Origin: Naasia sp.
GTDB taxonomy: Bacteria; Actinomycetota; Actinomycetes; Actinomycetales; Microbacteriaceae
Direction: 5' to 3'
Length of the DNA stretch: 45,153 nt
NCBI RefSeq assembly: GCF_025465545.1
Contig: NZ_JAODMK010000023.1
Coordinates: 1 to 45,153 of the forward strand
In this document: one piece after another, positions 1 to 45,153 of the stretch
Position numbering within the stretch: position 1 is the first letter of the stretch
Layout of the letters: each line of letters begins with the position of its first letter
Position numbers and translations under genes: made by a program
The notes under the pieces: model-generated
What the model saw: only the letters and a program-made list of their open reading frames with translations
Told to the model about the DNA's origin: nothing
Database searches by the model: none

Positions 1-691
1 AGCTGTTGCCGGTGGCGGTGATGCTGCCCGTCGTCCACGCCACTTCCACATCGATGCCCGGAGCACCGAAATCGACGGGCGGACGCGGGTTGTAGGCGAC
101 CTCGAACTGGTCCTGCCCCTCCCGCGCCGCGACCGAGAACACCGAGGCGTACTGCGAGGGATAGGTGGGTCCCGGCACGTTGTTCGCCGCGCAGACGAGC
201 ATGAGGTTGTGGAAGTAGGCCTCGTCGGCGAGCGCGTGCAGCGGGCCGAACCACTGCTCGCTCCGGCTGCTGAGGCTGAGGTTCGCCACCTGCATGCCGG
301 CGTCGATCGACCACCGCAGGGCGGCGGCGAAGAGGGCGCCGCGGGTGGTGAGGTTCCGGCCGAGTACCCGCACGCTGTAGATCTCCGCCTCGGGGGCGAG
401 CATCCGGATGATGCCGGCGCAGGCGGTGCCGTGGCCGTACAGGTCCTCGTGGGGCCCCTCCACGATGCGGAAGCCGGCCTGGCTGTCATCCGCTTCGATC
501 GCCACGCTGCCGGCCAGCCGGCCGACCCGCGGGTGATCCGCGGACACGCCGCTGTCGATCACCGCCACCTTCACCCCCTTGCCGGTCGCCGAGCCCCACG
601 CCCACTCTCGGGGCGGCGACGGAAGCGGTAGGGGGAAGGCCGGCGTCAGCTCCGCGTCGCTGAAGGCCGACGCCCATTCGGGAAGGCTCAC
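1..691 (-). CDS. Subtilisin-like (S8) serine protease, partial (C-terminus beyond left edge)
   Basis: The visible 230 residues form a subtilase core: the Asp motif VAVIDSGV (D46), the His motif GHGTACAGI (H87), an oxyanion Asn near CAANN (170-171), and ATGNS, whose Ser230, the last complete codon of the window, fits the nucleophile position. The GTG start at 691 overlaps the TGA of the upstream GAF gene (GTGA), so the two are probably translationally coupled. The N-terminus is a short Pro-rich stretch with no signal peptide and no evident propeptide, which points to an intracellular protease, unlike most S8 enzymes. Family and catalytic residues are clear; the substrate is unknown. The divergent DVEGH-repeat protein (3417-4055) is a natural candidate substrate by inference. 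Any extra C-terminal domain lies outside the window. Confidence 0.9.
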   Translation of the reverse strand, partial: MSLPEWASAFSDAELTPAFPLPLPSPPREWAWGSATGKGVKVAVIDSGVSADHPRVGRLAGSVAIEADDSQAGFRIVEGPHEDLYGHGTACAGIIRMLAPEAEIYSVRVLGRNLTTRGALFAAALRWSIDAGMQVANLSLSSRSEQWFGPLHALADEAYFHNLMLVCAANNVPGPTYPSQYASVFSVAAREGQDQFEVAYNPRPPVDFGAPGIDVEVAWTTGSITATGNS

Positions 692-1428
692 GCGCGGCTG
701 CGGGTGTACTCGAGGGAGGCGGTCAGCACGGTGAGCGCGAACTTCTGGCCTGCCGGTCCCGTCGACGAGAGCTGGTGGAAGGCGCGCACGAGCTCGGCCA
801 GCTCCTGATCGTCGTGTCCGGATTCGACCAGCGAATTGAGGGTGTCCGCGAACTCCGCCTCGTCCGCTGCGCCGGCGAGGGCGGTGAGCAGCACCGAGCC
901 GAGGCGGTCGTAAGTCCTCGTCAGTCGGACCGTGGTCGCCAGCTGGGAGCCGATGAAGCCGAGCACGTCGAGGTCGCGTCCGGTGTTCTCGTTCATCGCC
1001 CGGGCGTCGAGCACCTCGAGAACGCCGAGGACCTCTCCGTCGGCGCCGAGGAGTGGGGCGGCGAGGATGGAGGTCGGCACGTAGTTGGTCTCCTCCGCCA
1101 CGTCCCTCGCGAAGCGGGGGTCGACGCGCACATCGGCGATGGCGATCGGCTGCCCGGTCATCGCCACCCAGCCGGCGATGCCCCGCTCCACCTGCATCAC
1201 CTTTCCGGTGATCGCGTTTGCGCCGATGCCATTGGCAGCCACGAACCTGATCTCGTCCCCGCCCGCCTCGACGAGAGCGCAGGAGCAGGCCGCGGAGTCG
1301 AACAGTGCCCGGACGGCCGCCGTGGCCCGGGCGAGCTCATCGTCGAGGGAGGACGGGCGGCTCGCCGAGCCGAGCGCGTTGCCGAGCCGGGCGACAAGCG
1401 CGACCAGCTCGGGAGTAGGGGAGACCAT
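688..1428 (-). CDS. GAF-domain sensor protein
   Basis: The product is 246 aa from the ATG at 1428. Residues about 25-165 form a GAF domain: a helical start, the NGIG segment, the ERGIAGWVAMTGQPIAIADV segment typical of GAF folds, and an ILAAPLL...GVLEVLDAR strand pair. A helical tail follows, with no histidine kinase, cyclase or DNA-binding domain. GAF domains bind cyclic nucleotides or other small ligands or sense redox state; the ligand cannot be told here. It is the first gene of an operon with the S8 protease (4-nt overlap). A GTG at 1494 would add 22 residues unlike a GAF domain. I prefer 1428 because a TTGTCA/17 bp/CAGACT promoter ends 6 nt before it. Confidence 0.85.
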   Translation of the reverse strand: MVSPTPELVALVARLGNALGSASRPSSLDDELARATAAVRALFDSAACSCALVEAGGDEIRFVAANGIGANAITGKVMQVERGIAGWVAMTGQPIAIADVRVDPRFARDVAEETNYVPTSILAAPLLGADGEVLGVLEVLDARAMNENTGRDLDVLGFIGSQLATTVRLTRTYDRLGSVLLTALAGAADEAEFADTLNSLVESGHDDQELAELVRAFHQLSSTGPAGQKFALTVLTASLEYTRSRA

Positions 1429-1434
1429 CGCGCC

Positions 1435-1463
1435 AGTCTGGTGCGCGGGCACCCGTGTGACAA
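1435..1463 (-). promoter_or_regulatory. Putative promoter of the GAF-protease operon
   Basis: On the minus strand TTGTCA (1458-1463) and CAGACT (1435-1440) are separated by 17 bp, and the ATG at 1428 follows 6 nt after the -10. This fits a leaderless transcript. The -10 lacks the first T of TANNNT, so confidence is moderate. Confidence 0.4.
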
Positions 1464-1615
1464 CCGACGACGACCGAAAGCCGCGGGCGCTCACCTGCCC
1501 GGTATCTCATCCTTCCCTTGAAGGTCGAGTCATGGGAGCATCAGCGCACCAGTGCGCGCGCACGCCCCTGATCAGCGCGGGCTTCGGTCCGTCGGCCAAG
1601 CCGGAAGGAGCAGCT

Positions 1616-3283
1616 GTGGCCACACCGCTGAACCGCTATGCCGCGGCGTTCCGCTATCGCGACTTCCGCCTGCTGATCACCTCGTCCTTCATCAACTCGG
1701 TCGGCAGCTGGGCGGCGACCGTCGTCCTCGACGTCTACGTCTTCAACGTCACCGGCTCGCTGGGCTGGCTGGCCGCGATGGCCGCCGCCGGCTGGATCCC
1801 TGGCCTCCTCATCGCGCCCGTCGCCGGCGTGCTCGCGGACCGACTGGATCGCCGGAGGGTGATGATCGTCTCCGCCCTCCTCTCCGGCATCGTGGGGGTC
1901 GGATTCGTCCTCATCGTCGTGACGGACGCGCCCATCATCCTGATGCTGCTGCTCGGGATCGTCGCGTCCATCGTCCGCGCCCCCTATGGGCCGGCAGCGG
2001 GCGCGCTGACGCCCGAGGTGGTCGACGAGCAGGCGCTGCCCACCGCCAATGCGGTGTTCGCCGGCCTCGACAACATCGTCATCGTCATCGGACCGGCCAT
2101 CGGCGGGCTGCTCGTCCTGATCGACCAGCCCGCAATCGGTGTCGGGTTCAACGCCGCCAGCTATTTCGCAGCCGCGATCCTCGCCCTGTTCCTGCGGGTG
2201 CGCAGCCGCGGCGACGCGGCCCCCGGCGAACGGCTCGTGCGGCAGATCCTGGACGGGGTGAACGCGCTCCGGGCGACTCCCACCGCGGCCGTCCTCGTGC
2301 TCTTCGCCGCGCTCGACACGATGCTCGCCGGTGCCTACACGGTGGTGTACATCCCGATCAGCACGCACGTGGGCATGGGCACGCAGGGCTACGGCTACCT
2401 GCTCGCCGGCGCGGCCGTCGGTGGGATCGTCGGCGCCCTCGTCGCCGACCGGCTGAGCCGGGCCAGGAGGCTGGCTCCCATCATCGTCGGCGGCGTGGTC
2501 GTTCAGTCCATTCCCTACGCGCTCACCGCATTCACCGATCTGGCGGCGATCGGAATCGGGCTTCAGGTGCTGTCCGGCATCGGCATGGTGGTGGTGGACG
2601 TTGTCGCGCTCACTGCCATCCAGCGCGAGGTGGCCGCCGGACGGCTCAGCCGGGTGCTGTCGCTGCTCGACACCGTCGCGCTGCTGGCCAGCGTGATCGG
2701 CAGCATCGGGGCGGCCGCGCTGCTCTCGGCGCTGCCGCTCGAGGTCTCGCTCGTGCTGCTCGGCGGAGGCTTCACGCTGGTGGCGCTCGCGCTCGCGCCG
2801 GTGCTGGTTCGGACCGACCGCACCTCTGCGGCCCAGGCCGCGGTCCTCGCGGACCGGGTGCGGGTGCTCGACGGGATCCGGCTCTTCGCGCAGTCGTCCT
2901 ATGCGGTGAAGGAGCGGCTCGCGGGGGCGGTCGAGGTCCAGCAACTGGCCCCGGGTGACGTGCTGGTCCGCGAGGGCGAGGACGCCGACGCCCTGTGGGT
3001 GCTCGCCGACGGCGCGCTGTCGGTGACCTCCAGCACCGCGCCGGGCATTCCCGACGTCGTCGCGCCCGACGTGGTCGGCGAGCTCGGGGTGCTCACCGGC
3101 CTGCCGCGCACCGCGACGGTCGTGGCCGCGTCGCCGGCCACGTTGTGGCGAGTCAGCGCGGACGACTTCGTGGCGGCGATCGAGCCGCAGCGGCAGCCGC
3201 TGCTGCTGCTCGGGCCATCGATGGTGCGACTCCGCCGCACCCATCCCGACCTGGCCGCCACGGCAGCAGTGGGAGGGTCCTGA
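1616..3283 (+). CDS. MFS transporter fused to C-terminal cyclic-nucleotide-binding domain
   Basis: The product is 555 aa. Residues about 10-400 are a polytopic MFS_3-type transporter with roughly 12 hydrophobic segments and the loop DRLDRRRV between early helices. Residues about 410-540 form a cNMP-binding domain: GIRLFAQSS, the turn LAPGDVLVREGE, and the phosphate-binding cassette VVGELGVLTGLPRTATV with its Glu and Arg present. The start is GTG at 1616, preceded by a strong GGAAGGAG; the reading frame stays open far upstream, but that part has no MFS similarity. It is divergent from the GAF-protease pair and upstream of the DVEGH-repeat gene. The fusion suggests transport gated by a cytoplasmic nucleotide-like ligand. 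Substrate unknown; export of a peptide from the neighbouring gene is inference. Confidence 0.9.
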   Translation: MATPLNRYAAAFRYRDFRLLITSSFINSVGSWAATVVLDVYVFNVTGSLGWLAAMAAAGWIPGLLIAPVAGVLADRLDRRRVMIVSALLSGIVGVGFVLIVVTDAPIILMLLLGIVASIVRAPYGPAAGALTPEVVDEQALPTANAVFAGLDNIVIVIGPAIGGLLVLIDQPAIGVGFNAASYFAAAILALFLRVRSRGDAAPGERLVRQILDGVNALRATPTAAVLVLFAALDTMLAGAYTVVYIPISTHVGMGTQGYGYLLAGAAVGGIVGALVADRLSRARRLAPIIVGGVVVQSIPYALTAFTDLAAIGIGLQVLSGIGMVVVDVVALTAIQREVAAGRLSRVLSLLDTVALLASVIGSIGAAALLSALPLEVSLVLLGGGFTLVALALAPVLVRTDRTSAAQAAVLADRVRVLDGIRLFAQSSYAVKERLAGAVEVQQLAPGDVLVREGEDADALWVLADGALSVTSSTAPGIPDVVAPDVVGELGVLTGLPRTATVVAASPATLWRVSADDFVAAIEPQRQPLLLLGPSMVRLRRTHPDLAATAAVGGS

Positions 3284-3416
3284 TGCCCGGGCTGCTGGGT
3301 CGGGAAGCGGACACATCGGGTGTTCGCCGGCCGACAGTTCACGCCCGGATCCCGCTGCACACTGCTCCTATCGCATCCTGCGAGACCTTCTGACCCGCTA
3401 TAGAAAGAAGAGCACC

Positions 3417-4055
3417 ATGAACGACAACCAGAACCGCACCGACCGGTCCGCCGCCGAGGATGTTGACGGACACCTGATCAAAAGTGGTCGCATCGTCGAG
3501 GATGACGTCGAGGGCCACGGCATCATGAGCGGTCGCATCGTCGAGGACGACGTCGAGGGCCACGCCGCTCGCTCCGGTCGCATCGTCGAGGACGACGTTG
3601 AGGCGCACGGCTTCCGCGGCAACGTCGTCGACGAAGATGACGTCGAGGGCCACGCCGCTCGCTCCGGTCGCCTCGTCGAGGACGACGACGTGGAAGGCCA
3701 CGTCTTCCGCGGCGGCGACACCGAGGACGACGAGGTGAGGGGGCACTCCTTCCGGGGAGGCGTCACCGACGAGGACACCGAGGGCCACGCCGCGCGCACC
3801 GGTCACGTCAACGAGGACGACGTCGAGGGCCACGGCGGCAGGTTCCCCGTCGCACCCGAGGACGACGTGGACGGCCACGGCGTGCGCGTCCGGTTCCTCG
3901 CGCCTCAGGACGAGAACGACACCGAGGGGCACACCGTCCGCTCCGGCCGCGGTGCCGACGACGACGAAGACACCGAGGGGCACCTTGCCCGCTCGGGCCG
4001 CGTCGTGCAGGACGACGACGACGTCGAGGGGCACGCTGCCCGCTCTGGCCGCTGA
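3417..4055 (+). CDS. Acidic 13-unit DVEGH-repeat protein
   Basis: The product is 212 aa and consists almost entirely of a ~15-residue unit with consensus (V)EDDVEGHxxRSGR(xV). Repeat His residues fall at 19, 34, 49, 64, 79, 95, 110, 124, 139, 154, 172, 189 and 206. The acidic-Gly-His core is nearly invariant, while the 2-6 residues after His vary (AARSGR, GFRGN, VFRGG, VRVRF). There is no Cys, signal peptide or membrane segment. Adjacent copies are nearly identical at DNA level (3549-3597 versus 3639-3687, one mismatch in 49), so the array has expanded recently. The ATG follows AGAAAGAAGAG. It resembles a multi-core precursor or a metal-binding repeat protein; I recognise no named family. Its association with a cytosolic S8 protease and a transporter is the main clue. 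Confidence 0.85.
   Translation: MNDNQNRTDRSAAEDVDGHLIKSGRIVEDDVEGHGIMSGRIVEDDVEGHAARSGRIVEDDVEAHGFRGNVVDEDDVEGHAARSGRLVEDDDVEGHVFRGGDTEDDEVRGHSFRGGVTDEDTEGHAARTGHVNEDDVEGHGGRFPVAPEDDVDGHGVRVRFLAPQDENDTEGHTVRSGRGADDDEDTEGHLARSGRVVQDDDDVEGHAARSGR
3426..4055 (+). repeat. Tandem coding repeat, ~45-bp period
   Basis: The DNA is a degenerate tandem array of about 13 units, mostly 45 bp long, with units of 42-54 bp towards the 3' end. It is in frame and built around GACGTCGAGGGCCAC. The most similar copies are 90 bp (two units) apart. Confidence 0.85.
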
Positions 4056-4082
4056 ACTGGGCAGCCGGCCTGACAAGACCAG

Positions 4083-4136
4083 GACCCGGGACGACGACCG
4101 CGCGATGGAGGCGCACCGCGGTCGTCGTCTCGGGTC
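4083..4136 (+). terminator. Strong hairpin downstream of the DVEGH-repeat gene
   Basis: The arms 4083-4102 and 4117-4136 pair over 20 bp with a single mismatch and a 14-nt loop. There is no T-run, as is common for actinobacterial terminators. It separates the left cassette from the J-domain gene. Confidence 0.75.
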
Positions 4137-4164
4137 CCGCTCAGGCGGACGCAGGGCGAGCGGT

Positions 4165-4170
4165 TAGCCT
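4165..4170 (+). promoter_or_regulatory. Possible -10 (TAGCCT) of the J-domain gene
   Basis: TAGCCT fits TANNNT and lies between the hairpin at 4083-4136 and the ATG at 4242, which would give a leader of about 65 nt. No clear -35 is visible. Confidence 0.3.
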
Positions 4171-4241
4171 AGGGGGCGCGTTCGCCGGGTTCCCGGGGCG
4201 AATGCCCGATCCTCGTCCGTTCAGCAGCAAGGGTTCCGCCC

Positions 4242-5156
4242 ATGTCCGACAGTCCCGTGTCGGATTCGCCGTACGCGGTTCTCGGAGTGCCGACGGACGC
4301 GAGCGACGACGACCTCCGCAAGGCTTATCGCCGGCTGCTTCGCGAGACGCATCCCGATACCGGCGGCAGCCCCGCCCGATTCATCGCCGTCCAGCAGGCA
4401 TGGGAGCTCGTCGGCACTCCCGAGGCGCGCGCCGCCTTCGATCGCGGGCAACCGGCAGGGGGAGGGGAGCGGCCGTCGTGGGCGCCCCCCAAGCCCTCTG
4501 GCGCGCAGACAGGCCGGCCGAGCGCTCGCTCCTACGGCCATCCCGGCGGATGGCGGCGCGAGCGCTACCTCCGACTCCTCGCGGAGTGGGCCGGTAGGGG
4601 GACGACGGTGCCGGATCCGTATGATCCGGCCGTGGTGCGGTCGGCTCCGCGCGAGATCCGCCGGATCCTGGCCGACGCGCTGGCCGAGGAGGCCACGGCC
4701 CGGCTGGTGAGCGACCTGGGGATCGGCTTCACCGTCTGGCACGACGTCGCAACGGGCGACCCCGCCGACAAGCTCGACCACGTGGTGCTCGGCCCGACCG
4801 GGCTGTTCGCGCTGCTGTCGGAGGACTTCGGTGGACCGGTGCAGGTGCGCCGGGGCGAGGTCGACGGAGTGTCGGTCGAAGGCGACAAGCCGCTGCAGGC
4901 GCTCGCGTCCAGGGCCAAGGTCCTCGCGAGGGCGGCCCGGGTGAAGTTCGGCGGCCTGCTGCTCGTGGTGCCGGATGACGCGCTCGCCGAGCCGGTCATC
5001 CCGGCGGGGGCGGCGCGGGGGGCCGCGGTCGCCGTGGTGCGCCGGTCCGTGCTTCCGCACGTGCTCCGGGAGGGACTGCCCGGGGCCCGGGTGGTCGGGG
5101 GCAACGAGCTGTTCGACGTGCGCTCGCGCCTGCAGGCCGCCGTCACCTTCGTCTGA
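4242..5156 (+). CDS. J-domain protein with degenerate NERD-like C-terminal domain
   Basis: The product is 304 aa. Residues 8-70 are a J-domain (YAVLGVP..., HPD at 37-39), which stimulates Hsp70 ATPase. There is no Gly/Phe region, zinc finger or DnaJ substrate domain, so it is not a canonical DnaJ; that gene is at 42368. The second half (about 145-300) contains LDHVVLGPTGLFALLS, then PLQALASRAKVLARA and GGLLLVVPDD, a layout like NERD nuclease-related domains. The usual D-x-K step after the DHVV strand appears as SEDFGG, so nuclease activity is doubtful. It may be a DnaK co-chaperone directed to some nucleic acid or membrane task. The J-domain is certain, the NERD reading is moderate. Confidence 0.8.
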   Translation: MSDSPVSDSPYAVLGVPTDASDDDLRKAYRRLLRETHPDTGGSPARFIAVQQAWELVGTPEARAAFDRGQPAGGGERPSWAPPKPSGAQTGRPSARSYGHPGGWRRERYLRLLAEWAGRGTTVPDPYDPAVVRSAPREIRRILADALAEEATARLVSDLGIGFTVWHDVATGDPADKLDHVVLGPTGLFALLSEDFGGPVQVRRGEVDGVSVEGDKPLQALASRAKVLARAARVKFGGLLLVVPDDALAEPVIPAGAARGAAVAVVRRSVLPHVLREGLPGARVVGGNELFDVRSRLQAAVTFV

Positions 5157-5182
5157 GCAGCCTCCCTCCGTCCGTCCGTCCG

Positions 5183-5268
5183 CCCTCCCTCAGCAGGCAG
5201 TTTCGCCAACATGCCCGCAGAGCGGGCCGTTCCGCCTGTCGAAGGCCGTTCTGCCTGCTGTGGGAGAG
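5183..5268. repeat. Intergenic inverted repeats and short CCGT microsatellite
   Basis: CAGCAGGCAG (5191-5200) is the inverse complement of 5251-5260, and the pairing extends outward over CCTCCC/GGGAG with mismatches. An inner hairpin GCCCGC-AGA-GCGGGC lies at 5213-5227. A run of CCGT units sits just upstream (about 5165-5182). It may terminate transcription of the J-domain gene. Confidence 0.45.
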
Positions 5269-5320
5269 GGTGACGAGGACGGGGCGGGGGCGGGAGGGGC
5301 AGGGAGGCGCCGATGCGAAG

Positions 5321-5326
5321 TAGCCT
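5321..5326 (+). promoter_or_regulatory. -10 element (TAGCCT), leaderless start of EI24 gene
   Basis: TAGCCT ends 6 nt before the GTG at 5333, so transcription would start at or next to the start codon. No Shine-Dalgarno is present. Confidence 0.5.
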
Positions 5327-5332
5327 CGTCGA

Positions 5333-6145
5333 GTGGCCGATCCCGTCGACTCCCGCACCAGCGGCTCCCGCTCCTTCCTCGGCGGTGTGGGCGACTTCCT
5401 CCGCGGCTTCCGGGTGTGGGGGACCTCTCCGGGACTCATGGCGCTCGGTGCCGTGCCGGCGCTGATCGTCGGGGTCGTCGTGCTCGCGCTCCTCACGCTG
5501 CTGGCGCTCAACCTCCCCGTCCTCACCGAGTGGCTCACCCCGTTCGCCCAGGACTGGGACGAGCTCTGGCGGAGCAGTGTCCGGCTCGCCGTCGCCGCGG
5601 CGCTGTTCGTGATCGCGGTGCTGCTCGCGGTGTCGACCTTCACCGCGCTCACCCTGGCTGTGGGGGACCCGTTCTACGAGCGGATCTGGCTGGGCGCCGA
5701 ACGGCGGCTCGGCTCGTTCGATGAGCCGAAGGAGCTCGGCTTCTGGCCCTCGCTCCGGCGGGGGATCGCAAGCGGGAGCAGGCTGGTCGGGCTCTCGGTG
5801 CTGCTCGGCATCGCGGTGTTCGCGCTCGGCCTGGTGCCGGTCGTCGGCGGGGTGCTGGGCTTCGCGCTGGGCGCCGTCGGCGGCGGCTGGCTCATCGCGG
5901 CGGAGCTGCTCGCCCGCCCGTTCGACTCCCGCGCCATCGATTCGCGGGAGCAGCGGCGGCTGCGGCGCCGGTCGACAGGACGGGTGCTCGGCTTCGGGGT
6001 CGCCGTCTACGTCCTGTTCCTGCTGCCATTCGGGGCTCTCTTCGCCACGCCGGCGGCCGTCGCCGGTTCCGCGGTGCTCGCCCGGCGCCTCCTCGAGCAC
6101 CGCGTCACCGGGGCGGGTGGGGGGACGAGCGTCAGAGCGTCCTGA
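5333..6145 (+). CDS. EI24/CysZ-like integral membrane protein
   Basis: The product is 270 aa. It begins GGVGDFLRGFRVWGTSPGLM, the typical opening of bacterial EI24-domain proteins, followed by hydrophobic segments at about 35-60, 83-108, 150-175, 176-195 and 225-255. Family members include E. coli CysZ (sulfate uptake); the actinobacterial branch has no assigned substrate. The GTG start is supported by a -10 element 6 nt upstream. The last 14 bp overlap the 3' end of the convergent 2H phosphoesterase gene. Confidence 0.8.
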   Translation: MADPVDSRTSGSRSFLGGVGDFLRGFRVWGTSPGLMALGAVPALIVGVVVLALLTLLALNLPVLTEWLTPFAQDWDELWRSSVRLAVAAALFVIAVLLAVSTFTALTLAVGDPFYERIWLGAERRLGSFDEPKELGFWPSLRRGIASGSRLVGLSVLLGIAVFALGLVPVVGGVLGFALGAVGGGWLIAAELLARPFDSRAIDSREQRRLRRRSTGRVLGFGVAVYVLFLLPFGALFATPAAVAGSAVLARRLLEHRVTGAGGGTSVRAS

Positions 6146-6638
6146 GCGGCGTGACGGTGCGGGTGGTCGACTCCCAGAGCCGGGCCTCCGAGACGGTGGC
6201 CGGGATCGCCCGGCGGACGTCGAGCAGTCCGAGCGCCTCCGCCAGCAGCGGCGGGGTGAGGCGCCGGGCCAGGGTGACGTGCGGCGTCCACGAGCCGGGC
6301 AGCGTCAGCGCATCGATCCGCGCCTCCCGGGCGACTCGGGCGTGCAGGTCGGCATGCACGGCGAGGAGCTCGTGAGTCGCCCGCACCATGCGGGCGAGCA
6401 CGAAGCCCCGGCGAGCCGATCCCAACACGACCGGACTCGCCACCGCGATCTCGAGTGGCAGCCCGGAGATCGGGGGCGGCTCGAGTGGCGTCTCGGAGTA
6501 GATCAGGGTGACATGCGGCCGGTTCGACTCGCCCGTGTGGCGCGCCTGGCTCGGCAGGCCCGCATCCGCGAGCGTGGCCCACTCGCCGCGGAGCTCCTGC
6601 TCCGCTGTGTCGTCCAGGAGCAGCTCGATGCTCGGCAT
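6132..6638 (-). CDS. 2'-5' RNA ligase family (2H phosphoesterase) protein
   Basis: The product is 168 aa with the two signature motifs of the 2H superfamily, PHVTL at 41-45 and PHVTL at 119-123, spaced as in bacterial LigT/ThpR-like enzymes. These hydrolyse cyclic phosphodiesters in RNA or nucleotides; the physiological substrate here is unknown. It lies 18 bp downstream of the acyl-CoA dehydrogenase gene on the same strand, so the two may be cotranscribed. It ends inside the 3' end of the EI24 gene. Confidence 0.85.
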   Translation of the reverse strand: MPSIELLLDDTAEQELRGEWATLADAGLPSQARHTGESNRPHVTLIYSETPLEPPPISGLPLEIAVASPVVLGSARRGFVLARMVRATHELLAVHADLHARVAREARIDALTLPGSWTPHVTLARRLTPPLLAEALGLLDVRRAIPATVSEARLWESTTRTVTPLRTL

Positions 6639-6656
6639 GGCCCGCCTACCGGGAGC

Positions 6657-7811
6657 TCAGGGCAGCGGCCCGAGCAGCGCGGTCGCCACGGTGCTGTGCG
6701 CGGACTCGTCGTCGGAGGGGTGGAACATGCCGGCGAGCACGTCGCGGTAGAGGCGGGAGAGTTCGCTGGAGTTCGCGTACGACGAGCCGCCCGACACCCG
6801 GATCGCGGCGTCGACCACGACCCGCGCCGTCTCGGTGGCGCGGACCTTGACCCCGACGAGCTTGCGGAACCACTGCGCCCCGTGGTCCGCGAGCTCGTCC
6901 ACGTCTCGCGCGATCGCGTCGATCTGCGGAGCGAGCGCGTCCTGCGCGAGCGCCGCGTCCGCGATGCGCCAGCGGATGTCCGGATCGTGGGCGAGCGGGG
7001 CGCCGCCGTTTCTCATCGAGGTGCGGCGATGCGCGGACGCGGTGGCCAGCTCAAGCGCTCGCGCCCCGATGCCCGTGTAGACCGATGCGAGGAGCACCTC
7101 GAAGTTCGCGAAGATCCCGAAGATGAGCGGATCCGGGTTGGGACCCGGATCGAGCCGCCGGAACACCCGCTCCGGTGGCGCGTACACGCCGTCGAGGACG
7201 GTCGTCGAGCTCTGAGTCGCGCGCTGACCCAGGGTGTCCCAGTCGTCGAGGATGCGGTAGCCGGCCGCCTCCCGATCGATGAAGGCGTGCACGAGCTTCG
7301 GGGCGTCGGCCGAGACCGTGTCGAGTCCGAACAGGCCGAGCCTCGTCCAGGCGGGCGAGAGGGAGGTGAACACCTTGGTGCCCGTGAAGCGGTAGCCGCC
7401 GTCCTCCTGCGGCACCGCCTCGGTGCGGGAGCCGAACAGGACGAGATCGTTGCCCGCCTCGCTGATGCCGAAGCCGAGCACCTCGCCGGCCCCCGCCTCC
7501 TCGAGCAGGAAGTCGAGGAAGTCCAGCCCGCGATCGTGCACGACCTTGGCGACTCCCGTCCACACCAGGTGCATGTTCACGCCGAGCGCGGTCGCGGGCG
7601 CGGCGGCAGCCAGTCGCTGCTGCTCCCGTGCGGTCTCGCGCAGCGTGAGGCCCAGGCCGCCGAACTCGGCAGGCACCATGGCGCGGAGATAGCCGGCTGC
7701 GGTCAACTCCTCGAGGTCCTCGGTGAAGAAGCGGTTGCCCCGGTCGTACTCGGGGGCGCGGGCGGCGATCCGCTCGAGGAGCGCCTCGTCGAGCACCGTG
7801 CGGTCGGCCAT
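6657..7811 (-). CDS. Acyl-CoA dehydrogenase family flavoprotein
   Basis: The product is 384 aa, the full length for the acyl-CoA dehydrogenase fold. An N-terminal helical domain contains AMVPAEFGGLGL, the mid strand domain has GFGISEAGND and FTGTKVFTSLSPAW, and the C-terminal helices include VSGGSSYANSSELSRLYRDV followed by a FHPSDDESAH tail. It uses FAD and would oxidise an acyl-CoA or a related substrate. The typical catalytic Glu is not evident in the usual place, so a DszC/SfnB-like flavin oxygenase or non-classical dehydrogenase is possible. AAAGGA precedes the ATG. The substrate cannot be told from context. Confidence 0.85.
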   Translation of the reverse strand: MADRTVLDEALLERIAARAPEYDRGNRFFTEDLEELTAAGYLRAMVPAEFGGLGLTLRETAREQQRLAAAAPATALGVNMHLVWTGVAKVVHDRGLDFLDFLLEEAGAGEVLGFGISEAGNDLVLFGSRTEAVPQEDGGYRFTGTKVFTSLSPAWTRLGLFGLDTVSADAPKLVHAFIDREAAGYRILDDWDTLGQRATQSSTTVLDGVYAPPERVFRRLDPGPNPDPLIFGIFANFEVLLASVYTGIGARALELATASAHRRTSMRNGGAPLAHDPDIRWRIADAALAQDALAPQIDAIARDVDELADHGAQWFRKLVGVKVRATETARVVVDAAIRVSGGSSYANSSELSRLYRDVLAGMFHPSDDESAHSTVATALLGPLP

Positions 7812-7869
7812 CGGCGTCCTTTCGATTCGCCACTCACGCTACCCGTCTCCGCTCCGCGCCCGGACGGGC

Positions 7870-8703
7870 TCAACCGGCGGCGAGCATGCCCCCTCCCGTG
7901 GCGAGCATGGCGACGAGGACGAGGGCGGCCAGCAGCACGAGCCCGAACAGGACACGGGTGATCCTCCGCGCGAGGACCCGCCGGATCCCGACGATCGCCA
8001 GCACGAGAACGACGGCCGCGCCGACGACGGCCCCGACGCTGCCGACCGCCGCGGCGGCCACGGCGGCCCCCACCAGCAGCGCGGCGAACGCGACCGTTCC
8101 CGCGGCTCGCAGCCCCATCCGGTGCGGCAGCCCCCGGATGCCCGTGCGCCGGTCGTCCTCGAGGTCGGGCAGCACATTGGTGAAGTGCGCGGCGACGCCG
8201 AGCAGAGCGCCACCCAGGAGCGCCCACCAGGCCGCGCCCCGGGGCGGGGCCGCGGCGAGCGTGACGACGGCGGGCAGCAGGCCGAAGCTGACGAGGTAGG
8301 GCAGCACCGAGAGCGGAGTGGCCTTGAGTCCGAGATTGTAGGCCCAGGCCGACACCACGAACACCGCATGAGCCAGGCCGGCGGGCGGGCCGAGCAGGAA
8401 GGCCAGGAGGATCGAGGCGCCGGCGGCCAGGAAGGCGCCCGTGCGGACGGTGCGGACCGAGACGTCGCCGCGAGCGACCGGCTTGTCGGTCCGCCCCGCG
8501 AGGCGGTCCCTGTCGACGTCGACCCAGTCATTGGACCAGCCGATCGAGAGCTGGTTGAGCACGAACGCGAGGGTGACGACCAGCACTCGCCACGGCTCGA
8601 GTCCCACGGCGATCGCCAGGGTCAGGGCGACGACGGACACCGCTGCGGCGGGCGCCGGATGGGAGGACAGGAGCAGCGCGGAAACGGGCGACCGGCGGCT
8701 CAC
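7870..8703 (-). CDS. UbiA-family prenyltransferase
   Basis: The product is 277 aa and polytopic (8-9 hydrophobic helices), with both Asp-rich motifs of intramembrane aromatic prenyltransferases: NDWVDVDRD (N58, D62, D66) and NVLPDLEDD (D180, D184). It transfers a polyprenyl group from a polyprenyl diphosphate to an acceptor. The acceptor (naphthoate, homogentisate, a (bacterio)chlorophyll-type or DGGGP-like molecule) cannot be fixed from sequence, and no quinone pathway gene is adjacent. The GTG start at 8703 is supported by TAGCAT 6 nt upstream. Confidence 0.88.
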   Translation of the reverse strand: MSRRSPVSALLLSSHPAPAAAVSVVALTLAIAVGLEPWRVLVVTLAFVLNQLSIGWSNDWVDVDRDRLAGRTDKPVARGDVSVRTVRTGAFLAAGASILLAFLLGPPAGLAHAVFVVSAWAYNLGLKATPLSVLPYLVSFGLLPAVVTLAAAPPRGAAWWALLGGALLGVAAHFTNVLPDLEDDRRTGIRGLPHRMGLRAAGTVAFAALLVGAAVAAAAVGSVGAVVGAAVVLVLAIVGIRRVLARRITRVLFGLVLLAALVLVAMLATGGGMLAAG

Positions 8704-8709
8704 CCGGTC

Positions 8710-8715
8710 ATGCTA
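8710..8715 (-). promoter_or_regulatory. -10 element (TAGCAT), leaderless start of UbiA gene
   Basis: On the minus strand TAGCAT is followed by 6 nt and then the GTG at 8703. Confidence 0.5.
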
Positions 8716-8750
8716 GCGGCGCGGGAGGGCGCCCAGCGGCCGGGCGTATC

Positions 8751-9965
8751 GTGAGCCGGGTGCGAGGGATCCGAGGCATCGCCGTCCTGGCAGCGCTGGC
8801 CGTCCCGGTCCTGCTGGGCGGGTGCGGCGGCGCCTCGACGTCCGCCGGCGGCTCGTCCTCCGCCCCAGCGGCGCCTGTGCCGAGTGCCGCCAGCCCGACC
8901 CCCACTGTCTCCGCCGAGGAGCAGGAAGCGGCGTCGCGCCTGGCCGCCATGAGCGTGCGCGAGAAGCTGGCCACCATGCTGATGCTGCACCGGCCGGGCA
9001 CCGACCCCGCCGATCTCCACGACTTCATGGCAGGAACGGGCGCGGGCGGATTCATCCTGATGGGCGACAACGTGGCCGGCTCCGTGCAGGATCTCGCCGG
9101 CACCGCAGCCGGCCTCCAGGTGGACGACTCCCTGCCGCCTCTCATCGGCATCGACCAGGAGGGCGGCGACGTCTCCCGCATCGGTGTGGACGACGGGCCG
9201 GGCGCCGCCGAGCTCCGCGACGAGCCGCCCGCCGCGTCTCGGACCGCATTCGCGGCTCGTGCCGCGCTCGTGCGGGAGGCAGGGGCCAACCTCAACTTCG
9301 GGATCATCGCCGACGTCACCGGGGACCCCGACTCATTCATCGCCGATCGTGTGCTCGGCTCCGACCCCGATCGGGCGGGCGACCGGGTGGAGCAGGCCGT
9401 CCTCGGCGAGCGGGGAATCGTGCTCAGCACCCTCAAGCACTTCCCCGGCCACGGGCTCACCGCGGAGAACTCGCACACCTCGCTGCCGCAGAGCGACATC
9501 AGCCTGGAGGACTGGCGGAAGGGACCAGCTCTGCCCTTCGAGCGCGGCATCGGCGCGGGCGCCGAAGCGGTGATGTTCGGCCATCTCCGCCTCGACTCGG
9601 TCGACTCGGCTCCGGCCAGCCTGTCCGCGGCCTGGCACCGCATCCTCCGCGACGAGCTGCACTTCGAGGGCCTCGCCGTGACCGACGACATGCTCATGCT
9701 CCAGCACTCGGGCAACGACACGTACGCTGATCCGCTGGCGAACGCCATCCAGGCGATCGACGCGGGGAACGACGTGCTCCTCTACGTGCTGGCGGAGGAC
9801 CCCGAGGTGTCGGGAGTCGACCCGGAGGAGCTGCTCAGCGGCCTGGTGACCGCCGTCGAGGATGGCGGCATACCGGAGGAGCGCGTGGACGACTCCGTGC
9901 GCCGCCTCCTGCTCACTCGGATCGGCATCCGGGATCACTCGGGGACAGTTCCCGCAGCAGGCTGA
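8751..9965 (+). CDS. Glycoside hydrolase family 3 lipoprotein (NagZ-like beta-N-acetylhexosaminidase)
   Basis: The product is 404 aa. A lipoprotein signal ends LLGGC (Cys25), followed by an Ala/Ser/Pro-rich linker to about 60. The single GH3 TIM-barrel domain shows DQEGGDVSRI, KHFPGHG (229-235) with a following SH dyad (ENSHTSLP) typical of NagZ-type enzymes, and the nucleophile Asp in VTDDMLML (D312). It is expected to remove N-acetylglucosamine from muropeptides or other glycans outside the membrane. There is no second alpha/beta domain, as usual for NagZ. The 3' end overlaps the convergent hydrolase gene by 53 bp. Confidence 0.9.
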   Translation: MSRVRGIRGIAVLAALAVPVLLGGCGGASTSAGGSSSAPAAPVPSAASPTPTVSAEEQEAASRLAAMSVREKLATMLMLHRPGTDPADLHDFMAGTGAGGFILMGDNVAGSVQDLAGTAAGLQVDDSLPPLIGIDQEGGDVSRIGVDDGPGAAELRDEPPAASRTAFAARAALVREAGANLNFGIIADVTGDPDSFIADRVLGSDPDRAGDRVEQAVLGERGIVLSTLKHFPGHGLTAENSHTSLPQSDISLEDWRKGPALPFERGIGAGAEAVMFGHLRLDSVDSAPASLSAAWHRILRDELHFEGLAVTDDMLMLQHSGNDTYADPLANAIQAIDAGNDVLLYVLAEDPEVSGVDPEELLSGLVTAVEDGGIPEERVDDSVRRLLLTRIGIRDHSGTVPAAG

Positions 9966-10842
9966 GGAGGCGCTCCGGCTGCTCGACCTGCGGGAAGTGG
10001 CCGCAGTCCTCGAGCACCTCGGTGCGGGCGGTGGGAAGCAGCTCCCGGAGGCCGTCCAGGTCTCCTCGAGCGGTGAAGCGGTCGCGGTCCCCGCTGAGGG
10101 CCACGACCGGGGCCACGATCGCGCGCCAGCGGCCCACGTCATAGTCGCGCACGGCGAGCGCCGCCGCGACGAACGAGCGCGGGCGCAGGTCGACGGCGAG
10201 GTCCCGAACGGTGTCGGCCGGTGCCTGCAGCGGGTGCCGGAAGAGGGGCGCGGCGAGGAGCCGCACCAGCCCCATTCGCCCGAGTCCCCGGACCAGTGCG
10301 CGAATCGGCGGCTCGATCGGAGCGACTGCCGCGAGAGCGAAGCGCAGCAGCACGAGCGCGGGCAAGCGTCCGCGTCGGCCGAGCGTGCGCATCGGGGCGC
10401 GAAGCGACTCGAGCACGCCGGCGAGGCTCGCCGAGACGCACAGCACACCGACCGTGCGCACCGGCTCCCGGCACGCGAGGTGCAGGGCGAGCAGCCCTCC
10501 CATCGAGTGTCCCAGCACGCGCCAGCGGGAATAGCCGCAGGCCTCCGCCGCGGTGACGAGGGTCTCCGTCATGTCGTCGACGGTGGCCCGGGTGGGGCGG
10601 GCGAGGGCGCCGGACGCGCCCCAGCCGGGCAGGTCGACCGCCACGACGTCGCGCAGCGGGTCGCCGCCGTCCTCGGCTCGGCGCAGCAGCTCGCGCCAGG
10701 TGCGCCAGGAGCCTGCGGCGCCGTGCACGAGGATGAGGGCGGTGTCGCTCGAGCGGGTCGCGGCGGCGTGCACGGTCATCGGGCCGAGGGGAGTGGCGAC
10801 CCGGCGCTCGACGAGCCCGAGGTCGGAGGTCGGCGATGTCAC
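9913..10842 (-). CDS. Alpha/beta hydrolase
   Basis: The product is 309 aa. The oxyanion motif LVHGAAGSW lies near 38-46, the nucleophile elbow is GHSMGG (S113), an acid is likely in SGDRDRF, and His282 sits in CGHFPQVEQPERL. A cap region spans about 130-220. The GTG at 10842 overlaps the TGA of the upstream FUSC gene (GTGA), so translation is probably coupled; an internal ATG 21 codons later is an alternative. The substrate is unknown. The 3' end lies inside the end of the GH3 gene on the other strand. Confidence 0.87.
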   Translation of the reverse strand: MTSPTSDLGLVERRVATPLGPMTVHAAATRSSDTALILVHGAAGSWRTWRELLRRAEDGGDPLRDVVAVDLPGWGASGALARPTRATVDDMTETLVTAAEACGYSRWRVLGHSMGGLLALHLACREPVRTVGVLCVSASLAGVLESLRAPMRTLGRRGRLPALVLLRFALAAVAPIEPPIRALVRGLGRMGLVRLLAAPLFRHPLQAPADTVRDLAVDLRPRSFVAAALAVRDYDVGRWRAIVAPVVALSGDRDRFTARGDLDGLRELLPTARTEVLEDCGHFPQVEQPERLLSLLRELSPSDPGCRSE

Positions 10843-11876
10843 TCGCCGACGATCTCCTCGCGGACCCGGCGGAGGTCCTCCAGGAGGGCCCCGATGAGGA
10901 TCCAGTGCCGCGGGTTCGGCTGGAGGACCACGAGCGGACTGGTGAGCGCGGGCAGCTCCGTCGTCCGCGGCTCGGCTTCGCCGGCGGGCGATCCGGGGGC
11001 GCGGACGAGGAGGCGCAGGTCGTGCGCGGCCCGGCGCAGCTCCTCGGCGATGCCCCGCACCGCGGGCTCGTCGGCGAGGGACGGATCCCAGTGGTCGCGC
11101 AGGGCGCGAGCCATGCCGACCACTTGGGTGACGAGCGGCTCCATCCGGGCCAGCAGTGCGGTGTCGCGTTCGAGCTGATCCCGATGCCGGGATCGGCGGG
11201 GGTTCAGCGCGAGGCTCTCCCGGCCGCTGCGGATCGCATCTCCCGTCCTGTCGCGGAGCGCCCGCAGCTCGCGTGCCGAGCGGAGGGCGACGTCCAGACG
11301 CTCGCGGTCGGTCCCGCCCGTGATCGAGTCGGCGAGCAGCTCCAGCTGCGTCGCGATGCTGCCGCCGAGCCGAAGCACGGCGGCGCGAGCGGGGCCGGCG
11401 AGAAGGGGAGGCACGATCGCCACGTTGATCAGCAGGCCGACCGCCGCGCCGATCACCGTCTCCACCACTCGGGCGGCGGCATAGCCGGGGGTCGCGGCGC
11501 CGATGGAGAGCACCAGCATCGCGCTGATCGGGATCTGCACCGAGGAGCCCGGGGTGAGCCGAAGCGCCCACGCGACGAGCAGAGATGCGACGATCGCGGC
11601 GAGGACGAGCCAGTTCGCGTCACCGAACAGGATGGACGCGCCGAGGGCGACGAGCACTCCGACGAGCACGCCGACACTGCGCTCCACCGCCTTGCCGAAG
11701 GACTGGTTGACGCTCGGCTGCACGACGAGCAGCGCGGCCACCGAGGCGAAGACGGGGATCTGCTCGGGAAACACGAGCAGCGCCGTGAACCAGGCGAGGA
11801 TCGCGGCGATCGCAGTCTTCAGCACCTGCAGAAGGGGCACTCGTGCATTCGCCCGCACCAGGCCCGTCAGACGCAC
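10839..11876 (-). CDS. FUSC / aromatic acid exporter-like membrane protein
   Basis: The product is about 345 aa from the GTG at 11876. The N-terminal half holds about six closely packed hydrophobic helices ([47 protein letters not shown] and so on) in the layout of fusaric-acid-resistance/ArAE proteins. [22 protein letters not shown] is the characteristic loop. The C-terminal half is cytosolic, helical and rich in Arg and Leu. It probably exports aromatic acids or similar compounds. The frame is open to an ATG at 11939 inside the preceding gene; I prefer the GTG because it lies 17 nt after that gene's stop and starts the conserved part. Confidence 0.75.
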
Positions 11877-11892
11877 GGCTCCAGCGTAGGGA

Positions 11893-12975
11893 TCACGGGG
11901 CGGAGAAGGCCGCGAACGCACGCGCGTCGGCATCTGCATCGACGGGCGAGTCCGGGTCGAACGGTTCCGAGGTCACCGTGAACCCACCCCGGCGGCGGAC
12001 CGCCCGCCAGGTTCCCAGCACCCGGCCGGCGCGGGCGAGCACGGGCCGGAACAGCCCGTTCCCGCCGGGCGACACCCGCTCGGCGTGCTCCGGGGCGAGG
12101 CTGGCCGACCGGTCGGCGTAGCCGAGCAGCAGCTCGTCGAACGCGGGAAGGAGCCGGACGGCCTCGCCGGGAACGACGTGAAGGGCGACGGGGTCGACGG
12201 CGGCGGACCCGCGGCCGACCCACAGCTCGCCGCTCTCGCCGGCCAGGGGAATCAGTCCGCCGGCCGCCTCAGCGGTGGCGGCGGCGGCCTCCGTCGTGGT
12301 TATGCCGGCCCACCAGGCGAGGTCGCCGACCGACGCGGGGCCGTGGCTGGTGAAGTAGCGGGGGGCGAGCACCCGGAGGGCCCCGGAGCGGTCGGGATCG
12401 GGTCCCGGCACCCAGTCGTCGAGCAGGACCACGGTGTGCTGCCTGCCCTCGAGGGGACCGAAGCAGACCACGCGGGTGAGGGCGAGGTGCAGCAGCAGAT
12501 GGGACCCGCGCTGGCCGGAGGTGTCCAGCCCGTCGGCGTCGAACGCGGCCATCAGCTGGGTGCGCTGCATCGGCCGGCGGTCGGCCAGCAGGCGGAGTGC
12601 GAGCGCCTCCGCGTGCATCAGGTCCTCCGCCTCGAGACCGAGCTGCGCCCGCCGGGTGCGGGTGGCGCGGATCGTCCGCTCAGCGGAGACGGCGAGGAGG
12701 AGGCGCAGGTCCTCGGCGGCGGTGATCTGCAGGGTTCCCCGGAGCGGCCAGGACCGCACGATGCGCGCCCCGTCGAGGGCGGCATGGATGTCGGCGACCG
12801 TCTCACCGGAGCGGCCGCGAAGCGCGAGCGCCCACCGTGCGCCGGCGAAGTCCTGGGCCTGGAGCGCGAGCATCCAGCGCGCGGTGTCCTCCGCCGTTCC
12901 GGGATCGGCGACGCCGAGCAGCTGATTGGCCGCCCGCATGCGTGCGACTTCCGGGAGAGACAGAACCGCCGGCAT
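11893..12975 (-). CDS. AlkZ-like DNA glycosylase (winged-helix HTH_42 family)
   Basis: The product is 360 aa. The fold is the tandem winged-helix family of AlkZ and YcaQ, with [12 protein letters not shown] carrying the Q39-x-Q41 pair (QAQ). This is the catalytic motif of AlkZ-type glycosylases, which unhook DNA interstrand crosslinks, whereas the YcaQ branch carries Q-x-D. The conserved [10 protein letters not shown] and a C-terminal [15 protein letters not shown] are also present. AlkZ itself gives self-resistance to azinomycin; most homologues lie outside such clusters and their lesion is unknown. The ATG at 12975 follows TAGTAT by 7 nt; a longer frame to 13047 adds poorly conserved residues. 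Confidence 0.85.
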
Positions 12976-12982
12976 GCTCCGA

Positions 12983-12988
12983 ATACTA
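12983..12988 (-). promoter_or_regulatory. -10 element (TAGTAT), leaderless start of AlkZ-like gene
   Basis: On the minus strand TAGTAT is followed by 7 nt and then the ATG at 12975. Confidence 0.55.
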
Positions 12989-13043
12989 GGAGCAGGCCGG
13001 CGGTTCATCCGGCCGGGTGGGTAGTCCGGCCATCCGAGTCGGG

Positions 13044-13235
13044 TCACTCGGCGGAAGGGTCCTCCTCGAGAGCGAGCGTCGGGAGCTGATACTCCGACAG
13101 GCCGTGCGAGGAGGTGGTGCCATCGGCCTCGGCGTGGGGCGCCGAGGTCGACACGCTGACCATTGCCAAGGTGCTCAGGAGGAGAGCGCCGGCGACACCG
13201 AGGACCGCGCGGGGGACGCGAATTCGGCTGGTCAT
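13044..13235 (-). CDS. Small secreted or membrane-anchored peptide (63 aa)
   Basis: The product has a positively charged start (MTSRIRVPR), a hydrophobic stretch at about 10-30 (AVLGVAGALLLSTLAMVSVS), then a possible AxA-type cleavage region (SAPHAEA) and a short polar acidic tail of about 25 residues. AAGGA lies about 10 nt before the ATG, which argues for a real gene. No family is recognised. It lies between App1 and the AlkZ-like gene on the same strand, with about 180 bp of upstream DNA containing a small inverted repeat. Confidence 0.6.
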   Translation of the reverse strand: MTSRIRVPRAVLGVAGALLLSTLAMVSVSTSAPHAEADGTTSSHGLSEYQLPTLALEEDPSAE

Positions 13236-13285
13236 CGTGATGTTTTCCTTACTCTGGGGGACGAGTCATATCTCTTGTGGACCTT

Positions 13286-13303
13286 GTCCTCACTTTGGAG
13301 GAC
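13286..13303. promoter_or_regulatory. Inverted repeat upstream of the small secreted gene
   Basis: GTCCTC-ACTTTG-GAGGAC has perfect 6-bp arms and lies about 50 bp before the start of the 63-aa gene. It could be an operator or the end of the App1 transcript. Confidence 0.35.
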
Positions 13304-13416
13304 TCCGACCGAGATTCAAGTTACGCGGCGACCGTCGCGCGCGCGCTCCCCACTACGAGGTACACCGATCTGTCTGTCCCCCCGGCGGCGCCAACTGTTC
13401 CGCTCCGCGGGCGGCG

Positions 13417-14472
13417 TCAGAGGATGCCGAGCGCCTTGAGCTCGGTCGCCAGCCCGGCGCCGTCGGGCGCGTACAGCCAGGGGACCTCCGTGCGGGTCGC
13501 GTAGTCCTCCGCCTTGGTGCGGCCACCGGCGAGCACGGCCTCTCCCGCCGAGAGCTGGCGGATGCACACGGCCCGCACCGCCTCCGGACGTGCGAGGGCG
13601 AACTCGCCGTAGATCTCCTCGTCGTGCTGGCCGTCGTCGCCGACCAGCAGCCACTTCACGTCCGGGAACTCCTCGGCGAGCCGATGGAGGCTGTCGACCT
13701 TGTGCTGGCGGCCGCTGCGGAACAGGCGGTCGTGGGTGGGCCCCCAGTCCGTGAGCAGGAGAGGGCCGGCGGGGTACAGGTTCCGGGTGAGGAAGCGGGA
13801 GAGCGTGGGGGCGACATTCCAGGCGCCGGTCGACAGGTAGAGCACCGGCGACCCGGGGTGGTTGCGGATGAGCCGGTCGTAGAGCACGGCCATGCCCGGC
13901 GTCGCGCCGCGCGCGTGCTCGTCCAGCACGAAGGTGTTCCAGGCGGCGAGGAACGGGCGGGGGAGCGCCGTCACCATGATGGTGTCGTCGATGTCCGAGA
14001 TGATCCCGAACCCCGACGCCGGATCGTGGATGTAGACGGGGGCCTCGGCGGCGGGGAGGTCCTCGCCGTCCGGGTCGTCGCTGCGCATCGTGATGGTGTG
14101 CCAGCCGGGAGCCAGCGTGGAGGGGACGCGCATGTCGATCACGCCGCCCCGGTCCGCGCGCACCCGGTGCTCGATGCCGCCCACCGTGATGATCACGTCG
14201 ACGAAGTTCACTGCGACGCTCGTGAAGCTGCGCCAGCCCCGCACCGTGGGACGGCGCGTCCGCGGCTCGCGGGTCAGCATGACCCGACCCAGGGCTCGAA
14301 CCCAGCCGGGGGCGCCGTAGCCGGTGTACGGGATGACGGTGGGGAGCAGTCCCCGACGGCGTGCCCAGCGCTCGCGGTACTCCTGGATGGCATCCTCGGC
14401 CCGAGCGGCCCGCCCGAGGATCAGGGCACCAGCTCCGGCGGCTTCGCTGCGCTTCTTGCGTACCGAGGGCAC
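13417..14472 (-). CDS. App1-family phosphatase domain protein (DUF2183)
   Basis: The product is 351 aa. The C-terminal half is the App1 catalytic domain: ISDIDDTIMVTALPR (DxDxT-type motif, D160 and D162), YLSTGAWN, and GDDGQHDEEIYGEFA. This is a HAD-like fold, and yeast App1 is a phosphatidate phosphatase; in bacteria the substrate is unproven. The N-terminal half contains a beta-rich region (FVDVIITVGGIEHRVRADRGG) and starts with basic residues. There is no signal peptide, so it is likely cytosolic. The GTG start at 14472 follows TAGGCT by 6 nt. Confidence 0.87.
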   Translation of the reverse strand: MPSVRKKRSEAAGAGALILGRAARAEDAIQEYRERWARRRGLLPTVIPYTGYGAPGWVRALGRVMLTREPRTRRPTVRGWRSFTSVAVNFVDVIITVGGIEHRVRADRGGVIDMRVPSTLAPGWHTITMRSDDPDGEDLPAAEAPVYIHDPASGFGIISDIDDTIMVTALPRPFLAAWNTFVLDEHARGATPGMAVLYDRLIRNHPGSPVLYLSTGAWNVAPTLSRFLTRNLYPAGPLLLTDWGPTHDRLFRSGRQHKVDSLHRLAEEFPDVKWLLVGDDGQHDEEIYGEFALARPEAVRAVCIRQLSAGEAVLAGGRTKAEDYATRTEVPWLYAPDGAGLATELKALGIL

Positions 14473-14478
14473 CGGGTC

Positions 14479-14484
14479 AGCCTA
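14479..14484 (-). promoter_or_regulatory. -10 element (TAGGCT), leaderless start of App1 gene
   Basis: On the minus strand TAGGCT is followed by 6 nt and the GTG at 14472. Confidence 0.5.
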
Positions 14485-14505
14485 GTCGCCCCCGGCGGCG
14501 CCGCC

Positions 14506-14524
14506 GAGGGGGTATAGCCCCCTC
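14506..14524. promoter_or_regulatory. Perfect inverted repeat in the App1-TetR intergenic region
   Basis: GAGGGGG-TATAG-CCCCCTC has perfect 7-bp arms and a 5-nt centre. It lies between the divergent App1 and TetR genes, upstream of the TetR start, and may be a regulator binding site. Confidence 0.4.
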
Positions 14525-14539
14525 CAGGGGGCGGGTTAT

Positions 14540-14555
14540 CTTGAGGCGTCTCAAG
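14540..14555 (+). promoter_or_regulatory. Palindromic operator candidate at the TetR gene
   Basis: CTTGAG-GCGT-CTCAAG has perfect 6-bp arms. Its right arm overlaps the Shine-Dalgarno (AAGGATGGAG) of the TetR gene, and a possible -10 (TTATCT) abuts it. The position suits autorepression. Confidence 0.5.
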
Positions 14556-14567
14556 GATGGAGCACAT

Positions 14568-15215
14568 ATGAGCATCGACGGGCTCCTCGGGCCGACTGCC
14601 GAGTTCCTCCTTCGCAACGAGCCGGTGCAGGCGCGCAGCGCGGCACGGCTCTCCTCGCTGCTGGACGCGGCAGCAGCCGTCGTCGACGAGGTCGGGTACG
14701 AGCGACTGACCACCGCGATGGTGGCAGAGCGCGCCGGCGCCTCGATCGGCACCGTCTACCGGTACTTCCCGGACCGAATCGCCGTCCTGGAGGGCCTCTC
14801 CGCCCGGGCGTTCCGGCGGTTCCTCGACAGGGTGTCGGAGCAGTACCGCGACAGCGGGCTCGAGACCGTGCCCGAACGCGTCGCCGCCGCGATCGACGTC
14901 TATGTCGAGCTGTACCGCAGCGAACGCGGATTCCGGGTCGTTCGGTTCGGCGATGTGGTGGACGTGCGCCTGATCGACGGGCGCCCGACGAACAATGCTG
15001 TGCTGGCGCAAGCGCTGGCCGAGCTCGCCACGGAGCGCGCTCCGCGCGAGGACCCCGACGACTTCGTCTTCCGGCTCAGCGTGGTGATCGCGCTCGCCGA
15101 GGCGCTGGTGCACCGCGCCTTCGTGGCTGAGGCGTCGGGGGACGCCCGGTACATCCAGGAGGCGAAGGAGGTGGCCGTCGCCTATCTCCAGCAGCACGCG
15201 CCGGTGGGGGAGTGA
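14568..15215 (+). CDS. TetR/AcrR family transcriptional regulator
   Basis: The product is 215 aa. The N-terminal TetR DNA-binding domain spans about 25-72: LLDAAAAVVDEVGYERLTTA, then VAERAGASIGTVYRYFPDR as helix-turn-helix. The rest is an all-helical ligand-binding and dimer domain. The ATG follows AAGGATGGAG. It lies directly upstream, in the same direction, of the betaine-type ABC operon (158 bp gap) and divergent from App1. Candidate targets are its own palindrome (14540-14555) and either neighbour. The effector is unknown; control of the ABC operon is inference from position. Confidence 0.9.
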   Translation: MSIDGLLGPTAEFLLRNEPVQARSAARLSSLLDAAAAVVDEVGYERLTTAMVAERAGASIGTVYRYFPDRIAVLEGLSARAFRRFLDRVSEQYRDSGLETVPERVAAAIDVYVELYRSERGFRVVRFGDVVDVRLIDGRPTNNAVLAQALAELATERAPREDPDDFVFRLSVVIALAEALVHRAFVAEASGDARYIQEAKEVAVAYLQQHAPVGE

Positions 15216-15261
15216 ACCGTCGGATCCTCCTCGCCGGGGAATACCGGAACCCGGCGGGCGA

Positions 15262-15267
15262 TTGACA
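15262..15267 (+). promoter_or_regulatory. -35 consensus (TTGACA) upstream of ABC operon
   Basis: A perfect TTGACA lies 107 bp before the ATP-binding gene. The DNA 16-18 bp downstream has no good -10, so the promoter is only suggested. Confidence 0.3.
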
Positions 15268-15291
15268 TCCGCAATCCGCGTTGCACTCGGC

Positions 15292-15308
15292 CCCGAACAC
15301 TGTTTGGG
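15292..15308 (+). promoter_or_regulatory. Inverted repeat with repeated half-site upstream of ABC operon
   Basis: CCCGAAC-ACT-GTTTGGG forms an imperfect palindrome with one mismatch, and its left half CCCCGAACA recurs at 15352-15360, just before the start codon. It may be an operator. Confidence 0.35.
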
Positions 15309-15373
15309 TCGAACGCGGAAGCGCCGTCGGGACGGCCCGGGTGCGCCGCACCCCCGAACAGTGAGGGCACTCC

Positions 15374-16258
15374 ATGTCGATCGAGTTCCGTTCGGTGGGC
15401 AAGCAGTTCCCCGACGGCACCCAGGCCGTTGGCGACTTCAGCCTGATGATCCCCTCGAGGACCACCACGGTGCTGGTCGGCTCGTCCGGTTGCGGCAAGA
15501 CGACGCTCCTGCGGATGGTCAACAGGATGGTCGATCCCACCCGCGGATCGGTGCTCATCGACGGCGAGGACATCTCCCACCGCGACCCGGTCGCACTGCG
15601 GCGCAGCATCGGCTACGTCATGCAGAACTCCGGGCTGCTGCCGCACCGCAAGGTGCTCGACAACGTCGCCACGGTGCCGCGGCTCAACGGCATGGCCAAG
15701 GCTGAGGCGCGCGAGCGGGCGCTGACCCTGCTCGACACGGTGGGGCTCGATCGGGAGCTGGGGGACCGCTACCCGTCCCAGCTCTCGGGGGGCCAGCAGC
15801 AGCGCGTGGGGGTCGCTCGCGCGCTCGCCGCGGACCCGAACATCCTGCTGATGGACGAGCCCTTCGGCGCCGTCGACCCCATCGTGCGCGCCGAGCTTCA
15901 GCAGGAGCTGCTGCGCCTGCGCCGGGAGCTCGACAAGACCGTCGTCTTCGTCACCCACGACATCGACGAGGCGTTCCTGCTCGGCGATCAGGTCGTGCTC
16001 CTGCAGCGCGGGGGCCGCATCGCCCAGGTCGGCACCCCGGCCGAGATCCTCGCGAACCCCACCAGCGACTTCGTCGCCGAGTTCGTCGGTGCCGACCGCG
16101 GCCGCCGCGCCCTTCGGATCGAGCGCGTGGGCGGCGCGGATGTGGTCGTCGACGAGCTCGGCCGGCCTGCCGGTGTCCTCGCCCGGTCCGCCTCACAGGC
16201 AGAGGCCGGTGCCCGCACGGCACCGGGTGCTCCGGCGCAGGGTGAGCTCGCGTCGTGA
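15374..16258 (+). CDS. Quaternary-amine (glycine betaine/choline type) ABC transporter, ATP-binding protein
   Basis: The product is 294 aa. Walker A is GSSGCGKT (36-43), the signature LSGGQQQR (from 137), Walker B LLMDEP (158-163) and the H-loop VTHD. The sequence [25 protein letters not shown] and the IDEAFLLGD region match the ProV/OpuA/OpuC group that energises osmoprotectant uptake. The C-terminal extension after about 235 is short and Ala-rich, without clear paired CBS domains, so regulation by ionic strength through CBS is not evident. The stop overlaps the GTG of the next gene (GTGA). It is the first gene of a complete operon of ATPase, two permeases and a binding protein. Confidence 0.92.
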
Positions 16259-16929
16259 ACTGGCTGTCGAACAATCTCGACCTGGTTCTCGCGCTCACGC
16301 TGCAGCATCTGCGGCTCTCGGTGCTGCCCATCCTGCTCGGCTTCGTTCTCGCCGTCCCGGTCGGGTACGTCGCCCACCGCTTCCGAGGCACCCGGGGAAT
16401 CCTGCTGACCGTCGCGGGGCTGTTGTACACGATCCCCTCCCTCGCCCTGCTCGTGGTCCTGCCGGCGGTCACCGGCCTGTCCGTGCTCAGCGAGGCCAAC
16501 CTGGAGATCGCCCTCACCGTGTACGCGGTCGCGATCCTGGCCCGATCCGTGGCGGACGCGCTCGACTCGGTCGATCCGGATGTCCGTCAGGCCGCCAGGG
16601 CCCTCGGCTACTCGGGCTGGCGCCGGTTCTGGAGCGTGGACTTCCGCCTGGCAGGTCCGGTGATGCTCGCCGGGCTCCGCGTCGCCGCCGTCAGCACAGT
16701 CGCGCTCGTGACCGTCGGCATCCTCGTGGGGGTGCAGAGCCTCGGCTATCTGTTCACCAACGGCTTCCAGCGGCGCATCGTCGAGGAGGTGCTGGCCGGC
16801 GTCGTGATGACCATGATCGTCGCGCTCGTTCTCGACCAGCTCCTGGCCCTCGCGGGGCGCGCCCTGCTCCCGTGGGCGCGGGCGCCGAAGCGCCGCCGGG
16901 CCGCCCTCGCGCGGGAGGCGGTCGTCTGA
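16255..16929 (+). CDS. Quaternary-amine ABC transporter permease 1
   Basis: The product is 224 aa with five to six hydrophobic segments. The inner-membrane component signature near 105-130 (ARSVADALDSVDPDVRQAARALGYSGW, an EAA-like loop) couples to the ATPase. It resembles ProW/OpuCB/OpuCD permeases. The GTG start overlaps the ATPase stop, and the TGA overlaps the ATG of the second permease (TGATG), so the operon is tightly coupled. Confidence 0.92.
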   Translation: MNWLSNNLDLVLALTLQHLRLSVLPILLGFVLAVPVGYVAHRFRGTRGILLTVAGLLYTIPSLALLVVLPAVTGLSVLSEANLEIALTVYAVAILARSVADALDSVDPDVRQAARALGYSGWRRFWSVDFRLAGPVMLAGLRVAAVSTVALVTVGILVGVQSLGYLFTNGFQRRIVEEVLAGVVMTMIVALVLDQLLALAGRALLPWARAPKRRRAALAREAVV

Positions 16930-17657
16930 TGCTCTTCGTCGACGCCATCACCTGGATCTTCAGCGCGGACTCCGACATCGTCCAGCGGCTCGGGGAGCAC
17001 CTGTTCTTCACCCTCCTCGCCTTCGCGATCGCGGTCCTCGTGGCGGTTCCGCTCGGCTACCTGATCGGACACACCGGCAAGGGCAGGGAGATCGCGGTCG
17101 CGCTGTCGGGGGCCGCCCGCGCGCTGCCCTCCTTCGGTCTCATCCTGCTGCTGGTGCTCCTGATCGGAGTGCTGCAGATCGTGCCGGCAGTCACCCTTGC
17201 GCTCGTGCTGCTCGCGGTCCCCTCGATCCTCGCCGGCGCCTACTCGGGCCTCGAGGCGATCGACCGCCGCACCCTCGACGCGGCCCGGGCGATGGGGATG
17301 ACCGAGTGGCAGGTACTGACGAAGGTCGAGATCCCGCTCGGCCTGCCCCTGCTGATCTCGGGCATGCGGGCCGGTGCCCTGCAGATCGTCGCCACCGCGA
17401 CGCTCGCCGCGTACGTCGGGCTCGGCGGCCTGGGCTATCCCGTCCTCCAGGGCATCGCTGTCCGACGCTACGACGAGACTCTCGGCGGAGCGCTCATCGT
17501 CGTGCTGCTCGCGGTGGTGCTCGATTCGATCTTCGGGGTCCTCGAGCGCGTGACCGTTCCACGCGGCGTGCGCCTCGGCCGCGGCATCGGCGAGCGGCGG
17601 CGGAGGCCGCCGGCCATCGCCACGGAGACCGCGAACCGGCTCGTTCAGGCCGGCTAG
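16929..17657 (+). CDS. Quaternary-amine ABC transporter permease 2
   Basis: The product is 242 aa. It is paralogous to the preceding permease, with the EAA-like loop LEAIDRRTLDAARAMGMTEWQVLTKVEIPLG and about six membrane segments. The ATG at 16929 overlaps the TGA of permease 1. The open frame extends far upstream, but that part overlaps the ATPase and permease 1 and is not coding. A basic, Pro-containing tail ends the protein. With permease 1 it should form the heterodimeric channel. Confidence 0.92.
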   Translation: MLFVDAITWIFSADSDIVQRLGEHLFFTLLAFAIAVLVAVPLGYLIGHTGKGREIAVALSGAARALPSFGLILLLVLLIGVLQIVPAVTLALVLLAVPSILAGAYSGLEAIDRRTLDAARAMGMTEWQVLTKVEIPLGLPLLISGMRAGALQIVATATLAAYVGLGGLGYPVLQGIAVRRYDETLGGALIVVLLAVVLDSIFGVLERVTVPRGVRLGRGIGERRRRPPAIATETANRLVQAG

Positions 17658-17703
17658 CCCACGAACTTCCCGGGACCCCGGGAAACCAAGAGAAGGAAAG
17701 ATC

Positions 17704-18648
17704 ATGTACACAGCAAGGAACAAGGGCCGGCTCGCCCTGGGCGCAGCCGTGGTCGGGGCGGCATTGGCCCTGTCAGGGTGCGCATCAGCTGATCCGCTCG
17801 GGAGCGGATCGTCGACGGGCGCCTCCTCCACGCCCGACTCCAGCACCAGCACGGGCACGACCGACACGATCGTCGTCGGCTCGCAGGCCTACTACTCGAA
17901 CGAGATCATCGCGGAGATCTACGCGCAGGCGCTCGAGAACGCCGGCTACACGGTGCAGCGCCAGTTCCAGATCGGCCAGCGTGACGCGTACCTCCCCGCG
18001 CTCGAGAAGGGCGATGTCGACGTCTTCCCCGAGTACACCGGCAACCTCCTCCAGTACTACGACCCCAAGACGACGGCGACCAAGTCCGACGAGGTCTACG
18101 CCGAGCTGAAGACGGCGCTGCCCGACGGCCTCACCGTCCTGGAGCAGTCGCCGGCCACCGACCAGGACTCCTACAACGTGACCAAGGAGTTCGCCGACAA
18201 GTACAGCGCTTCCAGCATCGCGGACCTGGCCGCAGTGAACGGTCTCGTTCTCGGCGGCAACGCAGAGCTCGAAGACCGGCCCTATGGTCCCCAGGGCCTC
18301 GCCAGCGTCTACGGCGTGACGGTCGACTTCCAGGCGACCGGCGACACCACGGTCGATGCCCTCGTGGCGGGAACGATCGACATCGCCAACGTCTACAGCG
18401 CTGACCCCAGGATCGCCTCGCAGGGCCTCGTCACCCTCGCCGACCCGGAGGGCCTGTTCCTGGCCTCGAACGTGGTGCCGCTGGTGAACGCCGACATCGC
18501 CGACGAGCTCGCGGCGGTGCTCGATCCGATCGATGCCGCGCTCACCCCGGAGGGCCTCACCGCCCTCAACGTGCTGAGCGTCGACAAGCAGGAGTCATCC
18601 GACCAGATCGCCACCGACTGGCTGACGGAGAACGGACTGCTCTCCTAG
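17704..18648 (+). CDS. Quaternary-amine ABC transporter substrate-binding lipoprotein
   Basis: The product is 314 aa. The lipoprotein signal ends LALSGC (Cys26), followed by a Ser/Thr-rich linker to about 55. The OpuAC-type domain begins DTIVVGSQAYYSNEIIAEIYAQ and contains GDVDVFPEYTGNLLQYY, both typical of ProX/OpuCC binding proteins for glycine betaine, choline or related compounds. AAGGAAAG lies before the ATG. It is the last gene of the operon; its TAG is part of the palindrome CTCCTAGGAG that also supplies the stop of the convergent DedA gene. Confidence 0.93.
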   Translation: MYTARNKGRLALGAAVVGAALALSGCASADPLGSGSSTGASSTPDSSTSTGTTDTIVVGSQAYYSNEIIAEIYAQALENAGYTVQRQFQIGQRDAYLPALEKGDVDVFPEYTGNLLQYYDPKTTATKSDEVYAELKTALPDGLTVLEQSPATDQDSYNVTKEFADKYSASSIADLAAVNGLVLGGNAELEDRPYGPQGLASVYGVTVDFQATGDTTVDALVAGTIDIANVYSADPRIASQGLVTLADPEGLFLASNVVPLVNADIADELAAVLDPIDAALTPEGLTALNVLSVDKQESSDQIATDWLTENGLLS

Positions 18649-19340
18649 GAGATCGGCCGCTCGGGCTCGCTGTCGCGGGTCTGGGCGGCCGCATCGTCCC
18701 CATCGCCCTCCATGTGGCGACGCTGCGAACGAGTCAGCAGCACCCGCACCGCCAGGGCGAGCAGCAGGAACAGGGCGATGACGGCGGCGAACAGATACCC
18801 GGCGTAGTGCAGCCGGTCGCCGAGGGACCGGTAGCCGCCGGCGGCCGCGGCGGCCACCGTCACATAGGCGAACGCCCAGAGGATGCAAGCCGGCGCCGTC
18901 CACGCGAGGAACCGCCGATACCGCATCGGGCTCATGCCGACCGTGAGCGGAATCAGGGCGTGCAGCACCGGCAGGAACCGGCTGAGGAAGACGGCCGGTC
19001 CGCCCCGCCGTGCCAGGTAGCGCTCGGCGCGGGCCCACTGGCCGCCGCCGATGCGGTTCCCGAGCCGGCTCGCCCGGAGTCGCGGGCCGAAGTAGCGGCC
19101 GATCGCGAAGCCGAGGCTCTCGCCCGCCAGTGACCCGAGGATCACCGCCACCAGCAGCGACCAGTAGCCGAGCGGTCCGTCCACGGCGGTGCCCGCGACG
19201 ATCACCACGGTGTCCCCTGGCACGATGAGGCCGACCAGGATCGACGTCTCCAGGAACATCCCGACGCCCGCGAGCAGCGTGCGCAGCACGGGGTCGACGC
19301 CGGCGACCGTGCTGAGGATGCCGTTGAGCAGGTCGTTCAC
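18645..19340 (-). CDS. DedA family (VTT domain) membrane protein
   Basis: The product is 231 aa with five to six hydrophobic segments. The DedA/VTT core shows FLETSILVGLIVPGDTVVIVAG, GESLGFAIGRYFG and RFLPVLHALIPLTVGMSPMRYRRF with the conserved Gly, Glu and Arg residues. Family members are linked to lipid-carrier or phospholipid flipping and membrane homeostasis. The C-terminal 35 residues are a hydrophilic acidic tail. The GTG start at 19340 is 7 nt after TAATGT. It converges with the ABC operon and shares 4 bp with its last gene. Confidence 0.9.
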   Translation of the reverse strand: MNDLLNGILSTVAGVDPVLRTLLAGVGMFLETSILVGLIVPGDTVVIVAGTAVDGPLGYWSLLVAVILGSLAGESLGFAIGRYFGPRLRASRLGNRIGGGQWARAERYLARRGGPAVFLSRFLPVLHALIPLTVGMSPMRYRRFLAWTAPACILWAFAYVTVAAAAAGGYRSLGDRLHYAGYLFAAVIALFLLLALAVRVLLTRSQRRHMEGDGDDAAAQTRDSEPERPIS

Positions 19341-19347
19341 GCAACGA

Positions 19348-19353
19348 ACATTA
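19348..19353 (-). promoter_or_regulatory. -10 element (TAATGT), leaderless start of dedA-like gene
   Basis: On the minus strand TAATGT is followed by 7 nt and the GTG at 19340. Confidence 0.5.
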
Positions 19354-19382
19354 GGGGATGGCGCCCCCGGGAGGCGGCCGAT

Positions 19383-20168
19383 TCAGGGGAGCGGACGGCG
19401 CAGCGCGGCGAGGCGCCTGCGCCAGAGGTCGAGCCGTCCCGGGAGCTCGGCGAGGGCCGGTCCGCCCAGCCATTCGGGGACGATCCGGATGCCGTGCAGC
19501 GCGTTCAGCGCCCACACCTCGAGGCCGTCGAGCTCGTTCGCGGTGACGTGCTCGGTGAGGGTGGGTGTGCCGGTCGCCGCAGCCAGGGTGAGCAGCACCC
19601 GCTCGGTCACGCTGGGCACCCGCGCGAGCTCCGGCGCAGCAGTGCAGAGGACGTCTCCGCGCCACCATGCGAGTGCGGTCGTCGCGCCCTCGATCACATA
19701 GCCCTCGCCCGTGGTGAGCACGGCGTCGCCTGCCCCCAGACGGACCGCCTCTCCGCGCAGGCGCAGCATCGCGTCGAGGTCGGGGCCCTTCACCGACGGG
19801 CTTCGGCGCGCCTCCGTTCCGGACACCCGGACAAGCGCGACCGACCGGGACAGCGGGGGAGAGGGACGCAGCAGCAGTCGGAACTCCGGCCGGGATGGGC
19901 CCGCGAAGGCCTCGAATCGCGGGAACCAGGCTCCGGTCCGGGGCAGCGCGTCCACCGCAGCGGCCCAGAACGTGTTCGCATCCTGCGACCGGCCGGCCGC
20001 GTCGAGGAACCTGTCGCGGTGCAGGTCGACAGCGAGCACTCGGCCCTCCTCGACCAGGAACGAGTCCGCCGCCGTGCGCGGTCCCGCCGGGGGCGCGGTC
20101 TCCGCGACCGGGGTCAGTCCGAATCCGTCCCAACCGAGGACCGGGGAAGGAGAACCGTCGGCGCCCAT
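19383..20168 (-). CDS. pabC: Aminodeoxychorismate lyase (class IV aminotransferase fold)
   Basis: The product is 261 aa. The PLP-dependent class IV fold shows the candidate Schiff-base Lys127 (SPSVKGPDLDAML), then LTTGEGYVIEGATTALAWW, the EG...T motif contacting PLP, and VPSVTERVLL. It would release pyruvate from 4-amino-4-deoxychorismate to give 4-aminobenzoate for folate. Being divergent from pabB by 12 bp supports that assignment over branched-chain or D-amino-acid transaminases. The ATG at 20168 lies in a palindrome shared with the pabB start. Confidence 0.85.
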   Translation of the reverse strand: MGADGSPSPVLGWDGFGLTPVAETAPPAGPRTAADSFLVEEGRVLAVDLHRDRFLDAAGRSQDANTFWAAAVDALPRTGAWFPRFEAFAGPSRPEFRLLLRPSPPLSRSVALVRVSGTEARRSPSVKGPDLDAMLRLRGEAVRLGAGDAVLTTGEGYVIEGATTALAWWRGDVLCTAAPELARVPSVTERVLLTLAAATGTPTLTEHVTANELDGLEVWALNALHGIRIVPEWLGGPALAELPGRLDLWRRRLAALRRPLP

Positions 20169-20183
20169 AGGATTCAGCCTATG
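20166..20183. promoter_or_regulatory. Bidirectional leaderless promoter palindrome between pabC and pabB
   Basis: The 18-bp sequence CATAGGATTCAGCCTATG has CATAGG and CCTATG as inverted arms. Plus strand: TAGGAT (20168-20173), 7 nt, then the pabB ATG (20181). Minus strand: TAGGCT (20176-20181), 7 nt, then the pabC ATG (20168). Each -10 shares a base with the opposite start codon. Confidence 0.65.
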
Positions 20184-21449
20184 CCGGCCCCCGGAGCTCG
20201 CCGCCTGCCCGGGTGGGCGGCGCCGCAGCACGTGTTCGAGGGCGTCACCGTCGGCACCGAGAATGCAGTGCTCCTCGAGTCGAGCGACGGCAGCGGCATC
20301 AGCTGGATCGGGCTGGGCGACGCCGTCGTGCACGACCTCCCCGCCGTCCCCCTCGACGGCGGCGGCACGGACGCTTCCTTCGACCTCGGCTGGGCCGGCT
20401 GGCTCAGCTATGAAGGCGAGGCGACCTTCCTCGAGGTGGACCGGGCGATCCGGTTCGATCACCGCACCCGGGAGATCTCGGCCCTCGGCGGCACGGCGCG
20501 CTGGGCGGACCAGGTCGCGGCAAGCCTGACCCGGCCCTCCTCGCCGCCGGAGCCGGAGCCGGAGCCGGGGCCGCGCTCCGAGCTGCCGGTGCTGTGGCGC
20601 GCCGACGACGATGCCTACCTCGCCGCGATCGCCGAGTGCCTGCGGGCCATCGTGCGCGGCGACGCCTACGTGCTGTGCCTCACCAACACGGCGACCGCGC
20701 AGGTGCCGGTCGACGGCTGGGCGACCTACCGGCGGCTCGCCGCGGCGAGCCCCACCCACTCCGCCGGCTACCTGAGGATCGACGGCGTCGAGCTGGTGAG
20801 CGCGTCGCCTGAGCGGTTCGTCGAGGTGGCCAGGGACGGCACGGTCCGGAGCCGCCCCATCAAGGGCACCCGGCGCCGTGATCCCGATGCCGCGCGGGAC
20901 GCGGAGCTGGCCGGCGAGCTGCTGGACAGCGAGAAGGAGCGCGCCGAGAACCTGATGATCGTGGACCTGGTGCGCAACGACCTCAGCAGGGTGGCGCGGG
21001 TGGGCAGCGTGCGGGTACCCGCCCTGTTCGATGTGGAGTCCTATGCCCAGGTGCACCAGCTGGTGAGCACCGTGGAGGCCGACCTGCTGCCGGGCCTCAC
21101 CGCCGCGGATGCGGTGCGCTCGCTGTTCCCCGCTGGGTCGATGACCGGCGCGCCGAAGATCAGCGCCATGGCCCTCCTCGCCGCCCTCGAGGGCGCGCCG
21201 CGCGGCGTGTACTCCGGCGCGTTCGGCTATCTCTCCCGCAACGGCTCCGCCGACTTGGCCATGGCGATCCGCAGCGTCGTGGTCACGGACGGCATCGCCA
21301 CGATCGGCGCCGGCGGGGGCGTCACCGCCCTGTCCGACCCCTGGGAGGAGCTGGCGGAGGTCCGGCTGAAGGCCGCACCCCTGATCGCCGCCCTGATCGA
21401 AGGCCGGGGCGAGGCCGGTAATCTAGGGGATGGCCTTTCCCGGCCATGA
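20181..21449 (+). CDS. pabB: Aminodeoxychorismate synthase component I
   Basis: The product is 422 aa. The chorismate-binding domain covers about 140-410: SPERFVEV, SRPIKGTRRRD, ENLMIVDLVRNDLSRV, GSMTGAPKISAM, and GAGGGVTALSDPWEE. PIKGT (Lys228) is the hallmark that separates PabB from TrpE, where it is PIAGT; the Lys attacks chorismate C2. It makes 4-amino-4-deoxychorismate with a glutaminase subunit not found in this window. The start is the ATG in the divergent palindrome; upstream in-frame sequence is antisense to pabC. Fifteen bp separate it from leuS. Confidence 0.92.
   Translation: MPAPGARRLPGWAAPQHVFEGVTVGTENAVLLESSDGSGISWIGLGDAVVHDLPAVPLDGGGTDASFDLGWAGWLSYEGEATFLEVDRAIRFDHRTREISALGGTARWADQVAASLTRPSSPPEPEPEPGPRSELPVLWRADDDAYLAAIAECLRAIVRGDAYVLCLTNTATAQVPVDGWATYRRLAAASPTHSAGYLRIDGVELVSASPERFVEVARDGTVRSRPIKGTRRRDPDAARDAELAGELLDSEKERAENLMIVDLVRNDLSRVARVGSVRVPALFDVESYAQVHQLVSTVEADLLPGLTAADAVRSLFPAGSMTGAPKISAMALLAALEGAPRGVYSGAFGYLSRNGSADLAMAIRSVVVTDGIATIGAGGGVTALSDPWEELAEVRLKAAPLIAALIEGRGEAGNLGDGLSRP
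21419..21424 (+). promoter_or_regulatory. Possible -10 (TAATCT) of leuS inside pabB
   Basis: TAATCT lies near the 3' end of pabB, 40 nt before the leuS GTG, and could start a leuS transcript with a short leader. No -35 is evident. Confidence 0.3.
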
Positions 21450-21464
21450 TCCGAAGAGAGCACT

Positions 21465-24017
21465 GTGGCATCCACTCCCCGTAGTTCCGAGACCGAGGCT
21501 CCGACCTTCGAGCGGCTGCAAGAGAAGTGGCTCTCCGTCTGGGACGAGCTGCGTCCGTTCGCCACGTCGAACCCGGACGACACGCGTCCTCGCAAGTACG
21601 TCCTCGACATGTTCCCGTATCCGTCGGGAGACCTGCACATGGGCCACGCGGAGGCCTATGCCCTCGGCGACGTCATCGCCCGCTACTGGCGCCAGCAGGG
21701 CTTCAACGTCCTCCACCCGATCGGCTGGGACTCATTCGGCCTGCCCGCCGAGAACGCCGCGATCAAGCGCGGCGCGAATCCGGTCACCTGGACCTACGAC
21801 AACATCGCCCAGCAGCGGGAGTCGATGCGCCGCTACGCGCCGTCCTTCGACTGGGACCGCGTGCTGCACACGAGCGACCCGTCCTACTACAAGTGGAACC
21901 AGTGGCTGTTCCTCAAGATGTACGAGCGGGGCCTGGCGTATCGCAAGGACAGCTGGGTCAACTGGGATCCGGTGGACCAGACGGTGCTGGCCAACGAGCA
22001 GGTGCTGCCCGACGGCACGTCGGAGCGCTCGGGCGCCGTCGTGGTCAAGAAGAAGCTCACCCAGTGGTACTTCCGCATCACCGCCTACGCGGACCGGCTG
22101 CTCGACGACCTCAACCAGCTCGAGGGCTCCTGGCCGTCCAAGGTCCTCAGCATGCAGCGCAACTGGATCGGCCGCTCGACGGGAGCGGACGTCGACTTCG
22201 CCGTGGAGGGTCGCGACGAGAAGATCGCCGTCTACACCACCCGCCCCGACACCCTGTTCGGCGCGACGTTCATGGTCGTCGCGCCCGACTCCGACCTCGC
22301 CGCCGACCTGGTGGCGGGCGCAGAGCCCTCGGTGCGGGCGGCGTTCGAGGACTACCTGGTGCGCACCCAGCGCAGCACCGAGATCGAACGGCTCGCGACC
22401 GACCGGGAGAAGACCGGCGTCTTCACCGGCCGCTATGCGATCAACCCGGTCAACGGTGAGCGGCTGCCCATCTGGGCCGCCGACTACGTGCTCAGCGACT
22501 ACGGCCAGGGCGCGATCATGGCGGTCCCCGCCCACGACCAGCGCGACCTCGACTTCGCCCGCGCCTTCGACCTGCCCGTGCGGGTCGTCGTCGACACCAC
22601 CCAGGCCGTGACCGGCGCCATCCGGATCATCCCCGAGGACGGCACCCTGCCCGAGCTCGACGAGATGAACCCCGCGGTCACCGGCACCGCCCTCGCCGGC
22701 GAGGGCCGGCTGATCAACTCGGGCCAGTTCGACGGCCTGAGCAAGAGCGCCGCCATCGCCCGGATGACCGCCTTCCTCGAGCAGCAGGGTTTCGGCCGTC
22801 CGGCGAAGAACTACCGCCTGCGCGATTGGCTGATCTCCCGTCAGCGCTTCTGGGGCACCCCCATCCCGATCCTCTACGACGAGGACGGCACCGAGATCCC
22901 GGTGCCGCAGGATCAGCTGCCGATCGTGCTGCCGCCCACCGAGGGCCTCGACCTCAAGCCCAAGGGGGTCTCCCCGCTGGCCGCCGCAACCGACTGGGTG
23001 ACGACCACGGGGGCGGACGGCCGCACCCTCCGCCGGGACTCCGACACCATGGACACCTTCGTCGACAGCTCCTGGTACTTCCTGCGCTTCCTCTCACCGA
23101 ACGACGACACCCAGGCGTTCGACGTCAAGGAGGCCGAGAAGTGGGCCCCCGTCGACCAGTACGTCGGCGGCGTCACCCACGCGATCCTGCACCTGCTCTA
23201 CGCGCGCTTCATCACCAAGGTCCTGTTCGACATGGGCTACGTGACCTTCACCGAACCGTTCAGCGCCCTGCTCAACCAAGGCATGGTGCAGATGGACGGC
23301 GCCGCCATGAGCAAGTCGAAGGGCAACCTGGTCACCCTCTCGTCCCAGCTGGACCAGTACGGCGTGGACGCCGTGCGCCTCACGATGGCCTTCGCGGGCC
23401 CGCCTGAGGAGGACATCGACTGGAAGGACGTCTCACCCGGCGGGTCCCTGCGCTTCCTCAACCGGGCGCTGCGCATCGCGCAGGACGTGACGAGCGCGCC
23501 GGAGGTGGTGTGGAAGACGGGCGACGAGTCGCTGCGCCGCATCACCCACCGCTTCCTCGCCGATGCTCCCGGCATGATCGAGGCGTTCAAATTCAACGTG
23601 GTCGTCGCGCGGATCATGGAGCTCGTGAACGCCGTCCGCAAGGCGATCGACAGCGGCGCCGGCCCCGCGGACGCCGCCGTCCGCGAGGCCGCCGAGACGG
23701 TGGCGCTCGCGCTCAGCCTCTTCGCTCCCTACACCGCGGAGGAGATGTGGGAGGTGCTCGGCTACCCGCCGTCCGTCGCCCTGTACGGGTGGCGCAAGGC
23801 CGACCCGACACTGCTCGTCGAGGAGACGGTGACCGCGGTGCTTCAGGTGGACGGCAAGGTCCGCGGGCGCCTCACCGTGTCCCCGCGCGTCGCTGCCGAG
23901 GAGCTCGAGCAGCTCGCCCGCGCGGACGCGGGAGTGCAGCGCGCGATCGGCACCCGCGAGATCGTCAACGTGATCGTCCGTGCTCCTCGTGTGGTGAACA
24001 TCGCGACCCGGGCCTAG
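21465..24017 (+). CDS. leuS: Leucyl-tRNA synthetase
   Basis: The product is 850 aa, full length. The class I signature HMGH (58-61) lies in [19 protein letters not shown] and the KMSKS-equivalent is AAMSKSKGN (from 615). The CP1 editing domain has [20 protein letters not shown] and [13 protein letters not shown]; the anticodon-binding domain and a C-terminal domain (VDGKVRGRL) follow. It charges tRNA-Leu and edits mischarged tRNA. The start is GTG at 21465 after GAAGAGAG, 15 bp from pabB. Confidence 0.98.
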
Positions 24018-24021
24018 CCCA

Positions 24022-24085
24022 CGCTGACCTGCCCACTTCTGCCGCAACTCACCACCAAGTTGCGACAGAACTGGGCAGGTCAGCG
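24022..24085. terminator. Long inverted repeat between convergent leuS and sortase genes
   Basis: The arms 24022-24050 and 24057-24085 are 29 nt and pair at all but three positions around a 6-nt loop; the outer 14 bp (CGCTGACCTGCCCA) are perfect. It lies between convergent genes and could terminate both. Confidence 0.7.
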
Positions 24086-24106
24086 AAACGCGGTTCGTCG
24101 AAGGGC

Positions 24107-24859
24107 TCAGTCGACCGGCTCGGCGAAGACCACGAGGTTGTTGCTGTAGTGCATCACGCCGTAGTCGTAGGGGCCGTTGCAGGTGATCAGACGCAGCTGC
24201 GAATTGGGCGTCGGGCCGTAGACCTGCTCCGTGGGGAAGTCCTCCTTGGCCACGTCGATCGCGCGGTCCGCCCGGTACTCCCGGAACGAGCCGTCCGACA
24301 GTGCAACGGCGATGGCGTCGCCCGGCTGGAGCTCGTGCAGCCGGGAGAAGACGCCGGCCGTCTCGGTGTCGTCCACGTGCCCGGCGAGCACGGCGGGTCC
24401 CACCGCGCCGGGAACCGCGCTGGCGGTGTACCAGCCGGCGCTGTCGAGGTCCGCGGGGGGCAGCAGCACTCCCGCTGTGTCCCGCTGGAGCGAGACGAGG
24501 TCGACGTCCACGTCGATTGCGGGGATCACGAGTCGGGTGGGCCGGACGCCGGCGGCGGGCGCGCCGGAGTCGAGGGGCAGGGGGTCCTGAAGCCCTGCGG
24601 CCGCTCCCACCCCGGACGAGACCATCGCGGGGGCGGGGGGAGCCGCCGGAGCGGAGAGTGCGGCGAGCCGGAACTCGAGCGCGGAAGCACCGACCACCGG
24701 CTGCCAGGTCGTGTCGAAGGCCGCTGCGGTGACGGCGACCGTCACCAGCACGCCCGCCGCGAGTACGGGCGAGTGGGCGAGCACCCGAACGGCCGTCCCC
24801 ACCGGCCCCCGCCGGGCGCGGTGGCGTCCGGGGGAGGAGAGCGCGGGGTGGCGGCTCAT
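24107..24859 (-). CDS. Sortase (class E/F-like)
   Basis: The product is 250 aa. A basic N-terminus is followed by one hydrophobic segment (about 25-50), an Ala/Pro linker, and a sortase domain from about 100: RLVIPAIDVDVDLVSL, the catalytic His161 in LAGHVDD, and the catalytic Cys227 in LRLITCNGPY. Sortases join surface proteins to the cell wall or to one another. The Arg that follows the Cys in other sortases is not evident (the tail reads MHYSNNLVVFAEP), which is unusual. The start at 24859 lies 4 nt after the DUF4397 gene's stop, so the two are coupled; the DUF4397 protein is the likely substrate. Confidence 0.88.
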   Translation of the reverse strand: MSRHPALSSPGRHRARRGPVGTAVRVLAHSPVLAAGVLVTVAVTAAAFDTTWQPVVGASALEFRLAALSAPAAPPAPAMVSSGVGAAAGLQDPLPLDSGAPAAGVRPTRLVIPAIDVDVDLVSLQRDTAGVLLPPADLDSAGWYTASAVPGAVGPAVLAGHVDDTETAGVFSRLHELQPGDAIAVALSDGSFREYRADRAIDVAKEDFPTEQVYGPTPNSQLRLITCNGPYDYGVMHYSNNLVVFAEPVD

Positions 24860-24863
24860 CGGA

Positions 24864-25724
24864 TCAGGCGCGGTGGCGGCGAGGGCTGAGGCGGCGGGAG
24901 CGGAGCGCGAGGGCGAGCACGCCGCCGAGGAGCATGACGCCGACGACGGTGCCGACTGCGGCGAGCTGCATGCCGGTCTGGACGGACGAGGCGAGTGCTC
25001 CGCCGCCGGTCGCGACTCCACCGACCGGGGTCTCGGTGACGCTCGCGCTGTCGATCACGGCCAGAGCGGTGAGCTTGCCGTCGGCGTTGTCGAGCACGAA
25101 CACGGTCTGGGACGCCCCACCCTCGAGATCCACGCTCGCAGACGCGTCGCCGTCGTCGCCGGTCAGCGTGAGGTCGGTCGATCCCGGCGTGACGTCGGTG
25201 TAGTCGCCCACCTCACCGAAGGCCGCCGCATCGAGGAGGGTCGTGCCGTCCGCCGTCGCGACACTCACCGTGTCCGAGGTGGTCGACGCCTGCACGGCGC
25301 GGACGCGGGCATTGTCGTCGGCCGGGGCGCTGAGGTCGTCGGAGATCGTCGTGAGGCGGATCGAGGCGTTCGGGCCGATCGCCGCGATCGTCTCGGCGCC
25401 GCCCGCGACGACCTCCACCTCGGCGTTCACGAGGGGTGTGTTGCTGCCGTCCTCTGATGGCGCCATGGCGAGCGCGTAGGTTCCGGGATCGAGCGTCATG
25501 TACTTGGACACTCCGCCGTACCCCACGCCCGTGAGGGAGTAGAGCACCTGGCCGCCGGCCAGGGCGCTCAGGGTGATGTCCGCCGCGGCCGTGTCGGGGG
25601 AGAGGTGGCCGACGCGGATGTAGCCGGGGCTCGCAGCGGTTGCGGGGGACATCGGAACGAGGGCGATGCCGGCGGCGACGGCCGCGAGCAGGCCCAGGCG
25701 GACGGTTCTGGATCGGTGCAGCAT
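24864..25724 (-). CDS. Secreted DUF4397 protein with C-terminal membrane anchor
   Basis: The product is 286 aa. A signal peptide (about 1-30) ends near SPATAAS. A DUF4397 domain (GYIRVGHLSPDTAAADITL..., YMTLDPGTYALAMAP) is followed by a second beta-rich part with SVDLEGGASQTVFVLDN. The C-terminus has PVGGVATGGG (about 233-242), a hydrophobic helix (about 252-274) and a basic tail, the layout of a sortase sorting signal but with VATGG where LPxTG is usual. CCAGGAG precedes the ATG. It sits between a membrane protein and a sortase on one strand, so it is probably the displayed protein. Confidence 0.87.
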   Translation of the reverse strand: MLHRSRTVRLGLLAAVAAGIALVPMSPATAASPGYIRVGHLSPDTAAADITLSALAGGQVLYSLTGVGYGGVSKYMTLDPGTYALAMAPSEDGSNTPLVNAEVEVVAGGAETIAAIGPNASIRLTTISDDLSAPADDNARVRAVQASTTSDTVSVATADGTTLLDAAAFGEVGDYTDVTPGSTDLTLTGDDGDASASVDLEGGASQTVFVLDNADGKLTALAVIDSASVTETPVGGVATGGGALASSVQTGMQLAAVGTVVGVMLLGGVLALALRSRRLSPRRHRA

Positions 25725-25741
25725 GACGCGCTCCTGGAGGA

Positions 25742-27211
25742 TCAGTTCCCGGCCCGGCCGGGATCGGTGACGGGGAAGGTGGCGAGGACGCCGTGCGCGT
25801 CCACGGTGACGGATTCGACGGCGAACGTGCCGGCGAGGCCGGACAGGTAGGTGCTGAGGGTGGTCATCGGGGCGCCGCCGGGGGCGAGCTGCTCCCCGTC
25901 CATCTCCGAGACCAGGACCCGGCGTCGGAACGCGTCCCGGGGGTCGCCTGCCGGGAAGTCGGCGACCGTCAGGTCGTGCTCGGACAGCAGCTGACCGAGC
26001 ACCACGGAGATGCGCCGATCCACCGACCCCTCCTCGAGCAGGTGCTTCGCGTCTGCCGAAAGGGTCAGTCGGGGATTGCGCGCGAGCTGGCTCCCGGCGG
26101 AGGCCCGCGACGCGCGTTCCCCGGGAGTCGTCGTCAGTGGCGCCGCCGCCGGCGATGCGCTCCCGGACGTCCCGGGGGTCGCAGAGCTGGGATCTGTGGG
26201 CGACCGATCCGCTGCGACAGCCCGCTCCCGCACCTCCAGCACGGACGCCGTCACCCCTGTGGCGAGTGCGAGGGCCACCACGGACGCCGCCGCGATGCCG
26301 ATCAGGCGAGGCACCAGCTCCGCGCGACCGAGGGCGGCGACCGCCCGATCGACCGCCGCACCGACGAGGAGCGCGAAGGTGGGCGCGAGCAGCACCGTGT
26401 ACCGGGTGACCTCGTCACCGTCGGGCCAGATGCTCAAGACGAGGAGGGTGACCGCGAGGCCGCCGAGCGGGCGCAGCGACGGCGTCAGCAGTCCGAACAC
26501 CAGCGCCGCCGCCCCGAGGAGGGTGCCCACCGGGTTGCTCGCGAACCAGGTGCCGATGGTCGCGGTGCCGTGCACCGGTTGGGCCGACGCATCGAGCCCG
26601 AGGATCGCCCAGCCGACCGCGACCGTGGCGAACAGCAGGGCGCCCGCGACGGGCAGCATGAAGGTCCGCTGGCTGCGCCGGAGCACGCGTCTCGCCTGCC
26701 AGGCGAGGAACGGCACGGCGGCCAGGGCGATCGGGGCGAGCGCGGCGGCGATCCCGACGCCGAGCGCAGCCAGCGGAATCGCGCCCCATCGGCCGCCGGC
26801 GAAACCGAGCAGCACCACGGCGGCCAGCAGCCCGAGGAGGGCGAGGTGTTCCGGCACCCCGACCGATGACGCGCGCACCGCGGGCGGAGCGAGCACCGCG
26901 AGGGCGGCGGCGACGACGGCGGCGAGGGGGCTGAGCCCCACCTGGAGTGCCACGGCGAAGACGAGCGGGATCGCGAGGAGGACGGCGACGAGCGTCAGGG
27001 GCGCCGGGAGGGGCCCCGGATGGTCCGGGGCGAGCACGAATCCGGCGGTCGCGCCGGCCCCGATCAGCACGAGCAGGAGACCGGGGACGCCGAGGTGCAG
27101 GAAGCCCGACCAGCCGGAAGGAAGCCGGACCGAGCGGGAGCGTCGGTGCCGGGACAGGGCGCGGCGGCGTCCACGGACCGTCGGGGACGAGGAGTGAAGC
27201 GTCATGGCCAT
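25742..27211 (-). CDS. Polytopic membrane protein with extracytoplasmic C-terminal domain
   Basis: The product is 489 aa. After a basic N-terminus it has about ten hydrophobic helices (about 37-330), then a Ser/Thr/Pro-rich linker and a soluble domain of about 110 residues (NPRLTLSADAKHLLEEGSVD... to the end). The layout recalls membrane glycosyltransferases, but no catalytic motif is recognised. GGGGGAG precedes the ATG at 27211; a second ATG lies two codons later. The gene is 17 bp upstream of the DUF4397 gene, forming a three-gene unit with the sortase, so a role in the same surface structure is inferred. Confidence 0.7.
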   Translation of the reverse strand: MAMTLHSSSPTVRGRRRALSRHRRSRSVRLPSGWSGFLHLGVPGLLLVLIGAGATAGFVLAPDHPGPLPAPLTLVAVLLAIPLVFAVALQVGLSPLAAVVAAALAVLAPPAVRASSVGVPEHLALLGLLAAVVLLGFAGGRWGAIPLAALGVGIAAALAPIALAAVPFLAWQARRVLRRSQRTFMLPVAGALLFATVAVGWAILGLDASAQPVHGTATIGTWFASNPVGTLLGAAALVFGLLTPSLRPLGGLAVTLLVLSIWPDGDEVTRYTVLLAPTFALLVGAAVDRAVAALGRAELVPRLIGIAAASVVALALATGVTASVLEVRERAVAADRSPTDPSSATPGTSGSASPAAAPLTTTPGERASRASAGSQLARNPRLTLSADAKHLLEEGSVDRRISVVLGQLLSEHDLTVADFPAGDPRDAFRRRVLVSEMDGEQLAPGGAPMTTLSTYLSGLAGTFAVESVTVDAHGVLATFPVTDPGRAGN

Positions 27212-27436
27212 CGCCGTCTCCCCCGATCCCTCCGGGGACCTCGGGCGAGGCGGTCTTCCGGGTCCGCGTTCGCGGTTCGCCGTCGGTTCCGCCTGCGTCC
27301 TTCCAGGCTACCCCCGTCGCCCGCGTGCAGCCAGACAGATCGGTCTACCTTGCATCGGCCCTCCTCCCCAAGGAGCGATTCCCGGTCGGCTTCCGCGATC
27401 GACCCATCGAGGGTCGCCTCTGCCCGCGGCCCGGCC

Positions 27437-27442
27437 TACGGT
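27437..27442 (+). promoter_or_regulatory. -10 element (TACGGT), leaderless start of comEA
   Basis: TACGGT is followed by 6 nt and the ATG at 27449. There is no Shine-Dalgarno. Confidence 0.5.
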
Positions 27443-27448
27443 TCGGGC

Positions 27449-28072
27449 ATGGAGGGCGGCGGAAGTGCTCTGACGCGTCTCGCGGGAGAGGGCGGCCGCC
27501 TCTCGCGCCGGGTCCGCGCCGGGGCCGTCATTGTGCTCGTGCTCGCGGGAGCCGCGGTCGCCGTCCTCGTCTCCGCGATCTCCTCGGCCGGCACGACAAC
27601 CGTGCTGCCTGCAGTGCCGCTCCCCTCCTGGACGGGGGCAGCGGCACCGCGGACGGACGTGGTGATGCTCGTGCATGTGCTGGGAGCGGTTCGGCGGCCC
27701 GGCCTGTACCCGGTGTCTCAGGGCGCCCGTGTGGTCGACGTCGTGGCCGCGGCCGGGGGGTTCACCGAGGAGGCGGACCAGGCGGGGGTCAACCTGGCGC
27801 GGCTGGTGGCCGATGGAGAGCAGGTGCGGGTCCCGGCGATCGGCGAGGCGCCTGCCGTCGAGGCCGGGGGAGGGGAGGGGGGTCGTATCGACCTGAACTC
27901 GGCGACGGCGGAGGAGCTCGACGCCCTCCCGCGCATCGGTCCGGCCATCGCGGAGCGGATCGTCCAGTGGCGCCAGCAGAACGGGCCGTTCGCCTCCGCC
28001 GATGACCTCCTCGAGGTGAGCGGGATCGGCGAGAAGACGGTCGACGGCATCCGCGATCTGGTGCTGCCATGA
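27449..28072 (+). CDS. comEA: ComEA-like DNA-binding protein
   Basis: The product is 207 aa. An N-terminal membrane segment (about 22-45) is followed by an SLBB domain (VHVLGAVRRPGLYPV... to RVPAIGE) and a C-terminal double helix-hairpin-helix (RIDLNSATAEELDALPRIG and FASADDLLEVSGIGEKTVD). ComEA binds double-stranded DNA outside the membrane and hands it to ComEC in transformation. The gene overlaps comEC (ATGA). The longer upstream frame is antisense to the previous gene and is rejected. Confidence 0.93.
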   Translation: MEGGGSALTRLAGEGGRLSRRVRAGAVIVLVLAGAAVAVLVSAISSAGTTTVLPAVPLPSWTGAAAPRTDVVMLVHVLGAVRRPGLYPVSQGARVVDVVAAAGGFTEEADQAGVNLARLVADGEQVRVPAIGEAPAVEAGGGEGGRIDLNSATAEELDALPRIGPAIAERIVQWRQQNGPFASADDLLEVSGIGEKTVDGIRDLVLP

Positions 28073-30384
28073 CCGCCGACGCGCGGCTCGCTCCCGCGGC
28101 CGCTGCCGCTTGGGTCGCCGCCGCCCTGCTGATCGGCGCACCCGAGTTCGCCTGGCCGGTCGCGGCGTGCACGGGCCTGCTGACCGTCATCGTCCTGCTC
28201 CTCGCGGGGCGCAGTCCCGGCCGGCTCGGCCGAGCCCTCGCCGGCGTCGCCCTTGCCACGGTGGGGGTCGGCGTCCTCGCGGTCGCGGTCGCCGCGGCTG
28301 CCCCCGTCCGCTCGCCCGCCGAGCTCACGGCGTTCGCCGGCCATCCCGGCGCGCTCGAGGTCGAGCTTCAGGGCATCGCGCACTCCTCCTCGCTCGCCGC
28401 CGGGCCCCCGCGGCTCCTCGTTCCGGGCACGCTGCGCTCCTTCGACAGGAGCGGCACCCGGGTCAGCAGCTCCGTGCCCGTCCTGGTGTTCGGCGACATC
28501 GCGTCGGGCGGTGCCTTGACGGCGGGACCCGGGGCGCGGATCTCGGGGCGTGGGACGCTGCAGCCCACGGAACCGGGTGACGACGTCGCCTACCTCGTGT
28601 TCCTCCGCGGAAATCCGACTCTGGTCGCGCCACCCTCCGGCATCCTGGCGGCGACGGCCGCTCTGCGCAGTGGGCTGAGCGCGGCGGCCTCGACTCTCCC
28701 GGGCGACGGCGGCGTGCTCCTGCCCGGACTCTCGATCGGCGACGACAGCGGGGTGGGGGAGGACCTCAACGACGCCATGAGGTCGAGCTCGCTGAGCCAC
28801 CTCACCGCCGTGTCAGGGGCGAACTGCGTCGTCGTGGTCGCGGTCGTCATGCTCGGCGGGGCGGCTGCGGGGGTGCCGAGGGGCGCGCGCATCGTGCTCG
28901 CCGGCGCAGCCCTGCTCGCGTTCACCGTGCTCGTGACGCCGCAGCCGAGCGTGCTGCGCGCCACCACGATGGCCCTCCTGGTTCTCGTCGCCCTCGCCCG
29001 CGGCCGGCCGGGCGGCGGCCTCCCCACCCTGTGCCTCGCCGTGCTCGTGCTGCTCGCCTTCGACCCCTGGCTCTCCCGCAGCTACGGCTTCGCGCTGTCC
29101 GCACTCGCCACGGCCGGTCTGCTCGTCCTCGCGCGTCCGCTCGCGGAACTGCTCGCCGCCTGGCTGCCCCGGCAGGTTGCCGCCGCCATCGCCGTGCCGA
29201 CGGCGGCGCAACTGGCCTGCCAGCCCGTGCTCCTGCTCCTCAACCCCGGCGTGCCCGTCTACGCCGTGCCGGCGAACCTCCTGGCAGAGCCGGCCGCCCC
29301 GGTCGCGACGCTGCTCGGCCTGGCCGCCTGCCTGCTGCTTCCGGTCCTGCCGCCGCTCGGCGCGGCGCTCGTGTGGCTCGCCTGGGCGCCGTCCGCCTGG
29401 ATCGCGGCCGTCGCGCGCTTCTTCGCCGAGCTCCCGGCCGGACGCCTGCCCTGGCTGGAGGGCGGGATCGGCGCGGTGCTGTTCGCCGCACTCGTCGGAA
29501 CGGCGGCGATCGCGCTGCTCGTCGACAGGCGCGGGCTGCTCGCGTCGACGGTGGCGGTCCTGCTCGTCGTGACCGGCGGCCTCGCCGGCGGCGCCGTCAT
29601 CGCGCGGGCCCGCAGCCCGGACTGGCAGCTCGCCTCGTGCGACGTCGGCCAGGGCGACGCGAGCCTCGTGCGCAGCGATGGGCAGGTCGCCCTCATCGAT
29701 ACCGGCGACGACGAGGAGGCGCTCCTCCGGTGTCTCGACCGGCTCTCCATCGGCCGGGTGGACCTCCTCGTGCTCACCCACTTCGACCGTGACCACGTGG
29801 GCGCCGCCCTCGCGCTGCGAGGACGGGCCGATCGGCTCCTTCCCGGGCTCTCGGACGGACCGGACGCGGATCGCCTCGTCACCGGGCTCGCCGCGGGCGG
29901 GGCTCAGGTGATCGATGCGCGAGCCGGCGACACGGGGACACTCGGCCGGCTCTCCTGGACCGTGCTCTGGCCGCGGCGGGATGCGCGGGTCGAGCCCGGG
30001 AACGACGCCAGCGTGGTGCTCCGCTTCGAGGGGGACGGGATCCGCTCCCTCTACCTCGGGGACCTGGGCGAGGACGGGCAGCGGCGGCTCCTGGCCACCG
30101 GATCCGTCGGCCCGGTCGACGTCGTCAAAGTGGCCCACCACGGCTCCGCCGACCAGCGCGCCGCCCTGTACGAGCGGCTGCGTGCCCGCCTCGGCCTCAT
30201 CTCCGTCGGAGCCGGCAACGACTACGGCCACCCCACCGAGGAGGCCCTTCGGCTGCTCGCCTTCGTCGGCACGCGGGTCGCCCGCACCGACCTGCAGGGA
30301 ACGCTGCTCGTGGCCGCCGGCCCGGCCGGGCTGCTGGTGTGGTCCGAGCGCGCACCGCCCGCGGCGGTCGGAGGCGGGAATTAG
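28069..30384 (+). CDS. comEC: ComEC/Rec2 family DNA uptake channel
   Basis: The product is 771 aa. N-terminal membrane helices and an OB-like extracytoplasmic region are followed by the Competence domain (LTAVSGANCVVVVAVVMLG, about 240-480) with many helices. The C-terminal metallo-beta-lactamase-like domain (about 520-740) has DVGQGDASLV, LTHFDRDHVGA and KVAHHGSADQ. It carries single-stranded DNA across the membrane, and the C-terminal domain is the proposed nuclease. With comEA this suggests a DNA uptake machine, although natural competence is unproven in most actinobacteria. Its TAG stop lies in the -10 element of holA. Confidence 0.93.
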   Translation: MTADARLAPAAAAAWVAAALLIGAPEFAWPVAACTGLLTVIVLLLAGRSPGRLGRALAGVALATVGVGVLAVAVAAAAPVRSPAELTAFAGHPGALEVELQGIAHSSSLAAGPPRLLVPGTLRSFDRSGTRVSSSVPVLVFGDIASGGALTAGPGARISGRGTLQPTEPGDDVAYLVFLRGNPTLVAPPSGILAATAALRSGLSAAASTLPGDGGVLLPGLSIGDDSGVGEDLNDAMRSSSLSHLTAVSGANCVVVVAVVMLGGAAAGVPRGARIVLAGAALLAFTVLVTPQPSVLRATTMALLVLVALARGRPGGGLPTLCLAVLVLLAFDPWLSRSYGFALSALATAGLLVLARPLAELLAAWLPRQVAAAIAVPTAAQLACQPVLLLLNPGVPVYAVPANLLAEPAAPVATLLGLAACLLLPVLPPLGAALVWLAWAPSAWIAAVARFFAELPAGRLPWLEGGIGAVLFAALVGTAAIALLVDRRGLLASTVAVLLVVTGGLAGGAVIARARSPDWQLASCDVGQGDASLVRSDGQVALIDTGDDEEALLRCLDRLSIGRVDLLVLTHFDRDHVGAALALRGRADRLLPGLSDGPDADRLVTGLAAGGAQVIDARAGDTGTLGRLSWTVLWPRRDARVEPGNDASVVLRFEGDGIRSLYLGDLGEDGQRRLLATGSVGPVDVVKVAHHGSADQRAALYERLRARLGLISVGAGNDYGHPTEEALRLLAFVGTRVARTDLQGTLLVAAGPAGLLVWSERAPPAAVGGGN

Positions 30385-30387
30385 AGT
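30382..30387 (+). promoter_or_regulatory. -10 element (TAGAGT) overlapping the comEC stop; leaderless start of holA
   Basis: TAGAGT begins with the TAG stop of comEC and is followed by 6 nt and the GTG of holA at 30394. Confidence 0.5.
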
Positions 30388-30393
30388 GAACAA

Positions 30394-31407
30394 GTGGCAG
30401 CTCCCCGAGGATCGCGCACCCCCGCGCGCCCCGCGCTCGGCTGGAACGAGATCCGGCCCGCGCCGGTCATCCTCGTGTCCGGAACCGAGGGCTTCCTCGC
30501 CGACCGCGCCACGCGCCGACTCCGCGACATCCTCAGCACCGAGGACCCGAGTCTCGAAGTGACCGACCTGGACGCGTCCGACTATGCCCGCGGCGAGCTG
30601 ATCACCCTCGCCAGCCCGTCGCTCTTCGGGGAGCCGCGGATGATCCGCGTCACGGCCGTCGAGAAGTGCAGCGACGACTTCCTGAACGAGGCGATCTCCT
30701 ACCTCGACGCGCCCGCCGACGACGCCTACATCGTGCTTCGGCACGCGGGAGGGGTGCGCGGCAAGAAGCTGCTCGACGCCATCCGGGCCGGCACCGGCGG
30801 AGCCATCGAGATCGCCTGCCCGGAACTCAAGCGGGACTCCGACAAGCACGACTTCGCGGTCGCCGAGTTCCGAGGGGCGGGCCGGCGCATCACGCCGGGC
30901 GCCCTCCGCGCCGTCCTGGCCGCGTTCGGCGATGACCTCGCGGAGCTTGCGGCGGCCTGCGCCCAGCTCATCTCGGACGCGAGCGACGAGATCACCGAGA
31001 ACGTCGTCGACAAGTACTACGGCGGCAGGATCGAGACCAACGCGTTCAAGGTCGCCGACGCCGCCATCGCCGGCCGGCACGGCGAGGCTCTCGCCCTCCT
31101 GCGCCACGCCCTCACCGGCGGAGCCGATCCCGTTCCCATGGTCGCCGCGTTCGCGTCGAAGCTGCGCACCATGGCCAAGGTCTTCGGCTCCCGCGGCTCC
31201 TCCGCGCAGCTCGCCTCCCAGCTGGGGCTGGCGCCGTGGCAGGTCGACCGCGCCCGCCGCGACGTGGAAGGCTGGACGGAACAGGGCCTCGGCGCCTGCT
31301 TCGAGCTCCTCGCCGACACCGACGAGCGCATCAAGGGCGCCGCCCGGGACCCGCTGTATGCGCTGGAGCGCATGGTCGTGGGGATCGCTTCTCGGGGCTC
31401 TCGGTAG
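30394..31407 (+). CDS. holA: DNA polymerase III subunit delta
   Basis: The product is 337 aa. The AAA+-like N-terminus (APVILVSGTEGFLADRATRRL) is followed by SLFGEPRMIRV, GVRGKKLLDAIR, the FGDDLAELAAACAQL helix and a C-terminal collar domain (MVAAFASKLRTMAKV). It is the wrench subunit of the clamp loader that opens the beta clamp. It lies between comEC and rpsT as in many Gram-positive genomes. The start is GTG, probably leaderless. Confidence 0.93.
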   Translation: MAAPRGSRTPARPALGWNEIRPAPVILVSGTEGFLADRATRRLRDILSTEDPSLEVTDLDASDYARGELITLASPSLFGEPRMIRVTAVEKCSDDFLNEAISYLDAPADDAYIVLRHAGGVRGKKLLDAIRAGTGGAIEIACPELKRDSDKHDFAVAEFRGAGRRITPGALRAVLAAFGDDLAELAAACAQLISDASDEITENVVDKYYGGRIETNAFKVADAAIAGRHGEALALLRHALTGGADPVPMVAAFASKLRTMAKVFGSRGSSAQLASQLGLAPWQVDRARRDVEGWTEQGLGACFELLADTDERIKGAARDPLYALERMVVGIASRGSR

Positions 31408-31418
31408 TTCTCGGGGAC

Positions 31419-31494
31419 GCGAGGGGGCGGCGATGGGGACGCCGTGCCCGTGAACGCCCGCCAGACCGCGGCATCCCCATCGCCGCCCCCTCGC
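31419..31494. terminator. 21-bp perfect inverted repeat between holA and rhodanese genes
   Basis: 31419-31439 and 31474-31494 are exact inverse complements around a 34-nt loop. A second, outer pair CGGGGCTC (31393-31400) / GAGCCCCG (31510-31517) encloses it. It lies between convergent genes. Confidence 0.65.
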
Positions 31495-31545
31495 TGCGCA
31501 GTCGCTAGCGAGCCCCGGAATCGACTGGCGACGTAATCGGGTTTC

Positions 31546-31989
31546 TCAGCAGTCGCAGGCCGGGACGGTGGACGGGCTCGTCAGGGGGTCCGGGGTGCGG
31601 CGGGCGAGACCGGCGTCGGTCTCCACCTCCAGGCCCTCCCTTGCCCAGTATTCGAAGCCGCCGATCATCTCGCGGACCGGGTAGCCGAGCTCGGCGAGGG
31701 CCAGGGCCGCCTTGGTGGCGCCGTTGCAGCCGGGGCCCCAGCAGTAGACGACGACCGCAGACCCCTCCGGCAGCGCCGCGGCCGCCTCGAGGGCGATGCG
31801 AGCGGTCGGCAGGTGCACCGCGCCGGGGATGCGCCCCTGCGCCCAGGCCGCGGCGCCGCGGCTGTCGATCAGGGCGAACCCGGGGGTGCCGGTCGCCAGC
31901 GCCGCTGCGACGTCGCTCGGGTCGGTTTCGTGCAGGAGGCGGGTGCGGAAGTGGGTCACGGCATCGGTGGCAGGCAGCACATCGGTCAC
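31546..31989 (-). CDS. Rhodanese-like domain protein
   Basis: The product is 147 aa with a single rhodanese domain: FALIDSRGAAAWAQGRIPGAVHLP, then the active-site Cys83 in VVVYCWGPGCNGATKAA, and YPVREMIGGFEYWAREG. The loop CWGPGC holds a second Cys88, and the protein ends ACDC, so redox or persulfide chemistry is possible. It would transfer sulfane sulfur or act in sulfur relay; the acceptor is unknown. It is convergent with holA and upstream of the rpsT terminator region. Confidence 0.87.
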   Translation of the reverse strand: MTDVLPATDAVTHFRTRLLHETDPSDVAAALATGTPGFALIDSRGAAAWAQGRIPGAVHLPTARIALEAAAALPEGSAVVVYCWGPGCNGATKAALALAELGYPVREMIGGFEYWAREGLEVETDAGLARRTPDPLTSPSTVPACDC

Positions 31990-32087
31990 GTCCGAAGCAT
32001 GACGGACCGGTGTCCCGCGCGCCGCCGACTTCGGGACGCGGCCCGCCGACTTCCTGCCGACCGATCTCCGGCGGCGCGGCAGAAATG

Positions 32088-32117
32088 CAGAAGGCCCCGC
32101 CGGAGCGGGGCCTTCTG
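32088..32117 (-). terminator. Terminator of rpsT
   Basis: CAGAAGGCCCCGC and GCGGGGCCTTCTG are perfect 13-bp arms with a 4-nt loop, starting 17 bp after the rpsT stop. Confidence 0.85.
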
Positions 32118-32134
32118 AAGATCGGGAGCGACGC

Positions 32135-32395
32135 TCAGAGCGCGGCGACCTGTTTGGCGATCGCCGACTTGCGGTTAGCGGCCTGGTTCTTGTGGATGAC
32201 GCCCTTCGAGGCCGCCTTGTCCAGCTTCTTGGTGGCGAGGGTCAGCGCGGCGAGGGCCTTGTCCTTGTCGCCGATGGTGGCGGCGGCGCGCGCGGCGCGG
32301 ATCGCCGTGCGGAGCTCGCTCTTGACGGCCTTGTTGCGGTCGTGCGCCTTCTTGTTGGTGCCGATGCGCTTGAGCTGCGACTTGATGTTTGCCAC
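32135..32395 (-). CDS. rpsT: Small ribosomal subunit protein S20
   Basis: The product is 86 aa. The basic helical protein begins [20 protein letters not shown] and ends [13 protein letters not shown], as in bacterial S20, which binds 16S rRNA early in 30S assembly. The start is GTG with AGAAGGT upstream. It is a single-gene unit with its own terminator, in the usual place next to holA and lepA. Confidence 0.97.
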
Positions 32396-32497
32396 GAGTT
32401 ACCTTCTGCTTGTTCGAAATGGGGAGAGCCGGTGATGGGCCCGCGGATTCGCATCGCGCACGTCGCGGGAGCCGCCGGCCGTCACGCCGCCGATGGG

Positions 32498-32525
32498 CGC
32501 GTAAGCCAACAGAAGACATTACCAA
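32498..32525 (-). promoter_or_regulatory. Possible rpsT promoter
   Basis: On the minus strand TTGGTA (32520-32525) and TACGCG (32498-32503) are 16 bp apart, about 100 nt before the rpsT start, in a relatively AT-richer patch. The leader may carry autoregulation, but no clear fold was identified. Confidence 0.3.
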
Positions 32526-32568
32526 ACGCGGGGCCTCACCGCCAGCGGCCGGGACCGTCGGACGCTGG

Positions 32569-33309
32569 TCAGGTGGCGCTGGAGAAGCCGGCCGCTATGC
32601 CGAGCAGGATCCGGCTGAACTCGTCCGGCCGGGTCAGGCTCACCAGATGCGATGCGCCCGGAACCACGAGCAGGTCCGACCACGATTCGGGCATGCCCGG
32701 CCGGGCCTTCGCGGCGCGTAGATAGCGACGCTCCTCGAGCCGGAAATGGTCGAACTGCCCGTTGACGAGCAGGAGCGGCACCCGGATCCGGCCGATCGCC
32801 TCGATCGGTCGCACCCCAGCCATCGCCCGCAGGCCGTCGCCCATCACATCGAGGGCGACCCCGCCCCGTACCACGTCCTCGCGACCGGGGATCGGGATGA
32901 ACCGGTCGATCATGAACTGGTTGATGGCGGCTCCGCGATCCGGCAGCCGCCCGATCGCGGCGGCGATCCCGCGGTAGCCCGCCAGGGCGGCACCGCGAGG
33001 GGTCGTTCCGCAGGCGGCCGCCACCATCCCGGCGATGCGGCCCGCGCCCCGCTCCGCCGCCCAGTGCAGCCCCAGGTAGCCGCCGAGCGAGAGTCCGCAC
33101 ACGAGCACCGGGCCGGCCAGCGCGTCGACCGCCTCATCGATGACATCCAGCGCGCCTGCCAGAGTGAAGCGCTCGCCGAGCCGCGTGCCATGCCCGGGAA
33201 GGTCCACCGCGCGATTCGGAATGCCGGCCGCGTCGAGTGCGTCGACCTGCGCGCGCCACATGGTCGCCGAGGTCCGGATTCCGTGCACGAGCACGATCGA
33301 GGGGCCCAT
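32569..33309 (-). CDS. Alpha/beta hydrolase
   Basis: The product is 246 aa. It begins directly with IVLVHGIRTSATMW (oxyanion strand), has DLPGHGTRLGE, the nucleophile elbow CGLSLGG (Ser74), a likely acid in NGQFDHF, and the catalytic His in PGASHLVSLTRPDEF. It resembles small esterases and lactonases; the substrate is unknown. TAGTCT lies 6 nt before the ATG, so it starts leaderless, back to back with the aminotransferase gene. Confidence 0.87.
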   Translation of the reverse strand: MGPSIVLVHGIRTSATMWRAQVDALDAAGIPNRAVDLPGHGTRLGERFTLAGALDVIDEAVDALAGPVLVCGLSLGGYLGLHWAAERGAGRIAGMVAAACGTTPRGAALAGYRGIAAAIGRLPDRGAAINQFMIDRFIPIPGREDVVRGGVALDVMGDGLRAMAGVRPIEAIGRIRVPLLLVNGQFDHFRLEERRYLRAAKARPGMPESWSDLLVVPGASHLVSLTRPDEFSRILLGIAAGFSSAT

Positions 33310-33315
33310 CCCGCG

Positions 33316-33325
33316 AGACTACGCT
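33316..33325. promoter_or_regulatory. Overlapping divergent -10 elements, hydrolase and aminotransferase
   Basis: Minus strand TAGTCT (33316-33321) lies 6 nt from the ATG at 33309. Plus strand TACGCT (33320-33325) lies 8 nt from the ATG at 33334. The hexamers share two bases, so the two polymerases cannot bind at once. Confidence 0.5.
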
Positions 33326-33333
33326 GACGGGCG

Positions 33334-34479
33334 ATGCCTTCTCTCGCCTCGCAGGTCGCCTCCGTTCCGCCCTCGGGAATCCGGCGCATCCACGAGATCG
33401 CGGTCCAGCTCGACGACGTGCTGGGCCTCGCGATCGGGGAGCCGGACGTGGCGGTCGCCCCGCACGTGCTGGCCGCCGGCAGTGCCGCCTGGCTCGCCGA
33501 TGACACGAACTACACCGGCAACGGGGGCCTCCCGGAGTTCCGGCAGGCAGTGCGCGAGAAGCTCCGGGAGCGCAACGGCATCGACGTGGACCTCGAGCGC
33601 ATCTGGGCCACGACCGGCGCCACCCAGGCCCTTCATCTGGCGATGAGCCTCACCCTCGCGCCGGGCGACGAGATCCTGCTGCCCGACCCGGGCTACACGA
33701 CCTTCCCGATGAACGCGCGGATGCTGCACGCCGAGCCGGTTCCCTACGTGCTGGCCGTGGAGCGCGGCTTCCTGCCGGACGTCGACGAGCTGGAGCGTCT
33801 CGTCACCGACCGCACCCGCGTGCTCATGATCAACTCGCCGTCCAACCCGCTCGGTGCCGTGTTCCCCCGCGAGGTGCTCGCAACACTGCTCGACTTCGCC
33901 ACCCGGCACGACCTGTGGGTGATCAGCGACGAGGTGTACGAGTCGTTCACCTACGGTCGGACGCACACGAGTGTCGCAGCCCTCGACCGGCACGACCGCG
34001 TCTTCAGCGTGTTCTCCGTGTCGAAGACCTACGCCCTGACCGGCGCGCGGGTCGGCTACCTGGTGACGCCACCCGCGTTCGCGGCCGTGCTGCGCACCTA
34101 CCAGGAGGCGATCGTCTCCTGCGTCAACACCCCCGCCCAGCGCGCCGCGATCGCCGCGATCCAGGGCGACCAGAGCCACGTCGAGGTCGCGGCGGAGCAC
34201 TACCGCGGCAACCTCGACGCGGCCACGGCGCTCCTCGACGAGCGGGGCATCCGCTATCTGCCGCCCACCGGCGCGTTCTACCTGTGGATCGACGTCTCGC
34301 ACGCGAGCGACGGTGACGTTGCCGCCTGGGCGGAGTCCTTCCTTCTCACACAGCGGGTGTCGGTCGCTCCCGGGTCGGCGTTCGGCCGGAGCGGGGAGGG
34401 CTGGATCCGGATCTGCGCGGCCGCCTCCCGCGAGGTGCTGCTCGAAGGCCTCCGCCGCCTGCCAGCCCCGACTCCCTGA
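33334..34479 (+). CDS. Class I/II pyridoxal-phosphate aminotransferase
   Basis: The product is 381 aa, a full fold-type I aminotransferase: LAIGEPDVAVAPHV, YTGNGGLPEFRQAVREK, TTGATQALHLAMSL, NSPSNPLGAVF, SDEVYESFTYG, and the PLP Lys231 in FSVSKTYALTGARVGY. The closing Arg is in GEGWIRICAA. It belongs to the aspartate/aromatic aminotransferase subgroup; substrate specificity is not predictable. The start is probably leaderless. It ends at a complex inverted repeat. Confidence 0.92.
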   Translation: MPSLASQVASVPPSGIRRIHEIAVQLDDVLGLAIGEPDVAVAPHVLAAGSAAWLADDTNYTGNGGLPEFRQAVREKLRERNGIDVDLERIWATTGATQALHLAMSLTLAPGDEILLPDPGYTTFPMNARMLHAEPVPYVLAVERGFLPDVDELERLVTDRTRVLMINSPSNPLGAVFPREVLATLLDFATRHDLWVISDEVYESFTYGRTHTSVAALDRHDRVFSVFSVSKTYALTGARVGYLVTPPAFAAVLRTYQEAIVSCVNTPAQRAAIAAIQGDQSHVEVAAEHYRGNLDAATALLDERGIRYLPPTGAFYLWIDVSHASDGDVAAWAESFLLTQRVSVAPGSAFGRSGEGWIRICAAASREVLLEGLRRLPAPTP

Positions 34480-34570
34480 CGCCGAGCCGTCCCCCGCCGA
34501 GTGCGCCCGGTGACGCCGAGCGCGGGTCGGACACGGGGCGCACTCGGCGTCTGGAGGCGCGCTCGGCGTC
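34478..34570. terminator. Nested GACGCCGAG inverted repeats between convergent genes
   Basis: CGCCGAGTGCGCCC (34495-34508) pairs perfectly with 34536-34549. GACGCCGAGC occurs at 34478 and 34512, and either copy can pair with the inverse copy ending at 34570, so alternative folds are possible. It lies between the aminotransferase and NUDIX genes. Confidence 0.6.
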
Positions 34571-34575
34571 GCGCC

Positions 34576-35052
34576 TCAGAGCTCCTCGAGGTCCAGCGCC
34601 GCCGCCGGATCGTCCGACAGCGCGCGGGCGATCCGCCTGCGTGAGCCGTCGTCGAGCTCGGGCAGGGCACCGACCGGGAACCACGCCACGGCGAGCGACT
34701 CGTCGTCGGCGACGCGGGCGTCTCCGCCCAGGTAGCGGCAGCGGAAGGTGAGGTCGGTGAACTGGGTCCGGTCGCCGTTCGGATAGGTGATCGGCCGGGT
34801 GACCGATACCGCCGCGAGGCGCTCCACCGCCGCGGTGACGCCGGTCTCCTCCAACACCTCCCGCACGGCGGTGGCCGCCGGATGCTCGCCCGGCTCGACG
34901 ATCCCGGAGACCGTCGACCAGCGGCCAGTATCGGCCCGCTGAGCGAGCAGCACCCGGTCGCCGTCGAGCACGATCGCGCTGACTCCGACGAGCCAGAGCG
35001 GGTCTGTCCCGACCTTGGCGCGGAGGGCGAGGATGAAGTCGGGGACCGGCAT
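34576..35052 (-). CDS. NUDIX hydrolase
   Basis: The product is 158 aa. The Nudix box GIVEPGEHPAATAVREVLEETGV matches GX5EX7REUXEEXGU exactly. The protein starts PVPDFILALRAKVGTDPLW and has VSAIVLDGDRVLLAQRADTGRW before the box. It hydrolyses a nucleoside-diphosphate-linked compound; the substrate is unknown. The start is the ATG at 35052, 7 nt after TACACT. The frame runs on antisense through lepA, which is not coding. Confidence 0.92.
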   Translation of the reverse strand: MPVPDFILALRAKVGTDPLWLVGVSAIVLDGDRVLLAQRADTGRWSTVSGIVEPGEHPAATAVREVLEETGVTAAVERLAAVSVTRPITYPNGDRTQFTDLTFRCRYLGGDARVADDESLAVAWFPVGALPELDDGSRRRIARALSDDPAAALDLEEL

Positions 35053-35059
35053 GCGGGGC

Positions 35060-35065
35060 AGTGTA
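35060..35065 (-). promoter_or_regulatory. -10 element (TACACT), leaderless start of NUDIX gene
   Basis: On the minus strand TACACT is followed by 7 nt and the ATG at 35052. Confidence 0.5.
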
Positions 35066-35136
35066 CGGGAGCGTCCGCGAGGTGCGCGGCCCGCCGGCGA
35101 CGCAGCGGCACGAGATGCATGGGAAACTGAACCGAC

Positions 35137-36984
<1,848 letters not shown>

Positions 36985-37034
36985 CGGTCCTGCATTCGGC
37001 CCAGATGCGAGTGGGGCGAGAAGCGTGGTCGGAG

Positions 37035-37361
37035 TCAGAGAGTCCGGCCGTCGCCGTTCGCCGCCCGACCATGGCGTGGGGCGACCGTCATCGCGACAGC
37101 CACGACATCGCCCTCGCCGACCCGCTCCCGGTCTCGAACGATCTTCTTCACCGGAAGCACATAGCCGCCGTTCCTCGGCAGCAGAGACGTCTCCCACTCC
37201 GTGGCACCGATGCGCGCGCGCACGGGGATCGCACCCCAGCCATAGGTGGTGACCGGCGCATCGGCCCGAACCTGGTCGCGCAGGTCGTCCGGGAGCGTGA
37301 GCCAGTAGAACGGCGCAGGCCCGCGCCACTCGAACAGCTCCGCCCGGAAAGTCGCGTCCAT
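37035..37361 (-). CDS. DUF1905 domain protein
   Basis: The product is 108 aa. It matches the DUF1905 pattern: FRAELFEWRGPAPFYWLTLP, WGAIPVRARIGATEWETSLLP and YVLPVKKIVRDRERVGEGD. The fold is a small beta barrel of unknown function, often fused to or near YdeI/OmpD-associated domains, which are absent here. The ATG at 37361 is 7 nt after TAGCCT; the upstream open frame overlaps the DUF1990 gene and is rejected. It converges with lepA. Confidence 0.85.
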   Translation of the reverse strand: MDATFRAELFEWRGPAPFYWLTLPDDLRDQVRADAPVTTYGWGAIPVRARIGATEWETSLLPRNGGYVLPVKKIVRDRERVGEGDVVAVAMTVAPRHGRAANGDGRTL

Positions 37362-37368
37362 AGGGGCG

Positions 37369-37374
37369 AGGCTA
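37369..37374 (-). promoter_or_regulatory. -10 element (TAGCCT), leaderless start of DUF1905 gene
   Basis: On the minus strand TAGCCT is followed by 7 nt and the ATG at 37361. Confidence 0.5.
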
Positions 37375-37432
37375 GAGGGAGATCCCCGGGTTGATCGCCA
37401 GCCCGTCACGGCGCTGTCAGGGGGAGACCAGC

Positions 37433-37438
37433 TAACGT
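37433..37438 (+). promoter_or_regulatory. -10 element (TAACGT) of the DUF1990 leader ORF
   Basis: TAACGT is followed by 6 nt and the ATG at 37445 of a 24-codon ORF. Confidence 0.45.
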
Positions 37439-37444
37439 CGAGGG

Positions 37445-37519
37445 ATGCACCGCACGCCGCCGTCGCGCTCCGTCGCCGCCCTCGCGGCCGCGAAGCTCCC
37501 TCAGGAGGGCGCCGAGTGA
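37445..37519 (+). CDS. Leaderless 24-aa leader ORF upstream of DUF1990 gene
   Basis: The ORF reads ATG to TGA and encodes MHRTPPSRSVAALAAAKLPQ plus EGAE. Its stop overlaps the GTG of the DUF1990 gene (GTGA), and AGGAGG for that gene lies within the ORF. A -10 hexamer sits 6 nt before the ATG. Translation of the small ORF probably controls or enables translation of DUF1990. It has no Cys run or other amino acid run typical of attenuators. Confidence 0.45.
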   Translation: MHRTPPSRSVAALAAAKLPQEGAE

Positions 37520-38184
37520 CGGGACCTCGCCGTTCCTCGTCGTTCGGCGCCGACTCCTCCCTCAACTACGCGTCGATCGGCGCCACCCAGAACCCCGACG
37601 TGGTGCTGTTCCCGCCGAAGGGCTTCCGCACGTTCCAGCAGAGTCACCGGATCGGCAGCGGCGCGACCCGGTTCGAGATCGCCTCGCGAACCCTGATGAC
37701 CTGGGGCGTGCACCGCAACAGCGGCATCCCCGTGGTGGACATCTCCCGAGAGGCGGCGGACCTCACCTACAAGGGCATCGAGTTCGACGGCAGCGGCCGT
37801 CCGGTCGGTCCGGCGGACCCGCCGGCCGAGGACCTCTTCGCCCCCGATGGCACCCCCTATGTCTCCGCGGGGATGACAGCGGTCATGATCTTCCCCATCG
37901 GGCCGTTCAAGGTGCGGGCTCCGGTGAAGGTGGTCTACACGATCGACGAGCCGGACCGGGTCGGCTTCGCCTACGGCACCCGGCACGGGCACCCGTCGAA
38001 GGCCGAGCAGCTGCAGTACGTCGAGCGGGAGCAGGACGGCTCCGTCTGGCTGACCATCCGCTCCATCTCGGCGCCGAGCAGTGGGCGCTTCAGGCTGACC
38101 ACCACTCTGCTGCGGGCGACTCAGAAGCGCTACGCGCGGCGGTTCCTCACCGCGCTGCACCCCACCCGGTCCCCGAACGGCTGA
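37516..38184 (+). CDS. DUF1990 domain protein
   Basis: The product is 222 aa. It shows the DUF1990 core: FRTFQQSHRIGSGATRFEIASRTLMTWGVHRNSG, VKVVYTIDEPDRVGFAYGTRHGHPSKAEQ and the C-terminal TLLRATQKRYARRFLTAL. These proteins have a START-like fold and no proven function. The start is GTG with AGGAGG upstream, overlapping a 24-aa leader ORF. It converges with the HAD gene (2 bp gap). Confidence 0.87.
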   Translation: MTGPRRSSSFGADSSLNYASIGATQNPDVVLFPPKGFRTFQQSHRIGSGATRFEIASRTLMTWGVHRNSGIPVVDISREAADLTYKGIEFDGSGRPVGPADPPAEDLFAPDGTPYVSAGMTAVMIFPIGPFKVRAPVKVVYTIDEPDRVGFAYGTRHGHPSKAEQLQYVEREQDGSVWLTIRSISAPSSGRFRLTTTLLRATQKRYARRFLTALHPTRSPNG

Positions 38185-38186
38185 CG

Positions 38187-38852
38187 CTAGGCCTGCCGCA
38201 GGTAGGCCAGGAGGTCCGGCAGACCGGTGACGAGGTCCGGCATCACGAATACGGCGCCCGTCCGCTCGAGTTCGCGGGCCGGGAACACCCCGGTCGCGAC
38301 CGCCAGGAACGGGATGCCGACAGCGGCGGCCGCCGCATCGTCGCTGGGGGTGTCCCCGACGATCACCCGCGGACTGCCGTGGAGTGCGGCGCTCGCCGCA
38401 GTGGTGAGCTCGCTGCGGGCGCGCGCCTGATCGCCGAAGAACGACCGCTCCCAGTCGAACAGGGCCGGGTCGAGACCGGCGCCCTCGAGCTTCACCCGGG
38501 CCCGCCGCGGTGAGTTGCCGGTGAGCAGGCAGTTCGTCCAGCCCGCCGCGAGCACGGCGTCCAGCGCCTCGTGCACGCCGGGGGCGAGCTGGCGGCGGTC
38601 CGCCCCCGTGTGCCGCTCAACGGAGAGATCATCGAGCCGGTCCGCGACGGCGTGGTGCAGGTCGGGGGAGAGCCCGTGCTCCGCGAGGCGCTCGGCGATG
38701 ATCTGCCCGTCGACCTTGCCGTGCTCGGCCGGTCTGGGACCCGAGGGAGAGATGCCGGCGATCTGCTCGATCGCCTCGTCGTAGAGGCTGCCGGCCCGGG
38801 GACCGTTGAGGAGCAGGGTTCCGTCGACGTCCCAGAGCACGTATTTCGCCAC
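38187..38852 (-). CDS. HAD-superfamily hydrolase
   Basis: The product is 221 aa from the GTG at 38852. Motif I is YVLWDVDGTLL (Asp nucleophile and DxD) at the N-terminus, a helical cap follows, motif II is CLLTGNSPRRARV, and motif IV is VIVGDTPSDDAAAAAVG. It would be a phosphatase of the PGP/Gph type acting on a small phosphate ester. An ATG 6 codons upstream (38870) is an alternative; I prefer GTG because GGAAGAG lies at good spacing and the conserved start is MAKYVLWDVDGT. Confidence 0.87.
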   Translation of the reverse strand: MAKYVLWDVDGTLLLNGPRAGSLYDEAIEQIAGISPSGPRPAEHGKVDGQIIAERLAEHGLSPDLHHAVADRLDDLSVERHTGADRRQLAPGVHEALDAVLAAGWTNCLLTGNSPRRARVKLEGAGLDPALFDWERSFFGDQARARSELTTAASAALHGSPRVIVGDTPSDDAAAAAVGIPFLAVATGVFPARELERTGAVFVMPDLVTGLPDLLAYLRQA

Positions 38853-38930
38853 CGCTCGACTCTTCCACATCGGAAGCGCCAGCCGGACCCGCCCGCCTCC
38901 GGGCCCCCGCGGAGCAGGGAGAATGGAGGG

Positions 38931-40172
38931 ATGCCCAGCGCCCTGCCCCTCGCCGACCCGGCGCCGGCGGACGGGCTGCTGCCGGCAAGCGCCGCGCCCC
39001 GCGCGGGCGACCGGGCCTTCGGGGTCTACCTGCACGTCCCGTTCTGCCGGGTGCGCTGCGGCTACTGCGACTTCAACACCTACACCGCGACCGAGCTGCG
39101 CGGCGTCTCGCGCGACGACTATCCTGCCCACGCCGCCGCGGAGATCGCGTTCGCCGCTCGGGTGCTCGAGCGGTCCGGACTGCCCGAGCGCCCCGCCGCC
39201 TCCGTCTTCTTCGGCGGGGGCACCCCCACCCTCCTGCCGGCGACCGACCTGGTGCGGATGCTCGACTCTGTCCGCGCGGGCTTCGGCATCGCACCCGGCG
39301 CGGAGATCACGACGGAAGCCAACCCGGACTCGGTGGATGCCGACTACCTGCTCGTGCTGGCCGATGCCGGCTTCACCCGGGTGTCCTTCGGCATGCAGTC
39401 GGCCGTCCCGTCGGTGCTGGCGACGCTGGAGCGAACGCACGACCCTGCGCGCATCCCGCTCGTCGTCGGCTGGGCCCGCGACGCCGGACTCGATGTGAGC
39501 CTGGACCTGATCTACGGCACGCCGGGGGAGGGCCTCGGCGACTGGCGGACGTCGCTCGAGTCCGCCCTCGCCGAGGACCCGGACCACCTGTCGGCGTACG
39601 CCCTGATCGTCGAGGACGGCACCAAGCTCGCCCGGCAGATCCGCTCCGGGCTGGTGGCGGCGCCGGACGACGACCTGCAGGCCGACATGTACGAGCTGGC
39701 CGACCAGCTGCTCGGCGCGGCGGGCTACGCCTGGTACGAGGTCAGCAACTGGGCGCGGAGCGCGGCGGACGGCACGCCGGATCCACGGCTGCGCTCGAGG
39801 CACAACCTGGCCTACTGGACCGGCGAGGACTGGTGGGGGGTCGGACCCGGGGCGCACAGCCACGTCGGCGGAGTCCGCTGGTGGAATGCCCGCCACCCGG
39901 CGGCGTATGCGGAGCGGGTGCTCCTCGGCGATTCCCCCGCGGTGGGGCGCGAGACGCTCGGACCGGAGGCGCGGGAGCTCGAGCGCGTGCTGCTCCGGAC
40001 CCGGATCCGTGAGGGGATCGCGATCCCGACGCTGCCCCCACCGGCGCGGGCAGCCGTCGCCGGACTGATCGCCGACGACCTGGTGGACGCAGAAGCCGCC
40101 CTCCGCGGTCGGCTGACGCTGACGCTGCGGGGGCGGCTCCTGGCCGACGACGTGGTGCGCCGGCTCACCTGA
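38931..40172 (+). CDS. hemW: Heme chaperone HemW (radical SAM)
   Basis: The product is 413 aa. The radical SAM cluster motif is CRVRCGYC (Cys39, 43, 46) in YLHVPFCRVRCGYCDFNTY. It is followed by FFGGGTPTLLP, TTEANPDSVD, SFGMQSAVPSVL, DLIYGTPGE and the HemW marker RHNLAYWTGEDWWGVGPGAHS. The CX3CX2C motif lacks the extra Cys seen in coproporphyrinogen oxidase HemN, which supports HemW. Its position between lepA and hrcA is standard. GGAGG precedes the ATG. Confidence 0.93.
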   Translation: MPSALPLADPAPADGLLPASAAPRAGDRAFGVYLHVPFCRVRCGYCDFNTYTATELRGVSRDDYPAHAAAEIAFAARVLERSGLPERPAASVFFGGGTPTLLPATDLVRMLDSVRAGFGIAPGAEITTEANPDSVDADYLLVLADAGFTRVSFGMQSAVPSVLATLERTHDPARIPLVVGWARDAGLDVSLDLIYGTPGEGLGDWRTSLESALAEDPDHLSAYALIVEDGTKLARQIRSGLVAAPDDDLQADMYELADQLLGAAGYAWYEVSNWARSAADGTPDPRLRSRHNLAYWTGEDWWGVGPGAHSHVGGVRWWNARHPAAYAERVLLGDSPAVGRETLGPEARELERVLLRTRIREGIAIPTLPPPARAAVAGLIADDLVDAEAALRGRLTLTLRGRLLADDVVRRLT

Positions 40173-40175
40173 CCT

Positions 40176-40553
40176 CTACTTGACGAACTTGATGGTGAGC
40201 GGGTACGAGTACGGCTCGCCCGCGTTCGCCTTCATCGCGGCGAGAATCCCGAAGACGACCACCAGCACGAACACGACGAAGTACAGCACGACGCCGATCA
40301 GCACCAGGAAGAGGAGGCCCGACACGATATAGGCGATCAGCATCGTGAGCTGGAAGTTGAGTGCCGTCTTGGTGTGCTCCGCCACGAAGGCGCCGCGGTC
40401 CTTGAACACGAGGAAGGTGATCAGCGGAGCGAGGAAGCCGAAGATGATGCCGCCGACATGGGTCAGCGTCGACCACATGCGCTGGTCATGTGGGGACAAC
40501 GGCGCGGCCGGCGGGTAGGCGCCCGGCGGGGGAGGAGGCGGCGTAGCGCTCAT
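40176..40553 (-). CDS. DUF4870 membrane protein A
   Basis: The product is 125 aa. A Pro-rich start (ATPPPPPPGAYPP) is followed by WSTLTHVGGIIFGFLAPLITFLVFKDRG, two further hydrophobic helices, and a final AMKANAGEPYSYPLTIKFVK. This is the DUF4870 (Tic20-like) pattern. AAGGA lies before the ATG. It is paralogous to the next gene upstream (40655) and is separated from it by a strong terminator, so the two are transcribed apart. Function unknown. Confidence 0.85.
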   Translation of the reverse strand: MSATPPPPPPGAYPPAAPLSPHDQRMWSTLTHVGGIIFGFLAPLITFLVFKDRGAFVAEHTKTALNFQLTMLIAYIVSGLLFLVLIGVVLYFVVFVLVVVFGILAAMKANAGEPYSYPLTIKFVK

Positions 40554-40590
40554 GGGATTCCTTCTGGTTCTCAGTGGAGCCCCAGTAAAC

Positions 40591-40628
40591 CGCACGGGCC
40601 GGGAACCTCGCGGTTCCCGGCCCGTGCG
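40591..40628 (-). terminator. 17-bp perfect hairpin between the two DUF4870 genes
   Basis: Arms 40591-40607 and 40612-40628 are exact inverse complements with a TCGC loop, 26 bp after the stop of the upstream DUF4870 gene. Confidence 0.85.
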
Positions 40629-40654
40629 ACGCGCCGATCGAAGCGGAGGCCGCC

Positions 40655-41104
40655 CTACTTGATGAGGCGGACGTTCACCGGGTAGCGGTAGGTGCCGCCG
40701 GCGTTGACCCGGACCCCGCCGAGGATGGAGAACACGACCGCGACGATCACGACGATCCAGTGGATGAGCAGCTGGATCAGTGCCCAGAGGCCGAACGTCA
40801 CGATCGAGAGGATCGTGCCGATGATCGCATTGATCACGAGGACTGCGGTCACCAGGATCTGGAAGTTCAGGGACTCCTTGCTCTCCACATTGGTGCGAGG
40901 ACCACGGTCCTTGAAGACCAGGTAGGTGATCAGCGGCGGAACCCAGCCGAGCCAGAAGAGGACGGCGACGCCGCCGAAGTGCGCGACGGAGGCCCACTGC
41001 TTGTCCTCGGCCGTGGTGAGCGGGGCGGCAGGAGCCGCGGGCGTGTAGGGCTGCTGCGGCCCGCCGGCGGCCGGGCCTTGCGGCGGGAGGTTCGAGTTGC
41101 TCAT
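40655..41104 (-). CDS. DUF4870 membrane protein B
   Basis: The product is 149 aa. A Pro/Gln/Ala-rich N-terminus (about 1-30) is followed by ASVAHFGGVAVLFWLGWVPPLITYLVFKDRG, SKESLNFQILV, and two hydrophobic helices ending VRVNAGGTYRYPVNVRLIK. It shares layout and C-terminal motif with DUF4870 protein A, so the pair arose by duplication. AAAGG precedes the ATG. It is divergent from hrcA. Confidence 0.85.
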   Translation of the reverse strand: MSNSNLPPQGPAAGGPQQPYTPAAPAAPLTTAEDKQWASVAHFGGVAVLFWLGWVPPLITYLVFKDRGPRTNVESKESLNFQILVTAVLVINAIIGTILSIVTFGLWALIQLLIHWIVVIVAVVFSILGGVRVNAGGTYRYPVNVRLIK

Positions 41105-41235
41105 GAGGTGCCTTTCGTCGAAGGGATGCGCATCACGCCTGCAGGCTCGATTTTGGCGAGCATCCGCGCTGGCACGGGCTCAAGATACTCCCGCTGCATT
41201 GTCCCTGCAATCGCGGAAAAATGACTGGCTCGGGG

Positions 41236-41241
41236 TACAAT
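41236..41241 (+). promoter_or_regulatory. -10 element (TACAAT) of the hrcA-dnaJ operon
   Basis: TACAAT matches the consensus in five of six positions and abuts the CIRCE operator. No clear -35 is seen. Confidence 0.6.
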
Positions 41242-41267
41242 TGGCACTCAGTCGGCGCGAGTGCCAG
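41241..41267 (+). promoter_or_regulatory. CIRCE operator
   Basis: TTGGCACTC-N9-GAGTGCCAG is a close match to the CIRCE consensus (TTAGCACTC-N9-GAGTGCTAA), the binding site of HrcA. It directly follows the -10, so bound HrcA would block transcription of hrcA-dnaJ. Confidence 0.93.
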
Positions 41268-41290
41268 GACTTGCCGCGGAGGGGATCGCC

Positions 41291-42313
41291 ATGGTGTCAG
41301 AGCGTGGCCTCGAGGTGCTCCGGGTGATCGTGCAGGACTACGTCGCCTCCCGTGAGCCGGTGGGGTCGAAGACCCTCGTCGACCGGTACGGCTTCGGCGT
41401 CTCCGCCGCCACGATCCGCAACGACATGGCGCAGCTCGAGGAGGAGGAGCTGATCGCGGCTCCGCACACTTCGTCGGGGCGGGTGCCCACCGACAAGGGC
41501 TACCGCGTGTTCGTGGATCAGCTCTCCGATCTGCGACCGCTGAGCGCCGCCCAGAAGCAGGCGATCGAGACATTCCTCGGCTCGTCCGTCGACCTCGACG
41601 ACGTGCTCTCGCGGACGGTGCGCCTGCTCTCCCAGCTCACCCAGCAGGTGGCCCTGCTGCAGTACCCGACCCTGTCCCGTGCCACGATCCGGCACATCGA
41701 GGTCGTCCTGCTCGCCCCTGCGCGGCTGCTCACCGTGCTCATCACCGACGGTGGACGGGTGGAGCAGCGCGTGGTCGACATGCCGCAGGACATCGACGCG
41801 CACTTCCTCGACGAGCTCCGGACGAAGCTCAACGCCTCGCTCGGGGGCGCGTCGCTGCCGGAGGCAGCGGAACGGCTGCGCTCCCTGCCGGACTCGTTCG
41901 CCCCGGAGTCGGTGCCGCTCGTCGAGCCGGTGGCCCGGTCACTGACCGAGCAGGCGCTCGCCGGCAGGCAGGACCGCTTCGTGCTCGCAGGCACGGGAAA
42001 CCTGGCCCGCACGGAGAAGGACTTCCCGGGGAGCATCCACCCCGTGCTCGACGCGATCGAGGAGCAGGTCGTGCTGCTCAAGCTCTTCAGCGAGATGGCG
42101 CACGATCAGAACGGCGTCGCCGTCAGCATCGGCCGGGAGAACGCGGCCTTCGGACTCGGCGAGGCCTCGGTCCTCTCGACGGGCTACAGTTCCTCGTCTG
42201 GAGAACTCGCCCGCCTGGGGGTGCTCGGGCCCACCAGAATGGATTACTCGAACAACATGGCGGCCGTGCGCGCCGTCGCCCGTTATCTCTCCCGCCTCCT
42301 GGGCGAGGGATGA
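41291..42313 (+). CDS. hrcA: Heat-inducible transcription repressor HrcA
   Basis: The product is 340 aa. The N-terminal winged helix (RGLEVLRVIVQDYVASREPVGSKTLVDRYGFGVSAATIRNDMAQLEEEELI) and HTSSGRVPTDKGYRVFVD are diagnostic. A GAF-like dimer domain and a C-terminal LGPTRMDYSNNMAAVRAVARYLS follow. It represses heat-shock genes through CIRCE, which is present just upstream, so it is autoregulated. The start is ATG at 41291 after GGAGGGG. Confidence 0.97.
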   Translation: MVSERGLEVLRVIVQDYVASREPVGSKTLVDRYGFGVSAATIRNDMAQLEEEELIAAPHTSSGRVPTDKGYRVFVDQLSDLRPLSAAQKQAIETFLGSSVDLDDVLSRTVRLLSQLTQQVALLQYPTLSRATIRHIEVVLLAPARLLTVLITDGGRVEQRVVDMPQDIDAHFLDELRTKLNASLGGASLPEAAERLRSLPDSFAPESVPLVEPVARSLTEQALAGRQDRFVLAGTGNLARTEKDFPGSIHPVLDAIEEQVVLLKLFSEMAHDQNGVAVSIGRENAAFGLGEASVLSTGYSSSSGELARLGVLGPTRMDYSNNMAAVRAVARYLSRLLGEG

Positions 42314-42367
42314 CGTTCCGCTTCTCGACTGCGCCGATCCGCGCGTCCGAAAGGTTCTCCCTCCGCT

Positions 42368-43462
42368 GTGGCTGATCATTACGAAGTGCTCGGTGTCGCT
42401 CGCGACGCCAGCGTCGACGACATCAAGAAGGCGTATCGCCGCCTTGCCCGCGAACTGCACCCCGACGTGAATCCCGGGGCGGACGCGTCCGACCGGTTCA
42501 AGCTGGTGACGCACGCCTACGACGTGCTCAGCGATCCGCGGCAGCGTCAGGAGTACGACCTCGGCGGCCGCGGCGGAGGCGACGCCGGCTTCGGCGGCTT
42601 CGGCGACATCTTCGAGACCTTCTTCGGCGGCGCCCAGCGCAGCGGGGGACCGCGGTCACGGCGGGAGCGGGGCGGCGACGCGCTGCTCCGGCTCGAGGTG
42701 GACCTCGAGGACGTCGTCTTCGGCACCCATCGCGACGTCGAGGTCGACACGGCGGTCCTCTGCGAGACCTGCAAGGGCTCGTGCTGCCAGCCCGGCACGA
42801 CGCCGGTCACCTGCGACATCTGCGGCGGCAGCGGCACCATTCAGCGCACCGTGCGCTCGCTGCTCGGCAACGTGATGACCTCGAGCCCCTGCGGAACCTG
42901 CCGCGGCTACGGCACCGTCATCCCGAGCCCCTGCGCCACCTGCCAGGGTCAGGGACGGGTTCGGGCGCGACGCACCCTGCCCGTGGACATCCCCGCGGGA
43001 GTCGAGACGGGACTCCGGCTGCAGCTCCCCGGTCAGGGCGAGATCGGCCCGGCCGGCGGCCCCAACGGTGACCTCTATCTCGAGGTGAAGGTGCGGCACC
43101 ACGAGACGTTCAGCCGCAGCGGCGACGACCTCCTCGCGACGCTCGAGATCCCGATGACGGACGCCATCCTCGGCTCGGTGGCCAACGTCGCGGCCCTCGA
43201 CGGGGACGTCGAGCTGGAGATCCGCCCCGGCACGCAGAGCGCCGACGTGCTCACCATCAAGGGACGCGGCGTCACCCGGCTCCGCGGCCAGGGGCGCGGC
43301 GATCTCAAGATCGGCGTGCAGGTGGTCACGCCCACCAAGCTCGACCGGCACGAGCGCGAGCTGATCGAGAAGTTCGCGGGCCGCTACCGCACGCAGAAGC
43401 CGCAGCTGTCGCACTTCCAGCAGGGCCTCTTCGGCAAGCTCCGCGACCGCTTCCTCGGCTGA
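42368..43462 (+). CDS. dnaJ: Chaperone DnaJ
   Basis: The product is 364 aa. It has a J-domain with HPD (31-33) and a Gly/Phe-rich linker ([13 protein letters not shown]). Four zinc-binding repeats follow: [23 protein letters not shown] and CATCQGQG. The first reads CKGSCC, with Cys where Gly is usual. Two beta substrate-binding domains and a dimer tail end the protein. It delivers clients to DnaK. It is cotranscribed with hrcA, as in many actinobacteria (DnaJ2 type). The start is GTG. Confidence 0.96.
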
Positions 43463-43466
43463 GCGG

Positions 43467-44201
43467 ATGGCGCACTTCTACCTGATCGATTCGCTCGAGG
43501 GCGTCACCCCGGGCTCGCTGGTGCGTGTCGAGGGTGCCGAGGCGCGGCATGCCTCGTCGGTGAGCCGGATCCGCTCGGGCGAGACCGTCTCGGTCGGCGA
43601 CGGTCGCGGCACCGTCGCGCGGGGCGTCGTCAACACCGCCTCCGCCTCGGCCGTCTCGGTCCGGATCGGCCGGATCGGCTCCACTCCTCGACCCGAGGCC
43701 GAGATCGTCCTCGTCCAGGCGCTCGCCAAGGGGGATCGGGACGAGCTCGCCGTGCAGGCCGCAACGGAGCTCGGCGTGGACCGGATCATCCCCTGGCAGG
43801 CCGAGCGCAGCATCTCCCGCTGGACCGGCCCCAAGGCGGAGAAGGGCCGGGAGCGCTGGCAGGTCATCGCCCGCGAGGCGGTCAAGCAGTCGCTCCGGCC
43901 CTGGCTGCCCGAGGTGGAGCCGCTCGCCGGCCGCACGGAGATCGAGGCGCTCGCCGCGACCACCACCCTCCTCGTGCTGGAGCCGACGGCCGAGCTGGGC
44001 CTCGCCGACGCGGTCCGCGGCGTCACGGGCGACCTCGCCGTCGTGGTCGGTCCCGAAGGCGGCCTGTCCGAGCGTGAACTGGCCGCGCTGACCGCCGCGG
44101 GAGGGCGACCGGTGCGGCTGGGGCCCACCGTGCTGCGCACGTCGACGGCCGGTCCCGCCGCCATCGCCGCTCTGGGAGTGCTCCTCGGGAGATGGGACTG
44201 A
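43467..44201 (+). CDS. rsmE: 16S rRNA (uracil1498-N3)-methyltransferase
   Basis: The product is 244 aa. An N-terminal PUA-like part (AEARHASSVSRIRSGETVSVGDG) is followed by a SPOUT methyltransferase domain with ALAKGDRDELAVQAATELGV, VVVGPEGGLSERE and LGPTVLRTSTAGPAAIAAL, the SAM-binding knot motifs of RsmE. It methylates U1498 of 16S rRNA. It lies 4 bp after dnaJ, in the operon order common to this phylum. Confidence 0.95.
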   Translation: MAHFYLIDSLEGVTPGSLVRVEGAEARHASSVSRIRSGETVSVGDGRGTVARGVVNTASASAVSVRIGRIGSTPRPEAEIVLVQALAKGDRDELAVQAATELGVDRIIPWQAERSISRWTGPKAEKGRERWQVIAREAVKQSLRPWLPEVEPLAGRTEIEALAATTTLLVLEPTAELGLADAVRGVTGDLAVVVGPEGGLSERELAALTAAGGRPVRLGPTVLRTSTAGPAAIAALGVLLGRWD

Positions 44202-44235
44202 GGCAAGCCCGGGCCCCGCACACAGTGGGCGAACG

Positions 44236-44241
44236 TAGAAT
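44236..44241 (+). promoter_or_regulatory. -10 element (TAGAAT), leaderless start of HIT gene
   Basis: TAGAAT is followed by 7 nt and the GTG at 44249. Confidence 0.6.
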
Positions 44242-44248
44242 CGATGCT

Positions 44249-44599
44249 GTGACTGGGCCGTCGATCTTCACGCGCATCCTCTCCGGGGACATTCCCGGCG
44301 AGATCGTGCGCGACACCGACCGCCTGTTCGCGATCCGGGACATCGCCCCGCAGGCGCCGCTGCACCTGCTGGTGATCCCCAAGACCGAGGAGTACCGCAA
44401 CGTGGCTGAGCTGGCCGCCGGAGACCCGGGGCTGCTCGCCGAGCTGGTGGCACTGGCGGGAGAGCTGGCCGCGGAGCACGGCGACGGGGACTTCCGCCTG
44501 GTCTTCAACACGGGCGAGGGGGCCGGGCAGACCGTGTTCCACGTCCACGCGCACGTCCTCGCGGGCGCACTACCGGAAGGATCCCTTGGCCAGGGTTGA
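44249..44599 (+). CDS. HIT-family (histidine triad) hydrolase
   Basis: The product is 116 aa. It has SIFTRILSGDIPGEIVRDTDRLFAIRDIAPQAPLHLLVIPK and the triad HVHAHVL (His98, 100, 102), as in Hint-type nucleotide phosphoramidases. It cleaves AMP-linked amines or lysyl-AMP-like compounds. The GTG start is backed by a -10 element 7 nt upstream; an ATG 19 codons earlier lies inside rsmE. It overlaps phoH by 14 nt. Confidence 0.93.
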   Translation: MTGPSIFTRILSGDIPGEIVRDTDRLFAIRDIAPQAPLHLLVIPKTEEYRNVAELAAGDPGLLAELVALAGELAAEHGDGDFRLVFNTGEGAGQTVFHVHAHVLAGALPEGSLGQG

Positions 44600-45153
44600 C
44601 GGCATTCCCGCCCCGCTCGACGGGGCATCGGGCGCGGAGGAGCGCATCGCGGTCGACGGGGTCGCCATGGTGCGCCTGCTCGGCCCCCAGGATCGGTTCC
44701 TCAAGCAGATCGAATCCCGGTTCCCCAGCGTCTCGGTGCTCGCACGCGGCAACGAGGTGTCCCTCCGCGGCGATCGGCCCTCCGTCGATGCCGCACGACG
44801 ACTGATCGAGGAGCTCCTGCAGATGATCCGGAACGGACAGGACCTCGGTCCCGTCGACGTGGGCAGCTCCGCCCGCATCCTCGAAGACAACCCGGGGTCC
44901 TCGCCGTCCGAACTCCTGGGCCAGGCCATCCTCACCGCGCGCGGCAAGGCGATCCGGCCGAAGACGCTCGGCCAGCGCGAGTACGTGGACGCCATCGACC
45001 GCAACACGATCGTCTTCGGCATCGGGCCCGCCGGCACCGGCAAGACCTACCTCGCCATGGCGAAGGCGGTGCAGGCGCTGCAGCGCAAGGAGGTGAGCCG
45101 GATCATCCTCACCCGTCCCGCGGTGGAGGCCGGAGAGCGGCTCGGCTACCTGC
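44586..45153 (+). CDS. phoH: PhoH family protein, partial (C-terminus beyond right edge)
   Basis: The visible 189 residues start at TTG 44586 (GGAAGGA a few nt upstream) and overlap the HIT gene. The N-terminal part ([33 protein letters not shown]) resembles a KH-like region. The P-loop ATPase follows with [11 protein letters not shown] (about residue 148 on) and [18 protein letters not shown] at the edge, both hallmarks of PhoH/YbeZ. It is an ATPase linked to RNA metabolism, usually followed by ybeY, which would lie outside the window. Confidence 0.93.

Follow-up and report, generated by a model that had tools for sequence, protein, structure and literature searches.

A conserved candidate peptide cassette links DVEGH-repeat proteins to an S8 protease–GAF pair and cyclic-nucleotide-binding genes in Actinomycetota and Chloroflexota

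Introduction

What might a protein built of thirteen similar units do beside a subtilisin-family protease, a GAF-domain protein and a transporter fused to a cyclic-nucleotide-binding (cNMP) domain? The question is raised by one end of a contig of Naasia sp. (GCF_025465545.1, NZ_JAODMK010000023.1), analyzed over its whole length of 45,153 bp and called the window here. Among the titles of the literature matches listed, nothing was found on DVEGH repeats or S8-GAF peptide cassettes.

Gene content of the locus

The repeat gene (ATG 3417 to stop 4055, forward strand) encodes a protein of 212 aa and 13 units, a candidate multi-copy peptide precursor rich in acidic residues and His. Each unit carries the motif [DE][VT]x[GA]H (DVEGH), spaced at 14–18 residues. 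When the motif positions are numbered P5 to P1, P5 is Asp in 12 units and Glu in one, P4 is Val in 10 and Thr in three, P3 is Glu in 10, Asp in two and Arg in one, P2 is Gly in 12 and Ala in one, and P1 is His in all 13. Since an Arg stands three residues after the motif His in 11 of the 13 units, the consensus EDDVEGHxxR given in the initial annotation is correct for most of them. Searches of Pfam, NCBIfam and PADLOC returned no match for the protein, a profile of the repeat family found nothing in the PDB up to E 1, and two matches in PHROGs (E 0.02–0.03) are at chance level. A strong hairpin, terminator-like and lacking a U run, lies 3′ of the gene (4082..4137, forward strand; −58.4 kcal/mol, z −5.0 for the stretch 4056–4150), and no T run follows it in the DNA.

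The S8 protease gene (2..691, reverse strand; Pfam PF00082, 3.7e-18) is truncated by the contig end, as the window is a complete contig; 230 of about 275 aa are present and no signal peptide is visible. The open reading frame leaves the contig just after the codon of the catalytic Ser, which is the last one (bases 2–4), and the active-site Asp, His, Asn and Ser are therefore all inside the window. All 35 of 35 aligned sequences, that of the window among them, share these four residues. The GAF gene (688..1494, reverse strand; PF01590, 3.3e-14) starts with GTG at 1494 or possibly with ATG at 1428, and there is a 4-bp overlap between its stop and the start of S8. GAF adjoins S8 at 34 of 35 loci, the 35th being a contig that starts at S8, and at all 38 of 38 Streptomyces-type loci described below.

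Another contig end of the same genome overlaps the left end of the window by 701 bp with 34 mismatches, the ends being identical. Given this pattern, a second cassette copy was judged unlikely, and the overlap looks like one locus split by sequence variation. The overlapping contig end contains the remainder of S8, followed by a CHASE2-type cyclase; thus, the modifying enzyme that had been suspected beyond the left edge did not appear there.

An MFS transporter with a C-terminal cNMP-binding domain is encoded at 1616..3283 on the forward strand (Pfam MFS_1, 2.3e-31; cNMP_binding, 1.5e-14, at about 2939–3184), and its GTG start is preceded by GGAAGGAG. The phosphate-binding cassette GELGVLTGLPRTA is intact and preserved in 19 of 19 MFS-cNMP proteins scoring at least 400 bits. 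To our knowledge, MFS proteins are not usual peptide exporters. Beyond the hairpin, the genes at 4242–6145 encode a DnaJ protein with a weak NERD match and then EI24.

Distribution and linkage of the cassette

A scan of the genomes of 84,980 species detected 28 DVEGH loci in 26 genomes, belonging to Actinomycetota and Chloroflexota. From 33 stretches in the scan, five (L020, L027, L028, L035, L039) were excluded on visual inspection because they did not belong to the acidic DVEGH kind, and L043 (the same as L031) and L024 (sharing a contig with L051) were not tallied as additional genomes. Two Naasia scaffolds are 100% identical over 17.5 kb and were consequently counted as a single cassette.

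The repeat gene, S8 and GAF occur on a single stretch in 22 of the 26 genomes, in two phyla, with at most 210 bp between S8 and GAF and 0.2–2.8 kb between S8 and the repeat gene. In the four unlinked genomes the repeat gene is close to a contig end; in three of them it adjoins a gene for a cyclase, CRP or MFS-cNMP protein, and the fourth has a CRP gene beside the repeat gene and S8-GAF-CRP on a separate short contig. MFS-cNMP genes were found in 19 of the 26 genomes (three truncated at contig ends). The idea that DVEGH proteins elsewhere are tied to S8, GAF and MFS-cNMP genes thus passed a check of neighbors across genomes. The cassette is also bigger than first reported, as a CRP-family regulator (19 of 26 genomes, with similar recognition helices) and a cyclase-AAA-TPR protein (10 of 26; that of L070 is possibly a fragment) recur.

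The proteases form one tight kind, present in 22 of 25 searched DVEGH genomes at E ≤ 1.5e-57, the next match being at 7.9e-13; L049 has it as well. This kind is rare, occurring in 11 of 396 genomes of an unbiased phylum sample (window genome included). In that sample, only two of four repeat-bearing genomes have S8 at E ≤ 1e-40, one being that of the window; L026, which has none at this threshold, carries cyclases and CRP on the contig, and L111 has a cyclase-NB-ARC-TPR gene, with S8, GAF and CRP absent from its 8.8-kb contig. Among the 10 other S8 genomes of the sample, four (L090, L093–L095) have no motif protein near S8 and L091 has the motif in a loose form only.

Among the repeat proteins the short motif is conserved, linkers between the fixed motifs are variable and lineage-specific (26 genomes), copy number differs, and a genome may have several genes; the window genome encodes two further repeat proteins on a contig stretch lacking the cassette. 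The motif is retained through synonymous codons, as in a paralogue with five copies in five DNA spellings. Based on this synonymous change and the linkage in two phyla, we reject chance or a low-complexity artefact as an explanation. As for a phage or plasmid origin, no match was obtained among viral contigs (by DNA pattern), plasmids or phages.

Candidate CRP-type operators

Two candidate operators precede the repeat gene of the window on the forward strand, GGGTCGGGAAGCGGACAC at 3297..3314 and, 23 bp from it, GTGTTCGCCGGCCGACAG at 3320..3337. The palindrome TGTCG-N6-CGACA, which has CRP spacing, was detected upstream of 21 of 24 repeat genes; without the three genes in which it was first spotted (that of the window and two paralogues), the count is 18 of 21. 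As controls, other spacers were found in 2–7 regions, and permuted arms gave a mean of 3.1 with the true arms included. The classical CRP site TGTGA-N6-TCACA occurs in two of 24 regions, the same as shuffles. Exact sites are not rare genome-wide: the window genome (2.76 Mb) has three, about the chance expectation, one of which precedes a repeat gene. With a CRP candidate gene on another contig of the window genome and TGT-N10-ACA palindromes upstream of repeat genes, the cassette is consistent with a CRP-type regulon in which these are candidate sites.

The S8-GAF pair in RiPP-type clusters

The S8-GAF pair also occurs in clusters of known RiPP types. Of 40 Streptomyces-type loci with the pair, 35 match aroma-sacti (NCBIfam NF045560), 32 have radical SAM genes and 32 have haem-oxygenase-like genes. 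No protein of the DVEGH-repeat kind was seen at these loci. Short ORFs with the motif form [DE]V[EQV][AG]H, mostly as one copy per protein, are present at 32 of 38 loci, compared with 0–2 of 38 for six permuted motifs; the permutation perm1 scored 14 of 38, since EVVAH satisfies both patterns. The six loci lacking the motif are L119, L121–L124 and L141, with L121 and L124 being short contigs. At L128, a precursor-like protein of 48 aa contains an exact DVEGH. SVLDLQ, a sequence resembling part of a class III leader, follows the motif in some of the Streptomyces-type precursors, so the motif may not mark the leader-core border there. The operator is absent from this group, with 2 of 29 precursors having it upstream. 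A class IV lanthipeptide cluster (genome G620, locus L088) holds the S8-GAF pair as well, together with CRP, a cNMP-fused ABC exporter, a LanL enzyme (680.9 bits, cut-off 650) and a precursor that contains AEVVGH and has an NHLP-like leader scoring under the cut-off.

Proposed function and alternatives

We consider it probable, judging from gene content and motifs, that a cyclic nucleotide controls the cassette, whose multi-copy precursor gives rise to small peptides. A class III cyclase, of CHASE2 type on the contig end matching the window and of AAA-TPR type in many relatives, would make the nucleotide, and the nucleotide-bound CRP-family regulator would turn on the repeat gene through the TGTCG-N6-CGACA operators. 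DVEGH is best read as the recognition site of S8, cut after His much as ElxP cuts after Gln: the presumably cytosolic protease, with its GAF partner, would recognize each [DE]Vx[GA]H (P5 acid, P4 Val, P1 His) and most likely cut behind the motif His, which would divide the repeat protein of the window into twelve pieces of some 15 residues plus a short one from the C terminus. The MFS-cNMP protein would then export the product, perhaps a signal or an antimicrobial, once its cNMP domain is loaded. Ligand-controlled cutting of the repeat protein into small peptides, followed by transport, was the initial suggestion. Two observations lend it support: RiPP clusters with S8-GAF encode precursor-like proteins that bear the motif, and a CRP-type operator precedes repeat genes. 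Cleavage, the ligand and transport are what we infer.

No modifying enzyme recurs across the repeat-type loci, and the dedicated post-translational modifying enzyme of a RiPP cluster is not among their shared genes. A true RiPP, with the repeat protein modified in trans by an enzyme encoded elsewhere and then cut by S8, is suggested by the radical SAM and LanL enzymes that S8-GAF accompanies in other clusters, and by a RimK-like ATP-grasp gene adjoining the MFS-cNMP gene in the repeat-type locus L074. We regard this as unlikely: the ATP-grasp gene is confined to that one locus (one of 10 scanned neighbors in relatives), Cys occurs in none of 23 aligned repeat proteins, and the gene clusters present in at least three repeat-type loci are, apart from the cassette genes and one antisense artefact of the heuristic gene finder, only those of an SDR and an ABC transporter.

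The repeat protein might instead act on the S8-GAF complex as a pseudo-substrate array, for inhibition or docking, the real target of the protease lying elsewhere. A short conserved motif, variable linkers, varying copy number and several genes per genome would fit such an array equally well, but it makes little sense where the motif is single, in the small precursor-like proteins of RiPP clusters. Furthermore, 16 of the 23 aligned repeat proteins end 2–7 residues past the last motif; the other seven have 11–20 residues there rather than a short core, which counts against the peptide-precursor reading. We assign a low probability to this explanation.

As a further alternative, the acidic repeat protein might function in storage, metal binding or stress and be degraded upon a signal by the cytosolic S8, by analogy with the degradation of spore proteins by germination protease; the acid- and His-rich sequence and the protease and sensor domains close by would fit such a role. 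This appears improbable, as it leaves unexplained the precursor-like proteins with a single motif, the MFS or ABC exporters fused to cNMP domains and the lineage-specific linkers between fixed motifs. Finally, a merely coincidental neighborhood, for which one could cite the two of three repeat genes of the window genome that have no S8 on their stretch, is already contradicted by the linkage in 22 of 26 genomes of two phyla and by the rarity of this S8 kind (11 of 396), and can be practically dismissed.

Returning to the peptide-precursor reading, a more specific form of it is a hitherto undescribed bacterial peptide-messenger system, in which an unmodified multi-copy prohormone would be cut at DVEGH by a GAF-gated cytosolic subtilisin and released by a cyclic-nucleotide-gated MFS protein under a cyclase and CRP switch, the S8-GAF pair being shared with several RiPP classes. 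We put this forward tentatively, as a possibility somewhat short of even. In any case, the analysis names a processing module, made up of S8 and GAF with a CRP regulator, a cyclase and a cNMP-fused exporter, and [DE]Vx[GA]H as the motif it likely recognizes. With both in hand, genomes of Actinomycetota and Chloroflexota can be searched for new peptide precursors. A motif search could reach precursors without a nearby modifying enzyme, which enzyme-based searches miss. The cassette would also link cyclic-nucleotide signaling to the maturation and export of bacterial peptides.

Comparison with known systems

The closest NCBIfam neighbor of the window S8 is QhpE, the S8 protease of quinohaemoprotein amine dehydrogenase, at 95.6 bits and thus under the cut-off of 165; the type VII secretion mycosin model TIGR03921 reaches 81.3 bits (cut-off 278.75). 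In PADLOC, S8 matches only a general subtilase model and, weakly, IetS. The defense system Pycsar likewise combines a class III cyclase with cNMP-binding effectors, and PADLOC matches to PycC and the effectors were obtained. However, they are confined to general domains, covering only the cyclase and cNMP stretches and not most of the protein length, and GAF and the repeat protein have no match; a Pycsar-like system was therefore rejected.

Cyanobactin precursors are multi-core, with repeated recognition sequences. According to PMC10885120, the cyanobactin enzymes PatA and PatG are S8 proteases. An S8 protease combined with a precursor of repeated recognition sequences is common to both systems. 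In contrast, the PatA/PatG model matches only a relative (L136) weakly, at 33 bits against a cut-off of 421, and the window S8 not at all at E ≤ 0.1, and the locus does not classify as cyanobactin. LanP-type proteases (ElxP, NisP) share the S8 fold, but the S8 of the cassette is coupled to a GAF gene, has no visible signal peptide and, in repeat-type loci, is found with a multi-copy candidate substrate but no lanthionine enzymes. The S8 protease ElxP recognizes (D/E-5)(L/V-4)xx(Q-1), as given in the same paper (PMC10885120); its register equals that of the cassette motif, with an acid at P5 and Leu/Val at P4, whereas P1 is Gln in ElxP and His, rarely Gln (as in the repeat family of L089), in the cassette.

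For export, HetC of Nostoc provides a precedent: in PMC10986499 it is proposed to export a peptide, its peptidase residues are essential and it has a ligand domain of cNMP type. It differs in being one ABC-C39 protein that binds ppGpp, as opposed to a separate S8 and an MFS-cNMP fusion. The Streptomyces-type aroma-sacti clusters, unlike the cassette, have radical SAM and haem-oxygenase-like genes and no CRP operator; they share the S8-GAF pair, the cyclase family in most cases and the motif in short proteins. The class IV lanthipeptide cluster of G620 has an ABC exporter, an NHLP-like precursor with a single motif and LanL, but in common with the cassette it combines S8-GAF, CRP and a cNMP-fused exporter.

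The DVEGH cassette of the window

The window is the entire contig C10 of a Naasia sp. genome assembled as 2.76 Mb in 53 contigs. On its minus strand, the gene of a subtilisin-family (S8) protease (2-691), truncated by the left edge directly behind the catalytic Ser codon, overlaps by 4 bp with a gene for a GAF sensor-domain protein (688-1494). Divergently from this pair, the plus strand encodes an MFS transporter fused to a cNMP-binding domain (MFS-cNMP; 1616-3283) and the DVEGH repeat protein (3417-4055), which consists of 13 units with a His invariant in all 13; a strong hairpin (4082-4137) follows 3' of the repeat gene. Immediately 3' of the hairpin, a DnaJ-domain protein with a weak NERD match is encoded (4242-5156); apart from a weak DnaJ match in locus L033, DnaJ was not seen alongside the cassette. 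The repeat protein matched none of the Pfam, NCBIfam and PADLOC models, and the DVEGH family profile matched no PDB chain.

Window positions 1-701 overlap the end of contig C49 (L087 1-701); the 701-bp match is identical at both ends and has 34 mismatches in between, as if a single locus had been split by strain variation. Beyond the overlap, C49 carries the remainder of the S8 gene, which is complete there, followed by a convergent CHASE2-cyclase gene. Two shorter repeat paralogues (117 and 84 aa) are encoded on contig C48, and the cassette was absent from the 19 kb of C48 examined around them.

Distribution and linkage to S8-GAF

The strict two-copy DVEGH DNA pattern was found in the window genome only, among 299 genomes of the family sample. 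When 84,980 species' genomes were scanned, a slightly looser DNA pattern returned 33 stretches; acidic DVEGH proteins are encoded by 28 of them, distributed over 26 genomes. These genomes, many of them metagenome assemblies, are recorded as Nocardioides and other Nocardioidaceae, Aeromicrobium, Naasia, Geodermatophilaceae, Jatrophihabitans and Frankiales, and further to Acidimicrobiia, Thermoleophilia, other Actinomycetota and Chloroflexota, including Limnocylindrales and Dehalococcoidia. In Naasia lichenicola, 17.5 kb are 100% identical between scaffolds 3 and 4 (L098, L053), which is probably an assembly duplication.

Of the 26 genomes, 25 were searched with the window S8, and 22 of these have a homologue (E <= 1.5e-57; next-best match 7.9e-13); the remaining genome (L049) has S8 too. 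Using larger stretches and local profiles, S8, GAF and a repeat gene were located on one stretch in 22/26 genomes, with at most 210 bp between S8 and GAF and 0.2-2.8 kb from S8 to the nearest repeat gene. In the other four genomes, the repeat gene lies close to a contig end; its neighbors are a cyclase gene in L026, MFS-cNMP and CRP in L042, cyclase and CRP in L046, and CRP in L034. The L034 genome has CRP-GAF-S8 on a separate short contig (L065). The observation made in the initial annotation is confirmed, and the neighbor tabulation it had suggested showed S8, GAF and MFS-cNMP recurring beside DVEGH proteins. The cassette is real and wider than first described; neither a description of it nor an experiment on it was found in the literature searched.

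Further members and regulation

MFS-cNMP occurs in 19/26 genomes (16 at >=400 bits, three cut by contig ends), as does a CRP-family regulator (on the stretch in 17, otherwise on L065 and on L110, the contig of L026). A cyclase-AAA-TPR protein was detected in 10/26 (nine at >=400 bits, plus L060), and L070 may hold a fragment of another; the cyclase of L062 has a NACHT/NB-ARC domain. In Naasia lichenicola, CHASE2-cyclase and CRP both lie within 10 kb of S8, CRP being 8.8 kb away. The motifs FxDxVGxT and KFIGDAV are present in 11/11 strong cyclase matches, two of these from Streptomyces-type loci (see below). All 19 MFS-cNMP proteins contain the phosphate cassette GE..L..R[TS]A of cNMP domains, as do 15/21 CRP proteins under the same strict pattern. 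Other protein clusters in at least three repeat-type loci were SDR dehydrogenases, ABC transporters and an antisense artefact over S8. In L074 (13195-14190), a RimK-like ATP-grasp gene sits directly 3' of MFS-cNMP, an arrangement without counterpart in the other loci compared.

With <=2 mismatches allowed, the CRP-spaced sequence TGTCG-N6-CGACA is present within 200 bp upstream of 21/24 repeat genes, and of 18/21 once the three genes that suggested it are removed. Other spacers gave 2-7 of 24 (1-9 in a parallel test with shifted arms), permuted arms a mean of 3.1, and the density upstream of repeat genes was 10.6 times that in the rest of the loci. Several repeat genes have paired sites about 23 bp apart, as do the candidate operators of the window (3297-3314 and 3320-3337). 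The cassette CRPs have the recognition helix G[GA]TR[PQ][ST]VN or a near variant in common, and a CRP on contig C26 of the window genome has the same kind. On C48, 2 kb from the repeat paralogues, a secreted-looking 173-aa protein (L009 7281-7951) is preceded by an exact site about 150 bp upstream and is a possible further regulon member.

S8-GAF pairs in RiPP-type loci

At E <= 1e-40, S8 was present in 11 of 396 phylum-sample genomes, the window genome included, and all ten others have a GAF gene at S8. A motif protein was found on the fetched stretch in five of these ten: L089 (repeats, GQ replacing GH), L092 (DVEAH), L088 (AEVVGH, within the S8 cluster but 7 kb distant from S8), L096 and L097 (PEVEAH, PEVQAH, PEVVAH). 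L091 showed a loose form only (DDTQGF), and none was found on L090 and L093-L095; L093-L095 are S8-GAF pairs within one family. A class IV lanthipeptide cluster occupies L088 140-12523: its LanL scores 680.9 bits (cut-off 650), its NHLP-like precursor falls below the model cut-off, and it also has S8-GAF, CRP and an ABC exporter fused to a cNMP-binding domain. In L097, one protein scores as aroma-sacti with 74.7 bits (cut-off 30), and a radical SAM protein is encoded as well.

In the genus of L097, S8 was detected in 40/199 genomes. GAF lies beside S8 in 38/38 newly fetched loci of this presumed Streptomyces type, and 32/38 contain a short ORF with [DE]V[EQV][AG]H; in the same test, six permuted motifs gave 0-2 of 38 and a seventh, overlapping the real motif, 14. 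Radical SAM (32/40), haem-oxygenase-like (32/40) and aroma-sacti (35/40) proteins are encoded in the loci of this genus. A typical precursor-like protein reads MSENT...NDETPEVEAH-SVLDLQ...SCVSVISVV (L113), and that of L128 has an exact DVEGH followed by SISEELEVDAPVLDVNFGC. Three-unit proteins with EPEVVAH...WCGVHQE-like units (L097 16666-16941, L130 17147-17680, L133 16697-18292), near S8-GAF and radical SAM genes, are candidate multi-core precursors with Trp-Cys cores. No CRP gene was found in Streptomyces-type loci at the threshold used, and the operator precedes only 2/29 of their precursors. Since repeat-type loci fall on both main branches of the midpoint-rooted S8 tree, the motif is tied to the protease family and not to one clade.

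Run on the 396 genomes of the phylum sample, which is unbiased, the repeat profile hit four, and only two of these, the window's own included, have S8 at threshold. Of the two without, one is the L026 genome, with cyclases and CRP on its contig. In the other, L111 8152-8673 encodes a protein whose repeats are DVSGHGYKWEDMTG-type units; a cyclase-NB-ARC-TPR gene lies next to it, and S8, GAF and CRP are all missing from its short contig. No modifying enzyme common to the repeat-type loci was found among the loci compared, and RiPP membership therefore fails on that feature as tested. The cassette may nonetheless work like a RiPP system.

Proposed cleavage and export

Because the motif stands beside the same S8 in several kinds of precursor, it is best read as the recognition site of that protease. 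In the window protein, cleavage would release 19 residues from the N terminus and then twelve peptides of 14-18 residues, leaving AARSGR at the C terminus; behind the last motif, 16/23 aligned repeat proteins have 2-7 residues and 7/23 have 11-20. That a cNMP domain is fused to exporters of two unrelated kinds, MFS and the ABC transporter of L088, suggests ligand-gated export, for which HetC offers a precedent (PMC10986499). Every step beyond the genes themselves is something we infer, with support for the mechanism as a whole. The S8 protease ElxP recognizes D/E at -5, L/V at -4 and, at -1, Gln (PMC10885120). [DE]-V-x-[GA]-H fits this register, with His at -1 and, in one repeat family, Gln.
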